NCBI GenBank assembly: GCA_009995595.1
Contig: JAACPE010000004.1
Coordinates: 1-64,000 of the forward strand
Length of the DNA stretch: 64,000 nucleotides
DNA from: Alphaproteobacteria bacterium
GTDB taxonomy: Bacteria > Pseudomonadota > Alphaproteobacteria > Micavibrionales > Micavibrionaceae
Reading direction: 5' to 3'
Below, piece by piece: positions 1 to 64,000 of the stretch. How positions within the stretch are numbered: position 1 is the stretch's first letter; each line of letters opens with the position of its first letter. Position numbers and translations under genes: made by a program. A model generated the notes under the pieces. It saw only the letters and a program-made list of their open reading frames with translations. It had not been told where the DNA came from and ran no database searches.

Positions 1-55
1 CAATTGTGCCGATATTACAATGCGGCTTATTTCTCTGAAACTTTTCCTTAGACAT
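1..55 (-). CDS. tuf: Elongation factor Tu, N-terminal 18 codons (runs off window)
   Basis: The minus strand reads ATG at 55 and encodes MSKEKFQRNKPHCNIGTI, the unmistakable EF-Tu N-terminus just before the G1 loop. A purine-rich Shine-Dalgarno stretch (GAGAGGGA) lies about ten bases upstream. EF-Tu delivers aminoacyl-tRNA to the ribosome. It follows fusA by about 50 bases, completing the str operon order rpsL-rpsG-fusA-tuf. The rest of the gene is outside the window. Confidence 0.93.
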   Translation of the reverse strand, partial: MSKEKFQRNKPHCNIGTI

Positions 56-107
56 TCTGTTTAGTCCCTCTCTTTTAAAATTCTTCTAACTTTTTATCTA
101 TAATGGA

Positions 108-2216
108 TTAACCAGCCAACTTTGCTTTAACTTCTTCAGCAATAGCATTTGGCACTGGCTCATAATGTCCGAACTGCATGGTGTACTGGGCACGACCTTG
201 TGACATAGAGCGCAAGGTATTGATGTAACCAAACATGTTCGCCAATGGTACAAGTGCCGTAATAACTTTTGCATTACCACGATCTTCCATTGAGTTAACC
301 TGACCACGACGTGAGTTCAAATCACCAATAATATCACCCATATAATCTTCAGGGGTTACAACCTCAACAGTCATCATTGGCTCTAAAAGTTGTGGACCCG
401 CTTTTTGCATCCCTTCCTTAAAGGCAGAGCGCGCAGCGATCTCAAAAGCCATAACACTCGAGTCAACATCGTGGTAAGATCCATCAAAAAGATCAATTTC
501 AAAATCAATTACAGGAAATCCTGCGATAATTCCGCTCTCTTTGGCCTGCTCAATACCTTTTTGAACACCAGGAATGTATTCGCGTGGAATGGATCCCCCA
601 ACAATATTATTGATAAACGTGAAACCAGAACCAGGCTCGCCCGGTCTAATTTTGAATGTCATCTTAGCAAATTGACCAGATCCACCGGTTTGTTTCTTGT
701 GTGTATAGTCAACTTCCGCTTCTTTGGATATTGTTTCACGGTAAGCAACCTGCGGCGCCCCAATATTGGCCTCAACCTTAAATTCACGCTTCATGCGGTC
801 AACCAGAATATCCAAGTGAAGCTCGCCCATACCCGCAATGATAGTTTGGCCTGATTCATGATCCACCTTAACGCGGAAGGATGGATCTTCGGCTGCCAAA
901 CGCTGAAGCGCTGTAGACATTTTTTCTTGGTCCGCTTTTGATTTCGGCTCAACCGCAATCTCGATAACAGGCTCTGGAAATTCCATACGCTCAAGAACAA
1001 CAGGTTTTTGGGCATCACAAAGAGTGTCACCAGTTGTTGTATCTTTCATACCAACAAAAGCAACGATATCACCGGCAAAAGCCTCAGAAATCTCTTCGCG
1101 ATTGTTTGAATGCATAAGCAACATACGACCTACACGCTCACGTTTATTTTTTACTGAGTTTTGAACATATGAACCAGACTCAATTTTACCTGAGTAAATA
1201 CGTGAGAAAGTCAGTGTCCCTACAAATGGGTCGTTCATGATTTTAAACGCAAGAGCAGAGAATGGCTCATCATCTGAAGGTTTACGATTTTCAGGCTCAT
1301 CAGAGTCAACCTTAAGACCTTTTGTCTCACCAATATCTATTGGAGAAGGTAAGTAATCAACAACGGCATCAAGCAAGGGCTGAACGCCTTTATTTTTGAA
1401 AGCTGAACCACAAAGGACAGGAACAAATTTATTTGCAATTGTACCCTTACGAATACACGCTTTTAATGTTTTCTCATCTGGCTCTTTACCTTCAAGATAG
1501 GCTTCCATTGCTGCATCATCCATCTCAACAGCAAGCTCAATAAGAGCCTCGCGATATTCTTTAGCTTTATCAAGCATATCAGCAGGGATATCTTGTGCTG
1601 AGTAAGAGGCGCCAAGTTGCTCCCCATCCCAAACAATCGCCTTCATTTTAATCAGGTCAATATTACCAGCAAATTCATTTTCAGAACCAATTGGGAGCTG
1701 AATAACACAGGGAACAGCGCCTAGACGGCTCTTGATCATTGCAATCGTGTTGAAGTAATCAGCGCCAATTTTATCCATTTTATTGACAAAGCACATACGT
1801 GGCACACGATATTTATCACCTTGACGCCAAACTGTTTCAGTTTGTGGCTCTACGCCTGCGTTTGCGTCAAAAACAGCAATCGCACCATCAAGAACACGTA
1901 AAGAGCGCTCTACCTCGATTGTAAAGTCAACGTGACCTGGCGTGTCAATGATGTTTAAACGGAAACGCTGACCGTCAAAGTTACCACCCTTACCAGCGTC
2001 CCAGAAAGTCGTCGTTGCTGCAGAGGTAATTGTAATACCACGCTCTTGCTCTTGCTCCATCCAATCCATTGTTGCTGCACCATCGTGCACTTCACCAATT
2101 TTATGTGATTTACCAGAGTAAAAAAGAATACGTTCGGTTGCAGTGGTTTTGCCCGCATCAATATGCGCCATAATACCAAAGTTACGATAATTCTCAATTT
2201 TGTGTTCGCGTGCCAT
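108..2216 (-). CDS. fusA: Elongation factor G
   Basis: This 702-residue translational GTPase catalyses ribosomal translocation and, with RRF, recycling. The P-loop AHIDAGKTT is at about residues 17-25, DTPGH near 90 and NKMDKIG (the guanine-specificity NKxD) near 145. Domains II to V follow in normal order, including the domain IV signature region around [12 protein letters not shown]. Length is normal for bacterial EF-G. It lies 28 bases after rpsG and just before tuf, so it is co-transcribed from the rpsL promoter. The N-terminus [20 protein letters not shown] is canonical, which supports the start. Confidence 0.98.
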
Positions 2217-2244
2217 TTTGTTTTTCTCTTATTCTAAATTTTTT

Positions 2245-2775
<531 letters not shown>

Positions 2776-2795
2776 TTACTATTCCTTCAACCTTA

Positions 2796-3179
2796 TTACT
2801 TAGGACGTTTCGCGCCGTAGCGTGAACGTGACTGTTTACGATCTTTAACACCCTGTGTATCGAGCGTTCCGCGAATAACGGTGTAACGAACACCAGGTAA
2901 GTCCTTAACACGACCGCCGCGAACAAGAACAACAGAATGCTCTTGCAGGTTATGGCCCTCACCAGGGATATAACAAATAACTTCAAAACCTGTTGTCAAA
3001 CGGACCTTCGCAACCTTACGGAGCGCAGAGTTTGGTTTCTTAGGCGTTGTTGTGTAAACACGTGTGCAAACGCCGCGAACCTGTGGGTTGTGTTTCAACG
3101 CACGGTTTTTCTTCGATTTCATTGCCTTTTTACCACCAATGGCGCGAGGCTTGCGAATAAGTTGTTGTATCGTTGGCAT
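2796..3179 (-). CDS. rpsL: 30S ribosomal protein S12
   Basis: S12 is the decoding-centre protein that monitors codon-anticodon pairing. The 127-residue product has the [11 protein letters not shown] start, the [19 protein letters not shown] loop and the [16 protein letters not shown] region. The Lys of KKPNS, the classical streptomycin-target residue, is the wild-type form. It is first gene of the str operon, with a leader of about 270 bases between the promoter near 3460-3489 and its start codon. Confidence 0.98.
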
Positions 3180-3459
3180 AGGATGCCTTCTCCTTTAACT
3201 TTCAATCTATTTGTGTCGGATGGTCTTATCTAAAGGATAATGAAAGCAGAGAAGGCAATATCTTATATATGCCCATGAGGCTTAAAGATATCTAATCTGC
3301 GCTTTTTTCGCTGGCGCTTGCATAATAATCGCAAAGTTTTAAGCGAACTTAACCTTTTAAAAACAAGGAATATTGAACTGCGTCTAGCTCTTAAATCTTC
3401 AAGCATTTCAGTGCTTTTCAGCGCTACAGCCAATCCATCCGATTCCTAATTTCGAGCGG
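3180..3459 (-). other. Long untranslated leader of the str operon
   Basis: About 270 bases separate the start of rpsL from the predicted transcription start. I see no open frame with a good start on either strand. The leader has short GC-containing stretches such as the GCGC-rich segment near 3300-3330 but no terminator with a T tract. Its length suggests room for translational feedback, although S7 sites in known bacteria lie between rpsL and rpsG, so a function here is only inferred. Confidence 0.4.
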
Positions 3460-3489
3460 ACTATAAGTCGAAAGAGCGCGGCAAGTCAA
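3460..3489 (-). promoter_or_regulatory. Predicted sigma70 promoter of the str operon
   Basis: On the minus strand TTGACT (3484-3489) is followed after 17 bases by TTATAG (3461-3466), or after 18 by TATAGT. It sits between the rpoC terminator and the rpsL leader and is the only good match in the gap. This separates str-operon transcription from rpoBC. Confidence 0.7.
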
Positions 3490-3522
3490 GGCCTTGTTTA
3501 ATAAAAAGTAAAGATTCTTTAG

Positions 3523-3554
3523 AAAAATAAAAAAAGCGACTATCATGCCGCTTT
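3523..3554 (-). terminator. Intrinsic terminator after rpoC
   Basis: The minus strand has AAAGCGGC, a six-base loop, then GTCGCTTT (one G-U pair) running into a T tract. It begins 32 bases after the rpoC stop codon. Confidence 0.8.
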
Positions 3555-3585
3555 AATTAATAAATTATTCAAAAATAACAAAGAC

Positions 3586-6500
3586 TTAGCCGTTTGCTGC
3601 TTCTTTAGTATTTTCGCCGCTATCATGGCTTTCAACAGCGCCTTCAATAAGCTCTGGCGTTTCCAAGTTTGCAGCATGTATCGCCTCTGCTTGCTGCTGG
3701 GCAGCCAATGTGATCGCATCACGATCAGCGGCCACCTTACGCACCTTGTTCACGTATGACCCCGTTCCTGCAGGGATAAGACGTCCAACAATCACGTTTT
3801 CTTTCAAGCCATGCAAATGATCCATCTTTCCATTTACAGCCGCGTCTGTAAGAACACGCGTAGTTTCTTGGAATGAGGCCGCAGAAATGAATGAACGGGT
3901 TTGGAGTGATGCTTTTGTAATACCCTGAAGAACAGGCTTGCCTTTTGCAGGCTGCTTGCCATTGGCAATATATTTACGATTAGCGGCTTCAAACTCTTCG
4001 CGGTCAATATTTTCACCAACAAGATATGTTGTGTCACCCACTTCAAGCACTTCAACTTTTTGCATCATCTGACGGGCAATAACCTCAATGTGCTTATCGT
4101 TGATTTTAACGCCTTGCAAACGGTAAACATCTTGAATTTCATTCACGAGATAATCACTAAGCGCCTCAACCCCCAGAACATCCAAGATATCATGCGGTAC
4201 CATGGCTCCATCAAGAATTGGGTCACCAACACGGACAAAGTCACCTTCTTGAACCGCCATATGACGGCCTTTGGGTACAAGATATTCCATAGGTTCTGCT
4301 GTTTTATCCGTTGGGTTTACAATAATACGGCGTTTGGCTTTATAATCCTTACCATATTCAATTGTTCCCTCAATATCAGAGATAATCGCAAAGTCTTTAG
4401 GACGGCGTGCTTCAAAGAGTTCAGCCACACGTGGAAGACCCCCAGTAATATCACGCGTTTTGGATGTCTCGCGCGGAATACGAGCCAAAATATCCCCTGC
4501 CTTCACTTCTGCGCCGTTCTCAATAGAGATAATCGCATCTGTAGACATGAAGTAGTTTGCCTCAAGACCATTTGGAAGCTTCTGCACCTTACCTTTATCA
4601 TCAATCAATGAAATACGTGGCTTCAGATCACTACCTTTTGGCTGTGAACGCCAGTCAATAACAACCTTAGCAGAAATACCTGTTGCTTCATCAACTTGAT
4701 CAGATACAGAAAGGCCATCAATAAGATCGTTAAACTGAGCAACACCATCTTTTTCAGTGATGATCGGCATGGTGAATGGGTCCCAAACAGCCATTTTATC
4801 GCCAGATTTAACCTTGGCGCCGTCATCAACAAGAAGACGCGCCCCATAAGGAACACGGTGCGTTGCACGCTCTTTACCGGATCCGTCAATAAGCACGATC
4901 TCAGTATTACGACCCATAACAATCGCAACACCTTCAGAGTTTTGAACAACGTTACGGTTACGCACTTCAACTTTACCGTCCATAGCCGCTTCGTATGATG
5001 ATTTTTCCACGCCGCGCTGCGCCGCACCACCAATGTGGAATGTACGCATTGTCAGCTGAGTTCCTGGCTCACCGATAGATTGAGCAGCCATAACACCAAC
5101 TGCTTCGCCCATATTCACAGGTGTTCCGCGTGCAAGGTCACGTCCATAACAGCTTGCACAAACACCATTGCGTGTTTCGCAAGTAAGGGCTGAACGCACT
5201 TTGACTGTGTCAATGCCGGCTGTTTCAACTAGCTCAGAGGTCACTTCATCAGCGATTTCACCATTTTTGACAATAACTTCGCCCGTTAATGGGTGGATAA
5301 TATCCCCTTGCGCCGTGCGTCCAAGAATACGCTCGCCCAAGCCAACAACAACATCTGCCCCATTCATCACTGCGCCAAGTGTAATACCGTTTTCAGTACC
5401 ACAATCTTTTTCAATGATAACCGCATCTTGCGCGACATCAACAAGACGGCGTGTCAGATAACCAGAGTTTGCTGTTTTAAGCGCTGTATCCGCCAGACCC
5501 TTACGCGCACCGTGCGTCGAGTTAAAGTACTCAAGCACTGTCAAACCTTCTTTAAAGTTTGAGATAATAGGCGTTTCAATGATCTCACCAGATGGCTTCG
5601 CCATTAGTCCACGCATCCCTGCGAGCTGACGGATCTGCGCCGCAGATCCACGCGCACCAGAATGGGCCATCATGTAAACAGAGTTCAGACCCACTTTGTT
5701 ATAGTCAGAAATGTGGTTCATCATCGCATCGGCAACGTCATCCGTGCATTTTGACCAAATATCAATAACCTTGTTATATTTTTCACCTTTTGTGATCAAA
5801 CCATCAAGATATTGCTGCTCATATTCTGTTGATTTTGCTTTTGCATCATCAATAAGCTCTTGCTTCTTCGCAGGAACAATAAGGTCAGATTTGCCGAAAG
5901 AAATTCCTGAGATACACGCATTTTTGAAACCAAGTTTCATCATACGGTCACAGAAAATAACAGTCTCTTTTTGGCCACAGTGACGATAAACAACATCAAT
6001 GAGGTTTGTGAGCTCTTTTTTCGTCATTACTTTATTGATTTCATCAAATGGAATCTGTGGATGACGCGGCAATAATTCAGAGAACAACATACGACCTGCT
6101 GTAGAATCAACAAGCATCGTCACTTTATCGCCATTTTCATCAACAGTATGATAACGACATTTGATCTTTGCGTGTATGTGCAAATGACCTTCAGTTAAGG
6201 CGTGCTGGATTTCTCCAGGACCGCGGAAGATCATGCCTTCTCCCTTCATGCCATCAAGGGCAATCGTCATATAGTAAAGACCCAAGACAATATCCTGTGA
6301 TGGGACAATAATAGGCTTACCATTGGCAGGGGAAAGAATGTTATTTGTAGACATCATCAGGCAACGCGCTTCAAGTTGCGCCTCGATTGACAATGGCACG
6401 TGAACAGCCATTTGGTCACCATCAAAGTCAGCGTTAAACGCTGTACAAACTAATGGGTGAAGCTGGATCGCTTTTCCTTCAATCAATGTTGGTTCAAACG

Positions 6501-7809
6501 CCTGAATACCCAGTCTGTGCAATGTTGGTGCACGGTTTAGCATAACAGGATGTTCACGGATAACTTCTTCGAGGATGTCCCATACTTCTGGACGTTCTTT
6601 TTCAACCATTTTCTTGGCGGCTTTAACAGTTGTCGCCATGCCATAGATTTCAAGTTTGTGATAAATAAATGGTTTAAAAAGCTCAAGCGCCATCTTCTTT
6701 GGGATACCACATTGGTGCAGTTTCAATTCAGGACCGACAACGATGACCGAACGACCAGAATAATCAACACGCTTCCCAAGAAGGTTTTGACGGAAACGAC
6801 CTTGTTTCCCTTTAAGCATATCTGAAAGTGATTTCAAAGGACGCTTATTCGCACCTGTAATCACGCGGCCACGACGACCATTATCAAAGAGAGCATCAAC
6901 AGATTCTTGAAGCATACGTTTTTCGTTACGCACAATAATATCAGGCGCACGAAGCTCCATTAGGCGCTTTAAACGATTATTACGGTTTATAACGCGGCGA
7001 TAAAGATCGTTTAGATCAGATGTCGCAAAACGACCACCATCAAGCGGTACTAATGGGCGAAGTTCTGGCGGAAGCACAGGCACGACATCTAAAATCATCC
7101 ATTCAGGACGCGCACCCGAAGCGATGAACGCCTCAAGAAGCTTCATACGCTTTACAAGTTTCTTACGCTTGGCCTCTGATCCTGTTTCGCGCAAATCTTC
7201 TTCAACTTGAACCAATTCTTCTTCAAGATTAAGGTTCATAAGAATTTCTTTAATCGCTTCTGCACCAATGCCGGCACGGAAGTTTTCTTCACCGTATTGA
7301 TCTTGAGCGTCCATGAACTCTTCTTCACTCATAAGCTGCATAGGCTTAAGCGGAGTCATGCCTGGCTCTATAACAATATAGGCTTCAAAGTATAAAACTT
7401 TTTCGAGCGACTTAAGCGTCATATCTGTCATCAAACCCATACGTGAGGGTAATGATTTCAAGAACCATATATGCGCAACAGGAGAAGCAAGTTCAATATG
7501 ACCCATGCGTTCACGACGTACTTTTGTTAATGTCACTTCTACGCCGCATTTTTCGCAAATAATCCCTTTGTATTTCATGCGCTTATATTTACCGCAGAGA
7601 CATTCGTAATCTTTTACAGGTCCAAAGATACGCGCGCAGAACAAACCATCACGCTCTGGCTTAAATGTACGATAGTTAATCGTTTCTGGCTTTTTCACTT
7701 CGCCAAAAGACCAGCTAAGCATTTGCTCAGGTGAGGCGATCGCAATGCGAATGCTGTCAAAGCTTTGCGGTCCTTGTGGTTGACCAAAGAGGTTCATGAG
7801 TTCGTTCAT
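3586..7809 (-). CDS. rpoC: RNA polymerase subunit beta'
   Basis: This 1407-residue largest subunit of RNA polymerase forms the clamp and half of the active site. The N-terminal zinc-ribbon cysteines (CLCGK and CEKCG) are near residues 70-88. The absolutely conserved catalytic loop [12 protein letters not shown] is near residue 465, and the second zinc site ([15 protein letters not shown]) lies in the C-terminal half. It follows rpoB by 66 bases, as usual, and ends at a strong terminator. Length is typical of alphaproteobacterial beta'. Confidence 0.99.
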
Positions 7810-7875
7810 TTTTTGCTCCTAATAAGCTGCGCTTAATATCTTAGTTCTATTAGTGTCTTAATTTTATAGACGTGA

Positions 7876-10800
7876 TTATTTACCTGTTTGCTTCATATCG
7901 ACGTTCAAACCAAGGGCCTTCAATTCTTTTACGAGAACGTTGAAGGATTCTGGCACGCCGATCTCAAAGTTATCTTCACCGCGAACGATGCTTTCATATA
8001 CTTTTGAACGACCAGCAACGTCATCAGATTTAATGGTGAGCATTTCCTGCAAGGTATATGCCGCGCCATAAGCCTGAAGCGCCCAACATTCCATCTCGCC
8101 AAAGCGCTGACCACCAAATTGGGCTTTACCGCCAAGTGGTTGTTGCGTAACCAGTGAGTATGGTCCGATAGAACGGGCATGTATCTTGTCATCAACCAAG
8201 TGATGGAGTTTCAACATATAAATCATGCCGACAGTTACAGGACGGTGGAATTTCTCCCCAGTACGACCATCAATCAATGTCACCTGACCCGATACTGGAA
8301 GCCCTGCTTTTTCAAGAAGAGCATCAATATCTGCCTCAACTGCGCCATCAAAGACAGGCGTCGCCATAGGGACCCCGCCGCGAAGATTTTGCGCCATTTC
8401 GACAATTTGATTATTGTCCATGCCATCAACTTTTTTCTTAAACTCTGATTCACCATAGGCGTCTTCAAGTTTAATTTTAAGGGTCTTTATCTCATCGTTG
8501 CTAGGATTTTTCTGATCATTAAAACTGTCAATAATCGCACCAATTTGTTTACCCAAACCAGCAGAAGCCCAGCCCAAATGTGTTTCCAAAATCTGACCCA
8601 CGTTCATACGGGATGGAACCCCAAGAGGGTTTAGCACGATGTCAACAGGCGTACCATCTTCGGTATAAGGCATGTCTTCTTCAGGCATAATGCGAGAAAC
8701 AACCCCTTTGTTACCGTGACGACCCGCCATTTTATCACCAGGCTGCATCTTACGCTTAATCGCTACGAAGACTTTAACCATCTTCATCACGCCTGGCATA
8801 AGTTCATCACCACGCTGAAGTTTTTCAACCTTATTTTCAAAACGTTCTTTAATGTCATCAATGGCATCATCGAAAGTTTTAGACATGGCTTCAATTTCTT
8901 CCATAATCTTATCATCTTCAATGGCAATTTCACGCCATAGACCATGTTTGATCTCTTTAAGGTGAGTTTGAGTAATACTATCACCTTTTTTAAGACCCCC
9001 ATCTTTGAACGCTTTGGCAACAGTTTGGCCAACAAGCAATTCTTCAAGACGACCATAGAAACCAAGCTCAATGATCTTACGCTCAGCGTCACGATCTTTT
9101 GCCAATGCTTCAATCTCTTCTTGTTCAATCGCCATTGCACGAGAATCTTTATCAACGCCGCGGCGGTTAAACACACGAACATCAACAATAGTACCCACAG
9201 CACCTGATGGAAGACGAAGCGATGTATCTTTAACATCAGCCGCTTTTTCACCAAAAATAGCACGAAGAAGTTTTTCTTCTGGTGTCATCGGGCTTTCGCC
9301 TTTTGGTGTCACTTTACCTACAAGAATATCCCCTGGCCCCACTTCGGCGCCAATATGGACAATACCTGCCTCATCCAGATGCTTAAGCGCTTCTTCCCCA
9401 ACATTTGGAATATCGCGTGTTATTTCCTCTGTACCAAGCTTGGTATCACGAGCCATCACTTCATATTCTTCAATATGAATAGAGGTGTAAACATCATCAC
9501 GCACGATGCGCTCAGATAGAAGAATCGAATCCTCAAAGTTGTAACCATTCCATGGCATAAACGCGACCAAAACGTTACGGCCAAGCGCAAGCTCACCAAA
9601 TTGAGTTGATGGGCCATCAGCAATAATATCGCCGCCCTTAATCTCATCTCCAACTTTAACAAGTGGTTTTTGCAAGATACAGGTCGATTGATTTGAACGT
9701 TGGAATTTCTTCATGTTGTAAATATCTACAACAGCTTCAGAGGCATCCAGTTTCTCAGTCGCACGGATAACAATACGTGTTGCATCAACCTGCACCACAT
9801 TACCACCACGACGCGCCGTCACAGCCGCGCCAGAATCACGCGCAACAATGGCTTCCATCCCTGTACCAACAAGCGGTGCATCCGATTTAAGAAGGGGCAC
9901 TGCCTGACGCATCATGTTTGACCCCATAAGCGCACGGTTCGCATCATCGTTTTCTAGGAACGGGATAAGCGCTGCAGCAACAGAAACCATCTGTTTTGGC
10001 GAGACGTCCATAAAATCAATTTGATCGGCTGGTGACATCAAGTTGTCCCCTGCATGACGACAAGAAACGAGGTCGTTTTCAAAACCGCCTTTATCTGTCA
10101 ATTTTGCATTGGCCTGAGCAATTGTATATTTTGCTTCCTCCATAGCTGACATGTAAACGACTTCGTCTGTCACTTTACCATCAACAACGCGGCGATATGG
10201 CCCTTCGATAAAGCCATATTTATTAACGCGCGCGAATGTCGCGAGAGAGTTAATCAAACCGATGTTTGGGCCCTCTGGCGTTTCAATCGGACAAATACGA
10301 CCATAATGCGTTGGGTGAACATCGCGGACTTCAAATCCCGCGCGCTCACGCGTGAGACCACCTGGCCCTAGGGCAGAAAGACGACGTTTGTGCGTGATTT
10401 CTGACAATGGGTTTGTTTGGTCCATAAACTGTGAAAGCTGAGATGATCCAAAAAACTCACGAACAGCCGCTTGAGCAGGCTTAGAGTTAATCAAATCATG
10501 CGGCATGTAAGTATCAATCTCAACAGATGACATACGCTCCCGAATGGCGCGTTCCATACGAAGAAGACCCACACGGAATTGGTTTTCCATGAGCTCGCCC
10601 ACTGAACGAACGCGTCGGTTACCAAGGTTGTCAATATCGTCAACCTCTCCATTACCGTCTTTAAGACCATGCACATAACGCAAAATGGCAAGAAGATCGG
10701 TTTTGCTCAAAATCCTGAAATCATCTGGCGCGTTTAAATCAAGACGCGCATTCATTTTCACACGACCAACAGCAGAAAGATCATAACGCTCCGGATCAAA

Positions 10801-12099
10801 GAAAAGTGAGTTAAATAGGGCAGAGGCAGAATCAACTGTTGGCGGCTCACCTGGGCGCATTACGCGGTACATATCGATAAGCGCTTCTTCGCGCGTATCA
10901 CATTTATCAACCATCATCGTGTTACGGATATAGGGGCCAACATTAACATGATCAATCGCAAGGATTGGGAGTGCTTTAATTGAAAACTCATCAAGACCTT
11001 TAATATCTTCAGCAGTAATCTCATGACCTGCTTCAAAATAAACCTGACCTGTTTCTGCATCAAAGATATCTTCGGCCAGATAAGAGCCAATTAACTGCTC
11101 ATCTGATACCAATATGTCCTTCAGCCCCTCTTCAGCAAATCCTTTTGCTTTACGCGGTGTAATTTTTTCGCCGGCATCAACGAGTTTCTTACCTGTTTTC
11201 GCATCAATAAGGTCGTATGTTAATTTAATACCGCGGTAAGATTCAGCAATAAATGGCATCTTCCAGCCATCTTTTTCTTTTTGATAAACGATTGTTTCAT
11301 AAAAAGTAGAGAGAATTTCTTCATTAGACATGCCCTGAACCATAAGATCATCAAGAGGCTTATCGTTTGCTTCACATTCTGCTTTATATTTTTCAGTCGC
11401 TTCAGAATCGAGGGCGCGCATAAATGTTGTAACTGGCAATTTACGGCGGCGGTCAATACGAACATACATCATGTCTTTAGCATCAAACTCAAAATCAAGC
11501 CATGAACCACGGTAAGGGATCACGCGCGCAGAGAAGAGATATTTACCAGAAACGTGGGTCTTTCCCCCATCATGATCAAAGAAAACGCCAGGCGATCTGT
11601 GCATTTGTGATACGATAACACGCTCAGTACCATTTACAACGAATGTTCCATTAGATGTCATCAACGGCATATCCACCATATAAACATCTTGCTCTTTGAT
11701 ATCTCGGATAGAGCGCAATCCAGTGTCTTCGTCGACATCAAAGACAGATAGACGCAATGTAACACGAAGCGGCGCAGAGAAGGTCATCCCGCGCTGTTGG
11801 CATTCTTCAACGTCATATTTAGGCTGTTCTAACTCGTAAGAAACATAATCAATCTCAGCTTTATCAGAGAAATCCTTAATTGGGAAAACCTCGGTAAGAA
11901 CCTTGTGAAGCCCCTGGATCGCACGCTCTGAAGCAGGAATATTTGCCTGCAAAAACTGCTCATAAGAATCACGCTGAACCTCAATAAGGTTTGGCATTTG
12001 CGCAACTTCGCGGATTTTGCCGAAAGAGCGACGCACACGTTTGTAATCTGTGTAACTTGCCTGATAGTCTGATGTTGATTTTTTAGCTGTCGATGCCAT
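7876..12099 (-). CDS. rpoB: RNA polymerase subunit beta
   Basis: This is the second-largest core RNA polymerase subunit, about 1407 residues. The rifampicin-pocket segment ([20 protein letters not shown], then [11 protein letters not shown]) is in the wild-type, sensitive form. The C-terminal [18 protein letters not shown] motif is intact. The frame is open ten codons further upstream. I place the start at the ATG at 12099 because AAGGAA stands about eight bases before it and MASTAKKS is a more usual N-terminus. It has its own long leader after the rplL terminator. Confidence 0.98.
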
Positions 12100-12129
12100 G
12101 CCTGATTTCCTTAATCTAAAAGTCGTCAA

Positions 12130-12384
12130 TTTATAGGGCTTTATCCATAAAGCCGATTATGTCCTGCGTGCAGGTCTTTTGTATTATTTTAAGACGCCTT
12201 TCCAAACATAATATTGTTATGCGGAAGGTCAAAAGCCGTCTTTAGAGAGTCTAAACGCTTGTTTTATTAAAGCTTTTAAATCTAAACGCACGAAACGGCG
12301 ATAAGCCCCGAGGGCTACCGCCATAAACGTGATCAGTAATTAGCCGAAATAAAATCCAATGTCTACTCCCAAATAGTATTTCTT
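12130..12384 (-). other. Structured rpoB leader region without a gene
   Basis: The gap between rplL and rpoB holds no credible gene. On the minus strand it can fold into three hairpins. One is GGCG/CGCC enclosing AGCCC/GGGCT near 12297-12323. The second is a small TTTAGA-GAG-TCTAAA hairpin near 12239-12254. The third is a long nested stem near 12191-12240, where AAGACG pairs with CGTCTT around an inner CATAA/TTATG hairpin. None is followed by a T tract. A regulatory role for beta/beta' synthesis is inferred, not shown. Confidence 0.45.
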
Positions 12385-12423
12385 TTTCAAAAAGATAAAG
12401 GGTGGGACGACCATCGCCCCACC
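12385..12423 (-). terminator. Intrinsic terminator after rplL
   Basis: The minus strand has GGTGGG, an eleven-base loop, CCCACC, then a T-rich run. It lies about 22 bases past the rplL stop. In many bacteria this position is an attenuator that lets part of the transcription through to rpoBC. Confidence 0.7.
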
Positions 12424-12445
12424 TTTTGAATTATCGAAAAAAGAA

Positions 12446-12817
12446 CTATTTGAGTTCGACTGTCGCGCCCGCAGCTTCGAGTTTCTTTTTGATCTCTTCA
12501 GCTTCGTCTTTCTTGACGTTTTCTTTAACATCTTTAGGTGCGCCATCTACCATGTCTTTGGCTTCTTTCAAACCAAGACCTGTGATTGCGCGAACTTCTT
12601 TAATCACTGCGATTTTGTTACCACCAGCAGCAGCAAGAACAACAGTAAAGTCTGTTTTCTCTTCGCCAGCAGCTTCAGCAACAACAGCAGCAACAGGAGC
12701 TGCAGCAGCCGCGGCAGTTACGCCCCATTTTTCTTCAAGTGCTTTTGAAAGCTCAGCAGCTTCCATAACTGTTAGAGCTGATAACTCATCAACGATTTTT
12801 TCAATATTTGCAGCCAT
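12446..12817 (-). CDS. rplL: 50S ribosomal protein L7/L12
   Basis: The 123-residue stalk protein recruits and activates translational GTPases. It has the N-terminal dimerisation helix region ([25 protein letters not shown], split here only by reading), an Ala-rich hinge at about 37-50 and the C-terminal globular domain ending [14 protein letters not shown]. It is 52 bases after rplJ and is followed by a terminator. Confidence 0.98.
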
Positions 12818-12869
12818 TTTCTTTTCTCCTTATTAAAATAACTTAATTAAATTCTATAAACCCTTAAAC

Positions 12870-13385
12870 TTACGCTTTTTCGCTGTAAGCCTTTGTAACG
12901 CCAACCAATTGCTGTGCAGGAATTTGCGTAATTTGTGCAATTTTCTGCGCTGGCGCTTGAACAAGACCAATAATCTTCGAACGAAGCTCATCAAGTGACG
13001 GAAGACTAGCAAGCTGTTTCACAGCAGCTTCATCCAAAATCATATCACCATAAGCACCACCAATTATTACAAGGCGATCGTTTTTCTTGGCAAATTCATT
13101 AGCAACTTTTGCCGCAGCCACAGGGTCTGTTGCTGTTGCCATACCGACAGGACCTGTAAACATGTCAGCGATCTGTTCGTATCGTGTGCCCTTTGTCGCT
13201 ATTTTCGCAAGTGTGTTTTTCACAATCTTAAACGTGACATCGTTTTCACGCATTTTAAGACGCAAGTCCGTAATGCTTTTTGCATTAAGACCTTTGTTAT
13301 ACGTCAAAACAACAATCTCAGAATTCTCAAGCGTTTCTTTTAAAATCGCGATTTCTTCTTGTTTTCTTGTACGGGTCATTCCCAT
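12870..13385 (-). CDS. rplJ: 50S ribosomal protein L10
   Basis: L10 anchors L7/L12 dimers at the stalk base and, in known bacteria, binds its own leader RNA as autoregulator. The 171-residue product has the MTRTRKQEEIAILKETL start, the conserved KNTLAKIA segment and an Ala/Gln-rich C-terminal L12-binding helix. The first ATG at 13385 is preferred over the one two codons later because the GAGG ribosome site is about eight bases upstream of it. It has its own promoter and attenuated leader. Confidence 0.98.
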   Translation of the reverse strand: MGMTRTRKQEEIAILKETLENSEIVVLTYNKGLNAKSITDLRLKMRENDVTFKIVKNTLAKIATKGTRYEQIADMFTGPVGMATATDPVAAAKVANEFAKKNDRLVIIGGAYGDMILDEAAVKQLASLPSLDELRSKIIGLVQAPAQKIAQITQIPAQQLVGVTKAYSEKA

Positions 13386-13412
13386 GGGATTATCCTCTTT
13401 AAAATAATTATC

Positions 13413-13440
13413 AATAAAAAAGCGGCCTTAAAAAGCCGCT
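13413..13440 (-). terminator. Terminator-like attenuator in the rplJ leader
   Basis: The minus strand has AGCGGC, an eight-base loop, GCCGCT, then TTTTTTATT. It stands only about 30 bases before the rplJ start codon and well downstream of the rplJ promoter, so any transcript must read through it. This placement fits transcription attenuation of rplJL, as known for L10 leaders of some bacteria. The autoregulatory role here is inference. Confidence 0.7.
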
Positions 13441-13567
13441 ATCCAAAACATTAACAAGGTTAATAAGGCAATGGTCTCAAAAACCACTTCTTTATAAACC
13501 CAATCTATCTCAGGAAATTTAAGCTTTTACTATAAAAGCACCCAAGGTCTTGGATAGGTATGGCGCT

Positions 13568-13595
13568 GTTATAGTCATTTTAAATAGCGCGTCAA
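13568..13595 (-). promoter_or_regulatory. Predicted promoter of rplJ-rplL
   Basis: Minus strand TTGACG (13590-13595), 16 bases, TATAAC (13568-13573). It lies just after the rplA terminator. The -10 is identical to that of the rplK promoter. Confidence 0.75.
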
Positions 13596-13602
13596 GGCCT
13601 TT

Positions 13603-13643
13603 TTTTATAAAAAGGCGCTCCTTAGCAATAAGAGAGCGCCTTT
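13603..13643 (-). terminator. Intrinsic terminator after rplA
   Basis: Minus strand AAAGGCGCTC arm, a loop of about 13 bases, GAGCGCCTTT arm, then a T-rich run. It starts about 23 bases after the rplA stop and separates rplKA from rplJL. Confidence 0.8.
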
Positions 13644-13665
13644 TGTCAATTATAAGTTAGATACA

Positions 13666-14376
13666 TTAAGCAGCTTTTGCTTGTTCGCCGCCAGTATGGT
13701 CAATTTTGATGCCTGGGCCCATTGTTGAACTCACTGAGATACGACCAATAAATTGGCCTTTTGCACCCGTTGGGCGTGCTTTACGAATTGCATCAATAAA
13801 AGCATGAATGTTTTCAATGAGCTTTTTATCATCAAAACTTGCTTTACCAACGCCAGCATGGACGATCCCTGCTTTTTCAGCGCGAAACTCAATCGCTCCG
13901 CCCTTGGCCGCCTCAACTGCGGCTGCAACATCTGGTGTCACTGTGCCCAATTTAGGGTTAGGCATAAGGCCTTTTGGACCCAAAACCTTACCAAGCTGAC
14001 CCACAAGCGGCATCATATCCGGTGTTGCAATACAGCGATCAAAGTCAATATTACCTGCTCTGATCATATCAGCAAGATCATCAGATCCCACGATATCCGC
14101 TCCCGCTTTTTTCGCTTCTTCTGCTTTTGCATCTTTAGCGAAAACCGCAACGCGAACAGTTGCACCCGTACCATGGGGCAATGTAACCATGCCGCGGACC
14201 TGTTGATCTGCGTGCTTTGTGTCCACATTCAAGTTCATAGCAATTTCGATTGTTTCATCAAACTTACGCTGCGCGGCACACTCTTTTAAAGTTTTTACAG
14301 CATCAGCTATTGAGTAAAGGCTATCGCGGTTTACTTTTTCGTTTGCTGCTTTCATTTTTTTTGTAAATTTAGCCAT
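13666..14376 (-). CDS. rplA: 50S ribosomal protein L1
   Basis: This 236-residue protein of the mobile L1 stalk helps release E-site tRNA, and in known bacteria represses its own operon. It has the [15 protein letters not shown] start and the conserved [19 protein letters not shown] motif near residues 130-150. The stop of rplK is four bases before its start, so the two are translationally linked. Confidence 0.98.
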
Positions 14377-14380
14377 GTTC

Positions 14381-14812
14381 TTAACCCTCCACGACTTCTA
14401 CGCCCATTGAGCGTGCTGACCCTTCGATGATACGCATAGCACCGTCGATATTAACGGCATTAAGGTCTGGCATTTTTGCTTCTGCAATTGCTCTAACCTG
14501 AGAAGAACGAATTGTTGCAACAATTTCTGTTCCTGGGTTATTCGCACCTGCTTTGATTTTCGCTGCTTTTTTGATGAAGTAGCTGTTTGGTGGTTGTTTC
14601 ATAATGAAGTCGAATGAACGATCTTCAAAAACAGAAATCACAACAGGAATTGGCATGCCTTTTTCATGGTGGCTTGTTTTCGCATTGAATTCATCAGTGA
14701 AAGCTTTAATGTTTACGCCATGTTGACCCAAAGCAGGACCAATAGGCGGCGCAGGGGTTGCCATCCCTGCGGGGATGATCAGGTTAATATAACCTGTTAT
14801 TTTTTTTGCCAT
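14381..14812 (-). CDS. rplK: 50S ribosomal protein L11
   Basis: The 143-residue protein of the GTPase-associated centre has the proline-rich [19 protein letters not shown] switch near residues 15-35 and the C-terminal rRNA-binding domain ending in [12 protein letters not shown]. It is first gene of the rplKA unit, behind its own promoter. Confidence 0.98.
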
Positions 14813-14925
14813 TGTTTTTCTCCATATAACAAAAGTTTTTAAAGAGTGCCGTGGTCAGACTTTCCAATGGTCTTATGCTCTGTAATAGAACAAGGGGAAA
14901 CAATCTCCCACAGCGATTAAGGGGT

Positions 14926-14953
14926 GTTATAGGACTTTTATTTAATAATGCAA
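14926..14953 (-). promoter_or_regulatory. Predicted promoter of rplK-rplA
   Basis: Minus strand TTGCAT (14948-14953), 16 bases, TATAAC (14926-14931). The -35 directly abuts the T tract of the nusG terminator. Confidence 0.65.
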
Positions 14954-14978
14954 CAAAAAAGCGCCTTAAAAGGCGCTC
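14954..14978 (-). terminator. Intrinsic terminator after nusG
   Basis: Minus strand AGCGCCTT paired with AAGGCGCT (a palindrome, with the tips opening to make the loop) followed by six T. It begins about 25 bases after the nusG stop. Confidence 0.85.
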
Positions 14979-15002
14979 TCGTGTTTTTTATATTTAAAAA
15001 AA

Positions 15003-15533
15003 CTAGGCTTTTTCGACTTGGCTGTAATCAAGCTCAACGGGCGTCGCACGACCAAAGATAGACACAGATACTTTAAGTTTGGCTTTATCTTCGTCAATTT
15101 CTTCAACAACACCGTTAAATGATGCAAATGGCCCATCAACTACTTTAACATCTTCACCAATATCAAATTGGACTGAAAGCCGCGGGCTATCTATACCCTC
15201 TTGGATTTGCTTAATAAGGGCATCTGCCTCTTTTTGAGTAATCGGAGACGGCTTATTATTGGCTCCTAAAAATCCTGTGACCTTTGGCGTGTCTTTGATC
15301 ATGTGCCATACTTCATCGCTCATATCCAGCTTAGCGAGGACATAACCCGGGAAGAACTTTCGCTCCGCCTGAACACGTTGCCCACGCTTTACTTCTACTA
15401 TTTCTTCAGTCGGCACCATAATTTCACCAACACGCTCAGTAAGCTTTAACTTAATAGCTTTTTCGTGAATAGCTTCTGAGACTTTATTCTCAAAACCTGA
15501 GTAAACATGAAGAACATACCAGCGCATCGCCAT
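15003..15533 (-). CDS. nusG: Transcription termination/antitermination factor NusG
   Basis: The 176-residue protein binds RNA polymerase and couples it to Rho or ribosomes. The NGN domain (RWYVLHVYSGFENKV) begins near residue 4. The C-terminal KOW domain (FDIGEDVKVVDGPFASFNG) starts near residue 123. It lies 30 bases after secE, the normal pairing, and ends at a terminator. Confidence 0.97.
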   Translation of the reverse strand: MAMRWYVLHVYSGFENKVSEAIHEKAIKLKLTERVGEIMVPTEEIVEVKRGQRVQAERKFFPGYVLAKLDMSDEVWHMIKDTPKVTGFLGANNKPSPITQKEADALIKQIQEGIDSPRLSVQFDIGEDVKVVDGPFASFNGVVEEIDEDKAKLKVSVSIFGRATPVELDYSQVEKA

Positions 15534-15563
15534 AATCTTTAACCTTTTTCTATAATTTAAACC

Positions 15564-15761
15564 TTAAGACCCAAAATCCAAAATAAATGAAACTAAAAAC
15601 GCAATAATCTGATCTGCCAAATACAGAAACAGCGACGCAATGATAACCATGATAAACACAGCAATCGTGCTTGCGATCATTTCTTTTTTAGACGGCCAAG
15701 TGACTTTTTTTAGCTCACTCTTTACTTCTTTTGTGAACTCTACTGGATTGCTTTTGGGCAT
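15564..15761 (-). CDS. secE: Preprotein translocase subunit SecE
   Basis: This 65-residue single-span form is typical outside enterobacteria. A cytosolic amphipathic segment with the signature KSELKKVTWPSKKEM is followed by one membrane span at about 28-57. SecE clamps SecY in the inner membrane. It is first gene of secE-nusG. The tRNA-Trp that often precedes secE is not seen here. Confidence 0.95.
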   Translation of the reverse strand: MPKSNPVEFTKEVKSELKKVTWPSKKEMIASTIAVFIMVIIASLFLYLADQIIAFLVSFILDFGS

Positions 15762-15798
15762 AACATTTCCTAATAAATTGCTTTGTTTCCACCGTTTT

Positions 15799-15830
15799 AG
15801 CCAAAGGTTCGTAGAGCCGTTTGGCTTTTT
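15799..15830. other. Hairpin in the secE upstream region
   Basis: AGCCAAA (15799-15805) pairs with TTTGGCT (15820-15826). On the plus strand it is followed by T's and resembles a terminator, but no plus-strand gene feeds it. On the minus strand it lies in the secE leader. No tRNA is found in 15762-15904. Confidence 0.35.
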
Positions 15831-15904
15831 AACCTTAGAAATAGAGGGGAATAACTGCTTTATAGTAGAAAAATACAGGCCTGACTAGCAAAATAATAAA
15901 AATT

Positions 15905-16903
15905 TTAAACGCCTCTATTTTTTGCCATTTCTTGCGCCATAGTGAGGGCATTCATAAAGCTATCGGCGCGCGCAATCCCCTTGCCGGCAATATTTAATGC
16001 TGTGCCGTGGTCAGGCGAGGTTCGAATAATAGGCAAACCAAGCGTCACATTGACACCCCCATGGAAATCAAGCGTTTTGAGCGGTATCAAAGCCTGATCG
16101 TGATACATGCCAATTGCAATATCATATTGGGCCCTTGCCTCCTCATGAAACAATGTATCGGCGGGATACGGTCCAGAGATATGATAACCTCTGTCTTTCA
16201 AACGCGCAATTGAGGGGCTTATAATCTCTTGATCCTCATGGCCTATTGTCCCGTCCTCACCCGCATGCGGGTTAAGCCCTGCCACAGCGATACGCGGCGA
16301 AGCGATTTTAAAGTCGTCTATCAGCGCCTGCACTATAATTTTACATTTATTTTCAAGGAGTTCGCCCGAAATGGCTTCTGGCACGTCCCTAAGCGGAATA
16401 TGAACAGTCAACGGCACGACGCGAAGCCCCTTTGCCACAAGCATCATCACAGGCGTCACATCCTCACCCGTATAATCTGAGCAAATCTTACCTATAAATT
16501 CAGTATGGCCCGGATGCTTAAAACCCGCATCATAGAGCGCCGCTTTATGAATGGGATTTGTTACAACAGCGCCCACGCGCCCTTCTAAACAAAAATGCAC
16601 AGCACGCTCTATACTTTGAATAACACTGGCCGCATTTTTGGGATTTAAAACGCCAACCTGCGGTTTTTCAGCCAGTTCCAGCTTTAAAACAGGAAGCGCC
16701 CTATCAAAAACAGCGGCTGCTTCTTCTGGGCTAGAAATCTCAATCAGAGCGATGTCGGGAGCAACCACCTTTAACCTTGCGGGGCAATCAATAGCAAAGA
16801 AGGGATCAAAATGTCTTTCTTTGCGCTTTTGCCACGCCTGAACGGTCAGTTCCCCGGTAATACCGGCTGGCTCACCCATTGTAATTGCAATTGGTTTGAT
16901 CAT
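15905..16903 (-). CDS. pdxA: 4-hydroxythreonine-4-phosphate dehydrogenase
   Basis: PdxA oxidises 4-phosphohydroxy-L-threonine for pyridoxal phosphate synthesis. The N-terminus ITMGEPAGIT, the metal-binding histidines around NPIHKAALYDAGFKHPGHTEF and the FHGGVNVTLGLPIIRTSPDHGTA region (shown in pieces) are all family signatures. The frame is open to 16990. The ATG at 16903 gives the standard 332-residue length and avoids overlap with the divergent gene at 16960. It is probably monocistronic. It may share a promoter region with secE on the same strand. Confidence 0.93.
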   Translation of the reverse strand: MIKPIAITMGEPAGITGELTVQAWQKRKERHFDPFFAIDCPARLKVVAPDIALIEISSPEEAAAVFDRALPVLKLELAEKPQVGVLNPKNAASVIQSIERAVHFCLEGRVGAVVTNPIHKAALYDAGFKHPGHTEFIGKICSDYTGEDVTPVMMLVAKGLRVVPLTVHIPLRDVPEAISGELLENKCKIIVQALIDDFKIASPRIAVAGLNPHAGEDGTIGHEDQEIISPSIARLKDRGYHISGPYPADTLFHEEARAQYDIAIGMYHDQALIPLKTLDFHGGVNVTLGLPIIRTSPDHGTALNIAGKGIARADSFMNALTMAQEMAKNRGV

Positions 16904-16959
16904 AGGCTCTTTTGCTCCCATACACTTTAAGATGCTAATCTTAACAAGAGGTATAAACC

Positions 16960-17535
16960 ATGAATGATCAAAAAATAAACAAAAACCCATTATTGGGATG
17001 TTTTGAGATTGCTACTTTTATGCGTGAAGGGCCTCAGCGTTTTTTTGAGGGCAAAAAAGCAATGTGGCGATCTTTTCTTATAGCCGCGCTGAATATACCG
17101 CTTTTATTAATCAGCATGCCTTATGTCTATGCTGCAAAAGAAAACCTTCAAACATCAACATTATCCCTAATCACCTTACTTTTCCTTATCAAGGTGATTG
17201 TTGTCATGATTGTTGGACTTGTTCTTATTTACTATTTTTGTCATCTGACGAGGCGTAAAGACAATTTTGTTTACTACATCACCGTCGCAAATTGGTCGGC
17301 ACTTATTGGTATTGTCATCTTCACGCCTATTATTATTTTATTACATTTTGGTATAAAATCATATGAGGACCTCTATCCAGCAATTATATTGCTTGGGATT
17401 TACAGTTATGCTTATTCCACTTTTGTTTTAAAACACACCTTAAAACTGCCCTGGGAGCTTGCTGTTTTTCTCATGGTTTGCCTTATGGCAATTAATGAAA
17501 CAGCATTTGATTTCATTTATGCCTTAGCAAGTTAA
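16960..17535 (+). CDS. Hypothetical multi-span inner-membrane protein
   Basis: This 191-residue protein has about five hydrophobic segments (roughly 40-58, 68-92, 106-128, 137-158 and 165-185). A cytosolic N-terminus carries FFEGKKAMWRSF, resembling a motif of unnamed alphaproteobacterial membrane proteins that look Yip1-like. The start has a good AAGAGGT ribosome site eight bases upstream. It is transcribed divergently from pdxA. I cannot assign a function, and the Yip1 resemblance is by eye only. Confidence 0.75.
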   Translation: MNDQKINKNPLLGCFEIATFMREGPQRFFEGKKAMWRSFLIAALNIPLLLISMPYVYAAKENLQTSTLSLITLLFLIKVIVVMIVGLVLIYYFCHLTRRKDNFVYYITVANWSALIGIVIFTPIIILLHFGIKSYEDLYPAIILLGIYSYAYSTFVLKHTLKLPWELAVFLMVCLMAINETAFDFIYALAS

Positions 17536-17663
17536 TACGAAAATATTATTTATTTTCAATAGCTTAAAATTTAGTTCAAATTTTATATAAATTTAAGAAT
17601 TATCTTATCATTTATCGTTACAATAGTATGCAGGTTAGGAAAACCAATACTTGAGAAGGATTT

Positions 17664-20600
17664 ATGGGCAGTTTTTTTATTAACTTTAACGCATCTTCGG
17701 TCTACAGCGCCGATGCACCTATTTTAGAGATTTTATTAGGAGGCGTTGTTGTCTCATCTTTAACAATAAACTCGGGGTTTGTGTCATCCTTACTGCGTTT
17801 TGATTTTGAAGGTGATTTTCCCTCATCATTGTCTTTGCGTTTTCAAGATGCCTCCTCTGAAGCAGGTAGATCAGTCACAATTAATTCAGTTTCAATTAAC
17901 GGAAGAAATGTTGATGGCGTCCATCTGAGTTCCCTTACATTAAACAACGGCGACACATCTAACTTGGACACCTCTGCAACGTCACATCTTTTTGGAATTA
18001 TCGACCCTACATTAAGTGATTTTGATGCGGTGACCGTTCAAGGCACAAGCGCTTCAGAAGTTGTGAAGGGCACAGCCAATAATGATGTGATTGATGCAGG
18101 TGCAGAAGATGATATTGCCAAAGGCGGCGATGGTGATGACCAGATCGCTGGCGGGGCAGGAAATGATATTTTACGCGGCGGTAATGGTAACGACGTTATT
18201 ATTGGCGAAGATGGTAACGACCTTATTAAGGGTGAAGCGGGTAACGATTATCTTGTCGGCGGCGCTGGTCTTGATAACTTACAGGGTGATGCAGGGAATG
18301 ACGTTTTAAGTGGTGGTCTGGGCAATGACACGCTCCTTGGCGGGGATGATGATGACATTCTTTTTGGCGGTGCGGGCAACGATATTTTACGCGGCGAAAA
18401 TGGAAATGACTTCTTATATGGCGGCGGTGACAATGATCGTCTCGAAGGCGGCGATGGTGATGACATTTTACATGGCGAAGAGGGTAATGATGCACTTGAA
18501 GGCGGCCTTGGTAATGACACCCTTTATGGCGGCGTAGGTAATGATCGTTTAAAAGGGGAAGATGGTGATGATATCCTCAATGGCGGCGATGGCCTTGATA
18601 AAATAGAAGGTGGCCTTGGCAGTGACACGATTAATGGCGATGCTGGCAATGACAGCCTCTATGGCGGTGATGGAAATGACACAATTTATGGCGGTGCTGG
18701 TAGTGATCGTATTTTTGGTCAAAATGATGATGACACAATTTATGGCGGTGCTGGGCTAGATCGTGTTCAAGGGGACGCAGGAAACGATACGCTTTATGGC
18801 GGCGACGATAACGACACAGTGTGGGGCGGCGACGGTAATGATATAGCACATGGCGATGCTGGTAACGACCGCGTTCGCGGCGATGCCGGCGATGACATCG
18901 TTTACGGCGATGCTGGCAATGACTTTGTTATGGGCGATGAAGGCAATGATACCGTCTATGGCGGCGACGGAAATGATAACGCACAAGGCAATGATGGCGA
19001 TGATATTGTTTATGGTGATGCTGGTTTTGATAAGGTTTATGGCGGCGCTGGTAACGATACAGTTTACGGCGGCGCGGATAATGATCGCGTCTATGGTGGC
19101 ACAGGCTCAGATATAGTCTACGGCGATGCGGGCAATGATCTTCTTTATGCGTCTGCTGAACAAACAATTGAGACAGTCACATTTTTTACCCGCGACAGCG
19201 TCTTTAGCGAAGATTTTAACGGCGGCGCAAATGGGTTTGTATATAGCGACGGTGGTTTTGGTGGCACAGACCCCAGCGCCGACAATCACGCCTATGGCCA
19301 ATACTTCACAGGCTTTAATACTGGAGGCTCCGTTTATGTTTATACAGACGGTGTTAATAATAGAGCGGAAACCAATATTTCTGGCAAGTGGACAAATACA
19401 TTCACCCTCGCACAAGATGAAACAAATCTAAGTGTTAATTTCGATTACCGCGCCTATCACGCCCCAACACATTCTGCCGGCGAAGATATGAGAATGTACG
19501 TTGAGATAAACGGCGTTCGTTATGGCTTAGATGGCAATGATTTTGTTGCAGAGTTCCGGGCAGGAACACCAACAAGCAATAGCTTTATTAACGTTAATAT
19601 AGATATTGGTGATTTAACAGCTGGAACGCATACTATTGCATTCGGGATTTTAAAAACGGCAAGTAATAGCGCAGGTGATGATTCTTACATTGTGTTTGAT
19701 AATTTAGATATCGGCCGTAACATCGAAAATACAATTACCTCTGTTGCCGTTATGGACGAAGGCGAAACAAACATACTTTATGGCGGTGATGGTTTTGATC
19801 AACTCTTTGGTAGTTCAGGAACAGACATGCTTTATGGCGGCGCGGATAATGATGTATTGCGCTCAGGGACAACGGGCGATGTTCAATCACAAATTGACGC
19901 CATATTGGCGGCAAACTCAGATGTCGTCTATAACGCCTCAACCAATAGTTTTTATCAATTTATTTCAGGTGCTTTTACTTACACCCAATCTAATACAGCG
20001 GCTCAAAGTGCAACGCTAACCGGACTCGATGGTATTGCAGGCTCCCTAGCAGCTATAACATCACAGGCAGAAAATGACTTTATACTCACCCTCACCGGAA
20101 CAAATTATGCATGGGTGAACGGTAATGATGCTGGCACGGAAGGAACATGGGTTTTTGAAGGCGGCAGTGATAACGGGACACAATATTGGACCGGCGGCAC
20201 AAATGGTTCCGCAACAGGCGGCGCCTTTTCAAATTGGTATAGTGGTGCGCCAATTGATAGCGATCCAAACTATGATTATTCTATTTTCCTAGGAACAAGT
20301 TACAATGGAGAAATTTTTTCTTACATTGGAACATACGCAACAAATTATGTGATTGAATGGAGCGCATCATCATTAAGCAGTTCAACTGGTTTAAACACAC
20401 TCAATGGTGGTGATGGATTTGATAGCCTTTATGGCGCATCAGGGCATGATATATTCCAATTTGATAATCTAAATGGCGTTGACCGCGTTTATAATTTTAA
20501 CACAGCAGCCGGCGATCAGATTGATGTTGCCAATCTTATATCATACGATTCAGTAAACGATGATATTGCAGACTTTATTCGCTTCACAGAAGCCAATGGT

Positions 20601-20729
20601 GATACATTAATGGCAGTTGATATTGACGGTGCGGCAAATGGCGTCAATTTTGTTAATGTCGCTTCATTTGAAGATACTGTTGGCCTTGATCTCAACACTC
20701 TTTTTGCAAACGGAGATATTATCGTTTAA
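17664..20729 (+). CDS. Secreted RTX adhesin-like protein with lectin domain
   Basis: This 1021-residue protein has no signal peptide and looks like a type I secretion substrate. Residues 1-110 form a beta-rich domain resembling the calcium-dependent xylan-binding CBM60 fold. About 38 contiguous nonapeptides of the GGxGxDxx type span roughly 153-495 and would form a calcium parallel beta-roll. A beta-sandwich-like domain follows (about 505-690), then two more RTX units. A C-type-lectin-like domain at about 746-902 carries [25 protein letters not shown] and YVIEWS. The last 110 residues are a type I secretion target domain. The start has GAGAAGGATTT just upstream. No dedicated exporter is nearby. 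Ligands are unknown; adhesion is inferred. Confidence 0.88.
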
Positions 20730-20868
20730 CCCGCTACTCCTAAAGATCAACATCCTATTTAAAAGAACCCAAGCCTCGGATTTATTAATTTGGGATTAAT
20801 TTATCTAAAATCCATTGTAATATTATGTAAATTTAAACTCTTATTTGTTTAAATAGTACATAGGGAAT

Positions 20869-20889
20869 CTCGGCATGTTAAGAACCGAG
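20869..20889 (+). promoter_or_regulatory. Hairpin and mini-ORF just before the VWA/RTX gene
   Basis: CTCGG (20869-20873) pairs with CCGAG (20885-20889), four bases before the chosen start at 20894. The best ribosome site (AGGGA) faces a different ATG at 20875, which opens a ten-codon frame ending at 20907, overlapping the start of the large gene. This could be a coupled leader peptide or chance. Confidence 0.3.
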
Positions 20890-20893
20890 CATA

Positions 20894-22621
20894 ATGGAAA
20901 TGGGTAGAAAAATGCAGGGTATATTAGCCAGTAAAACAATATTAACAGATTTATCTCAAACAGGCGCTCTCAGAATCGATTACGATGATAGTAGCGGCAT
21001 CAAAACGATTTTAAGTGATGATTATTATGACACTCTAGATATTCGCTTGGACTTGGAGGAATCATACGATCTGAAAGACTCTGGTAACCTGAATTTATCA
21101 AATAATCGTGCATTTAATCAACCGACTCTTATTATTGAGCAACCAATTGAAGAGAGAGATTTTATTATTATTGATCCACCTGGACTCATTGTCGGGAACA
21201 ATATTGATGATGTCTTAGGATCTACTCAAAGCTGGGCAGTGGGGAATAACCGTGGCGCAATTTCTGGCGGCAATAGCATTGATCGTCTTGTTGGTGATTT
21301 TGGTGGCGCAACCATGGAAAACCAAACACAAAATTATAATGTTGTTTTTATTCTTGATGTCAGCGGGTCAATGCAAGAGTTATCCATCACAGGAGAGAGC
21401 CGACTTGATCTTATGGTGCGTTCAGTGAATGAATTACTTGAGAGCTTTTCAACATTTTCAGGCGGCGCAATACAAGTTCATATTTCCGCTTTTAGCACTA
21501 ACAGCAGCGTAAATGGCAGCTTTAACGTAACAGATGCCGATGGCTATAGTGATGCTATCGCGCTTATGAACACCCTATCACATGGAGGATATACAAATTA
21601 TGAAGCAGGATTGCAAAGCGCTATTAACTGGTTACAAAGTGATAAGCCTATCCAAAATGCTACGACAACGACATATTTTTTAAGCGATGGTTTCCCCAAC
21701 TTTGCCCTTGATAATAACGGCAACGCCGTCAATACAAACCGTACATCACTATCGGCCATGAACCATATTCTTGGGGCAGACGGCTCAAATGAAGTCGCTC
21801 TGATACAAAGCCTGAGCGATGAAGTCATTGGTGTTGGTATTAGTATTGGTAGTAGTATTTCAAATATTGAAGTAATTGATTCAGATGGTAATGCCCTCAA
21901 TGTTCCAGCGGATCAACTCTCTGCTGTTATGCAGGAAACAAACCCGATTACAAAACTTGCCTCTGTAGGGGACGACACAATTAACGGGAATGACAGCGGC
22001 GATATTATTTTTGGTGATGCGCTGAACACAGATATCCTTGCACAAATTCACGGCCTTAATACCCAATCAGGAGATGGTTGGGCAGTCTTTGCACAACTAG
22101 AAGCAGGACAAAGCGCCATCCAAAGCCTTTGGAATCGCGGCAACACCATGACTTATATTAGTAATAATGCGCTTGAACTGGCGCAAGAAGTCGTAACGGC
22201 CCAAGGATTAAAACGCATAGGTGGAAATGACACACTGAACGGTGGAAATGGCAATGACTTGATTTTTGGCCAAGAGGGTAATGACCGCATCACAGGGGGA
22301 AATGGTTTTGATACTCTCTATGGCGGTTCTGGCGCTGACATATTTATTTATAAAGCTTTATCTGATGGCGGCGACATTATTAAAGATTTCTCGGTTCATG
22401 AAGGTGATAAATTAGATTTTTCAGCCCTGATTGAAAATTACGATCCAGCGCAAGATGATATTAATGACTTTATTCATCTATCTCAGAACAATGGTAATAC
22501 AATTGTTTCAATAAATGTCAGTGGAAACCCATCACAAACTGGTATCAGTATCTTAACACTAGAAGGTGTAACAAATATAACCGTTGATGACCTGATGGCG
22601 AACGAATCCATCATCACATGA
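20894..22621 (+). CDS. Secreted VWA-domain RTX protein
   Basis: This 575-residue protein joins a von Willebrand A domain (about residues 147-350) to RTX repeats and a type I secretion C-terminus. The MIDAS metal site is complete: DVSGS, the Thr in GGYTNYEAG and the Asp of FLSDGFPN. RTX nonapeptides lie at about 443-480, followed by a target domain with DFSVHEGDKLDFSALI. The layout recalls the C-terminal part of LapA-like giant adhesins, but the repeat region is short. The start is the first of three close Met codons and is uncertain by a few residues. It follows the lectin RTX gene by 164 bases and converges on an outer-membrane gene with a four-base gap. Confidence 0.87.
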   Translation: MEMGRKMQGILASKTILTDLSQTGALRIDYDDSSGIKTILSDDYYDTLDIRLDLEESYDLKDSGNLNLSNNRAFNQPTLIIEQPIEERDFIIIDPPGLIVGNNIDDVLGSTQSWAVGNNRGAISGGNSIDRLVGDFGGATMENQTQNYNVVFILDVSGSMQELSITGESRLDLMVRSVNELLESFSTFSGGAIQVHISAFSTNSSVNGSFNVTDADGYSDAIALMNTLSHGGYTNYEAGLQSAINWLQSDKPIQNATTTTYFLSDGFPNFALDNNGNAVNTNRTSLSAMNHILGADGSNEVALIQSLSDEVIGVGISIGSSISNIEVIDSDGNALNVPADQLSAVMQETNPITKLASVGDDTINGNDSGDIIFGDALNTDILAQIHGLNTQSGDGWAVFAQLEAGQSAIQSLWNRGNTMTYISNNALELAQEVVTAQGLKRIGGNDTLNGGNGNDLIFGQEGNDRITGGNGFDTLYGGSGADIFIYKALSDGGDIIKDFSVHEGDKLDFSALIENYDPAQDDINDFIHLSQNNGNTIVSINVSGNPSQTGISILTLEGVTNITVDDLMANESIIT

Positions 22622-22625
22622 TATT

Positions 22626-23621
22626 TTAAAAACGATAACTTAATTTTAAACCAGCGCTATAAATTTCTGACTTTTTATAGGAGAATCTGACAGGAGCAAT
22701 GCTTGTCCGCACATCCAAAAGAGGTGTATTTCCCAACGATTGATAATGCCCCTCTAAACTAAACGTTATTGAATTTTGGAATGTGTAACTCACGCCCAAA
22801 TGCGCCTTATGACTATCCGTGCTTTTATCATTGCTTAAGCGCAGCGTTTGCGTATCAAATCCAGTAAACGCTAATGAATCATAACCCTTCCCATTATTAA
22901 AATCATACACATATTGCACGCCGCCAAAAATAGAGATACCTGAGTCAATCATATAATTTAAATCAAGACCTAGAGTTGGGCTAAAGCTCTCAATATTGAG
23001 CTTCGTATCATAACCAAACTGCCGCACAAAAAATGGAATATTGCCGCTCAAGATATTTTGTGACCATAATTTTTTATACTGCAGCCCAACACTCGGTGAC
23101 ACTGTTAAACGATCATCTAATAGTGCCATCGACCTCTTGACGCCAAGAGCAACATCATACCCATCCAGCGTGCTTTTATAAGCACCTTCTGTTATTTGAT
23201 TATTAGGCCCAGGCAAGCCAAATCCTACGCCTGTGGCGCCTACCCCAACACCTGCGATTAATAACGTACCGCCAGCAGGATCTAACGTTCCAAAATTTTC
23301 ACTTTGATACGCTATAAAATTAGAAAAACTGAATGAAAATATATAATCTTTTAATGCGGATACTGAAGGCTGATATCCAATAGACAATCCATTTGAAACA
23401 AATTTTTGATTATCGCCTGTTTGAACAAAATTAAATACATTCGGCCCACCGCCTATTTGTGTACCTAAATAAGATACTTTGGCAGGTCGATAATTGCCCT
23501 CATTAACATTAATCGACAGCATAATCGGAGAATGAGGGTGTCCATTATTTTGAGCTCTCGACATAGTCGGGAACGCCAATAAAAATAAAGCTAAGCTTAT
23601 AATGAAAGTAGAAAAGCGCAT
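22626..23621 (-). CDS. Outer-membrane beta-barrel protein
   Basis: This 331-residue protein has an N-terminal signal peptide (about residues 1-23, cleavage near SRA-QNN). It shows alternating amphipathic strands throughout and ends KLSYRF with the terminal Phe recognised by BAM. Gly/Pro-rich loops occur near residues 95-130. It stands alone on the minus strand, tail to tail with the VWA/RTX gene. A channel or assay-type porin role is possible, but I recognise no specific family. Confidence 0.75.
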   Translation of the reverse strand: MRFSTFIISLALFLLAFPTMSRAQNNGHPHSPIMLSINVNEGNYRPAKVSYLGTQIGGGPNVFNFVQTGDNQKFVSNGLSIGYQPSVSALKDYIFSFSFSNFIAYQSENFGTLDPAGGTLLIAGVGVGATGVGFGLPGPNNQITEGAYKSTLDGYDVALGVKRSMALLDDRLTVSPSVGLQYKKLWSQNILSGNIPFFVRQFGYDTKLNIESFSPTLGLDLNYMIDSGISIFGGVQYVYDFNNGKGYDSLAFTGFDTQTLRLSNDKSTDSHKAHLGVSYTFQNSITFSLEGHYQSLGNTPLLDVRTSIAPVRFSYKKSEIYSAGLKLSYRF

Positions 23622-23716
23622 CGTTAAGCAGACGTTTTATTAATCATAAAAGAATCTTATCCTGAAATACTAAAAACTGCGATAAATTCTCTCAAACTTG
23701 TCACCAGATGATATGA

Positions 23717-25081
23717 CTAATAAACACCAAGCGCTTTATAAAGCCGCACTAAGCTCTTAGATTTCTCAGCCTCCACATCCGTAAGTGCCGCATCAGCACT
23801 GCTCAAGGTTCTTTGAGAATCTAGCACGTTGATAAATGAAATCTCTCCCTCTTTATACAATGTTTCAGATAATCCAAGGGCTGTATTGGCATTATCGTAT
23901 GCTTTGAGCAAATGAACATATTGCTCATTAAGCTGGGCGTAATCACTCAAAGCCGTTTCAACTTCTGCTATAGCCTCTAAAATTGTTAAGCGATATCCCT
24001 CATATGCCCTGCGTTCTATAGCGCGCGCGGCATCAATACGCCCTTCGATACGACCAAAATCAATGAGAGAAACAGCCGTTCCTGCGGCAATATTCCAAAT
24101 TGACGTTGAATCAAATAATGCACCCTTTGCCACCCCATAAAATCCAGCCAGCGTAAATTTAGGAAATAAATCAAGCGTTTCAAACTCAGCCAATGACGTT
24201 GCCGCCCTCAGATTAGCCGCCGCCGCGCGGATATCAGGTCGCAATGTAATTACTTGTGAAGGCGCAAGCAAAACAGGTTCAATGACGGTTTTTGGAATGG
24301 GCTTTTGAGCCTCTAAAATAGGGGTAACAACCTCAGGCAATTGTCCCGTTAAAACAGATAACCTAAGACGCGCCGCATCAGCTAGTCTTATAAATTCTGG
24401 TATAGATGCGCGTGTTGTATTCACAAGGTTTTCTGAGCGCTCGACATCAAGTTGCGTTGCTTCGCCAAATTGTTTTTGATAGCGGATCAGATCAAGCGTC
24501 TTTTCTTGAATGGTTAAATTATTGCGGGCAATACTGACTTGTTTTTCAAAACCACGATAATCAATATAATCCCGCGTCATTTCAGCAATAAGGCTTAATG
24601 TCACATCACGATATTGTTCTTCAAAATTACGAATATTTTCTTCGGCGGCGTTTGTTGATTTTCGATTACGACCAAAAAGATCAACTTCATATGAGGCATC
24701 AAAACGCGCATCATAAAAATCGCCTGCCCTGCCTGCAAATCCATCAGCAGAACGTCCACTATCGGCGGATGCCCCAATTTGTGGAAATAGGAAAGATGCC
24801 GTTGTTTTGCGAATACCGCGCGCTTCTAATATTCGCGTTTCTGCTATACGGCGTTGTGGGCTATCACTCAAAGATAAATTGATAAGTTGATTAAGCACAG
24901 GATCATCAAAACTCTCCCACCAATTACCAAGCGCTCTGACATCATCTCTAACGATTAGATCACTCTGATATGTCCCCCAGCTATGTGGCTGAACAGGTTT
25001 TTCAAAACGAGGCTCTGTTGTAATACAGCCCGCTAAAAAAAAGCTTCCGATCAAACAGGTTATTACTGACTTATATGTCAT
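23717..25081 (-). CDS. RND efflux outer-membrane lipoprotein, NodT family
   Basis: This is a TolC-like channel that completes a tripartite efflux pump. The N-terminus is a lipoprotein signal ending LAGC. Two outer-membrane efflux repeats with long helical segments follow. The C-terminus has GEISFINVLDSQRTL, typical of the NodT/OprM group. The frame opens at 25099. I choose ATG 25081 because AAGGAAAAG precedes it and it lies just past the pump gene's stop. Channel of the operon tetR-adaptor-pump-channel. Confidence 0.92.
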   Translation of the reverse strand: MTYKSVITCLIGSFFLAGCITTEPRFEKPVQPHSWGTYQSDLIVRDDVRALGNWWESFDDPVLNQLINLSLSDSPQRRIAETRILEARGIRKTTASFLFPQIGASADSGRSADGFAGRAGDFYDARFDASYEVDLFGRNRKSTNAAEENIRNFEEQYRDVTLSLIAEMTRDYIDYRGFEKQVSIARNNLTIQEKTLDLIRYQKQFGEATQLDVERSENLVNTTRASIPEFIRLADAARLRLSVLTGQLPEVVTPILEAQKPIPKTVIEPVLLAPSQVITLRPDIRAAAANLRAATSLAEFETLDLFPKFTLAGFYGVAKGALFDSTSIWNIAAGTAVSLIDFGRIEGRIDAARAIERRAYEGYRLTILEAIAEVETALSDYAQLNEQYVHLLKAYDNANTALGLSETLYKEGEISFINVLDSQRTLSSADAALTDVEAEKSKSLVRLYKALGVY

Positions 25082-25091
25082 CTTCTTTTCC

Positions 25092-28000
25092 TTAAGCATT
25101 ATTCTGTTTTTTAGACTGACCGATGACTTTGTCTTCTAATGTTCGTATGGCAACATAGAAAAATGGTGTAAAAATAAGGCCAAAAATAGTAACCCCGACC
25201 ATCCCAGAGAAAACGGCAATTCCAATTGCAGAGCGCATTTCCGCACCCGCCCCAGAGCTGAGCACAAGCGGTAAAACACCCACAATAAATGAGATTGATG
25301 TCATCAAAATAGGGCGAAGGCGAAGGCGTGCAGATTGAATGGCAGCTTTTGTAATACTGCTTCCTTGTTTTTCAAGCTCACGGGCAAATTCAACAATCAA
25401 AATTGCATTTTTACAAGCCAGACCCGCCAGCACAAAAAGAGCAATTTGCGTAAACACATTATTATCTTGCCCTGTAAAATAAAGTCCTAAAATAGCCGAT
25501 AAAATAGCCATTGGAACAATAAGGATAACAGAAAGTGGTAACGTTAGACTTTCATACTGCGCCGCCAAAACCAAGAAGACTAAAAGTAAACAAATTGGAA
25601 AAATTAGGATTGCTGTATTGCCCGCTAAAATTTGCTGGTATGTTAACTCAGTCCATTCAAATTCCATTCCTTGGGGAAGCGTTTCATCTAAAATTTTGGT
25701 AATTGCATCTTGAGCCTGCCCTGATGAAAATCCAGGCGCGGCATTTCCGTTTAAATCTGCAGAACGAAAACCGTTATAGCGCATAGCCGTTTCAGGGCCA
25801 AAGGACTCAGATATTGTTACTACAGATCCCAGCGGGATCATATCACCGTCCATATTTCGGGTTTGAAGGCGTTTAATATCGTCTGGCGTTGATCTAAATT
25901 GACTATCTGCTTGCGCAACAACCTGATACGTGCGGCCAAACGCATTAAAGTCATTCACGTATTGCGATCCAAGATAAATCTGCATTGTGCTAAAAATATC
26001 GCTCATAGGAATACCCAATTGTATGGCCTTTGTGCGGTCAATATCTGTAAAAAGCTGGGGTACGTTAATATTATAATTCGAGAAAATACCCGCTAACGCA
26101 GGATCGCCATAAGCTCTCCCTTTAACCTGTTCCATGACATTTGAGAGCGCGGCATAGCCTTGATCAGTTCGATCTTGCACCTGAAGTTTAAAACCTCCAG
26201 CATTACCGAGCCCCTGTACCGGTGGCGGCGGGAATATAGCAATAAAAGCCTCGCTAATTGAGTTATATTGTGCTTGTAATGCGCCCGCTATAGCGCCTGC
26301 TCTCAAATGATCCGCCTTACGATTACTAAAATCATCTAATGTAACAAACACAATACCTGCGTTTGATGAGTTTACAAATCCATTAATCGAAAGCCCCGGA
26401 AATTGAACCGCACCAACAACGCCCTCTTGCGCTAGAGCAATCTCACCCATTTTGCGCATCACTTCTTCGGAGCGCTCTAATGTCGCACCCGCAGGAAGCT
26501 GTGCAAAACTGATAAGATATTGTTTATCTTGACTAGGAACGAATCCTTTAGGCACAAGTTTGAAACTAAAAGCGGTCGCTACACACAAAAGGGCAAATAA
26601 TATGCTCATAATCACAAAACGGCGCGTCACAAAACGGCAAATGCCTGTACTATATAGTCGTTGCGATCTATTAAATGCCGCATTAAACCCATTAAAGAAC
26701 CATCCAAAGAAGAAGGAAATAATTTTTTGTAGCGCATCTTTTTTATCACCTGGCTTTTGAAGCAATATTGCTGCTAATGCTGGGCTTAGTGTCAGAGAGT
26801 TAAAGGTAGAAATTAATGTCGCAATCGCAATCGTCATTGCAAATTGCTGATAAAACTGCCCTGTAAGGCCGCTAATAAACGAAATAGGAACAAACACACT
26901 CGCCAGAACCAACGAAGTTGCAATAATTGGCCCTGTCACCTCTTTCATAGCAATTTTAGTGGCCTCAACGGGATCTTTTCCTTCGGAAATATTCCGCTCA
27001 ACATTCTCAACCACTACGATTGAATCATCAACCACAATACCAATCGCAAGGATTAACCCAAAAAGGGATAGCACGTTAATAGAAAAACCAAAGACATACA
27101 TAAAAGCCAGCGTTCCAACAATTGAAACGGGCACAGCCAGTAATGGAATAATAGACGCACGCCATGTTTGTAAAAAGATAATAACAACAAGAACAACAAG
27201 CAAGACAGCATGAAAAAGTGTCATGATCACGGAATGAATAGAATCTTTTACAAAGATGGTCGGGTCATACACAATCGAATAATCAACTCCAACAGGCATA
27301 TTCTGTTTTAGCTCTTCCATACGCTCACGCACATTATTTGAAATTTCCAACGCGTTCGCACCTGGCGCAGCAAAAATAGGAATAGCCACAGCTTGATTAT
27401 TATTCAGCAATGAACGCAGTGAATAGCTCTCAGAGTCAAGCTCTACGCGGGCGATATCTCTTAGGCGCGTAATAACACCTTTATCGTCACGCTTGACGAT
27501 AATGTCTTCAAATTCTTTTTTTGTTTCTAAACGCCCTTTAACATTGACGGGAAGTTGAACAAGGACATCATTACCATACGGGGGGCCTCCAATGAGGCCT
27601 GCGGCAACTTGTACGTTTTGCTGACGGATCGAATTAACCACCTCTGAGGCAATCATTCCGCGCTCTGCAACTTTGTTTGGGTCAAGCCAAATACGCATGG
27701 CGTAATCACCTGAGCCAAATAAACGCACCTGACCAATACCTTTGATCTTAGCCAATTGATCCTTGATATTTAAGTTCGCATAATTGCGAAGATAGAGCAT
27801 ATCATAACTATCGTCAGGGGATGTTAAGTGCACCACCATAGTCAAATCGGGCGAGCTTTTTATAACAGTTACGCCCAGTTGACGAGTCACCTCTGGCAAT
27901 CGCGGCAAGGCCTGCGATACACGATTTTGAACGAGTTGCTGCGCCAAATCAGCATCCGTACCAATTGCAAAAGTCACCGTAATACTTAAGCGGCCATCGG

Positions 28001-28256
28001 TTGTTGCCAAAGAATTCATGTAAAGCATATTCTCAACGCCGTTAATTTGTTCCTCTAAAGGTGTGGCGACAGTCTCAGCAATTGTCGAAGGGTTTGCGCC
28101 TGGAAAGTTCGCACTGACAATAACAGATGGCGGCGAGACTTCTGGATATTCAGAGATTGGCAGTTTAAACATGGCGACTAGCCCCGCCATAAAAATTAAT
28201 ATTGATAGCACTGCCGCAAAAATAGGACGTGTAATAAAAAATCCAGATATGTTCAT
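25092..28256 (-). CDS. RND multidrug efflux pump, HAE1 family
   Basis: This 1054-residue inner-membrane proton antiporter of the AcrB/MexF type exports hydrophobic drugs. It has the FFITRPIFAAVLSI start, two large periplasmic loops and twelve predicted spans. The TM4 proton-relay acidic pair is seen in GIVVDDSIVVVEN. The C-terminal GVMVGVTI-like segment reads GMVGVTIFGLIFTPFFYVAI. It lies between its adaptor (28299) and channel (25081) in the same direction. Substrate cannot be told from sequence alone; MexF-like resemblance is inferred. Confidence 0.95.
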   Translation of the reverse strand: MNISGFFITRPIFAAVLSILIFMAGLVAMFKLPISEYPEVSPPSVIVSANFPGANPSTIAETVATPLEEQINGVENMLYMNSLATTDGRLSITVTFAIGTDADLAQQLVQNRVSQALPRLPEVTRQLGVTVIKSSPDLTMVVHLTSPDDSYDMLYLRNYANLNIKDQLAKIKGIGQVRLFGSGDYAMRIWLDPNKVAERGMIASEVVNSIRQQNVQVAAGLIGGPPYGNDVLVQLPVNVKGRLETKKEFEDIIVKRDDKGVITRLRDIARVELDSESYSLRSLLNNNQAVAIPIFAAPGANALEISNNVRERMEELKQNMPVGVDYSIVYDPTIFVKDSIHSVIMTLFHAVLLVVLVVIIFLQTWRASIIPLLAVPVSIVGTLAFMYVFGFSINVLSLFGLILAIGIVVDDSIVVVENVERNISEGKDPVEATKIAMKEVTGPIIATSLVLASVFVPISFISGLTGQFYQQFAMTIAIATLISTFNSLTLSPALAAILLQKPGDKKDALQKIISFFFGWFFNGFNAAFNRSQRLYSTGICRFVTRRFVIMSILFALLCVATAFSFKLVPKGFVPSQDKQYLISFAQLPAGATLERSEEVMRKMGEIALAQEGVVGAVQFPGLSINGFVNSSNAGIVFVTLDDFSNRKADHLRAGAIAGALQAQYNSISEAFIAIFPPPPVQGLGNAGGFKLQVQDRTDQGYAALSNVMEQVKGRAYGDPALAGIFSNYNINVPQLFTDIDRTKAIQLGIPMSDIFSTMQIYLGSQYVNDFNAFGRTYQVVAQADSQFRSTPDDIKRLQTRNMDGDMIPLGSVVTISESFGPETAMRYNGFRSADLNGNAAPGFSSGQAQDAITKILDETLPQGMEFEWTELTYQQILAGNTAILIFPICLLLVFLVLAAQYESLTLPLSVILIVPMAILSAILGLYFTGQDNNVFTQIALFVLAGLACKNAILIVEFARELEKQGSSITKAAIQSARLRLRPILMTSISFIVGVLPLVLSSGAGAEMRSAIGIAVFSGMVGVTIFGLIFTPFFYVAIRTLEDKVIGQSKKQNNA

Positions 28257-28298
28257 AAGAAAGGTCCTATTTCAGTGAATTAAATACTATTATTGATG

Positions 28299-29492
28299 CT
28301 ATTGCTGCGGTGTTTCAGTAGCCTGAGCCATTGAAGCCATCTCTTCAGATGTCTTCGGATCAACGGGCATACCGGGGCGCACACGCATAATTCCCTCTGT
28401 AATCACTTTGTCCCCCTCATTCAAACCTGAGGTAACTATTGTTTTTCCGTCCATGGAGTCCCCCAATGTAATTGGACGTATCGTCACAGTATTATTTTCA
28501 ACAACCATAACAAAGCGGCGGTTTTGATCGGTACCAATCGCTTGATCTGTTATCACAATCACTTCATGAGGCTGGGCACTACCCATTTTAATGGTTGAAA
28601 ACATTCCTGGTAAGAGAATATTATCCTTATTATCAAAAAGCGCCCGCGCTCTGATTGTGCCTGACCTTGAATCGATTTGATTGTCAAAGCTCTGCACAAC
28701 GCCTGTCGCGGCAATGTCCCCATTTGATAAAATAAGCTGAACAGGTATCGCGGCATCATCGCCATTTTCTCTCATATGGCGTACTTCTGATAGATATGTT
28801 GTTTCATCAATTTCAAAATCGGCAAATATGCCCGCATCCGAAACAATACTTGTTAAAAGCGGCGCGTTTGGCCCAGCTTGAACAAGATTGCCGAGCTTAA
28901 TCTCATCACGGCTCACTTTGCCGGAGATAGGTGCTTTTACATTTGCGTAATCAAGATTAATCTGGGCCTGTTCCAATTGGGCGCGCATGCTAGATACGCG
29001 TGATTTGGCAACATCAAGCTTGCTTTCACGCTCATCAAAAATACGTTTTGAAATCGCATCCACCTCAATCAGGTTTTGTGCACGATCCAATTCTTTTTGA
29101 GCAAGCTCAGTTTCATTAAGCGCAACATTAAGGTCAGCCTGAATACGGTTGACAGCAGCTTGATATGGGCGCGTATCGATCACATACAGAATATCACCTT
29201 TTTTCACTTGGGCGCCGTCCTCAAAATTAACCTTTTGAATAACACCGCTGACTTGCGGTCTAATTTCTGCAAAATCTACCGCTTCTAAGCGAGCAGAAAA
29301 CTCTTTCCAGATTTGTATAGGCTCTTTTTTTACAATCTGAACTTGCACGGGCATAGGCTGCCCTCCTTGCGCTTGTGCGCCTTGCCCTTCTTGGCTTTGG
29401 CCGCTCATTTTGCTCTGATAAAACGTAAAGCCGCCATATCCAATACCAAGTAAAACGGCTGTAAAAACGATAAATTTTATTATACTTCCCAT
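28299..29492 (-). CDS. RND efflux periplasmic adaptor subunit
   Basis: This 397-residue membrane-fusion protein links pump and channel. An N-terminal anchor span (about 5-23) is followed by a Gln/Gly-rich spacer. Then come a split lipoyl domain (ISGVIQKVNFEDGAQVKKGD and ANVKAPISGKVSRDEI), an alpha-hairpin and the beta-barrel. The region ending GLNEGDKVITEGIMRVRPGMPV is characteristic of MexE/AcrA-type adaptors. It is first structural gene after tetR and 42 bases before the pump. Confidence 0.94.
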   Translation of the reverse strand: MGSIIKFIVFTAVLLGIGYGGFTFYQSKMSGQSQEGQGAQAQGGQPMPVQVQIVKKEPIQIWKEFSARLEAVDFAEIRPQVSGVIQKVNFEDGAQVKKGDILYVIDTRPYQAAVNRIQADLNVALNETELAQKELDRAQNLIEVDAISKRIFDERESKLDVAKSRVSSMRAQLEQAQINLDYANVKAPISGKVSRDEIKLGNLVQAGPNAPLLTSIVSDAGIFADFEIDETTYLSEVRHMRENGDDAAIPVQLILSNGDIAATGVVQSFDNQIDSRSGTIRARALFDNKDNILLPGMFSTIKMGSAQPHEVIVITDQAIGTDQNRRFVMVVENNTVTIRPITLGDSMDGKTIVTSGLNEGDKVITEGIMRVRPGMPVDPKTSEEMASMAQATETPQQ

Positions 29493-29521
29493 TATTTTTT
29501 CCTTAGTTTTTGCGTATGCCG

Positions 29522-30142
29522 TTATGCTGGCTTAGGTGTTTTGACGTTGATACCAATAATGTTAAAAAGGCCTGATCGCATTTCGCGTTTAATCAGGTTC
29601 AAATCGTTTTGTATACGTGCCATCATCATGACACCAATGACATAAGTGTATGCTTTATGGGCTTTATCGGTGGGCTTGGCTTTTTCATCAATCAGGCCGT
29701 CATCGATAAGATCTTTGATCGTTTTTGCAAAAAGACCCTGAGTGAGAGTAAAAACTTCTTCGATACGATGCTTGATTTCATCATCTTGGTTTGACATTTC
29801 ACAGCCCAACGAGGCGTATGGGCAACCGCACACATGGCCATATAGTGCTTTTAGTTCTTTTTGGCTTTTATACACAAAATTACAATAATCCTCAAAACGT
29901 TGAACTGGCTCTTTCTCAGGCGAGAAAATATTCTCAAACATTGGACGGACAGACGTGTAGAAATAATCGAGAGATTGGATTGTCAAATCTTGTTTAGAAC
30001 CAAAATAATGATAAAAGCTGCCCTTTAAAACACCAGCTTCTTTACAAATATCATCTATGGTCACTAAGCCATAGCTGTTACGCCACACCAGAGAAATGGC
30101 AGTATTTAAAAGATTTTCTTTTGTTTTAGGTATTTTTTGCAA
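29522..30142 (-). CDS. TetR-family transcriptional regulator
   Basis: This 206-residue repressor has an N-terminal helix-turn-helix (TIDDICKEAGVLKGSFYHYFGSK in two pieces, about residues 25-50). The ligand domain contains a CGCPYASLGCEM segment with three Cys, as in AcrR/NemR-like regulators that respond to electrophiles or drugs. It heads the efflux operon with the adaptor 29 bases downstream, and a perfect palindrome lies 38 bases before its start. Autoregulation together with the pump is likely. Redox sensing by the cysteines is only a possibility. Confidence 0.9.
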   Translation of the reverse strand: MQKIPKTKENLLNTAISLVWRNSYGLVTIDDICKEAGVLKGSFYHYFGSKQDLTIQSLDYFYTSVRPMFENIFSPEKEPVQRFEDYCNFVYKSQKELKALYGHVCGCPYASLGCEMSNQDDEIKHRIEEVFTLTQGLFAKTIKDLIDDGLIDEKAKPTDKAHKAYTYVIGVMMMARIQNDLNLIKREMRSGLFNIIGINVKTPKPA

Positions 30143-30179
30143 TGCGCTCTCTTATATAATTGAGAGGCAAATTACATTA

Positions 30180-30197
30180 TTTGACTAAATAGTCAAA
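30180..30197. promoter_or_regulatory. Perfect palindrome, probable TetR operator
   Basis: TTTGACTAAATAGTCAAA has seven-base arms around a four-base centre. It lies upstream of the TetR-efflux operon and contains a TTGACT that could serve as -35 on either strand. Binding by the adjacent regulator is inference from position and symmetry. Confidence 0.65.
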
Positions 30198-30251
30198 TTT
30201 AATTTTGTAATGAACATTAATCTATTTCTTTAATCTCGGGTCAGCGATAAA

Positions 30252-30551
30252 TTATCCTATCTGCTTACAACATGCGCCTTTTTCAAGGCTAGACTGTTTT
30301 CGGCGGATATGATCCCCAGATTTAACACTAAGCGGGGCATCGCCTGATGAGGTCTTATGAACGCTCATCACTTCTAACTCAAGAATCTCGCCAGTTGCTC
30401 TAAGCGTTGCAACAATCTCTTGCTCACCAATTTGGTCTCTTTTTCCCCGCGGCTTATTGGGCGCAGCCCATATTGGCTCACTCCATTTTAAAATATCTCC
30501 AATTGCTGGGCGCGGGCAGGCAATCCATTCTTGAGTTTGAGGCGTACTCAT
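30252..30551 (-). CDS. Conserved-looking hypothetical protein, 99 residues
   Basis: This small soluble protein has an early WIACPRPAIGDILKW segment and a C-terminal Lys/Cys-containing tail ending CCKQIG. No domain is recognised. It starts inside the stop of the 35-residue gene upstream (TAATG), which supports both as a translationally coupled pair. It is distinct from the efflux operon, since the palindrome and tetR promoter lie between. Confidence 0.7.
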   Translation of the reverse strand: MSTPQTQEWIACPRPAIGDILKWSEPIWAAPNKPRGKRDQIGEQEIVATLRATGEILELEVMSVHKTSSGDAPLSVKSGDHIRRKQSSLEKGACCKQIG

Positions 30552-30658
30552 TACTTGCCTTTAGCCTTTTTCTTTTCTTGTTTTAAGGCTTTTTTCTCTG
30601 CTGGGGTGCGGGTTGGCTCTTTTTTAACTTTCTTTTTTGCATCTTGTGACTTAGCCAT
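30551..30658 (-). CDS. Small lysine-rich protein, 35 residues
   Basis: ATG at 30658 encodes MAKSQDAKKKVKKEPTRTPA followed by a Lys/Ala tail ending KAKGK. An AGGAG ribosome site stands nine bases upstream, and the stop overlaps the next gene's start by one base. The strong charge suggests nucleic-acid or ribosome contact, which is speculation. It is too short for ordinary gene finders. Confidence 0.65.
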   Translation of the reverse strand: MAKSQDAKKKVKKEPTRTPAEKKALKQEKKKAKGK

Positions 30659-30823
30659 GATTTATTGCTCCTTATAGGCGATTAATGAATAAAAGCTATA
30701 TTACAACAACTCTCAATACAGCGCCAAGGAAATCAAAGAGCACCAAAATATATATTATCCCTAAAAATAATACCTTTTGACCTATTTATATGCCATAACC
30801 GCGCAAAGATAGAGTGAGAATAC

Positions 30824-32674
30824 ATGCTAAACATTACAGACCTGAGTTATCAAATCGGCCCCCGTACCATTATCGAAAACGGTAATATTTGCGTTATGGA
30901 TGGCTGGCGTGTCGGCGTTATTGGCCATAACGGGGCTGGTAAATCCACTTTATTCAAACTGATTTCTGGCGATTTAATACCAGATGGCGGCACAATCAGC
31001 GTGAGCGCAGGTCAGCGTATGGGGATGGTTCGCCAGGATATGCCAGAAACTGACGCGCCTTTGCTCGATGTTGTTCTGGCCGCGAACGAAGAAATGGCTG
31101 AGCTATGGCATAAAGCGGAAACCGAAACAGATGGCAATAAAATTGCCGAAATCTACCAGCGTTTGGATGATATCGGTGCCTATAGCGCCCCTGCAAAAGC
31201 CTCCATGCTTCTAACAGGACTTGGGTTCAAAGAAGAAGAACTCCAAATGCCGTTTTCTTCTTTTAGTGGTGGATGGCGTATGCGTGTGGCTCTGGCGGCA
31301 GCTCTCTTCGTTGAGCCTGAAATCTTATTGCTCGATGAGCCAACAAACCACTTAGACCTCGAAGCCATCATGTGGCTAGAGACTTACCTATTAGAATACC
31401 GCCATACCTTAATGATTATATCACATGATCGTGAGCTTCTTAATAAATGTATTGATCACGTTATCCATGTCGACAAAATGCAACTTACATTATCGACAGG
31501 AAATTATGACACCTTTGAAAGAGAGCGCGCCTTATCGGCAGGCTTACAACAAAAGATGCATGAAAAACAAGAAGCCGCCCGCGCCCATATGCAAGCTTTC
31601 GTAGATCGCTTTAAAGCCCAAGCCAGCAAAGCCCGACAAGCACAAAGCCGTATGAAGGCACTCGAAAAAATGGATATTGTTGATGCTGTTATTGCTGAGC
31701 GAGCCATACAGTTTGTTTTTCCAAACCCTCAGCAGATCCCCTCCCCTATGATTTCAATTAATCATGCAAAAGTTGGATATGATGAGGGCAAACCCATCTT
31801 AAAAAATATTCACCGTAATATTGATAACGATGATCGCATTGCTTTATTAGGCGCAAATGGTGAGGGTAAATCTACCCTCATGAAGCTTATTGCTAATCGC
31901 TTAGGTGTCATGGATGGTGATGTAACACGATCGAATAAATTAAAAATAGGCTATTTCTCCCAACATCAAACTGAAGAGCTGGACGTTGATTCAACGCCCT
32001 ATCATGAAATGTTTGCTTTATTCCAAAAGAAAAACGGGGAAGCCAGAGAGCATCTTGTGCGAGCAAAGCTTGGCGCCTTTGGCTTCTCACGCGATTTAGC
32101 TGATAATAAAATTGGCGCTTTAAGCGGCGGCGAAAAAGCCCGCTTGCTTTTTGCCTTTATGAGCTTTGATGCCCCGCATCTTTTGCTACTGGATGAGCCC
32201 ACAAACCATTTAGATATTGACGCACGCGAAGCTCTTGTGCAGGCCCTAAACGCTTACCAGGGTGCGATTGTAATCGTCAGCCACGATCCAAATATGGTGG
32301 AACGCGTGGCAGATAGACTTTGGCTTATCAAAGATGGGGCCTGTCAGGATTTTGATGGCGATTTGGAAGACTACCGTAAATTCACAATACAAGCCCGTCG
32401 AGATGAGCGTAAACAAGGCAAAAAGAAGAAAGAAAAAAACGATCCGCAACATGAAAACGTTACAAAACCTAGCAATCCTCAAGTTATTGAAAAATTAGAA
32501 AAAGAGATAGCGGAACTCATATCAGAAAAATCGAAACTAGAAACACGCATGAGCTTAGAGAGTTTCTACACACAAGACAAAAATCAAATCATTAAAGAAC
32601 AAGATAACTACGAACAAATCACCAAAAATTTAGAAAATTTAGAAACCAAATGGCTAGAGATTCAAAGCCACTGA
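30824..32674 (+). CDS. ABC-F family ATPase (YheS/Uup-like)
   Basis: This 616-residue soluble protein has two ABC cassettes and no membrane spans. First Walker A is GHNGAGKST (about 37-45), signature FSGGWRMRVA, Walker B LLLDEPTNHLDLEA. Second Walker A is GANGEGKST, signature LSGGEKARLL, Walker B LLLLDEPTNHLDIDA. A charged interdomain linker (about 225-280) and a C-terminal coiled coil (about 545-616) complete the ABC-F plan. These proteins act on ribosomes rather than in transport. Length and C-terminal coil fit the YheS/Uup groups; which one is uncertain. Confidence 0.93.
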   Translation: MLNITDLSYQIGPRTIIENGNICVMDGWRVGVIGHNGAGKSTLFKLISGDLIPDGGTISVSAGQRMGMVRQDMPETDAPLLDVVLAANEEMAELWHKAETETDGNKIAEIYQRLDDIGAYSAPAKASMLLTGLGFKEEELQMPFSSFSGGWRMRVALAAALFVEPEILLLDEPTNHLDLEAIMWLETYLLEYRHTLMIISHDRELLNKCIDHVIHVDKMQLTLSTGNYDTFERERALSAGLQQKMHEKQEAARAHMQAFVDRFKAQASKARQAQSRMKALEKMDIVDAVIAERAIQFVFPNPQQIPSPMISINHAKVGYDEGKPILKNIHRNIDNDDRIALLGANGEGKSTLMKLIANRLGVMDGDVTRSNKLKIGYFSQHQTEELDVDSTPYHEMFALFQKKNGEAREHLVRAKLGAFGFSRDLADNKIGALSGGEKARLLFAFMSFDAPHLLLLDEPTNHLDIDAREALVQALNAYQGAIVIVSHDPNMVERVADRLWLIKDGACQDFDGDLEDYRKFTIQARRDERKQGKKKKEKNDPQHENVTKPSNPQVIEKLEKEIAELISEKSKLETRMSLESFYTQDKNQIIKEQDNYEQITKNLENLETKWLEIQSH

Positions 32675-32730
32675 AATAGCGCTTTAAAGGAACAATAATT
32701 ATCTAAGTCATTGATTTTATTGAATAAAAT

Positions 32731-32806
32731 TGGCGTCCCGTACGGGATTTGAACCCGTGTTGCCGCCGTGAAAGGGCGGTGTCCTAGACCCCTAGACGAA
32801 CGGGAC
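32731..32806 (-). tRNA. tRNA-Glu (anticodon TTC), CCA encoded
   Basis: Acceptor arms GTCCCGT and ACGGGAC pair. The anticodon loop CTTTCAC gives TTC with stem CCGCC/GGCGG. The T arm has GGTTCGAATCC. The discriminator G is followed by CCA in the DNA. The 76-base cloverleaf closely matches tRNA-Glu of Escherichia coli. Confidence 0.97.
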
Positions 32807-32833
32807 GCAAAGAAATGGTCTTAAAGACAGAGC

Positions 32834-32863
32834 TTTATAGTCGTTAACAGGCAGGTAAATCAA
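32834..32863 (-). promoter_or_regulatory. Predicted promoter of tRNA-Glu
   Basis: Minus strand TTGATT (32858-32863), 18 bases, TATAAA (32834-32839), about 28 bases before the mature 5' end. Confidence 0.6.
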
Positions 32864-32989
32864 GTCTTTATTCATGAAATAATGAAAAAATTATTTGCTC
32901 TTAGTAGTTACTCAACCTTAAGGCATATCTAGATTATTTTTACATAATACAAGCAGTATAGTCATCACAATAGAACATATTGCTCTATG

Positions 32990-33871
32990 CTAATCTTGCT
33001 CATATTCCCCCTCATCTTCTTCAGGCTCTAGCCTTGCAAAATACTGAACAAGCCAGCGTTCAAAATTATTTAGCTCAAGCGACTCTTTCATCATATGGCA
33101 TATAGTGCTACTTGCTTGGCTCGTAACCTCCACCCCAGCACTCTGTGCATTCAGTCCCTGTCCAAGATAGCGCGCATTATCAGTTTCCATCTCTTCAAGA
33201 TAATAGCCATATTCTATGAATAGCTCTGATATCTTGGGGCCCAAAAACCCCACAGAGAACGTCATTGCTTCTTCTAAAGTTACACCTTCATGAGCAAAAT
33301 TGGGCGGTAAATAAATAACATCGCCAACGGTAACCTCCACTTCTTGCCCATCAAAACCATCTTTTAAAACCTTGAGATCAAGTCCTTCAATGCATTCTTC
33401 ATTTTCGATAGGATCATTCGCAATTCTCCATGAGCGCCTGCCTATGCCTTGCACAAGAAAAACATGGTAACTATCCGTATGCGGCCCAACACTTCCCCCA
33501 ACGGCAGAATAGCTGACCATAATATCATCAAGCAACCAGCGTGGAGAAAAGTTAAAATGCTCTAAAAGCGCTGCCGTCTCAGGATGGTAACGATCAACAT
33601 TTTGCACAAGCAAGCTCCAATTATAATCCCCTAAAGCGGAAAAGCGGCTTTCTTCGAAAGGCCCATGCTCACATTGCCACTGGCCACCCTCTGGTGCAGT
33701 GATAATAATGCGTGATTTTATTTCTTCTTCTAATGACAACCCTGCAAGCGTATCCCCATCAATAAACCCTTCAAACAAGCTAGGATCGATCCCTCGGCGC
33801 ACAACAAAAGGCTTACGTCCCCAATACGTCTTGTAGAACTCATCAGGATCCGGAAATTTATCTAATATCAT
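32990..33871 (-). CDS. JmjC ribosomal oxygenase, RoxA/YcfD-like
   Basis: This 293-residue 2-oxoglutarate/Fe(II) oxygenase resembles YcfD, which hydroxylates an arginine of ribosomal protein L16. The cupin core has GPHTDSYHVFLVQGIGRRSW (about residues 130-149) with the HxD metal pair. The distal His is in FAHEGVTLEEAMTFSVGF near residue 195. The start MILDKFPDPDEFYKTYWGRKPFVV resembles that family (shown as read, in order). It stands alone between tRNA-Glu and a divergent RNA-binding protein. The L16 target is inferred from the family. Confidence 0.88.
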   Translation of the reverse strand: MILDKFPDPDEFYKTYWGRKPFVVRRGIDPSLFEGFIDGDTLAGLSLEEEIKSRIIITAPEGGQWQCEHGPFEESRFSALGDYNWSLLVQNVDRYHPETAALLEHFNFSPRWLLDDIMVSYSAVGGSVGPHTDSYHVFLVQGIGRRSWRIANDPIENEECIEGLDLKVLKDGFDGQEVEVTVGDVIYLPPNFAHEGVTLEEAMTFSVGFLGPKISELFIEYGYYLEEMETDNARYLGQGLNAQSAGVEVTSQASSTICHMMKESLELNNFERWLVQYFARLEPEEDEGEYEQD

Positions 33872-33942
33872 ATGATTTACTTACACTATTGTTTATGAAT
33901 ACATATTTAAGCATATTTGAAACCATAAAACGAGACATTCCA

Positions 33943-34179
33943 ATGAAGCTAATTGCCCTCAACCTTCCGCGTGATTTCACCGAAGACGCCCTTGCTAAAT
34001 TATTCAAACATTACGGCAATATCAAATCTTGCACTTTGGTGATGGATGAAGACAAAGGGCGATCAAAAGGCTTTGGCTTTGTCGAAATGGCGTTAGAGCA
34101 CGAGGGAATTGAAGCCATCAAACAATTGCACGGTAGCGCCCTTGGTAAAAATAAAATTAGGGTAAAACAGGCCGATTAA
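33943..34179 (+). CDS. RRM-type RNA-binding protein
   Basis: This small single RNA-recognition-motif protein is about 78 residues from the chosen start. RNP2 is LIALNL near the N-terminus and RNP1 is KGFGFVEM near residues 45-52. The frame is open from 33889, but MKLIALNLPRDF at 33943 matches the usual short bacterial Rbp form. Similar proteins bind structured RNA and often respond to cold. It converges on fghA, with its stop 14 bases from that gene's stop. Confidence 0.88.
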   Translation: MKLIALNLPRDFTEDALAKLFKHYGNIKSCTLVMDEDKGRSKGFGFVEMALEHEGIEAIKQLHGSALGKNKIRVKQAD

Positions 34180-34192
34180 TAAGAATAATTTT

Positions 34193-35034
34193 TTATTTTA
34201 AACACATTACATGATGGGCAATGTGATCATTTATAAAACTTTGAATAAAATAATAGCTATGATCATAGCCCTCATGAAGACGTAAGCGCAGTTTCTGGTT
34301 AGCACTCTGACAGGCTTGTTCAAAAATTTCTGGCTTTAATTGTTCCTGCAAAAATGGATCAGCCAATCCCTGATCAATTAATATTTCATTATTATTCTGA
34401 GCATTTTTTGCTTTAAGCACGAGCGCCGCTGCATCATGATTAACCCATAATGTTTCATCATCTCCTAAATACCCTTTAAAGGCTTTATGCCCCCATGGCA
34501 CTTGTGAGGGCGCAACAATAGGGGAAAAAGCAGAAACAGATTTATATTGGTTCGGATATTTAAAATAAAGCGTTAGCGCACCATGCCCACCCATTGAATG
34601 CCCACAAAGCCCTTGCTTATCAGGCAACAAGGAAAAATTACGACAAACAATATCGTTCAATTCTTTTACAATATAATCTTCCATTTGATAATGCCTCGCC
34701 CAAAGTTCTTGTGACGCATTCAGATAAAAACCTGCCCCTTTTCCAAAATCATAGGAGTCCTCATCATCTGGAACATGGTCACCGCGCGGTGACGTATCCG
34801 GCGCGATAATGGCAATACCAAGTTTTGCCGCTTCACTATACGCTCCAGCCTTCGTTGTAAAATTGTCGTGTGTACACGTTAGGCCTGATAAAAAGGTTAT
34901 AAACGGAACAGCGCCCTGATTTGTTTGCGGCGGCAAAAAAATAGAAAATCGCATAGTGCACAGCAGAACGTCACTCTCATGCTCCCATACGCTTACACTG
35001 CCGCCAAAACATTTATGGGTTTCAATCTGTCTCA

Positions 35035-35035
<1 letters not shown>
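34193..35035 (-). CDS. fghA: S-formylglutathione hydrolase
   Basis: This 280-residue esterase D-type alpha/beta hydrolase releases formate and glutathione in the last step of glutathione-dependent formaldehyde removal. The catalytic triad is visible: Ser in GHSMGGHG, Asp in QGLADPFL and His in EGYDHSYYF. Its start overlaps the adhC stop by one base (TAATG), so the two enzymes are translated together. Confidence 0.96.
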
Positions 35036-36159
<1,124 letters not shown>

Positions 36160-36225
36160 TTATTTATATCCGCATTCTTTGCAGATATTTATTTTTCAAA
36201 AATATATCATAGAATAATAAAAAAG

Positions 36226-36252
36226 CTCCCCACTTATAAAGGAGGAGCCCTT
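36226..36252 (-). terminator. Intrinsic terminator after nrdF
   Basis: Minus strand GCTCC, a short loop, GGAGC, then TTTTTTATT. It starts about 22 bases after the nrdF stop. Confidence 0.75.
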
Positions 36253-36273
36253 TTATTATGTTGTTATTTCAGA

Positions 36274-37275
<1,002 letters not shown>

Positions 37276-37298
37276 TTACTTGGTATTTTTGAGATTCT

Positions 37299-39491
37299 TT
37301 ACAAACTACAGGAAACACAGCCTTCAACTTCTGTCCCTTGAAGGGCCATCTGACGAATACGGATATAATAAATTGTTTTAATACCTGCTCTCCATGCCCG
37401 AATTTGCGCTCTATTGATATCGCGTGTCGTCGCCGTATCAGGGAAAAATAAAGTAAGCGATAAGCCTTGATCCACGTGCTGCGTTGCCGCGGCGTAGGTA
37501 TCAATCACTTTTTCTGGCCCAATCTCATACGCATCTTGATAATATTCTTTATTATCATTCGTCATATAGGCAGCTGGGTAGTAAACGCGGCCAATTTTAC
37601 CTTCTTTACGGATTTCAATTTTCGATGCAATCGGGTGAATCGACGACGTTGAATTATTAATGTAAGAAATCGACCCTGTTGGCGGGACAGCCTGAAGATA
37701 CGCATTATAAATGCCATGTTTCATCACTGATTTCTTAAGCGCTTCCCAATCTTTTTGCGTTGGGATGTCAATACCGCTATCGGCAAAAAGCTGACGGACT
37801 TTATCTGTTGCAGGCTCCCACACTTTTTCGGTGTACTTATCAAAATACTCACCAGAGGCATATTTGGAATCTTCAAAGTTTTTAAATGTTTCCTTGCGCT
37901 CTTTTGCAATGGCATTTGATGCCTTAATCGCATGATAAGTCACTGTATAAAAATACATATTGGTAAAATCAATACCCTCTTCAGAGCCATAGAAAATACG
38001 CTCACGCGATAAGTAACCATGCAAATTCATCTGGCCCAAGCCAATAGCATGCGAGGCTCTATTGCCTTCGGCAACCGATGGCACTGATTCAAGATTACTC
38101 ATATCCGATACAGCCGTTAAAGCGCGAATAGCTGTCTCAACTGTTTTCCCAAAATCAGGTGAATCCATTGCTTTTGCAATGTTCATTGATCCAAGGTTAC
38201 AAGAAATGTCACGGCCCAAATGTGCATAGCCTAGATCAGGATTAAACTCGCTGGCCTCACTCACTTGAAGGATTTCAGAACATAGATTACTCATCGTAAT
38301 ACGCCCATTAATCGGGTTTGCCCTGTTCACCGTGTCTTCAAACATAATGTACGGATAGCCAGATTCAAATTGGATTTCCGCAATTGTCTGAAAGAAATCA
38401 CGCGCCTTTATTTTCTTCTTCGTAATACGCGGATTAGCGACCATTTCATGATATTTTTCCGTCACTGAAATTTCTGAAAACGGCTTACCATATGCACGCT
38501 CCACATCATACGGAGAAAATAAGTACATATCCTCGTCATTTTTAGCCAGCTCAAATGTGATGTCTGGGATAACAACGCCCAATGAAAGGGTCTTGATACG
38601 AATCTTCTCATCCGCGTTTTCACGCTTAGTATCAAAAAAGCTCATGATGTCAGGGTGGTGCGCATTCAAGTAAACAGCGCCAGCGCCCTGACGAGACCCC
38701 AGCTGATTCGCATAAGAGAACGAATCTTCCAAAAGTTTCATAACAGGAATAATACCCGATGATTGTCCTTTAATCTTCTTAATTGGTGCACCTTTCTCAC
38801 GAATATTGGTGAGCATTAAAGCAACGCCGCCGCCCCGTTTTGAAAGCTGTAACGCCGAATTAATCGCGCGCCCAATTGACTCCATGCTGTCTTCAACACG
38901 AAGAAGGAAACATGACACAAGCTCGCCGCGCTGCTTCTTACCCGCATTTAAGAAAGTTGGCGTTGCAGGCTGGAAGCGCCCGTCAATAATTTCATCAACC
39001 AATTGCTTAGCCATGGCCTCATTACCGCGCGCTAGAGTAAGACCCGTCATTACAGCGCGGTCCTCATAACGCTCTAGGTAACGCTGACCATCGAATGTCT
39101 TAAGGGTGTAGGCCGCATAATATTTGTACGCGCCAAGAAATGTTTGAAAACGGAATTTTTTAGCATAAGCATGCTGGTAAAGCGCGCTAATGAAATCAAA
39201 ATCATACTGCTCTAAGACTTCGCTTTCGTAATATCCGTTCATAACCAAATGGCCGAGTTTTTCTTCTAAATTATGAAAGAAAACAGTGTTTTGATTCACA
39301 TGCTGTAAGAAATATTCGCGAACAGCCTCTTTATCCTTATCGAACTGGATCTCGCCCTTTTCATTTAATAGATTCAGCATCGCATTTAAAGCGTGATAAT
39401 CCAGACCGCTATCAACACGTATGTTTTCCGCAGCCGCGTCTTTTGGCATATTCGCCGCCATAATTTTCTTTAATGCGTCACCTTCTGGCAT
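37299..39491 (-). CDS. nrdE: Class Ib ribonucleotide reductase catalytic subunit
   Basis: The roughly 730-residue subunit reduces ribonucleoside diphosphates. Active-site regions include NLCSEI, a finger loop and [17 protein letters not shown]. The C-terminal redox pair is in EGCVSCSL, the site NrdH reduces. The frame opens 12 codons earlier, but ATG 39491 overlaps the nrdI stop as TAATG, so I take that as the start. It lacks the long ATP-cone of class Ia, consistent with NrdE. Confidence 0.95.
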
Positions 39492-39913
39492 TATGCTCGC
39501 TTTCGTCTTTTGTTGTGCTGTTCCCATAGTTTAGCGACCCCTTCTTGTACGTCTTGTATTTCTCTTAAAGTTCCTGTTAATTCAAATTTATAAAGCAGCG
39601 GCACGTTACATTTTTTCGAAATAACATTGCCTGCATACCCATAGTATTGACCAAAATTTGTATTTCCCCCGGCGATAACCCCAACCATTAGCTTTCGGTT
39701 ATTTTCATTGTTTAAAAATTTTATAACCTGCTTAGGGACGGCGCCCTTCCCATCATTATCCGCATAGGTTGGCGTTACCAAAATAAACGGCTCATCTGCA
39801 TTAATCATCTCTTCCTTAGGCGATAGAGGGATACGCTTATTGGGTATGCCTAATCGCTGCACAAACTGATGTGTGTTTCCTGATTGAGTTGAAAAGTAGA
39901 TGAGTTGATACAT
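39491..39913 (-). CDS. nrdI: NrdI flavodoxin-like activase
   Basis: This 140-residue FMN protein supplies the oxidant for the Mn2 cofactor of NrdF. The FMN-binding loop [12 protein letters not shown] is at the N-terminus and the [14 protein letters not shown] loop lies mid-protein. It starts 13 bases after nrdH and overlaps nrdE by one base. Confidence 0.95.
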
Positions 39914-39926
39914 TTCGCCTAAATCT

Positions 39927-40151
39927 TTATACGCTTAATGCACCAATTTTGTCGGGACGAAACCCTGCCCAATGTTCATCGCCCGCGATAACAACCGGCA
40001 CTTGCTTGTATCCCATGCTTTGAACTTTAGAAAACGCACTGTCATCTTCAGTTAAATCCACAACATTATAAGTCACACCCTTACGCTCTAACTCTCTGTA
40101 GGTAGCGACACACTGAACACATGATGGTTTGCTGTAGACTGTAACATTCAT
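39927..40151 (-). CDS. nrdH: Glutaredoxin-like protein NrdH
   Basis: This 74-residue electron donor for NrdE has the redox motif CVQC at about residues 11-14 and the C-terminal GFRPDKIG that is characteristic of NrdH. It is first gene of the nrdHIEF operon, with a leader of about 180 bases. Confidence 0.95.
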   Translation of the reverse strand: MNVTVYSKPSCVQCVATYRELERKGVTYNVVDLTEDDSAFSKVQSMGYKQVPVVIAGDEHWAGFRPDKIGALSV

Positions 40152-40331
40152 GGGATTTTCCTTTTTCTTATTTGTTTGAATTCTTTGATTTATATTCTGT
40201 CATTTTATAGGTCAAAAAGGCTTCTTAGAACTGTCACAAACTAGAGATAAAAGGAGCTTTCACCATTGATAAAAACGGCAAAAGTCTGTGGATAAATCTA
40301 AAATATGATTAGTCGGGCGAAAACCCTATTA

Positions 40332-40379
40332 ACACTATATATAGTATGGGCAGTCTCAAGATTGGTCAACATATAGTTG
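40332..40379 (-). promoter_or_regulatory. nrdHIEF promoter overlapped by two NrdR-like boxes
   Basis: Minus strand TTGACC (40364-40369), 17 bases, TACTAT (40341-40346). A near-consensus NrdR box ACACTATATATAGTAT lies at 40332-40347 over the -10. A weaker half-conserved box (40364-40379, with CATATAGTTG) lies over the -35. Their spacing is 32 bases, about three helical turns, as in known NrdR pairs. Confidence 0.8.
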
Positions 40380-40764
40380 AAAAAAATAACAATTTATCCG
40401 AAACGGGGATTTTTGATGCTAAGTTATCGGAATAATTACATTATTTTTTCTTATTCAAATTTAATACATTTGGTTTTGAACAAGGCTCCGTTAAAAAAGT
40501 TATTCTAAACCCCAAAATAGCGCACCTGATTCCCAAAAATAGAGGCCACAAAACCCTCATTTCATGAATCGGCTCCAAATGTGATTCTATAGGCTTAAAA
40601 GTATAAAACCTTCCCAAAAACAGTAAATGAGGCTATCTAGCCATTTGTTAATAACTTGTCTCCACACATTATAAAAAAAGATGTAGCCAGACGAGCAGGA
40701 ACTATTCTCCAAAAAGCGTCCTGTAGGGTATGGCTAGAGGATAATCACGAAAATGATCAATAAG
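40380..40764. other. Gap of about 385 bases without a gene
   Basis: Between the nrd promoter and the end of znuB I see no credible frame, RNA gene or clear terminator on either strand. The znuC ATPase that might be expected next to znuB is not here. Confidence 0.55.
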
Positions 40765-41526
40765 CTATTTATTTTTAACTAAGGAAAAATAGCTAAAGCT
40801 TATGATAGACAATAAAAAGATAATAGAAGGGCCTGCGGGCCAATCAAATAAATAAGATGCTATTAAGCCTGTAAGATACGAGGTAACTGAAATCATATAA
40901 CCTGCACCTAATTTATTTTTGGAGTTAACGACCGCTAATGCAGGAAAAATCAAACTAGCAAAGACCAAATAAACGCCAATCATGCTCACTGAAAATGGAA
41001 TAGTAATTGCGAATAATGGGTAGAATAAAAATGATCTTTTATTTTTAAAAAGTATCCAAGCTATAAAAACGCTTATAAATATAGGAGCAACAAAAATTAT
41101 ATGACTCCAACTTGTCCATAGCACTTGCCCTTCCAGAATATCTTTAATTTCCTCACCGCCATGCGGACTATTGGCAACAAGTAAAAGCCCCATAGACGCC
41201 GCTAAAACAAAGGCACAACCAATCAGGGCTTCCTGATACTGGCCTGACTTTTTTTCAAGAAAATGGAATATGATCGCGCATATAATAGCAGCAAGTAAAC
41301 CAGCAGCTAACCGCCCATATCCTGATAAAAGACTATATTCATCAATCATAATAAATATTTGAAACGCTATCATCCCTAATGCTGCAAACTGCGCTACCGC
41401 TAAATCAAGGAAGATAATATTTCTTTTTAATACCTCTTGTCCTAAAGGCACATGTACAAGAGATATAAGTGCCCCAGCCATAAAGGCTGGAGCGAGTAAA
41501 GATATTATGCTGATCAAATTTTCCAT
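40765..41526 (-). CDS. znuB: Zinc/manganese-type ABC permease, ZnuB-like
   Basis: This 253-residue ABC-3 family inner-membrane permease has about eight hydrophobic segments. It has LISLVHVPLGQEVLKRNIIFLDLAVAQ (in two overlapping family motifs) near residues 20-47. It starts two bases after the znuA stop, so translation is coupled. It is last gene of a four-gene operon. No ATPase gene accompanies it in the window. Confidence 0.87.
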   Translation of the reverse strand: MENLISIISLLAPAFMAGALISLVHVPLGQEVLKRNIIFLDLAVAQFAALGMIAFQIFIMIDEYSLLSGYGRLAAGLLAAIICAIIFHFLEKKSGQYQEALIGCAFVLAASMGLLLVANSPHGGEEIKDILEGQVLWTSWSHIIFVAPIFISVFIAWILFKNKRSFLFYPLFAITIPFSVSMIGVYLVFASLIFPALAVVNSKNKLGAGYMISVTSYLTGLIASYLFDWPAGPSIIFLLSIISFSYFSLVKNK

Positions 41527-41528
41527 TA

Positions 41529-42434
41529 TTAATCTATATTATTTAAGCGATTCAACGTGTCATCAAACATAATTTTTAAATCTGTTGCTTGATTATTTCC
41601 GCCCACTGTAAAAGGAAGTTTTATAATTGGAATATTCGCTTTTTCTGACAGCCATTTCGCCCCTTTTTCATTTTCAAAAGGCGCAATTAATATACCCTTG
41701 ATATTTTTACCTTGAATATCTTGAAGCACTTTTTCAAGATGAGATGCATTAGGGGGAATTCCAGGTTTTGGCTCTAATGAAGCAACTGCCTGGATACCTA
41801 GCCAGTTTAAAAGATACGTCCAGCTCTTATGATAAACCACAACATTCGCTCCCCTTAAATTAGCAGCTTGTGTTTCCCATTGCGTGACAGCCTTCGCCCA
41901 ATTTTCGTCAAAAGAACTTTGTCGCGCCTCATAATAACTAGAGTGAGATGAATCTATTTCAGATAATCTCTCGGCAATCACTTTTGATACAAGAGCTATA
42001 TTATTAGGATCTAGGTGAACGTGCGGATTACCCTCGGGATGGACATGCCCCATAGAGCGATCAACATTTTGCATCACTTCTAAAAGCGGCACATAATCAG
42101 AAGCCATTATCGACCCTATGCCACCATCTTGCACTTGATTATTTCCAGCCTTATTTAGCAATATAGGAAGCCAGCCAATTTCTAGTGATGCACCACTACA
42201 AATCACCAAATCTGCTTTACGCATCGCCGCAAGTAAACTTGGCTTAGCGCGCATGTGATGAATATCCTGATTGGCATTAGAGGCATTATAAATATCGACT
42301 TTATCACCGCCTATTTCTTTTGCTAGCGCCCCCCATTCAGGGGCACAGGCAAAGATATTAACTTTCGCAAAAGCAGGCATTGGGGATGCCAAAAGCATCC
42401 CCAAACCTATTATCATTAAAGATAATTTTTTCAT
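41529..42434 (-). CDS. znuA: Zinc-type ABC solute-binding protein, ZnuA-like
   Basis: This periplasmic cluster A-I metal-binding protein is about 301 residues. A signal peptide (MKKLSLMIIGLG...AFA, about 1-23) is followed by IFACAPEWGALAKEIGGD. The metal loop GHVHPEGNPHVH and further His/Glu sites (VYHKSW, FENEKGAKW) follow. The frame opens at 42464, but the ATG at 42434 has AAGGG eight bases before it and clears the upstream porin gene. Zinc specificity is inferred from the His-rich loop and neighbours. Confidence 0.9.
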   Translation of the reverse strand: MKKLSLMIIGLGMLLASPMPAFAKVNIFACAPEWGALAKEIGGDKVDIYNASNANQDIHHMRAKPSLLAAMRKADLVICSGASLEIGWLPILLNKAGNNQVQDGGIGSIMASDYVPLLEVMQNVDRSMGHVHPEGNPHVHLDPNNIALVSKVIAERLSEIDSSHSSYYEARQSSFDENWAKAVTQWETQAANLRGANVVVYHKSWTYLLNWLGIQAVASLEPKPGIPPNASHLEKVLQDIQGKNIKGILIAPFENEKGAKWLSEKANIPIIKLPFTVGGNNQATDLKIMFDDTLNRLNNID

Positions 42435-42444
42435 TTTAGTACCC

Positions 42445-43812
42445 TTAATAATTATGTGCACCATGCGCGCCGAGGCTCATGATATATTGGAGGGTGAATT
42501 GATTATCATCAGAATCATTGGCCACTTCTTCCCGGCTAAATTGCGCCCGAATGCGAGAGAACTCACTATTTGTCCAATCTACCATTGCAGTTGCTGCCCA
42601 CGGATCATGACCGCCATCATCTAAAGCACTACCCACTAGGCCTGCTGGGACATCACCTGCATAAAGCTGGCTATATCTTGCGCCAACACGCCATTGAGGG
42701 TGAAACTTATAAATGCTCTGTGCATACCAACCACTTTGGCTATCATCATAATTAATAGCGCCAGTGCCTGCATCAGTATCTTCATAAGTACCATCTTCAT
42801 CACGGATAAAATACTCCCCTTGGAAGATAATTTCCTGCTCGGCATTATTGCCAGTTGGAGCATAAACAGCGCGGGCATCGGCAATATAAAGACTGCTATC
42901 CCCGCTAAAGTTTACCAGATCTTCATTCCCATCACGGCTAATTCCATCTGCCTGTAAAGTTGAAAGACCTAAACGCCAACTGGTGTTCTCACCAACATCA
43001 CCGCCAACACGACCATAGGCTGTCCAAGCGCCAATATCATTGCCGTCTGCGCCCCCTGCCGGGAAATCATCACCACGGAATGCACCGCCACCAATTTCGG
43101 TGTAAATAGACGTTGGAAGAACAGCAGAGACCTGCACCCCATCATCCCCATAGTTACCATTCAGAAACACACGGTTAGGAAGCGGGCGATCTGCAAAATC
43201 ATCTGCATGGCTATGATGAGAGTTTAAATAACCAAGTTCAGAGAAAAAGCGACCTGCTTTAACTTCCAATCCTGCAGGCAGCGCTGTTGTCGCAACAAAA
43301 GCTTCCTCAATCTCAACTTCTGTGTCTCCATCATGTTCATGCAGAGCAATGGTCGCTGATCCACGGAATTTATCATCCACATTAGCAGAGAAGTTAAGTT
43401 CTGTATGTTCCAGACCAAAACCTTCATCACCACGTTCAGCCTCTTCTCCGATAGCAAAACCTGCGATATCTGCTTCTTCCTCAGAGAAATTACTATATTG
43501 ACCGTTGATGATAACACCGACAGCAGGGTTAAAGCTTGTATCTCTAATACTTCTTTGAGCCGTAGCAGGTACACTTGAAGCATTTGCAGCAACAGTTTCT
43601 TGAGTTTTTTCAACTTTTTGAGCCGTTGTAGTCTGCTGTGCTTCTAAAGTTTGAACTTTTCTCTCTAATTGCTCAATCTTACTTTCATACGCTTCGCGCA
43701 TGGATTGAATTTCAGATTTAATGACCTCTAAGTCCGCATCGCTAGCCGCCAAAGCAGGTGGCATGTTTAGTAAAACGGCTGCACTAGCCGCCAATAACAG
43801 TTTTTTAGACAT
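42445..43812 (-). CDS. Porin-like outer-membrane protein of the zinc operon
   Basis: This 455-residue protein has a signal peptide (about 1-22) and an N-terminal coiled coil (IKSEIQSMREAYESKIEQLE onwards, to about 65), as in trimeric porins. A beta-barrel rich in Asp/His/Gly follows, with segments such as LGYLNSHHSHADDFADRP. It sits 10 bases before znuA and after the His-rich small gene, suggesting zinc passage across the outer membrane. The exact family is not recognised; function is inferred from context. Confidence 0.8.
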   Translation of the reverse strand: MSKKLLLAASAAVLLNMPPALAASDADLEVIKSEIQSMREAYESKIEQLERKVQTLEAQQTTTAQKVEKTQETVAANASSVPATAQRSIRDTSFNPAVGVIINGQYSNFSEEEADIAGFAIGEEAERGDEGFGLEHTELNFSANVDDKFRGSATIALHEHDGDTEVEIEEAFVATTALPAGLEVKAGRFFSELGYLNSHHSHADDFADRPLPNRVFLNGNYGDDGVQVSAVLPTSIYTEIGGGAFRGDDFPAGGADGNDIGAWTAYGRVGGDVGENTSWRLGLSTLQADGISRDGNEDLVNFSGDSSLYIADARAVYAPTGNNAEQEIIFQGEYFIRDEDGTYEDTDAGTGAINYDDSQSGWYAQSIYKFHPQWRVGARYSQLYAGDVPAGLVGSALDDGGHDPWAATAMVDWTNSEFSRIRAQFSREEVANDSDDNQFTLQYIMSLGAHGAHNY

Positions 43813-43858
43813 GGGTATGCCCTTTCTTATCTAATAAATTTATAAATTAAAGTTTGAT

Positions 43859-44221
43859 TTAGATAAGAATGGCAGGTGGTGCGCGGGGAGGATGCGCCTT
43901 GTATCGATTTAAAGACGTTATAAAATATTGTTGCTGTAATATTAACTCATCTGCCTGTTGCACAAAAGAGAGTACGATCGAGGCATTATAATAAGCTGTT
44001 TGCAGTGATTTTGTGAGTAAGCATTCAGGACATTCGTGCTTTTCATGATCCTCATCATGATGGTGTTCATCATGATAGTGTTCATCGTGCCCGGCATGGG
44101 AATCAGCAACTTCTTGAGAAAAAACATGATCAATATGGGACGCGCTATGTTGGGCAAGTGTAACTTGCCCAATCATCAAGGCCAATAAGGCCCATATAGA
44201 TATGAATTTTCTAAAATGCAT
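43859..44221 (-). CDS. His-rich periplasmic small protein, probable metal binder
   Basis: This 120-residue protein has a signal peptide (about 1-23) and a strongly His/Asp/Glu-rich stretch at about 40-62 (HDEHYHDEHHHDEDHEKHE), followed by CPEC. The tail HPPRAPPA resembles DUF2946-type proteins found beside metal-transport genes. It is first gene of the zinc-like operon and likely buffers or delivers zinc. It starts at the only upstream Met; the ribosome site is poor and overlaps a palindrome. Confidence 0.8.
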   Translation of the reverse strand: MHFRKFISIWALLALMIGQVTLAQHSASHIDHVFSQEVADSHAGHDEHYHDEHHHDEDHEKHECPECLLTKSLQTAYYNASIVLSFVQQADELILQQQYFITSLNRYKAHPPRAPPAILI

Positions 44222-44231
44222 GCACTACGAC

Positions 44232-44249
44232 TAGCAAATGACATTGCTA
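44232..44249. promoter_or_regulatory. Inverted repeat, candidate Zur-like operator
   Basis: TAGCAAATGACATTGCTA has six-base arms TAGCAA/TTGCTA. It lies between the predicted transcription start and the start codon of the His-rich gene, where a repressor would block the transcript. Assignment to Zur rests on context only. Confidence 0.45.
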
Positions 44250-44266
44250 AACTCAACATAAAATTT

Positions 44267-44294
44267 TTTATAGTTACAATTGCCAAAACATCAA
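44267..44294 (-). promoter_or_regulatory. Predicted promoter of the zinc-like operon
   Basis: Minus strand TTGATG (44289-44294), 16 bases, TATAAA (44267-44272). It lies inside the last codons of the small DUF2474 gene. Confidence 0.65.
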
Positions 44295-44408
44295 AAATTT
44301 TATGGCGTAGCCAATCACGCTAACGGTAAATAACCCTAAAAACCATAATCCAATAAACCAAGACCATTGCTTTTGCTTTGGGCTTAGTTTGTCAAAATAG
44401 GGCTTCAT
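44274..44408 (-). CDS. Small oxidase subunit, DUF2474-like, 44 residues
   Basis: ATG at 44408 encodes a 44-residue protein starting MKPYFDKLSPKQKQWSWF, with one membrane span at about 17-40. It begins four bases after the cydB stop. DUF2474 proteins are the small subunit-like partners of cyanide-insensitive bd oxidases, the CydX counterpart. Size, span and position fit well. It is below usual gene-finder length. Confidence 0.8.
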   Translation of the reverse strand: MKPYFDKLSPKQKQWSWFIGLWFLGLFTVSVIGYAIKFLMFWQL

Positions 44409-44412
44409 AATA

Positions 44413-45432
44413 TCAGTACATGGCTTCATGTGAACTTTTACCTCTAAAAGTGTAAAAACTAAAGGCTGTATAAGCCAATATGATAGGCAAGAAAATTGCT
44501 GTTCCTATTAATAAAATAGATTGCGATGTTGATACCGCAGCCGCTTGCCAAATATCAAAGTGAAACGGCACAATCCATGGATACATGCTAATTCCAAAGC
44601 CAATATAGCATAAAAGGAAGAGCGCGATTGAAAACAAGAAAGGCTGATATTCATACTCTCTCCTCAAAGCGCGAATAAGCATGATTGTGCAAATAAACGT
44701 GATAAGAGGAATAACCGATAAATAAATCATATTTGGAAATGAAAACCAGACATTTAACATTCTATCATCTATAAACGGTGTTGAGATACTAACCACAATC
44801 ATAAAGAAGACAACAAGGACAAGGCTGTATTTAGCAACCTGACGCGCCCATAATTGTGTTATGCCTTCTGTCTTCATAATCAGCCATGTGCTACCCAATA
44901 AGGCATATCCAAAGACAACAGCAATGCCTGTCATAAGGGCAAAGCCATTTGCCCAATCTAGCGCACCGCCAGAAAAAGCCCTATCAGTTACCTCTACCCC
45001 TTGAATAAAATTACCAAGAACAACGCCCTGCATAAAAGAGGCAGTTAAAGATCCAAAATGAAATGCGCTATCCCAAATCCATCTTCTTTTTTCTGAAGCC
45101 TTAAAACGAAACTCAAAGGCAACGCCCCGGAATATAAGTCCTAAAAGCATAAGAATAATGGGCATATAAAGTGCGGGCATAATAATGGAATAAGCAAGGG
45201 GGAAGGCAGCAAACAAGCCACCACCACCCAAAACAAGCCATGTTTCATTACCATCCCAAAAAGGTGCGATAGAATTCATCATGCGACTTCTGCATTCATT
45301 CGACGGCGCAAGGGGAAATAAAATTCCTATCCCTAAATCAAAGCCATCAAGAAGCACATAAAGAAATACTGCCGTTGCAATAAGCAATGCCCAAATAAGG
45401 GGTAAATCTAAAAATCCTGAAAAATCCAACAT
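44413..45432 (-). CDS. cydB: bd-type quinol oxidase subunit II
   Basis: This 339-residue membrane subunit has eight or nine spans and contains LLDGFDLGIGILFPLAP and WDGNETWLVLGGGGLFAAFP (both CydB signatures). It pairs with CydA, which stabilises the haems and reduces oxygen to water. The start overlaps the cydA stop by one base. The form goes with the cyanide-insensitive (CioB) branch judging from the DUF2474 neighbour. Confidence 0.94.
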   Translation of the reverse strand: MLDFSGFLDLPLIWALLIATAVFLYVLLDGFDLGIGILFPLAPSNECRSRMMNSIAPFWDGNETWLVLGGGGLFAAFPLAYSIIMPALYMPIILMLLGLIFRGVAFEFRFKASEKRRWIWDSAFHFGSLTASFMQGVVLGNFIQGVEVTDRAFSGGALDWANGFALMTGIAVVFGYALLGSTWLIMKTEGITQLWARQVAKYSLVLVVFFMIVVSISTPFIDDRMLNVWFSFPNMIYLSVIPLITFICTIMLIRALRREYEYQPFLFSIALFLLCYIGFGISMYPWIVPFHFDIWQAAAVSTSQSILLIGTAIFLPIILAYTAFSFYTFRGKSSHEAMY

Positions 45433-46853
45433 TACTTTTTCCCTTTTTCATTTATATCAGAAATCTCATCTGAGATAATCCGCCCCATTGAAGCTTCCAT
45501 ACTATGATCGTAATAATATTTTTGACCATCACCAATAATGGCAGGGCCTTTGCGCCAAATTTTAAACATATAATAAACCCCTGCCCCAAATATGAGCGTA
45601 TAAATAATAACAAATAACGCCAGAGAAATGGCCACTTGCTCTGCAATAACGGGTGATATCGATTCAGATGTTCTTAAAACGCCGTAGGCTGTAAAAGGCT
45701 GTCTGCCAACCTCAGTGACAAACCATCCTGCAAGAATAGCAATAAAGCCCGCAGGTCCCATTAAAATGCACCAACCCTGAAATAATTTGTAATCAAAAAG
45801 TTTTTTACGCCAAAATAGAACAGCTGCAACAAGACCGGTCAGTATCATAAGCATACCCAAACCAACCATCACACGAAATGACCAGAACACAATAGCCACA
45901 GGCGGCCTGTCTTCTTTAGCAACATCTTTAAGGCCGGGGATTTCGCCGTCTAGTTTCCCTGTTAAAACATAGCTTGCACCGTTTGGTACTTTAATAGCGT
46001 AATCAGTTGTCTCTGTTTCTTCGTTAGGTATCCCAAAAAGATAGAGAGGTTTGTTTGTGCCACGCTCCCAATTACCCTCCATTGCAGCGACCTTAATCGG
46101 TTGGTGTTCCATCGTATTTTTTCCATGCTCATGACCAATCACAAGTTGCAAGGGGGCAACAAAGAAAGCCATCAGCATTGCCATGGTCACCATGACTTTA
46201 GCATGCTCGCGAAATTTATCTTTTAATAAATAATACGACCCAACGGCGCCAACCACAAAAGCAGTCGTTAAGTATGCCGCAGTCACCATATGAAAAAAGC
46301 GCGGAAAAAAAGAGGGGTTGAAAATAATTTCCATCCAGCTTGTAGGGTAGAATAGCCCATCATCACGTATCTCAAACCCCTGTGGTGTTTGCATCCAGCT
46401 ATTGGCGGATAAAATCCAAAAAGCCGATAATAATGTGCCAAATGCAACAATAAGCGTTGATGCAAAATGCATTTTTTTAGTCACACGTCCCCAGCCAAAT
46501 AACATGATACCAAGGAAAGAGGCCTCTAAAAAGAAAGCCGTTAGCACTTCATAGCCTAAAAGCGGACCGATAACATTACCAACTTTATCGGAAAAAACAG
46601 ACCAGTTTGTTCCAAATTGATAAGACATTACGACGCCTGAAACCACGCCCATTCCAAAAGCCACCGCAAAAACCTTAATCCACATGCGATAAATTTCTTG
46701 ATAAATTTCTTTACCTGTTTTTAACCAAAGCCCCTCAACAACGGCAAGCCAACTAGCTAGACCAATCGTAAAGGCAGGGAAAATAATATGGAACGAAATT
46801 GTGAAAGCAAATTGTAAGCGTGCCAATAAAACGGCATCTAAATCAAATATCAT
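45432..46853 (-). CDS. cydA: bd-type quinol oxidase subunit I (CioA-like)
   Basis: This 473-residue haem-bearing subunit oxidises quinol and reduces oxygen. It starts DAVLLARLQFAFTISFHIIFPAF with the haem b595 His near residue 22. It has the conserved GRQPFTAYGVLRT segment near residue 395. The Q loop between spans 6 and 7 is short, the mark of the cyanide-insensitive CIO group. Such oxidases tolerate cyanide and sulfide. It lies 21 bases after the persulfide-dioxygenase-like gene, so it appears part of the sulfur operon. Confidence 0.94.
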   Translation of the reverse strand: MIFDLDAVLLARLQFAFTISFHIIFPAFTIGLASWLAVVEGLWLKTGKEIYQEIYRMWIKVFAVAFGMGVVSGVVMSYQFGTNWSVFSDKVGNVIGPLLGYEVLTAFFLEASFLGIMLFGWGRVTKKMHFASTLIVAFGTLLSAFWILSANSWMQTPQGFEIRDDGLFYPTSWMEIIFNPSFFPRFFHMVTAAYLTTAFVVGAVGSYYLLKDKFREHAKVMVTMAMLMAFFVAPLQLVIGHEHGKNTMEHQPIKVAAMEGNWERGTNKPLYLFGIPNEETETTDYAIKVPNGASYVLTGKLDGEIPGLKDVAKEDRPPVAIVFWSFRVMVGLGMLMILTGLVAAVLFWRKKLFDYKLFQGWCILMGPAGFIAILAGWFVTEVGRQPFTAYGVLRTSESISPVIAEQVAISLALFVIIYTLIFGAGVYYMFKIWRKGPAIIGDGQKYYYDHSMEASMGRIISDEISDINEKGKK

Positions 46854-46874
46854 AAATAACCCCTATTTTTATCC

Positions 46875-47744
46875 TTATATTTTATCAACTGGCAATTTTA
46901 CGTATTGAACCCCTTCAGTCGATAGCCCAAACGTGCCGCCACGTAAGTTCACCTGAATGGAAGGTAATAATAATTTTGGTACATCTTTACCAAAGTCATC
47001 TTTATTACGTTTAGTAACATATTCATCTTTACTAACACCATCATGAACACGCACGTTTTGTCTCTTTTGCTCTGCGATTGTTGTCATGCACTGTGGACCA
47101 CGATTATTACTAGGTGGGTAATCATGTCCAACATACATACGATAATCATCGGGCAAGTCAAATAATTTTCGTGACGAATTATATGAATCCTCTGCGTTAC
47201 CACCAGGGAAATCACATCGTCCTGTTCCGACATCTGGTAAAAACATGGCATCGCCAACAAAGACAGCATCACCAATAATATATGTTGTGTCCGCTGGTGT
47301 ATGCCCTGGTGTGTGAATTATCCTTGCTTCAAAAGGTCCAACCTTAAAAACCTCATCATTGTCAAAAGTGTAATCAAATTGATAGCCGTTTAGAGGGGTA
47401 TCTTCCTCATTGTGAAAGATGGGTTCCCATGTTTCCAGAACTTTTAGAATATGCTTACTAATGGCCGTTTTACCACCTAGCTTTTCTTTTATGTAGGCAG
47501 AGCCTGTTAAATGATCCGCATGGATATGCGTTTCAAGAATCCACTCAACCTCAAGCTGCTTTTTTGTTACAAAATCAATAACACGATCTGCAGATATGGT
47601 TTTTGTCCGTCCAGAATGGATATCATAATCAAGGACGCTATCTATAACCGCGCAGCGTTTATCCGTGCCGGTCCCATCATAGACAACATAGCTCCATGTG
47701 GCTGTAACGGGATCAAAAAATCCTCTTACATCTGGTTTTTTCAT
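46875..47744 (-). CDS. MBL-fold persulfide dioxygenase-like hydrolase (Blh)
   Basis: This 289-residue metallo-beta-lactamase-fold protein belongs to the Blh/ETHE1-like group, which oxidises glutathione persulfide to sulfite. Metal ligands are THIHADHLTG (HxHxDH, about 73-82), HTPGHT near 146, GDAMF and GHDYPP near 212. It lies between the TauE/SafE gene and cydA in one leftward run. Substrate is inferred from family and from the BigR-type operon context. Confidence 0.9.
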   Translation of the reverse strand: MKKPDVRGFFDPVTATWSYVVYDGTGTDKRCAVIDSVLDYDIHSGRTKTISADRVIDFVTKKQLEVEWILETHIHADHLTGSAYIKEKLGGKTAISKHILKVLETWEPIFHNEEDTPLNGYQFDYTFDNDEVFKVGPFEARIIHTPGHTPADTTYIIGDAVFVGDAMFLPDVGTGRCDFPGGNAEDSYNSSRKLFDLPDDYRMYVGHDYPPSNNRGPQCMTTIAEQKRQNVRVHDGVSKDEYVTKRNKDDFGKDVPKLLLPSIQVNLRGGTFGLSTEGVQYVKLPVDKI

Positions 47745-47755
47745 TTCTTCCTCCT

Positions 47756-48529
47756 TTAGTGGATTAAAACTTTATCTATAAACATAAAAACAGCCATGAC
47801 AGCCGTTAAACACGCAAAAATAATTTTACATTTTTTGTTATCTAATCTATTCACAAGCCAGCTACCGCTTAAAATACCTATTAAACCCCCAATCAAAAAA
47901 TTGATAAAAAGAGTCAGGTTAATATTTGAATCGGATAAAAGCGCACTGCTCACTGCCGATAAAGAAATCATAAAAATACACGCAAGCGAAGTGCCAACAG
48001 CCATGCGATAGGGCATTTTAAAAATGAGGGTAAGTAACGGGACAATAATAAACCCGCCGCCAACACCAAAAAAACCTGATAACGCGCCAGCTGCAGCACC
48101 GCCACCGGAAATTTGGGCGATGGAGTAAAAAGTATGACGCGTTTGCATTTCAATCGCTTTGGGCACTTGATAACGTGAAGCCATCATACGGTAAGACGCA
48201 AATAACATAAGCCCTGCAAATAATATTAATCTTAATTCCTCATTAATATTTTTAGAAAAATGTACCACCAAGGGAGCAATAATCATACCCATGAGTGAGA
48301 ATAATATTGCAGATTTCCAATCAACATTTTTTCCAAAAGATTGTCTTATCGCCCCGAATAGGGCGATAGAAGCAACCATTAAAAGTGATATATAGATAGC
48401 TTCGATCATGGGTACTTTTAAAACATAAACCAACAAGGGAATAGCCAGAATAGAACCGCCACTTCCAGTTAGCCCAAGGGATAGCCCTACAATAAAACCA
48501 CAAATAATTTCCAGGGCAGTCAAGTCCAT
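47756..48529 (-). CDS. TauE/SafE-family sulfite/organosulfur exporter
   Basis: This 257-residue protein has about eight membrane segments and two Gly-rich half repeats: GLTGSGGSILAIPLLVYVL near residue 20 and GFFGVGGGFIIVPLLTLIF near residue 152. In BigR operons such proteins are thought to export sulfite made by the dioxygenase. It lies 11 bases from Blh and eight from the rhodanese gene. Confidence 0.9.
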   Translation of the reverse strand: MDLTALEIICGFIVGLSLGLTGSGGSILAIPLLVYVLKVPMIEAIYISLLMVASIALFGAIRQSFGKNVDWKSAILFSLMGMIIAPLVVHFSKNINEELRLILFAGLMLFASYRMMASRYQVPKAIEMQTRHTFYSIAQISGGGAAAGALSGFFGVGGGFIIVPLLTLIFKMPYRMAVGTSLACIFMISLSAVSSALLSDSNINLTLFINFLIGGLIGILSGSWLVNRLDNKKCKIIFACLTAVMAVFMFIDKVLIH

Positions 48530-48537
48530 AAAAAACC

Positions 48538-49182
48538 TTACTGGCAGCTTTGCCCTTTTGCGTCGTTATCTGCTTTAGAAGAAGGCTTCACCGAACAAGA
48601 ATGCGCACCACAAGTTTGATCTGATTTTTGATTCCATGGGGCTTTAGTTAAAACCAAGGCCATGCCACATCTATCAGTCACGCCCGCAAAAACCAAGCCA
48701 GCCCCAACAAATAAAGGGATAATCGTAAAAGCTGGACTGACAGTTAATCCTAATAATGCACCAATAGCGGCGAACGCCCCAGCCGCAATACGGACTTGCC
48801 TTTCAAGCGAAATTGGCTTTTTCACAGAAGGATTATTGTCATTACTAAGGTGCCCTTCAACCGCATGACCACTTTCTTCACAAGCAATGATACCGCCCTC
48901 AATAACATAGACATTATTGTAACCTTCTGCGACGAATTGCTCGGCTGCTTGTGTTGCACGCTTACCACTACGGCATAGAATATAAACATCAAAATCTTTA
49001 TCGTAACCATGACGCATCATAAAATCTGTTGGAATTAATTCATCTAGTGTCATAAGCGTATGTCCACAAGCTAACCTCTTCTCTCCATGTTCCATCTTAG
49101 TACGAACATCAAGGATAATGCCCTCATTTGGGTCTATATCCGTTATTTTTTGTGGTGAAATTGTTCTTATCTTGCTCATCAT
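48538..49182 (-). CDS. Rhodanese-like protein with DUF2892 membrane domain
   Basis: This 214-residue YgaP-like sulfurtransferase has an N-terminal rhodanese domain (about 10-105). The active loop CRSGKRA holds the persulfide-forming Cys. Then come two membrane spans (about 127-165) of the DUF2892 type and a cytosolic tail with several Cys (CGAHSCS). The first of two adjacent Met codons is used as start; either is possible. It handles sulfane sulfur in the same operon as Blh and TauE/SafE. Confidence 0.9.
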   Translation of the reverse strand: MMSKIRTISPQKITDIDPNEGIILDVRTKMEHGEKRLACGHTLMTLDELIPTDFMMRHGYDKDFDVYILCRSGKRATQAAEQFVAEGYNNVYVIEGGIIACEESGHAVEGHLSNDNNPSVKKPISLERQVRIAAGAFAAIGALLGLTVSPAFTIIPLFVGAGLVFAGVTDRCGMALVLTKAPWNQKSDQTCGAHSCSVKPSSKADNDAKGQSCQ

Positions 49183-49193
49183 ATTTCTTCTTT

Positions 49194-49481
49194 CTATTTA
49201 CAAAAATATTTATGGAGGACTTCCATGACTTCCAAAACAACCTCGTTGCTGATGGAATAATAAAGTGTTCGATGCTCTCGCCGAAACGTCACTATCTCTT
49301 CTTCTTTAAGCTTTGATAGATGTTGCGACATCGATGTCTGGGCGATGGAGGTTGCCTCAATCAATTCAGTAACGCTTTTTTCCCCTTCGGCAAGCTGGCA
49401 GAGAATGAGGAGACGGTGATGGCTTGCCAACCCTTTTAAAAAATTGGCAGCTTTTAACGCGTTTTCTTCTATATTTTTCAT
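49194..49481 (-). CDS. bigR: ArsR-family sulfide/persulfide sensor, BigR/SqrR-like
   Basis: This 95-residue winged-helix repressor has a recognition helix in SIAQTSMSQHLSKLKEE. Two cysteines stand at the BigR/SqrR redox positions: LLILCQL near residue 28 and the terminal YFCK. In known homologues these form a disulfide or polysulfide bridge with reactive sulfur and release DNA. It heads the operon 12 bases before the rhodanese gene and has an AT-rich palindrome over its promoter. Confidence 0.88.
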   Translation of the reverse strand: MKNIEENALKAANFLKGLASHHRLLILCQLAEGEKSVTELIEATSIAQTSMSQHLSKLKEEEIVTFRREHRTLYYSISNEVVLEVMEVLHKYFCK

Positions 49482-49498
49482 CGTTGTATAATTATTTT

Positions 49499-49541
49499 AT
49501 AATTTATATAATTATAATATCAAAAAAATATAAATTGACAA
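49499..49541 (-). promoter_or_regulatory. Promoter and operator of the sulfur/bd-oxidase operon
   Basis: Minus strand TTGTCA (49536-49541), 16 bases, TATTAT (49514-49519). The inverted repeat ATAATT-TATAT-AATTAT (49499-49515) overlaps the -10 and the initiation site, a suitable place for repression by the adjacent ArsR protein. Confidence 0.7.
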
Positions 49542-49969
49542 GATATATTTGAGATCACTCTCGTTGAAAATCATAGCAGTAGCGGAAATAAGGGATACTA
49601 AGGAAAAATTCAACTCTGTAAGATCTAAAAAAAACACCCCATACGCAAAACCTCGCCACAAGCAGGGCTCACAGGCTTGAATTCTCTGATGTCAATGAAA
49701 TGGAGACTTAATAGGCAGGGCAAATGGATTTGAAACCTTAGCCTAAGGTTTTGGAGCCTTTAAAACTCTAAATTTACAATAAGACACAACAAAAATAACA
49801 ATCAAATCAGTACACTAGCAAGATTTACTTGCTGTCACCTATTATTAATTGTTGTGATTTTTTAGTCCCCAGTAAGCAGTGAGTATATCATAAAAAAATC
49901 TACTGAATTCTTATTTTACTAATATTTAACTAAAGTTTGAGAAAATTATTAAATGTTTGAGGGTGTTAA
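49542..49969. other. Gap of about 430 bases without a gene
   Basis: No credible gene is seen. The sequence holds a perfect nine-base palindrome with one central base, AAACCTTAGCCTAAGGTTT, at 49733-49751. A GC-richer stretch near 49640-49720 differs in composition from its surroundings and could be a decayed insert. A 3'-proximal AT-rich segment (49900-49965) may contain the promoter of the gene at 49970. Confidence 0.45.
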
Positions 49970-50248
49970 ATGAAAAATTCAGTAGATGAAGAAATAGATA
50001 ATAAAATAGTTATTGATTTTGAACAATTTTCAGAAAATGTCTTAAACATAATTGAGCAGTATATACATAGCTCAGATGAAGAAGTAAATTTTGAAAATGA
50101 CAGCAATGAGTTAAGCCAATCAGAACATTCTGATGTTAATAATAGTGAAACTATTTTAGTAGAACTATCAAATCTAGTGTTGTCAGAATATATATCTAAT
50201 TTAATTTCTCAGTTTAATTTCTTACAGTCTAATCAAAATAGTTTTTAG
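49970..50248 (+). CDS. N-terminal part of a frameshifted type I secreted protein
   Basis: This 92-residue acidic, Asn/Ser/Glu-rich segment begins MKNSVDEEIDNKIVIDFEQF and ends at a TAG right after five T's (50242-50246). In the next frame translation is open from 50242 with LDEEFNASISVN and continues without a stop to 51459. One extra T would fuse the two into a protein of about 496 residues. So this looks like the first part of an interrupted gene, not a gene on its own. A sequencing or assembly slip, a real frameshift mutation or a -1 slippage site all remain possible. Confidence 0.6.
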   Translation: MKNSVDEEIDNKIVIDFEQFSENVLNIIEQYIHSSDEEVNFENDSNELSQSEHSDVNNSETILVELSNLVLSEYISNLISQFNFLQSNQNSF

Positions 50249-50442
50249 ATGAAGAATTTAATGCCTCAATAAGTGTAAATACTATAAATTTACAAAATCT
50301 GAACAATTCAATACTCAAGTATTATCAAAATAATAATTTTATATCTATATTCGAAAATGAACCAATTACTAGTTCCACAGGTTTCTTTTTTTCTGCGACA
50401 AATTCTGATGATTTTTTTATAGGCAGTATTTACTCTGATACA

Positions 50443-51459
50443 TTGGAATATAGCCTAGATACAGCCAACACAGATACTGATAATATTAATCTAGGAAGCG
50501 GCGATGATATATTAAATGCGACAGTTGATTTTGAACTATATAATAACTCTATAATTCAACTTGGGAGTGGGAATGATAATATTAACGCTTTGAATATAGG
50601 TTTAAATGATAATGCTGTTCTCAATACCGGTTCAGGAAACGACACTTTTAATGTTACAGGAATATGGATATATGGGAATAGTAATGTAGATACCGGTTCA
50701 GGAAACGACATTATTAACGGCTACATTGATATTTGGGATGACGCAAGCTTGTCGATGGGCTCTGGAAACGATACAATTTTTGGAAATTTATGGGTTGGCA
50801 GTGCAACAAATGTTTATATGGGTGATGGTGATGACCTCATACGTATAACAGGCACAACAGAAACTTTTGGTTTGTATAATGGAAGTAATATCTATTTTGG
50901 AGATGGTAACGATACTTTAGATAGTGGAAACTCTGTTCCGTATTTACAAGGAGACATCTTCTTTGGTAGCGGTGATGATGTATTCTTAGGAAATTACTTA
51001 TATTTTTCCCCCGCCTATTCAGTTTACATGGGCGATGGTGATGACATCGTCAATACAGGAACACAGGGCGCTTATAACTTTGATAACGCAGATTTCTTCT
51101 TAGGAAGCGGTAACGATACATTCTACATCAGAGGAACTGGAGAAATTGAACAAGTATGGGGAGAAGCTGATGCTGACACCTATATCTTCTCTTTTGTTGG
51201 TGGCACTACAACAATAAACGATTTCTCAATGGCAGATGGCGATGTAATCGATATCAGTCAGATTTTGACTGGCTACGACCCGATGTCAGACCTTATTAGC
51301 GACTTCGTCCGTTTTGTTGATGTTGGAGCAGATGCTTACTTACAAGTAGATTCAAACGGCGGTGCAGATGGATTTACAACATTGGTAACACTTATTGGCG
51401 GTGCAGGATTAGATGCATCTACACTCGAAATATCAGGTAATTTAGATACTGTTGTATAA
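50443..51459 (+). CDS. RTX-like type I secreted protein, main part (frameshifted)
   Basis: The 338-residue frame is the longer piece of the interrupted gene. The coding frame actually extends upstream to 50242. It holds about ten GSGNDxI/GDGDDxI motifs spaced every 20-25 residues instead of nine, so the calcium loops are separated by longer beta strands. The C-terminus (DFSMADGDVIDISQILTGYD, then SDFVRF and the final LDTVV) matches the target domain of the two RTX proteins at 17664 and 20894. There is no good start near 50443, so the intact product must begin at 49970. Function unknown; surface or matrix protein inferred. Confidence 0.75.
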   Translation: MEYSLDTANTDTDNINLGSGDDILNATVDFELYNNSIIQLGSGNDNINALNIGLNDNAVLNTGSGNDTFNVTGIWIYGNSNVDTGSGNDIINGYIDIWDDASLSMGSGNDTIFGNLWVGSATNVYMGDGDDLIRITGTTETFGLYNGSNIYFGDGNDTLDSGNSVPYLQGDIFFGSGDDVFLGNYLYFSPAYSVYMGDGDDIVNTGTQGAYNFDNADFFLGSGNDTFYIRGTGEIEQVWGEADADTYIFSFVGGTTTINDFSMADGDVIDISQILTGYDPMSDLISDFVRFVDVGADAYLQVDSNGGADGFTTLVTLIGGAGLDASTLEISGNLDTVV

Positions 51460-51764
51460 AAATGGTAGTGCTTATTTTTCTCAGCTAATTTTTTAAATTA
51501 TAGGAATAATATATTTACTAATCACCTGAAAACAGTTCTATAGCAAAATGACGGGCGCATTCTCATCTAACACAATTTGTAAATCAGCCTTAAAATCAGG
51601 TTTTATGGACAACCCACCAGACCCTGACCCATAAGGGCACAGGCACTAGCGGCCAGATTAGTTGCTCCTGTTATTATTGGTGCCCCATATATCAAGGTCA
51701 ACTTGCTTTGGATGTATCGGAATTTCAACATTCCACTCTAAGTAATCTTGATTATCTCCCAATA
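51460..51764. other. Gap of about 305 bases, possible decayed coding
   Basis: On the minus strand about 51540-51740 reads as two short frames with protein-like composition. One is YGAPIITGATNLAASACALM, then a stop. In the next frame SGGLSIKPDFKADLQIVLDE runs on to a stop near 51538. They join at a Gly-rich overlap, suggesting a frameshifted relic. I do not recognise the family. Confidence 0.3.
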
Positions 51765-52400
51765 TTAAATTTTTTGCCCTGTGCTAATCGCAAACCAAAT
51801 TGCAATTCCCACCAAAACTAATGAAAGAACTCTTCGTATAATCAAACGACGATTATCATTTTCTAAAAACTCTCTAGCCGTACCTGCTAACGTAACAATA
51901 AGCGCATGAATTATTGTAGCAACCATCACAAAAATAATAGTCAGTATAACTGCCTGTGATACAGATGAATAATCAGGACTCATAAATTTTGGTAACATCG
52001 CAATATAAAAAATAGCAGCCTTAGGATTTAATAAATTTGTAATCAATCCACGCTTAAAAAATTTAGCGTTATAAATAAGACTTTTTACTTCCGATGATGA
52101 TAATAAAGGCTTAAACTTCCAAGTATCCCAAGCTAGCCATAATAGATAGGCCACACCACTAAATCTCAACGTCTGATACGCTAAAATAGAATTAGAAATA
52201 AGTGTTGCCAAGCCTAATGCAGCAGCTAATCCAATTATCAATAGACCTAAAGCAATCCCAAAAACTGCGGCATATCCTGCACGACGTCCCTCTGTAGCGC
52301 TTAATACTGCAATATAAGCCATATTCGGACCCGGGGTTGATTCAATCAGCGCACAAGTTAGGATAAATGATAATAAAGTAGCAACACTTATAAAATCCAT
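51765..52400 (-). CDS. LysE/RhtB-family amino-acid exporter
   Basis: This inner-membrane exporter of about 211 residues has six hydrophobic segments. The family signature TPGPNMAYIAVLSATEGRRAG lies near residue 22 and NLLNPKAAIFYIAMLPKF near 130 (family motif NPKA). The frame opens at 52415 with TTG, but the ATG at 52400 gives the usual N-terminus. It is monocistronic. The exported amino acid cannot be predicted. Confidence 0.88.
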   Translation of the reverse strand: MDFISVATLLSFILTCALIESTPGPNMAYIAVLSATEGRRAGYAAVFGIALGLLIIGLAAALGLATLISNSILAYQTLRFSGVAYLLWLAWDTWKFKPLLSSSEVKSLIYNAKFFKRGLITNLLNPKAAIFYIAMLPKFMSPDYSSVSQAVILTIIFVMVATIIHALIVTLAGTAREFLENDNRRLIIRRVLSLVLVGIAIWFAISTGQKI

Positions 52401-52557
52401 ATTACTTACTTTCAATCTATTCTATTATTATTCATACACCAACCACTCAAAATAAGATTTAACAATGATCAAAGACGCCGATTTTAATTTGTTAATGGGT
52501 ACAGAAAATTATTTGACCGATTCACAGCGTTCTTTTTTTATCTAGCGTGAATTACGT

Positions 52558-52953
52558 ATGGGTTTTTATAAATTATACCATGTCAAGAATTGTGTCACCT
52601 TTTTTGGCTCTGCTCAATTTAACGAAATTAATCCTTATTATCAATTGGCGTATGATATGGCTTACTTGCTTAAAAAATCTAGCTATAACATTATGACGAG
52701 CGGCTTTGGCACTATAGGTAAAATTTGTGAAGCAGCTAACTTGATGCATACAAAAAAGATTAGTAATTTTCCTATTATTGTAATGGGAATAGATTTTTGG
52801 AAAAATCTAAAATCTTTTGTCGCAAAAACGATGGTGGAATATAAAACAATTGATGCTAACGAAGCGCATTTTTCCCATATGACTAATAACCCTCAAGAAG
52901 TACTGGATTTATTAAGTGCGAATATCCAATGCGTTCCAGATTACAAGAGCTAA
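52558..52953 (+). pseudogene. LOG-family protein with internal deletion
   Basis: The N-terminal part (VTFFGSAQFNEINPYYQLA) and the C-terminal part (MHTKKISNFPIIVMGIDFW) match LOG-type nucleotide 5'-monophosphate phosphoribohydrolases. The product is only 131 residues. The first glycine loop (normally ITGGGPGIMEAAN) runs directly into the second (normally PGGFGTLDE), here IMTSGFGTIGK, as if roughly 90 residues between the two Gly-rich motifs were lost. The catalytic Glu of PGGxGTxxE is Lys. The frame is open but the protein is probably inactive. Its end overlaps the convergent APC gene by 42 bases. Confidence 0.7.
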
Positions 52954-54168
52954 CATCACACTGCAAATCATAAAGCCAGATAACGGTATTATAAAAGGCA
53001 CGGTAAATAATCCATGAGATCTCTCGTCGGCTGACCATTTTAATTTTAAAAGGGCCGCGTTTACTGATGCAAAAACAAACAAGGTAATGGCGCTGGCTAC
53101 TTTTGCTAACATTGTAAGGTCTAAAAGAAGAGAAAAGATAAGAACAGCTATGACAACTAATCCTGTAGCTCTAAGTGGAGTTTGCGTTTTTGGATAGATG
53201 CGGCTAAACCAGGACGACACTTCCCCACCTTTTGCCATTCCATAAAGTACGCGAGACGCCATAATTATCTGCACTAAAATACCGTTTACTGTTGCCAACA
53301 TACTGATTAAGCTCATGATCCATGGTGGTATAGTCGATCCATTATAAGCCATTATCATAGCTAACGGTGTATTGCTCTGCTCTAGCCTATCTGGCGGTAC
53401 ACTAAGAACCGCAACAAGCGATACTAAAACATAAATAATTAATGTAACAACTATACAGACAATGATTGCCACAGGCATATTACGCCGAACATCTTTAACC
53501 TCTTCGGCCACATTAACCATGTCTTCAAACCCAATAAAGGCATAGAACGCAAGAAATGCCCCACCAAAAATACTACTCCATATAGCTAAATCACTAAGCC
53601 CTTCTGGCGGGATCAGTTCTAACCACCTTGTATTGAGCATCGCTAAATCATAACGACCTGTATAAATTATTAAAAGCAATCCGCCAATTTCAATTAAGGT
53701 AATCAGCGTTACAACAACAACTGCTTGCGTAATTCCCCAAGCGGCAAGTGCACCAAGTATGACCACAATCATAGCCGTTAAAAACAATGTATTTAAGCTT
53801 ATAAAATCCTCAATGAAACCTGCAGTGGCGTTGGCTAATGCCGCAGCAGATAGAATTCCAGTAAATACAATGAGCCAACCAATTAAGGATGAAAATCTTT
53901 TACGGTTATATGCTGCGCTGACATAGCGGACTTCCCCTGCACTTAAAGGAAAGCGAGAAGACAATTCGGCATAAGAAAATGCTGTGATGAGGGCGAGAGA
54001 GGCTGATAGAGCAAAAGCAATCGGTGTGTACATACCCGAAATTCCAGCTACCTTGCCAGTTAAAGCATAAATACCCCCGCCAATCATAGTGCCTAGGCCG
54101 TAAAATATTAAAAGTGGTAAAGAGATACTGCGCTTGAGGGTGTTCTCCTTTTGATAACCGTCGCTCAT
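52912..54168 (-). CDS. APC-family amino-acid permease
   Basis: This 418-residue transporter has about eleven to twelve membrane segments. It has the helix-1 break (GLGTMIGGGIYALTGKVAG) near residues 20-38 and GFEDMVNVAEEVKDVRRNMP near residue 200, typical of amino acid/polyamine/organocation carriers. The C-terminus is somewhat short and overlaps the LOG relic. Substrate unknown. Confidence 0.88.
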   Translation of the reverse strand: MSDGYQKENTLKRSISLPLLIFYGLGTMIGGGIYALTGKVAGISGMYTPIAFALSASLALITAFSYAELSSRFPLSAGEVRYVSAAYNRKRFSSLIGWLIVFTGILSAAALANATAGFIEDFISLNTLFLTAMIVVILGALAAWGITQAVVVVTLITLIEIGGLLLIIYTGRYDLAMLNTRWLELIPPEGLSDLAIWSSIFGGAFLAFYAFIGFEDMVNVAEEVKDVRRNMPVAIIVCIVVTLIIYVLVSLVAVLSVPPDRLEQSNTPLAMIMAYNGSTIPPWIMSLISMLATVNGILVQIIMASRVLYGMAKGGEVSSWFSRIYPKTQTPLRATGLVVIAVLIFSLLLDLTMLAKVASAITLFVFASVNAALLKLKWSADERSHGLFTVPFIIPLSGFMICSVMLALVIWNALDIRT

Positions 54169-54245
54169 AAAAAATTAGCCTATTCATTAATTTTTATTAG
54201 GCAGCCAAAAATCAAAAAAATATTTTAAGAAGCCATTAAATATGA

Positions 54246-54407
54246 CTAGCTTTCATATTTAAATCTATTTCTCACTTGTTTATTAGAAATAAATAAATCA
54301 ATGACCTCTGGTGAAAAGAGATCAAAACCTTCATCTAACAAAGCGACATTTGAGTAGAAATAAGGTGTTTTTGTATTAGGTTTATTCAAATTGTGTTTTA
54401 ATTTCAT
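54246..54407 (-). CDS. Small hypothetical protein, 53 residues
   Basis: ATG at 54407 opens a 53-codon frame beginning MKLKHNLNKPNTKTPYFYSN and ending RNRFKYES. It starts 15 bases after the CBS-protein stop, on the same strand. The ribosome site is weak. No family is recognised. It may be a real tail gene of this unit or chance. Confidence 0.4.
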   Translation of the reverse strand: MKLKHNLNKPNTKTPYFYSNVALLDEGFDLFSPEVIDLFISNKQVRNRFKYES

Positions 54408-54422
54408 AATAATTTTTCTATT

Positions 54423-54875
54423 CTAAGCTGTGTCTCCGCGGGGAAACTTTTCTTTAGGGAAGGCAATAATATTTGTCGGTAAGCTTTCTATATCTTTTCG
54501 ACAAACAAGACCTACAAAATGCTGCGTATCAAAATCAATGACAGGTAGCCAGTCTACTTTATGAATCTTCATCATAATCAAGGCTTGCTCAATGGGGTCA
54601 TCTAGATAAACAGACATATTAGGCGCCCTCATAACATCAGCAATGCAGGGGTATTGTCTACTCGATAGTTTACTATCTATATAATCAATCAAATCTTCAC
54701 TTGTAATGAACCCAATACAATGATTTTGTTCATCGACAATTCCTGCTGCTTGAACATTCATAAAGTTCATATAAAAAACGACTAAAGCTAAGGATGAATT
54801 ACCTTTTGTTGATAATGGCGATTGTATATTACATGCGTCATTAACGTATTGAATTGGTGTTATACCTTTAAACAT
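54423..54875 (-). CDS. Two-CBS-domain protein
   Basis: This 150-residue protein has paired CBS motifs: GFITSEDLIDYIDSK near residue 55, and YLDDPIEQALIMMKIHKVDWLPVIDF near 90 followed by FVGLVCRKDI. CBS pairs bind adenosyl ligands and act as energy or redox sensors. The N-terminus is divergent. It is part of the leftward stress-related cluster. Target unknown. Confidence 0.8.
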   Translation of the reverse strand: MFKGITPIQYVNDACNIQSPLSTKGNSSLALVVFYMNFMNVQAAGIVDEQNHCIGFITSEDLIDYIDSKLSSRQYPCIADVMRAPNMSVYLDDPIEQALIMMKIHKVDWLPVIDFDTQHFVGLVCRKDIESLPTNIIAFPKEKFPRGDTA

Positions 54876-54943
54876 AATTAAGTCCTTTTTATTTGCACAT
54901 CAGGAAGCAGGGTTTTTTACTCTGCTTCCATCATGCGTAATAG

Positions 54944-55093
54944 TTAGCTTCTATGACCCTTAGCACTCTGAGTAGATTTTTCTTGTGCCTCTGGTTTATT
55001 GTTTAAGGGATTTGTGTCTTTTTCATTCTGCTTTTCTTTTTGTTTTTGATCAGCATCTTGATTCTCATTTTGTTTACTATTCTTGTTAATCAT
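54944..55093 (-). CDS. Small hydrophilic protein, 49 residues
   Basis: ATG at 55093 opens 49 codons beginning MINKNSKQNENQDADQKQKE and ending QSAKGHRS, with AGGA eight bases upstream. The composition (Lys, Gln, Asn, Glu, no hydrophobic core) suggests an intrinsically disordered, desiccation- or stress-type peptide. No family is recognised. An inverted repeat GGAAGCAG/CTGCTTCC follows at about 54903-54930. Confidence 0.6.
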   Translation of the reverse strand: MINKNSKQNENQDADQKQKEKQNEKDTNPLNNKPEAQEKSTQSAKGHRS

Positions 55094-55229
55094 AATATTT
55101 TCCTTTTTGTGTAAGAGTTTCTGTATAAATAGAGCCTATGACTCTTAATGTTAGGAAGCTATGTGCAAGGAGTTAACATTTATAAATTTTGTGTAAAGAT
55201 GTAACTTTATTTTTTTATAAAAATCGCAA

Positions 55230-55260
55230 TAAAAAACCATCCAACTTAAATGGATGGTTT
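55230..55260 (-). terminator. Intrinsic terminator after the glycine-zipper gene
   Basis: Minus strand AAACCATCCA, a short loop, TGGATGGTTT, followed by T's. It starts about 20 bases past the stop at 55282. Confidence 0.8.
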
Positions 55261-55281
55261 AAATAATTTAGGCTGTATTTA

Positions 55282-55539
55282 TTATTTACCTAGATCAATT
55301 TGATCTTTATCCGTCAATGCACCAGCAGCGGCTCCGACAACGCCACCTAAAACAGCGCCCCCTGCGACACTTCCTCCTGTAACTGCACCACCTACAGCGC
55401 CTACACCAGCACCAATTCCAGCTCCACTCAGGGCTCTATCTCCTTTTGTATTGCCACAGGCTGTAAGAGTTATCGCAATGCAAAATATTGATAAAAAGAA
55501 CAGTGGGTATTTGGTTTTTGTTATTATAAGTTTTTTCAT
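55282..55539 (-). CDS. Glycine-zipper lipoprotein
   Basis: This 85-residue protein has a lipoprotein signal ending LTAC (cleavage before Cys near residue 28). A Gly/Ala zipper follows (GAGIGAGVGAVGGAVTGGSV onwards), which packs as a membrane-associated helix pair, and a charged end. Similar proteins sit in the outer membrane and are stress-induced. It is monocistronic with its own terminator. Confidence 0.85.
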   Translation of the reverse strand: MKKLIITKTKYPLFFLSIFCIAITLTACGNTKGDRALSGAGIGAGVGAVGGAVTGGSVAGGAVLGGVVGAAAGALTDKDQIDLGK

Positions 55540-55654
55540 TATCGTCTCCTTTGTTATTTGAAGTGAATGATGTTATTTCAGTAATTAGAAATCGATATGT
55601 AAACACTATGGATATATAATATTTGTATAAGGACACTTAATGTCATTTTAATAT

Positions 55655-55681
55655 GAAACCGTCCAGTGGGGGACTGGACGG
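55655..55681 (-). terminator. Intrinsic terminator after the CsbD-like gene
   Basis: Minus strand CCGTCCAGT, a five-base loop of C's, ACTGGACGG, then TTTCATATT. A nine-base perfect stem, about 27 bases past the stop. Confidence 0.75.
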
Positions 55682-55708
55682 CTCAAGGGGTTACGCTTAT
55701 TAAAACAG

Positions 55709-55936
55709 CTATGCTGCTTTTGCAGTTCCACAACAGCAGTCTTTTTCAATATCTTTCAATTTCTTTTCTGCATCTTCTTTTGAAACATTATGTTTTTCTT
55801 TCAATTTTGCAAAAAATTCATCTTTCTTTCCTTCATAGAGTTTGATGTTATCATCACTCATTTTAGGCCATTTTTCTTGAATTTTTTTATACATTTTTTC
55901 AATATTACGTTTTGCATTTTTATCTTTGTTATCCAT
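55709..55936 (-). CDS. CsbD-like small stress protein
   Basis: This 75-residue, highly charged helical protein has KKIQEKWPKMSDDNIKLYEG, matching the WxxLTDDDL-type core of CsbD-family general-stress proteins. It has an unusual CCCG near the C-terminus that could bind metal or be oxidised. It has its own terminator. Function of the family is unknown. Confidence 0.75.
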   Translation of the reverse strand: MDNKDKNAKRNIEKMYKKIQEKWPKMSDDNIKLYEGKKDEFFAKLKEKHNVSKEDAEKKLKDIEKDCCCGTAKAA

Positions 55937-56059
55937 GATAATCTCCTTGATATATTAATTGATTTAAACCTGTAAACATCAGATCCATAGATATTTTCGC
56001 AAATATTGTATAACAATACGATGTAGAAAAAATGGGAGAGTATAAATTTTACGTAAGGA

Positions 56060-56206
56060 TTAAAGACTAAAAATCATAAAGCTAATTTTTGTAAAAGTTC
56101 TTTTGTTTGCCTTCCCTGAGCCTGCCCTAGATATACCAACAGCATTTTTTATAGCATCAGCAGAACTAATGTAGGAACTAACTATAATAACATGAAAAAA
56201 ATTCAT
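56060..56206 (-). CDS. Possible coupled small ORF, 48 residues
   Basis: ATG at 56206 overlaps the stop of the bPH2 gene as ATGA and opens 48 codons beginning MNFFHVIIVSSYISSADAIK and ending SFMIFSL. The overlap is the main argument for it. No family is recognised and codon evidence is thin. Confidence 0.3.
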   Translation of the reverse strand: MNFFHVIIVSSYISSADAIKNAVGISRAGSGKANKRTFTKISFMIFSL

Positions 56207-56886
56207 TTACCCCTAGAAGTCCTATTTTTTGATGAATTAGAAAAACTATTTTTAAATGATATCTTTAACTTTTCTATAACCGCTTGTGAATAATTGTCTT
56301 TTTCTTTTAATTCTATAGAATTTATATTTTCAAAGTATGCACCCTCATTATAATGAATCTTAGGATGCATTAAGCGGGCTTTATGTGATGCTTTTACAAA
56401 ACCATATGGATTTGCTATTGCTAAAATAGAGACATCTTTTACAAATCGACAATCTAGCTTTATTTTCCCATATTTTAAAAGCCAGCCTAATAAACCATGA
56501 TAGACATGTTCTGCGCCAATATCTTGTAAATCAACTTCATCAATTTTTACCAGGATAAGGCCTGATTTCAGAATGATACGCTCAGTCGTTAGGCCAATTT
56601 CAGAAGAAACATAGGTACTAAAGTATGGCCAAAAAACAAAGAAAGTTATTATAAAGAAGACAATCGTTACTGGTGTTAAAAATCCATAAGAGTAATGTGT
56701 CTTAAAATCAATAATAAAGTTTAAATGGCTTTGATCAAAAAATGTGTTCAAATAACCATCTAAAAAAATACCCAAAAGAATAAAAAATACTGACCAAAAA
56801 AAACCTGTAGCAAGATATATCCAATGAGGGTGTATTAAAGCAATTAGTTTTTCTTGATCACTTACAGCTTTCCTAATATAGCTCAT
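56203..56886 (-). CDS. Membrane protein with bacterial PH (bPH2) domain
   Basis: This protein of about 227 residues has two membrane segments (roughly 35-60 and 80-105 from the first Met) followed by a bPH2/DUF304 domain (ERIILKSGLILVKIDEVDLQ, then KYGKIKLDCR). The frame opens at 56916 inside dps. The ATG at 56886, two bases after the dps stop, is the better start and implies coupling with dps. The family is linked to envelope stress; role unknown. Confidence 0.78.
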   Translation of the reverse strand: MSYIRKAVSDQEKLIALIHPHWIYLATGFFWSVFFILLGIFLDGYLNTFFDQSHLNFIIDFKTHYSYGFLTPVTIVFFIITFFVFWPYFSTYVSSEIGLTTERIILKSGLILVKIDEVDLQDIGAEHVYHGLLGWLLKYGKIKLDCRFVKDVSILAIANPYGFVKASHKARLMHPKIHYNEGAYFENINSIELKEKDNYSQAVIEKLKISFKNSFSNSSKNRTSRGK

Positions 56887-56888
56887 TA

Positions 56889-57383
56889 TTATTTGATAAT
56901 ACTTCTTAGCATCCATATAGATTTTTGATGTGCTGTTATGCGCCGAACCATAAGGTCTATAGTTTCATCATCTTTTGAATTTTGACCTTCCTTCTTGGCA
57001 GACTGGCAGCTTTCAATAACGCTATCATTCATCTCAATCAAATTATGAACCATCCGCATAGCCCTGGCATTTGCATCGGCTTCTTTATTCATAGCATTAG
57101 ACGTTTTTTGCAGAGTATCCAAGATTTCTTTACCTTCAAAAGGCAGTGCGTAGAAATCAAGCGCACGGATACGCTCTGCGATTACATCAATAGCCTGAAA
57201 TAGCTCATTATACTGCTCACTAAAAAGCTTATGCATACTAACAAAGTGCAAGCCCTCTACGTTCCAGTGATAATTATGGGTCGCGAGATACAGCCCGTAA
57301 GTATTGGCTAAAACCTTTTGTAAATTTTTGCTAATAGGGCTTTCAGTTGCTTTTGGCTGATGTAACGTTGCTGGTTCATGCAT
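56889..57383 (-). CDS. dps: Dps-family ferritin-like DNA-protection protein
   Basis: This 164-residue protein forms dodecamers that oxidise Fe(II) with peroxide and protect DNA. The ferroxidase residues are present in HNYHWNVEGLHF and, across the dimer, in FQAIDVIAERIRAL. Its end touches the bPH2 gene (two-base spacing). The context of envelope and stress genes fits stationary-phase or oxidative response. Confidence 0.93.
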   Translation of the reverse strand: MHEPATLHQPKATESPISKNLQKVLANTYGLYLATHNYHWNVEGLHFVSMHKLFSEQYNELFQAIDVIAERIRALDFYALPFEGKEILDTLQKTSNAMNKEADANARAMRMVHNLIEMNDSVIESCQSAKKEGQNSKDDETIDLMVRRITAHQKSIWMLRSIIK

Positions 57384-57429
57384 GATTTTTCTCCTTGAAA
57401 TTAAATTAAATTGAGTTGTTATGATGTTT

Positions 57430-57864
57430 TTATAAAAATCTTTTTCCAGTCAAATAACCAGAAATAGAAGCGATTAATATAGCTATTTTTGGATTATCTA
57501 TTACAGGAGCTTCAAGCTCTTGCTGAAAAATTTCAAAAGCATCTTTAGCAGTATTAATGAAAGTTTCTTTTTCAGCCTGTAGCTTTTTACGTCTGTACAA
57601 CGCAATATTATAAATAAGAATTCCACTCGTTATTGAAAGAAAGGAAAATATCCCACCCATTGAAACAATGACAGTAACAATATCATAGCTATTACTTAAC
57701 CATACATAACCACCATACACAAAAAATCCGATTCCTAAAAAAGCCATTAGGATGGAGAAAGTTACCAGGACAGTCTTAGCTTTACTTTCTCCAGTCATAG
57801 AAAATTTATTATTGGCAATGCTTTGACTAAGCATTTGTTCGGCAAATTTTAAAGTTCTATTCAT
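57430..57864 (-). CDS. Hypothetical membrane protein, 144 residues
   Basis: It has two clear membrane segments (about 28-55 and 63-90), then a charged helical part (RRKKLQAEKETFINTAKDAF) and a third weak hydrophobic stretch near residue 128. It is two bases from the DUF883-like gene, so probably coupled with it. It resembles small holin-like or DUF883-partner proteins only loosely. No function is assigned. Confidence 0.72.
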   Translation of the reverse strand: MNRTLKFAEQMLSQSIANNKFSMTGESKAKTVLVTFSILMAFLGIGFFVYGGYVWLSNSYDIVTVIVSMGGIFSFLSITSGILIYNIALYRRKKLQAEKETFINTAKDAFEIFQQELEAPVIDNPKIAILIASISGYLTGKRFL

Positions 57865-57866
57865 TC

Positions 57867-58157
57867 TTATCTGCGCTTCAAAAGCGCGTCAAATACTAAT
57901 CCAGCAATGAAAGCAACAGCTATTGATTGTAATGGTTTTGCCTTTATTTTAGATTCCATATTTTTTAACTGTTCTTTACCTTGTGTAGTTAACGCTTTAA
58001 ACCTTTTAGAAGCTGCCTCTGTAATATCTTCAGTTTTATGAGAACCTGCTTCTTTAACATGCCTTGCTAATTCAATAGTATTAGATTTTAAAGAATTAAT
58101 ATCTTCTTTAATATCGTCAACATCAGAGTGTTTTGCTTCAATAATATTTTTAGTCAT
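57867..58157 (-). CDS. DUF883/ElaB-YqjD-like membrane-anchored protein
   Basis: This 96-residue protein has an amphipathic helical body (about 5-75) with many Lys/Glu and a C-terminal hydrophobic anchor ending LLKRR. This is the layout of ElaB/YqjD proteins, which bind ribosomes at the membrane in stationary phase in Escherichia coli. The ribosome role here is only by analogy. Confidence 0.72.
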   Translation of the reverse strand: MTKNIIEAKHSDVDDIKEDINSLKSNTIELARHVKEAGSHKTEDITEAASKRFKALTTQGKEQLKNMESKIKAKPLQSIAVAFIAGLVFDALLKRR

Positions 58158-58170
58158 GGTTTTCTCTTTT

Positions 58171-58992
58171 CTATTTGGTTAAAGTTTTTTTGTATGTTTC
58201 AAACTGAGCTGATTTATCTTTACTCATTTGAAAATCAAGTTTCTCATCATCATGGATTATGGTGACGTCATGGAATGAAAAAACAGCTTTCTCACCACCA
58301 AACCCAAGCATTTTGTCGAAGCCAACTATGATTTGGCTAGCCATACCATTTTTGAATAAGATATTTTCAATATCCGCCATAGATTCTTTATTCTGATCAA
58401 GCAAGCGTCCTTGTAAAAGCTTACTAACGCTAAGACCATTACTTGGAATCACAAGCACTCTGTTACTATAGTCCTTATTTTCATATGAAAACTCAGCAGC
58501 ATTATCGATAGAGCTCTTAGTCAAAGGAGCAGCAATATCACCATTGGAATTGATCTTCATGATGCGCTCATAATCAAATGCTGCGAGCTTACCCATGTCG
58601 AAAAAATTACCATCAGCTACAATTACCCAAATACCTTTACCATCACGATCAATAATAATATCCTTGATTGTCCCAACACTTTCGTTTTCTTTACTTGTAC
58701 TGTTATGAACTGGCTGACCAATAATGTTATTTGCTGTATACTTTGAATCAATTTCAAGCGTAGTGTTTTTATCATTATTTTCTTTGCCGATTAATGTGGC
58801 TTTTATTTTATCGTAAGCTTTAGATGTATCTTTTTTTATATCTTTTACAGCGGTTTTAGCATCTTCAACAATATTGCCTGTTTCACTTATTTCGGGCTTC
58901 GTCTGCGTTTGTGATTTAGCCGTTTCCGCAAAAGCTGGTACCGCATTCATAATTGCAAGAATTGATACCGTTATTAAAAATTTATTTTTCAT
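58171..58992 (-). CDS. Periplasmic PRC-barrel domain protein
   Basis: This protein of about 273 residues has a signal peptide (MKNKFLITVSILAIMNAVPA, cut near AFA-ETA). A Lys/Thr-rich linker is followed by a PRC-barrel (IIGQPVHNSTSKENESVGTI, then IIIDRDGKGIWVIVADG) near residues 95-150 and a second repeat-like half. The frame opens at 59109, but ATG 58992 with AAGGAA upstream gives the signal peptide at the N-terminus. PRC barrels often act in envelope or photosynthetic assembly; the role here is unknown. Confidence 0.82.
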   Translation of the reverse strand: MKNKFLITVSILAIMNAVPAFAETAKSQTQTKPEISETGNIVEDAKTAVKDIKKDTSKAYDKIKATLIGKENNDKNTTLEIDSKYTANNIIGQPVHNSTSKENESVGTIKDIIIDRDGKGIWVIVADGNFFDMGKLAAFDYERIMKINSNGDIAAPLTKSSIDNAAEFSYENKDYSNRVLVIPSNGLSVSKLLQGRLLDQNKESMADIENILFKNGMASQIIVGFDKMLGFGGEKAVFSFHDVTIIHDDEKLDFQMSKDKSAQFETYKKTLTK

Positions 58993-59023
58993 AGTGATAA
59001 TTCCTTTTTTTGTTGTTAAAAAT

Positions 59024-59161
59024 TTAATCTGCAGCGTTTTCAATAGATTGGCCAGCATGGCCAATATCGCGACCAGCCCCTTCCATGGTTTCACAGGCAG
59101 ATAATCCAAGACTAAATACAGATAAAGACAAAGCTAGGATAAATCGGGTTTTAGTAAACAT
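59024..59161 (-). CDS. Entericidin-like small lipoprotein, 45 residues
   Basis: ATG at 59161 encodes a lipoprotein signal (MFTKTRFILALSLSVFSLGL, lipobox LSAC) followed by ETMEGAGRDIGHAGQSIENA. This is the entericidin A/B pattern GxGxDIxxAGxxIxxAA. AAAGGAAA stands nine bases upstream. Entericidins are stationary-phase envelope lipoproteins proposed to act in cell lysis. It is below usual ORF cut-offs. Confidence 0.85.
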   Translation of the reverse strand: MFTKTRFILALSLSVFSLGLSACETMEGAGRDIGHAGQSIENAAD

Positions 59162-59183
59162 AGTTATATTTCCTTTGGTTAAA

Positions 59184-59360
59184 TTAAATTGCTGGAGGTT
59201 TTCCCTGTATCGCCTGCATAACTGCTGAAATTAAGAACAGTACAACAAAGACAACGAATAATATTCTTGCAATATCTACTGCTCCAGCAGCAATACCAGT
59301 AAAGCCAAAAACGCCTGCAATGATAGCTACTAATAAAAAAGTTAAAGTCCATCTAAGCAT
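59184..59360 (-). CDS. DUF1328 (YtjA-like) small membrane protein, 58 residues
   Basis: ATG at 59360 encodes [20 protein letters not shown], then [14 protein letters not shown] and a second span, ending GKPPAI. This is the DUF1328/YtjA pattern of two short membrane helices. It overlaps the CBS gene's stop by eight bases, so it is translationally coupled. Induced by envelope stress in known relatives; function unknown. Confidence 0.85.
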
Positions 59361-59820
59361 GAGCTGCCTCCTGATTTCCTAATTGTATAACCTCCCCTGG
59401 TGCAGCGCATATATGCCCTAGAGCCTGCCCACAAACCAGATGATGATGATCTGTAGAATGTGCAGCCATATCACCAAGTGAAATAATACCAACGAGACGT
59501 TTATCTTCGTCTAAAACAGGTAAGCGTCTGACTTTATTTTTAGTCATATTTAATGCAACGTCTTCCATCTCATCACTTTCACGACAATATAAAATCTCTT
59601 TTGTCATGACCTGCTCAGCTTTCGTATTTTCTGGATGATGAGATTCTGCAACACAGCGAAGAGCCAGATCCCGATCTGTAATAACACCGATTAATCGATC
59701 ATTTTCTGCAACGAGTACACTACCGCAATCGCTTATTTGCATTTTCTTGGCAACCTCATTCAGCAGAGTTTCAGGTGAAACAACTTCTACTTTTTTGCTC
59801 ATAATATCTTTAATTTTCAT
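59353..59820 (-). CDS. CBS-domain pair protein
   Basis: This 155-residue protein is composed of two CBS motifs: [17 protein letters not shown] near residue 45, and [21 protein letters not shown] near 105. It begins [20 protein letters not shown], the common start of stand-alone CBS-pair proteins such as Hrp1-like stress proteins. The C-terminal 30 residues have extra His/Cys. It is coupled to the DUF1328 gene. Confidence 0.88.
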
Positions 59821-59850
59821 GATTTATTCCTTTTTAGGTTTGAGTATTTC

Positions 59851-60453
59851 TTAGCGGCGAAAATCAATGACAACGCGACGGTTTTCTTGATTTTTAACAC
59901 CATCTTCTGTTGGTACGGCCTGCTCATATTCACCACGCGCTTCGCGATCTAGAACTTGATTTTTAATGCCACGCATCATGAGAGCTTTAGATACAGCTTC
60001 TTCACGGCGATAAGATAATTTTTGGTTGTAATCTACATTACCATGACTATCCGTATAGCCAGTCACGGTCACTTGTTTAGGTTGAAATTTATTAATTTCT
60101 TTTGCAATCTGATTCAGTGTGGCTTTTTCATTGTTACGCAAATTTGATTGATCAAAATCAAATAGAACTGTGTAAGAACGAACTATCTCACCTGAATATA
60201 TAGTTTCTACATTCGTTGTGTCTCCACATATGCCAACATAATTACGAGGCAAGCGACGATAATGAGAGCATTGCTCTCTTTCCTCATATTCATTATATGA
60301 TTTTTTATCCATATAATTTTCCAGTCGGTTTTCATGCGTATAATTATTTTCCGATATTTCAGGGCGCGGAACATAACGCGGCCCAGAATCTGCGCCAGCA
60401 CAAGCACTTAAAGTTAAAACGGCCGAGCACATTATTAATGTTTTGCTTTTCAT
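59851..60453 (-). CDS. OmpA-family outer-membrane lipoprotein
   Basis: This protein of about 200 residues has a lipobox LSAC near residue 18 and an OmpA-type peptidoglycan-binding domain (VLFDFDQSNLRN, then VTGYTDSHGNVDYNQKLSYR) near residues 105-165. The frame opens at 60492; ATG 60453 with AAGGATT before it starts the lipoprotein signal. It ties the outer membrane to the wall. Confidence 0.9.
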   Translation of the reverse strand: MKSKTLIMCSAVLTLSACAGADSGPRYVPRPEISENNYTHENRLENYMDKKSYNEYEEREQCSHYRRLPRNYVGICGDTTNVETIYSGEIVRSYTVLFDFDQSNLRNNEKATLNQIAKEINKFQPKQVTVTGYTDSHGNVDYNQKLSYRREEAVSKALMMRGIKNQVLDREARGEYEQAVPTEDGVKNQENRRVVIDFRR

Positions 60454-60566
60454 GATAAAATCCTTTTGCGTCAATAAAGAGAAACCGAACATGACAGGAG
60501 ACGTATCAGGAAGCGATAGGGAAGAACTTCTAGGATATAAGGATTGTGTAAAGTAAGAAATGAAGG

Positions 60567-61304
60567 CTATGCCGAAAGTTTTAGTAAACCTTGTTCATGC
60601 AAAGGAACAATTTCTGCAACCTCCATGCGGTAACCAATACCTGCTTCGGTTATAATACGCACAGGAATAGAAGGATTTTTTTCAATTTTTTCTCGGATTT
60701 GGCCAACAAAAACCCTCAAATACTGCGTATCGTCAACATGCGCCTCCCCCCAAACTGCTTTAAGAATTTCACGGTGGGATAGCATTTTTCCGCGATGGGT
60801 CATAAAATAGCGCAGGAGATTATATTCTTTAGGCGTAAAAGGAATAAGTTCATCTGCTAAAAATACTTCATGACGCACAAGATCGATTCGAAGAAGGCCA
60901 TTAATCAGTTCAGGCTCACCCGTCTCATGAATTGCTGCAGATCTTAAAGCGGCATTGATACGTGCATTCAAGACATCTCTATTAAACGGTTTGAAAACAT
61001 AATCGTTTGCGCCAGCATTCAAGCTAGAAATAACAGACTCATTATCAGTGTGTGCAGAAAGGACAATAATTGGTAATTCTGACCATTGCCTAATGGCTTC
61101 AATGACTTCAATGCCATGCATATCAGGCAAATCCAGTGACAAAAGAATTAAATCAGGTTTGAGAGATATGCAAAGCTGTATAGCTTGCTTGCCCGAACCA
61201 CAATCCAATAATTTAAATTCTGTTTCATCAAGAATGATATCAAGCATTTTTTTATGTACTTGGTCTGGATCGGCAATCAATAGTAAATTTTTCTTTTTCT
61301 TCAT
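60567..61304 (-). CDS. Orphan KdpE-like response regulator lacking phospho-acceptor Asp
   Basis: This 245-residue OmpR/PhoB-family protein has a receiver (about 6-120) and a winged helix (about 130-232). The DNA-binding part, with AVWGEAHVDDTQYLRVFVGQ and ITEAGIGYRM, is KdpE-like. In the receiver the phospho-acceptor motif reads LILLSLDLPDMHG, with Ser where KdpE has Asp. The N-terminal acidic pair is Ala-Asp (IADPD). The switch Ser (VLSAH) and Lys (FKPFN) remain. No histidine kinase is adjacent. It lies upstream of the leftward stress cluster and may control it independently of phosphorylation, which is inference. Confidence 0.9.
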   Translation of the reverse strand: MKKKKNLLLIADPDQVHKKMLDIILDETEFKLLDCGSGKQAIQLCISLKPDLILLSLDLPDMHGIEVIEAIRQWSELPIIVLSAHTDNESVISSLNAGANDYVFKPFNRDVLNARINAALRSAAIHETGEPELINGLLRIDLVRHEVFLADELIPFTPKEYNLLRYFMTHRGKMLSHREILKAVWGEAHVDDTQYLRVFVGQIREKIEKNPSIPVRIITEAGIGYRMEVAEIVPLHEQGLLKLSA

Positions 61305-61605
61305 GTATGTGCCAAATCCCGCCTGTTCTTATTGAGACGTAGGTTAAATGTATTTAATTTAGATTTTCTGACTATAGCATATGCGCATGACATAAAGTCA
61401 TTTATATCGTTTCCATAGTTTTAATTGTCAAAATACACTTTTTCTTTAAGGTTTCGTAATATCCTGTTTAGGTATCCCCTAAACCTGTTTACACGTGTAA
61501 TAGAAATTCCAACTGCTTCAGTTCATCCTATATTTTTATTTATGCTTAAACTTGCCTTTAAAAGTGTAAGTAACAATTCTTGACTTGATTATTCAGATAT
61601 AGAGT
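61305..61605. other. Intergenic region rich in palindromes
   Basis: No gene is seen here. It holds ATGAC-ATAAA-GTCAT (61387-61401), GTTTAGG-TATCC-CCTAAAC (61466-61484) and the perfect 12-base palindrome TTACACGTGTAA (61489-61500), all upstream of the response-regulator gene. These are plausible binding sites for regulators; none can be assigned. Confidence 0.45.
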
Positions 61606-61764
61606 TTAGTTTACAATATAATTAGTTTTTAGCGTCGCGCGGTATGGTGGGCATCTGTCAATTATAATTTTTTTTGGTCGTCCGTATCTTTTAATAAACT
61701 TCTTCAACACTTTCAGAGATGCTTTCTTATCAGGTTTTAATCTGAGAAGATCGCTGACTCTTAA
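61606..61764 (-). pseudogene. IS6-family-like transposase fragment
   Basis: The minus strand encodes a relic with LKPDKKASLKVLKKFIKRYG and then RPKKIIIDRCPPYRATLK between in-frame stops. This resembles the second DDE motif of IS6-family transposases (RRDKKAALRFLRKxxKRHG, then PEVIVTDKLRSYGAA). Only about 50 residues survive, with no start, no catalytic Glu and no clear terminal repeats. It is a mark of past insertion between the response-regulator gene and the LysM gene. Confidence 0.65.
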
Positions 61765-61778
61765 TTATTTCAATTAAA

Positions 61779-63611
61779 TTAGCTTAAGGAAGGCCGAGGG
61801 AATAAATCAACCGGTCGGATCTGGAAAGTATCACCAGGTCTTAAGTCACAAGAGGCATCAGCAGTAACTGTATTTTGTGCTATAGTAAATGCACATGATG
61901 TGCTTCTCACAGATGAAGACGGTATCTGGGCTTGCTGATCCATAGCAAACCAATTTTGTGTAAATTCACCCGTAGGATTAAGTAACTTAATATCTGGTAG
62001 TTTAATTGTATCTCCTATTTCCAAATTACCTGCTTCAGCGCCATTCATAGCATTATATTGCGCTAAGCTATCGACATAGCCTTGAATTTCTGTGTTAGTC
62101 AAACCATCTGTATCGTAATTATGGGTGAATATTCTCCATAAGCCATCACCTGGTCGAACTGTGTATTCAACTTCTCCCAAATAATAATTATCTGTATCAA
62201 AGGTGCTCCCTAACCCAAAACCCTGGAATTGCCAAACAATAGTTTCAGGCATGGTAAATTGTAAATCTGCATCATCTCCAAATGCAATAAAGTTAAAGTC
62301 ATTTACCACGTCAGGACGAATAGGATTTAGAGGTATTTCCTGAACTTGCTCAATTAGGGGCAACTCTTCCGGCTCAACAACTAGCTCTTCTTCATTAAGA
62401 ACAGGACGCGGCATTGGACGAACTTCGCCAAGCGCATTGGTTTCTGGAGCTTTTACCTCTAGTGAAGGTAGTCTGATAATTTGTGATTCAGCTAAGTTAC
62501 CTGCATCATGATCAGAGAAGTCGTTTAGCGCTTTTATTTCTTCAATGCGTAAAGCTATCTCATTGTTTGATGTCAAACCATATTCTGACTTAACAATATT
62601 CCACAGAGTATCGCCAGTTTGCACAGAATATTCACTATAAGCAGGCAGTTCAATCTGCTCAACAACATTGGCACTATCCAAGGGTTCTATATCTTCTGCT
62701 AGAGGCGTAATAATTGCCGCCTGCACAGGAATTTCCTCGACTAACGGCAAATCATATCCTGCAGCTTGCGCAACAAAAGGGAGATCTCGAATTGCCTGTG
62801 TATTTCCTAAATCAGCTGCATGATCGTAAAACTTATACGCTAAATCAATGTCCACATGAGGGCCGTTAAACAAAGCATGACCGAGGTCTTTATAAGCTTG
62901 GCTATTATCAGGATTCTCTTCAATACGATTAAACGCTGCTTGTGCCTGATCATTTAAAGGCTGAGTTCTTGCCTCTTCCATGAAAATTGCTACCTCTTCT
63001 GGCGAAGCTGCGTTTGCCGCACTGATATCCATCGCTCCAGACATCCCAAGACCAAGGCCAGCGCCAACCCCTAAAAACGAAACTGCTCCGGAGATTCCAA
63101 TTTGTTGCGCAGAGCCTGTAAATAATTCACTTAATGATTTTTGGCGCCAGTTTTTTGCTAAAAAAGAAATAGCATCGCTTAAACCAAAAGAAGCTTTTGA
63201 TCCAATTGCCTTAAACTCATTGGCTGTTTCATAGCTCAATAAGGCTGGTTGGCTCACACCGTTATAATAATTTTGAAATCTTTTATACCCAAATTTAGTA
63301 AGCTCTAAACCACCACGACCAATCATTGCCGCCGCAGTAACACCAAGCACTGTTGGTGCAGCTGTCCCAAATGTTGCAAGTGCCGCAGACTTAAACACCA
63401 TCGTTGTCCCTGCATTGGCAAGAACTGTAGCAGCAAATTTTGTCGTACCTTTTCTTTTAATTTCAGCGCCAACGGCAACAGATGCCTGATTTAAAGCGTC
63501 AATCGCTTTATCTAACCCAGTCATAATTTGCTGCGCTGAAGGAAATCTTAATTTTTCTAATAAACTAAGCTTATTTTGTAACGTTGCGGAACCCAGTAAG
63601 GAAATAGTCAT
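61779..63611 (-). CDS. LysM-domain membrane protein with TPR-like segment
   Basis: This protein of about 610 residues has several hydrophobic segments in the first 220 residues (including VSFLGVGAGLGLGMSGAMD). A TPR/Sel1-like segment (SQAYKDLGHALFNGPHVDID) lies near 245. Two LysM repeats follow: YSVQTGDTLWNIVKSEYGLT near 330 and YTVRPGDGLWRIFTHNYDTD near 495. The C-terminal part has a Cys pair and a Pro-rich end. LysM binds peptidoglycan. The frame opens at 63656 with GTG; ATG 63611 is preferred. It is divergent from the gene at 63776. Confidence 0.8.
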   Translation of the reverse strand: MTISLLGSATLQNKLSLLEKLRFPSAQQIMTGLDKAIDALNQASVAVGAEIKRKGTTKFAATVLANAGTTMVFKSAALATFGTAAPTVLGVTAAAMIGRGGLELTKFGYKRFQNYYNGVSQPALLSYETANEFKAIGSKASFGLSDAISFLAKNWRQKSLSELFTGSAQQIGISGAVSFLGVGAGLGLGMSGAMDISAANAASPEEVAIFMEEARTQPLNDQAQAAFNRIEENPDNSQAYKDLGHALFNGPHVDIDLAYKFYDHAADLGNTQAIRDLPFVAQAAGYDLPLVEEIPVQAAIITPLAEDIEPLDSANVVEQIELPAYSEYSVQTGDTLWNIVKSEYGLTSNNEIALRIEEIKALNDFSDHDAGNLAESQIIRLPSLEVKAPETNALGEVRPMPRPVLNEEELVVEPEELPLIEQVQEIPLNPIRPDVVNDFNFIAFGDDADLQFTMPETIVWQFQGFGLGSTFDTDNYYLGEVEYTVRPGDGLWRIFTHNYDTDGLTNTEIQGYVDSLAQYNAMNGAEAGNLEIGDTIKLPDIKLLNPTGEFTQNWFAMDQQAQIPSSSVRSTSCAFTIAQNTVTADASCDLRPGDTFQIRPVDLFPRPSLS

Positions 63612-63707
63612 AATTTTAAAGCCTGTATTAATTATTATGTGAAAAGGAAGTATCACTTAAAATTTACAGAATCAAGATAAATTTTCATATTAATTTTAAT
63701 TATTCTA

Positions 63708-63736
63708 TTGACATATGCATTTTACAGAATTATACC
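63708..63736 (+). promoter_or_regulatory. Near-consensus promoter of the gene at 63776
   Basis: TTGACA (63708-63713), 17 bases, TATACC (63731-63736), 40 bases before the start codon. The -35 is perfect. Confidence 0.75.
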
Positions 63737-63775
63737 GTGTTTGCATAATTTCAAACAAAACAGTTAGGTAATACA

Positions 63776-64000
63776 ATGAAAAATCCTTTTATAAATACTG
63801 CTAGTGCCCTAGCGACCGTGATTGCCCTTGCAACCACTGCCAATGCTCAGCAAGGCAGCACACAAGTCATTACTGACATAGAATCAAGCCCTAAATCGGT
63901 TGCAGAGGCAAATGCCGCGGCCGCTGCAGCGGCCCAAGCTCAAGCTAATAATAATAATCTTGTTGTTGTCTCTCCATATACAGCAGCAACAGCAAACGGC
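63776..64000 (+). CDS. Secreted protein, N-terminal 75 codons (runs off window)
   Basis: ATG at 63776 opens a frame that is still open at the window end. It has a signal peptide (MKNPFINTASALATVIALAT, cut near ANA-QQG) and an Ala/Gln/Asn-rich, low-complexity mature start. It is driven by a near-consensus promoter. The visible part shows no recognisable domain. It may be a strongly expressed surface or periplasmic protein. Confidence 0.75.
   Translation, partial: MKNPFINTASALATVIALATTANAQQGSTQVITDIESSPKSVAEANAAAAAAAQAQANNNNLVVVSPYTAATANG

Follow-up and report, generated by a model that had tools for sequence, protein, structure and literature searches.

How a response regulator works once the aspartate that should receive the phosphate has been replaced, and which genes it then controls, is the question raised by a locus in the 64,000-nucleotide stretch of alphaproteobacterial DNA analyzed here (the window). 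The gene concerned (P0001; 60567..61304, minus strand) is an uninterrupted ORF of 245 aa encoding an OmpR/PhoB-family pseudo-receiver response regulator, an assignment that rests on Pfam and on a Ka/Ks comparison with its orthologue in genome G008. Both domains that define the family score above the Pfam cut-offs, namely the receiver (PF00072, Response_reg, 86.5 bits) and the winged helix (PF00486, Trans_reg_C, 77.5 bits). The receiver domain (residues 1-121; 60942..61304, minus strand) has a degenerate pocket consisting of Asp12, Pro13, Ser56, Ser83 and Lys105, with Tyr102 retained. In the winged-helix DNA-binding domain (60621..60908, minus strand), Arg197, Arg204 and Thr219 align with R193, R200 and T215, the residues by which KdpE contacts DNA (PMC3264566), and these positions are invariant across the aligned orthologues, in agreement with an earlier reading of the sequence alone that described this domain as intact. 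Altogether, the regulator is probably an orphan, aspartate-less member of the OmpR/PhoB family that would act independently of phosphorylation and control an adjacent osmotic/envelope-stress cluster through repeats with an 11-bp period.

The state of the pocket was established by alignment and structure modeling. The segment LILLSLDLPD aligns without gaps to LIILDLGLPD of KdpE, which places Ser56 (codon TCA; 61137..61139, minus strand) at KdpE Asp52, and the orthologue alignment agrees. In the AlphaFold model (mean pLDDT 84.9), beta-3 comprises residues 52-56 with residue 56 at the strand end, and the receiver superposes on the KdpE receiver structures 1zh2/1zh4 at ~1.0 A, so the serine proposed earlier for the phospho-acceptor position is borne out by both sequence and model. 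The same reading had taken an alanine for the lost N-terminal acidic residue, which is off by one: the multi-species alignment rules out Ala11, which aligns with the hydrophobic residue preceding the acidic pair, and that pair is Asp12-Pro13, in which the second acid (DD2, metal-binding) is now Pro13 (codon 61266..61268, minus strand). The switch residues Ser83, Lys105 and Tyr102 are retained. The positions of KdpE Asp97 and Arg111 carry residues conserved in the regulator family, and those of Lys87 and Glu107 are hydrophobic in every member, complete-pocket ones included; we take these four KdpE residues to belong to the alpha4-beta5-alpha5 dimer interface. DD2 is a direct metal ligand (PMC12632262), and with Pro13 at DD2 and Ser56 at the acceptor the protein falls within published definitions of pseudo-receivers and aspartate-less receivers (ALR) (PMC4395418; PMC12632262). 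Aspartate-less receivers make up ~4% of receivers, and DD2 is non-acidic in ~80% of pseudo-receivers (PMC12632262). Among replacements of the acceptor, Glu is the commonest (26%) and Ser the third, and 609 aspartate-less proteins of the OmpR type are known, 2% of that architecture (PMC4395418).

Orthologues were found in 20 of the 142 genomes of the order, with a patchy distribution that includes two of the 10 genomes of the window's genus, and two early-branching relatives, SW_2 (L030) and REEB114 (L032), came from a public collection. In a tree built without the pocket columns and without the G038 copy, which is cut by a contig end, L030 and L032, both with complete pockets, fall outside a clade of 18 degenerate members. 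Within this clade DD2 is acidic in none of the 18, through a single change, and the acceptor is still Asp in most members and was lost at least four times: in the window (Ser) with its genus-mate G008 (Ala), in G069 (Ala), in G073 (Glu) and in G064 (Glu). The acceptor codons are TCA in the window, GCT in G008 and GAY in the Asp-bearing members. Decay of the same pocket residues across 18 orthologues exceeds what chance would give. Because Asp persists at the acceptor of most members, weak phosphorylation may still occur there. Members of genus g3 fall at separate places in the tree, a pattern suggestive of transfer of the regulator between lineages; a plasmid search returned only regulators below 60% identity. 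Two copies have peculiarities of their own: G073 encodes two tandem regulators, each with Glu at the acceptor (L098:8629-9378 and 9757-10488), and the G011 copy (L101:513-1178) seems frame-shifted across the first acidic residues, through either assembly error or decay.

Decay of the pocket is accompanied by loss of the linked kinase. Neither the ORFs nor profile searches gave a kinase gene in the 54-64 kb region of the window, the window genome has no match to PF02702 (KdpD), and its 16 HATPase matches all lie outside the 54-64 kb region. The earlier statement that no kinase is adjacent thus holds for this region and for KdpD, with the qualification that 16 HATPase matches occur elsewhere in the genome. 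A HATPase profile built from these 16 matches was run over the flanks fetched for the orthologues, some of them short at contig ends, and found no kinase near the regulator except in G069; a second match, in G064, adjoins a different regulator. The G069 kinase (301 aa, L096:8018-8923) is a histidine kinase retained in the cluster of a regulator with Ala at the acceptor. L030 and L032 each carry a hybrid histidine kinase no more than about 2 kb from the regulator (~75% mutual identity), and the best matches to these kinases in the window genome are only ~34% identical. This hybrid kinase was presumably the former partner of the regulator.

Purifying selection on the receiver is strong. When the window regulator, with Ser at the acceptor, is compared with that of G008, with Ala, Ka/Ks comes to 0.116 for the receiver and 0.097 for the DNA-binding domain, and since the former is so low the receiver must still be needed. 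The suggestion, made from sequence alone, that the protein acts without phosphorylation gains support here, because the acceptor, the DD2 ligand and the linked kinase have all been lost from a protein whose receiver remains under purifying selection; action without Asp phosphorylation would fit this combination.

The neighboring genes all lie on the minus strand and resemble a stress cluster. Directly after the regulator comes an OmpA-domain lipoprotein (59851..60492; PF00691), for which the signal peptide points to ATG 60456 (MKSKTLIMCSAVLTLSAC) as the probable true start. It is followed by a CBS-domain protein identified by Pfam (59353..59820), which is kept beside the regulator in several relatives, and by a PRC-barrel protein with a signal peptide (58171..59109; PF05239). 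Next are a DUF883/YqjD-like protein (57867..58157) and a YqjE-like membrane protein (57430..57864), both named from sequence appearance and lacking a Pfam match, then a Dps/ferritin-like protein (56889..57383; PF00210), a small CsbD-like protein (55709..55936; named from sequence appearance), a small glycine-zipper lipoprotein-like protein (55282..55539) and a second CBS-domain protein (54423..54875; PF00571). The order regulator, OmpA-like lipoprotein, CBS, PRC-barrel recurs in several genomes, with CsbD-like and Dps-like proteins as other recurrent neighbors. The lipoprotein has eight close orthologues, each of them immediately following the regulator (hypergeometric p 4e-8), and a ninth, 40% identical, is found in a genome without the regulator. 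A recurrent neighbor of 465 aa, considered as a hidden sensor or kinase, proved to be an NhaA-type Na+/H+ antiporter; it occurs in the cluster of five relatives (L087, L091, L092, L095 and L102), hinting at cation or osmotic stress. Seven regulator loci also contain a second receiver-like protein (L085:8064-8558, L086:4282-4845, L087:6853-7449, L088:8690-9310, L092:11931-12494, L095:10442-11017 and L096:9184-9756); some keep the acceptor Asp (VIILDLG), others have Lys there (VVILKPE), and the protein was not seen in the window cluster.

OmpR/PhoB regulators bind direct repeats, and the intergenic DNA of the loci shares an element of this kind. It reads CYTTAYA, then 11 bp further CCTTATA, then after a blank turn C.YATCG and 11 bp further CCTKAT, and CA..T occupies the position expected of a -10 box; comparison of the sites with themselves at increasing lag peaks at 11 and 32 bp. 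Four predicted sites, all on the minus strand, lie in the window cluster. Site 1 (CTTTACACAATCCTTATA...CCCTATCGCTTCCTGA; 60506..60553, 54.9 bits at 60521(-)) lies between the regulator and the lipoprotein gene, 65 bp before the probable start at 60456, a distance of 62-69 bp in several relatives. Site 2 (56011..56058, 17.5 bits at 56026(-)) is ~90 bp upstream of the CsbD-like gene, and homologues of this gene in several relatives have a predicted site ~80-93 bp upstream. Site 3 (55585..55632), upstream of the glycine-zipper gene, has the complete pattern and a weak weight-matrix score (4.9 bits at 55600(-)), and site 4 (55151..55198, 16.9 bits at 55166(-)), upstream of the second CBS gene, contains exact KdpE half-sites, TTTACA-N5-TTTATA (55181-55197). 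Site 1 has the related TTTACA-N5-CTTATA at 60536-60552. The half-sites described for KdpE are TTTATA and TTTACA, 5 bp apart (TTTATA-N5-TTTACA; PMC3264566); taken alone, this short pattern is not significant within the window.

The weight matrix was built without the window sites, and the maxima of mononucleotide-shuffled windows did not exceed 4.0 bits. Three of the cluster sites rank first to third in the window and the fourth ranks fifth, one site outside the cluster scoring above 55600(-). A relaxed pattern, scanned at up to two mismatches, matches the 2-Mb genome four times, in each case exactly, on the one strand and inside the stress cluster, a result that is not independent, as the pattern was fitted to these four sites. 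The genus has nine further genomes. G008, the sole regulator carrier among them, gave three matches; of the eight that lack the regulator, one gave a single match, with two mismatches, and the reversed control pattern yielded three single matches in the genus. Across the order, a stricter pattern (up to one mismatch) occurs in 15 of the 20 regulator-bearing genomes and in 8 of the other 122 (Fisher p 8e-11), and its reverse in 2 of 142. Because the site model was derived from regulator-bearing loci, enrichment near the regulator is partly circular, and the independent evidence is the weight-matrix test together with sites unlinked to the regulator, the latter being the least circular. Unlinked sites stand before homologues of window-cluster genes in three genomes: G088 and G087 have a perfect one before a PRC-barrel gene followed by a CsbD-like gene, and G047 has one ahead of a DUF883-like, a YqjE-like, a ferritin-like and a PRC-barrel-like gene, the names being taken from sequence appearance. 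Whichever residue occupies the acceptor position, relatives have similar sites before these gene families. The G087 site (C14:8092-8128, L131) lies in a genome without a regulator orthologue, as a remnant of regulator loss or a site shared with another factor, and it counts against exclusivity of the regulator for the site. Spacing is shifted by 1 bp in the sites of two loci, and some orthologue loci have weak sites only. Two further matches were set aside, an exact one in G036 that has pilus-type genes alongside and looks like chance, and one in G008 (C36) whose neighboring ORFs are transposase-like or uninformative. Control of the adjacent cluster, which had been raised as a possibility from the sequence, would fit these data, since the only four genomic copies of a KdpE-box-like repeat fall within the cluster, on the same strand.

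From these data we infer the following course. The ancestor would have been a normal regulator with a linked hybrid histidine kinase. That kinase and the acid that binds the metal were probably lost first, and the acceptor Asp later, several times, including to Ala and Ser in the window's genus. The receiver is retained, as a folded and probably dimerizing module, and the winged helix would bind the 11-bp-period direct-repeat arrays in the promoters of the stress cluster. Because the predicted site lies just upstream of the -10 region, the regulator would most likely be an activator. Its activity may be set by its own amount, by a partner or by a small signal.

Whether the receiver has exchanged phosphate for another input is a separate matter, for which evidence points to Cys35 as the best candidate, one that rests on a single evolutionary event. 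It is possible, if rather improbable, that the receiver is a thiol or redox switch working through this residue (codon 61200..61202, minus strand). All 18 degenerate members have Cys35, both complete-pocket relatives have Ser there, and no other receiver residue shows this difference. The Dps-like protein in the cluster is consistent with such a role, as are the precedents RitR (PMC5965902) and HP1021 (PMC12632262), which use other cysteines. However, Cys35 and DD2 loss arose on one and the same branch, so their link counts as one event; Cys35 could be structural; and its position is unlike that in RitR (linker) or HP1021 (DD+19). In the fullest form of this idea, again rather improbable, Asp phosphorylation would have given way to a single-cysteine switch, thiol- or metal-based, beside the former pocket once Cys35 was fixed on the DD2-loss branch, freeing the acceptor Asp to vanish repeatedly with DNA site and target stress genes kept.

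It is quite unlikely that Asp58 (D+2) or Asp14 took over as acceptor, with Asp phosphorylation continuing from a kinase encoded elsewhere. Asp58 lies two residues past Ser56, the retained Ser83, Lys105 and Tyr102 would suit such a role and the 16 HATPase matches offer possible kinases, but the gapless alignment and the model put Ser56 at the acceptor, the DD2 metal ligand is Pro, and the residue at D+2 varies among relatives (D, N, S or G), frequently with the acceptor Asp intact, so that Asp58 is neither conserved nor compensatory and was rejected as acceptor. Phosphorylation of Ser56 itself by a Ser/Thr kinase, in place of the Asp switch, likewise has very little probability: Ser is the third commonest replacement, for which phosphorylation has been proposed (PMC4395418), but the nearest orthologue has Ala and the other independent losses gave Ala or Glu, which argues that Ser is not the selected feature. 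A decaying pseudogene or an assembly or sequencing error, to which the degraded pocket and the apparently frame-shifted G011 start might point, is ruled out by Ka/Ks of ~0.1 across both domains and has next to no probability given an ORF intact in nearly every member, TCA and GAY codons that differ by more than one base, and exact predicted sites retained before neighboring genes.

An orphan regulator independent of Asp phosphorylation thus remains the preferred reading, and it is of a kind already known. KdpE of E. coli (PDB 4kny, 4kfc, 1zh2) is the best match in sequence and fold, and its half-site spacing of 11 bp is similar to that of the upstream repeats in the predicted site. Unlike KdpE, the regulator lacks the acceptor Asp, the DD2 acid and a genomic KdpD, and its predicted targets are stress genes. 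The label KdpE-like given earlier therefore suits the fold and the DNA-contact residues and does not extend to orthology; the NCBIfam KdpE model NF007820 gives 174.6 bits against a cut-off of 325 and KdpD is absent. The top NCBIfam score for the whole regulator, 185.7, is to MtrA (NF040689), also below the cut-off (300). MtrA has a normal pocket and a kinase partner, MtrB. Like ChxR, HP1043 and RitR, the regulator is an orphan of the OmpR/PhoB family with a receiver short of pocket residues and an intact DNA-binding domain; unlike them, it has relatives in which the pocket ranges from complete through partly lost to fully lost and which have predicted sites in common. RitR of Streptococcus pneumoniae is similar in being aspartate-less, in deriving from a two-component regulator and in possible control by cysteine. 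Its cysteine switch, however, is Cys128 in the linker between receiver and DNA-binding domain (PMC5965902), whereas the only two cysteines here, Cys35 and Cys45, are in the receiver, with the conserved Cys35 at the end of beta-2.

The switching of bacterial pseudo-receivers was termed a mystery in a 2025 review (PMC12632262), and no papers on this regulator were found among the open-licence literature. What is new is the series of orthologues, together with the site and the regulon predicted here. Close relatives form a natural series, from a complete pocket with a nearby kinase, through DD2 loss with Asp kept, to Asp replaced by Ser, Ala or Glu, and since the predicted DNA site and the set of target genes are shared, its members can be compared directly. 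Such a series could show when phosphate control goes, whether Asp matters after DD2 loss and what replaces Asp.

Elsewhere in the window, Rfam gave one tRNA only, and RTX-like GGxGxD repeats occur in large, secreted-looking proteins at 17664-22621 and 50443-51459. Two of the 20 other receivers checked in the window genome also lack the acceptor Asp. Degenerate receivers there include the second receiver of a tandem-receiver protein of 481 aa (G000:C1:72608-72946, L123), in which Ser occupies the acceptor position and Arg replaces Lys, one that has Glu as acceptor residue and has lost most of the pocket (G000:C4:72282-72626, L127), and one without DD2 and T (G000:C6:278671-278985, L126).
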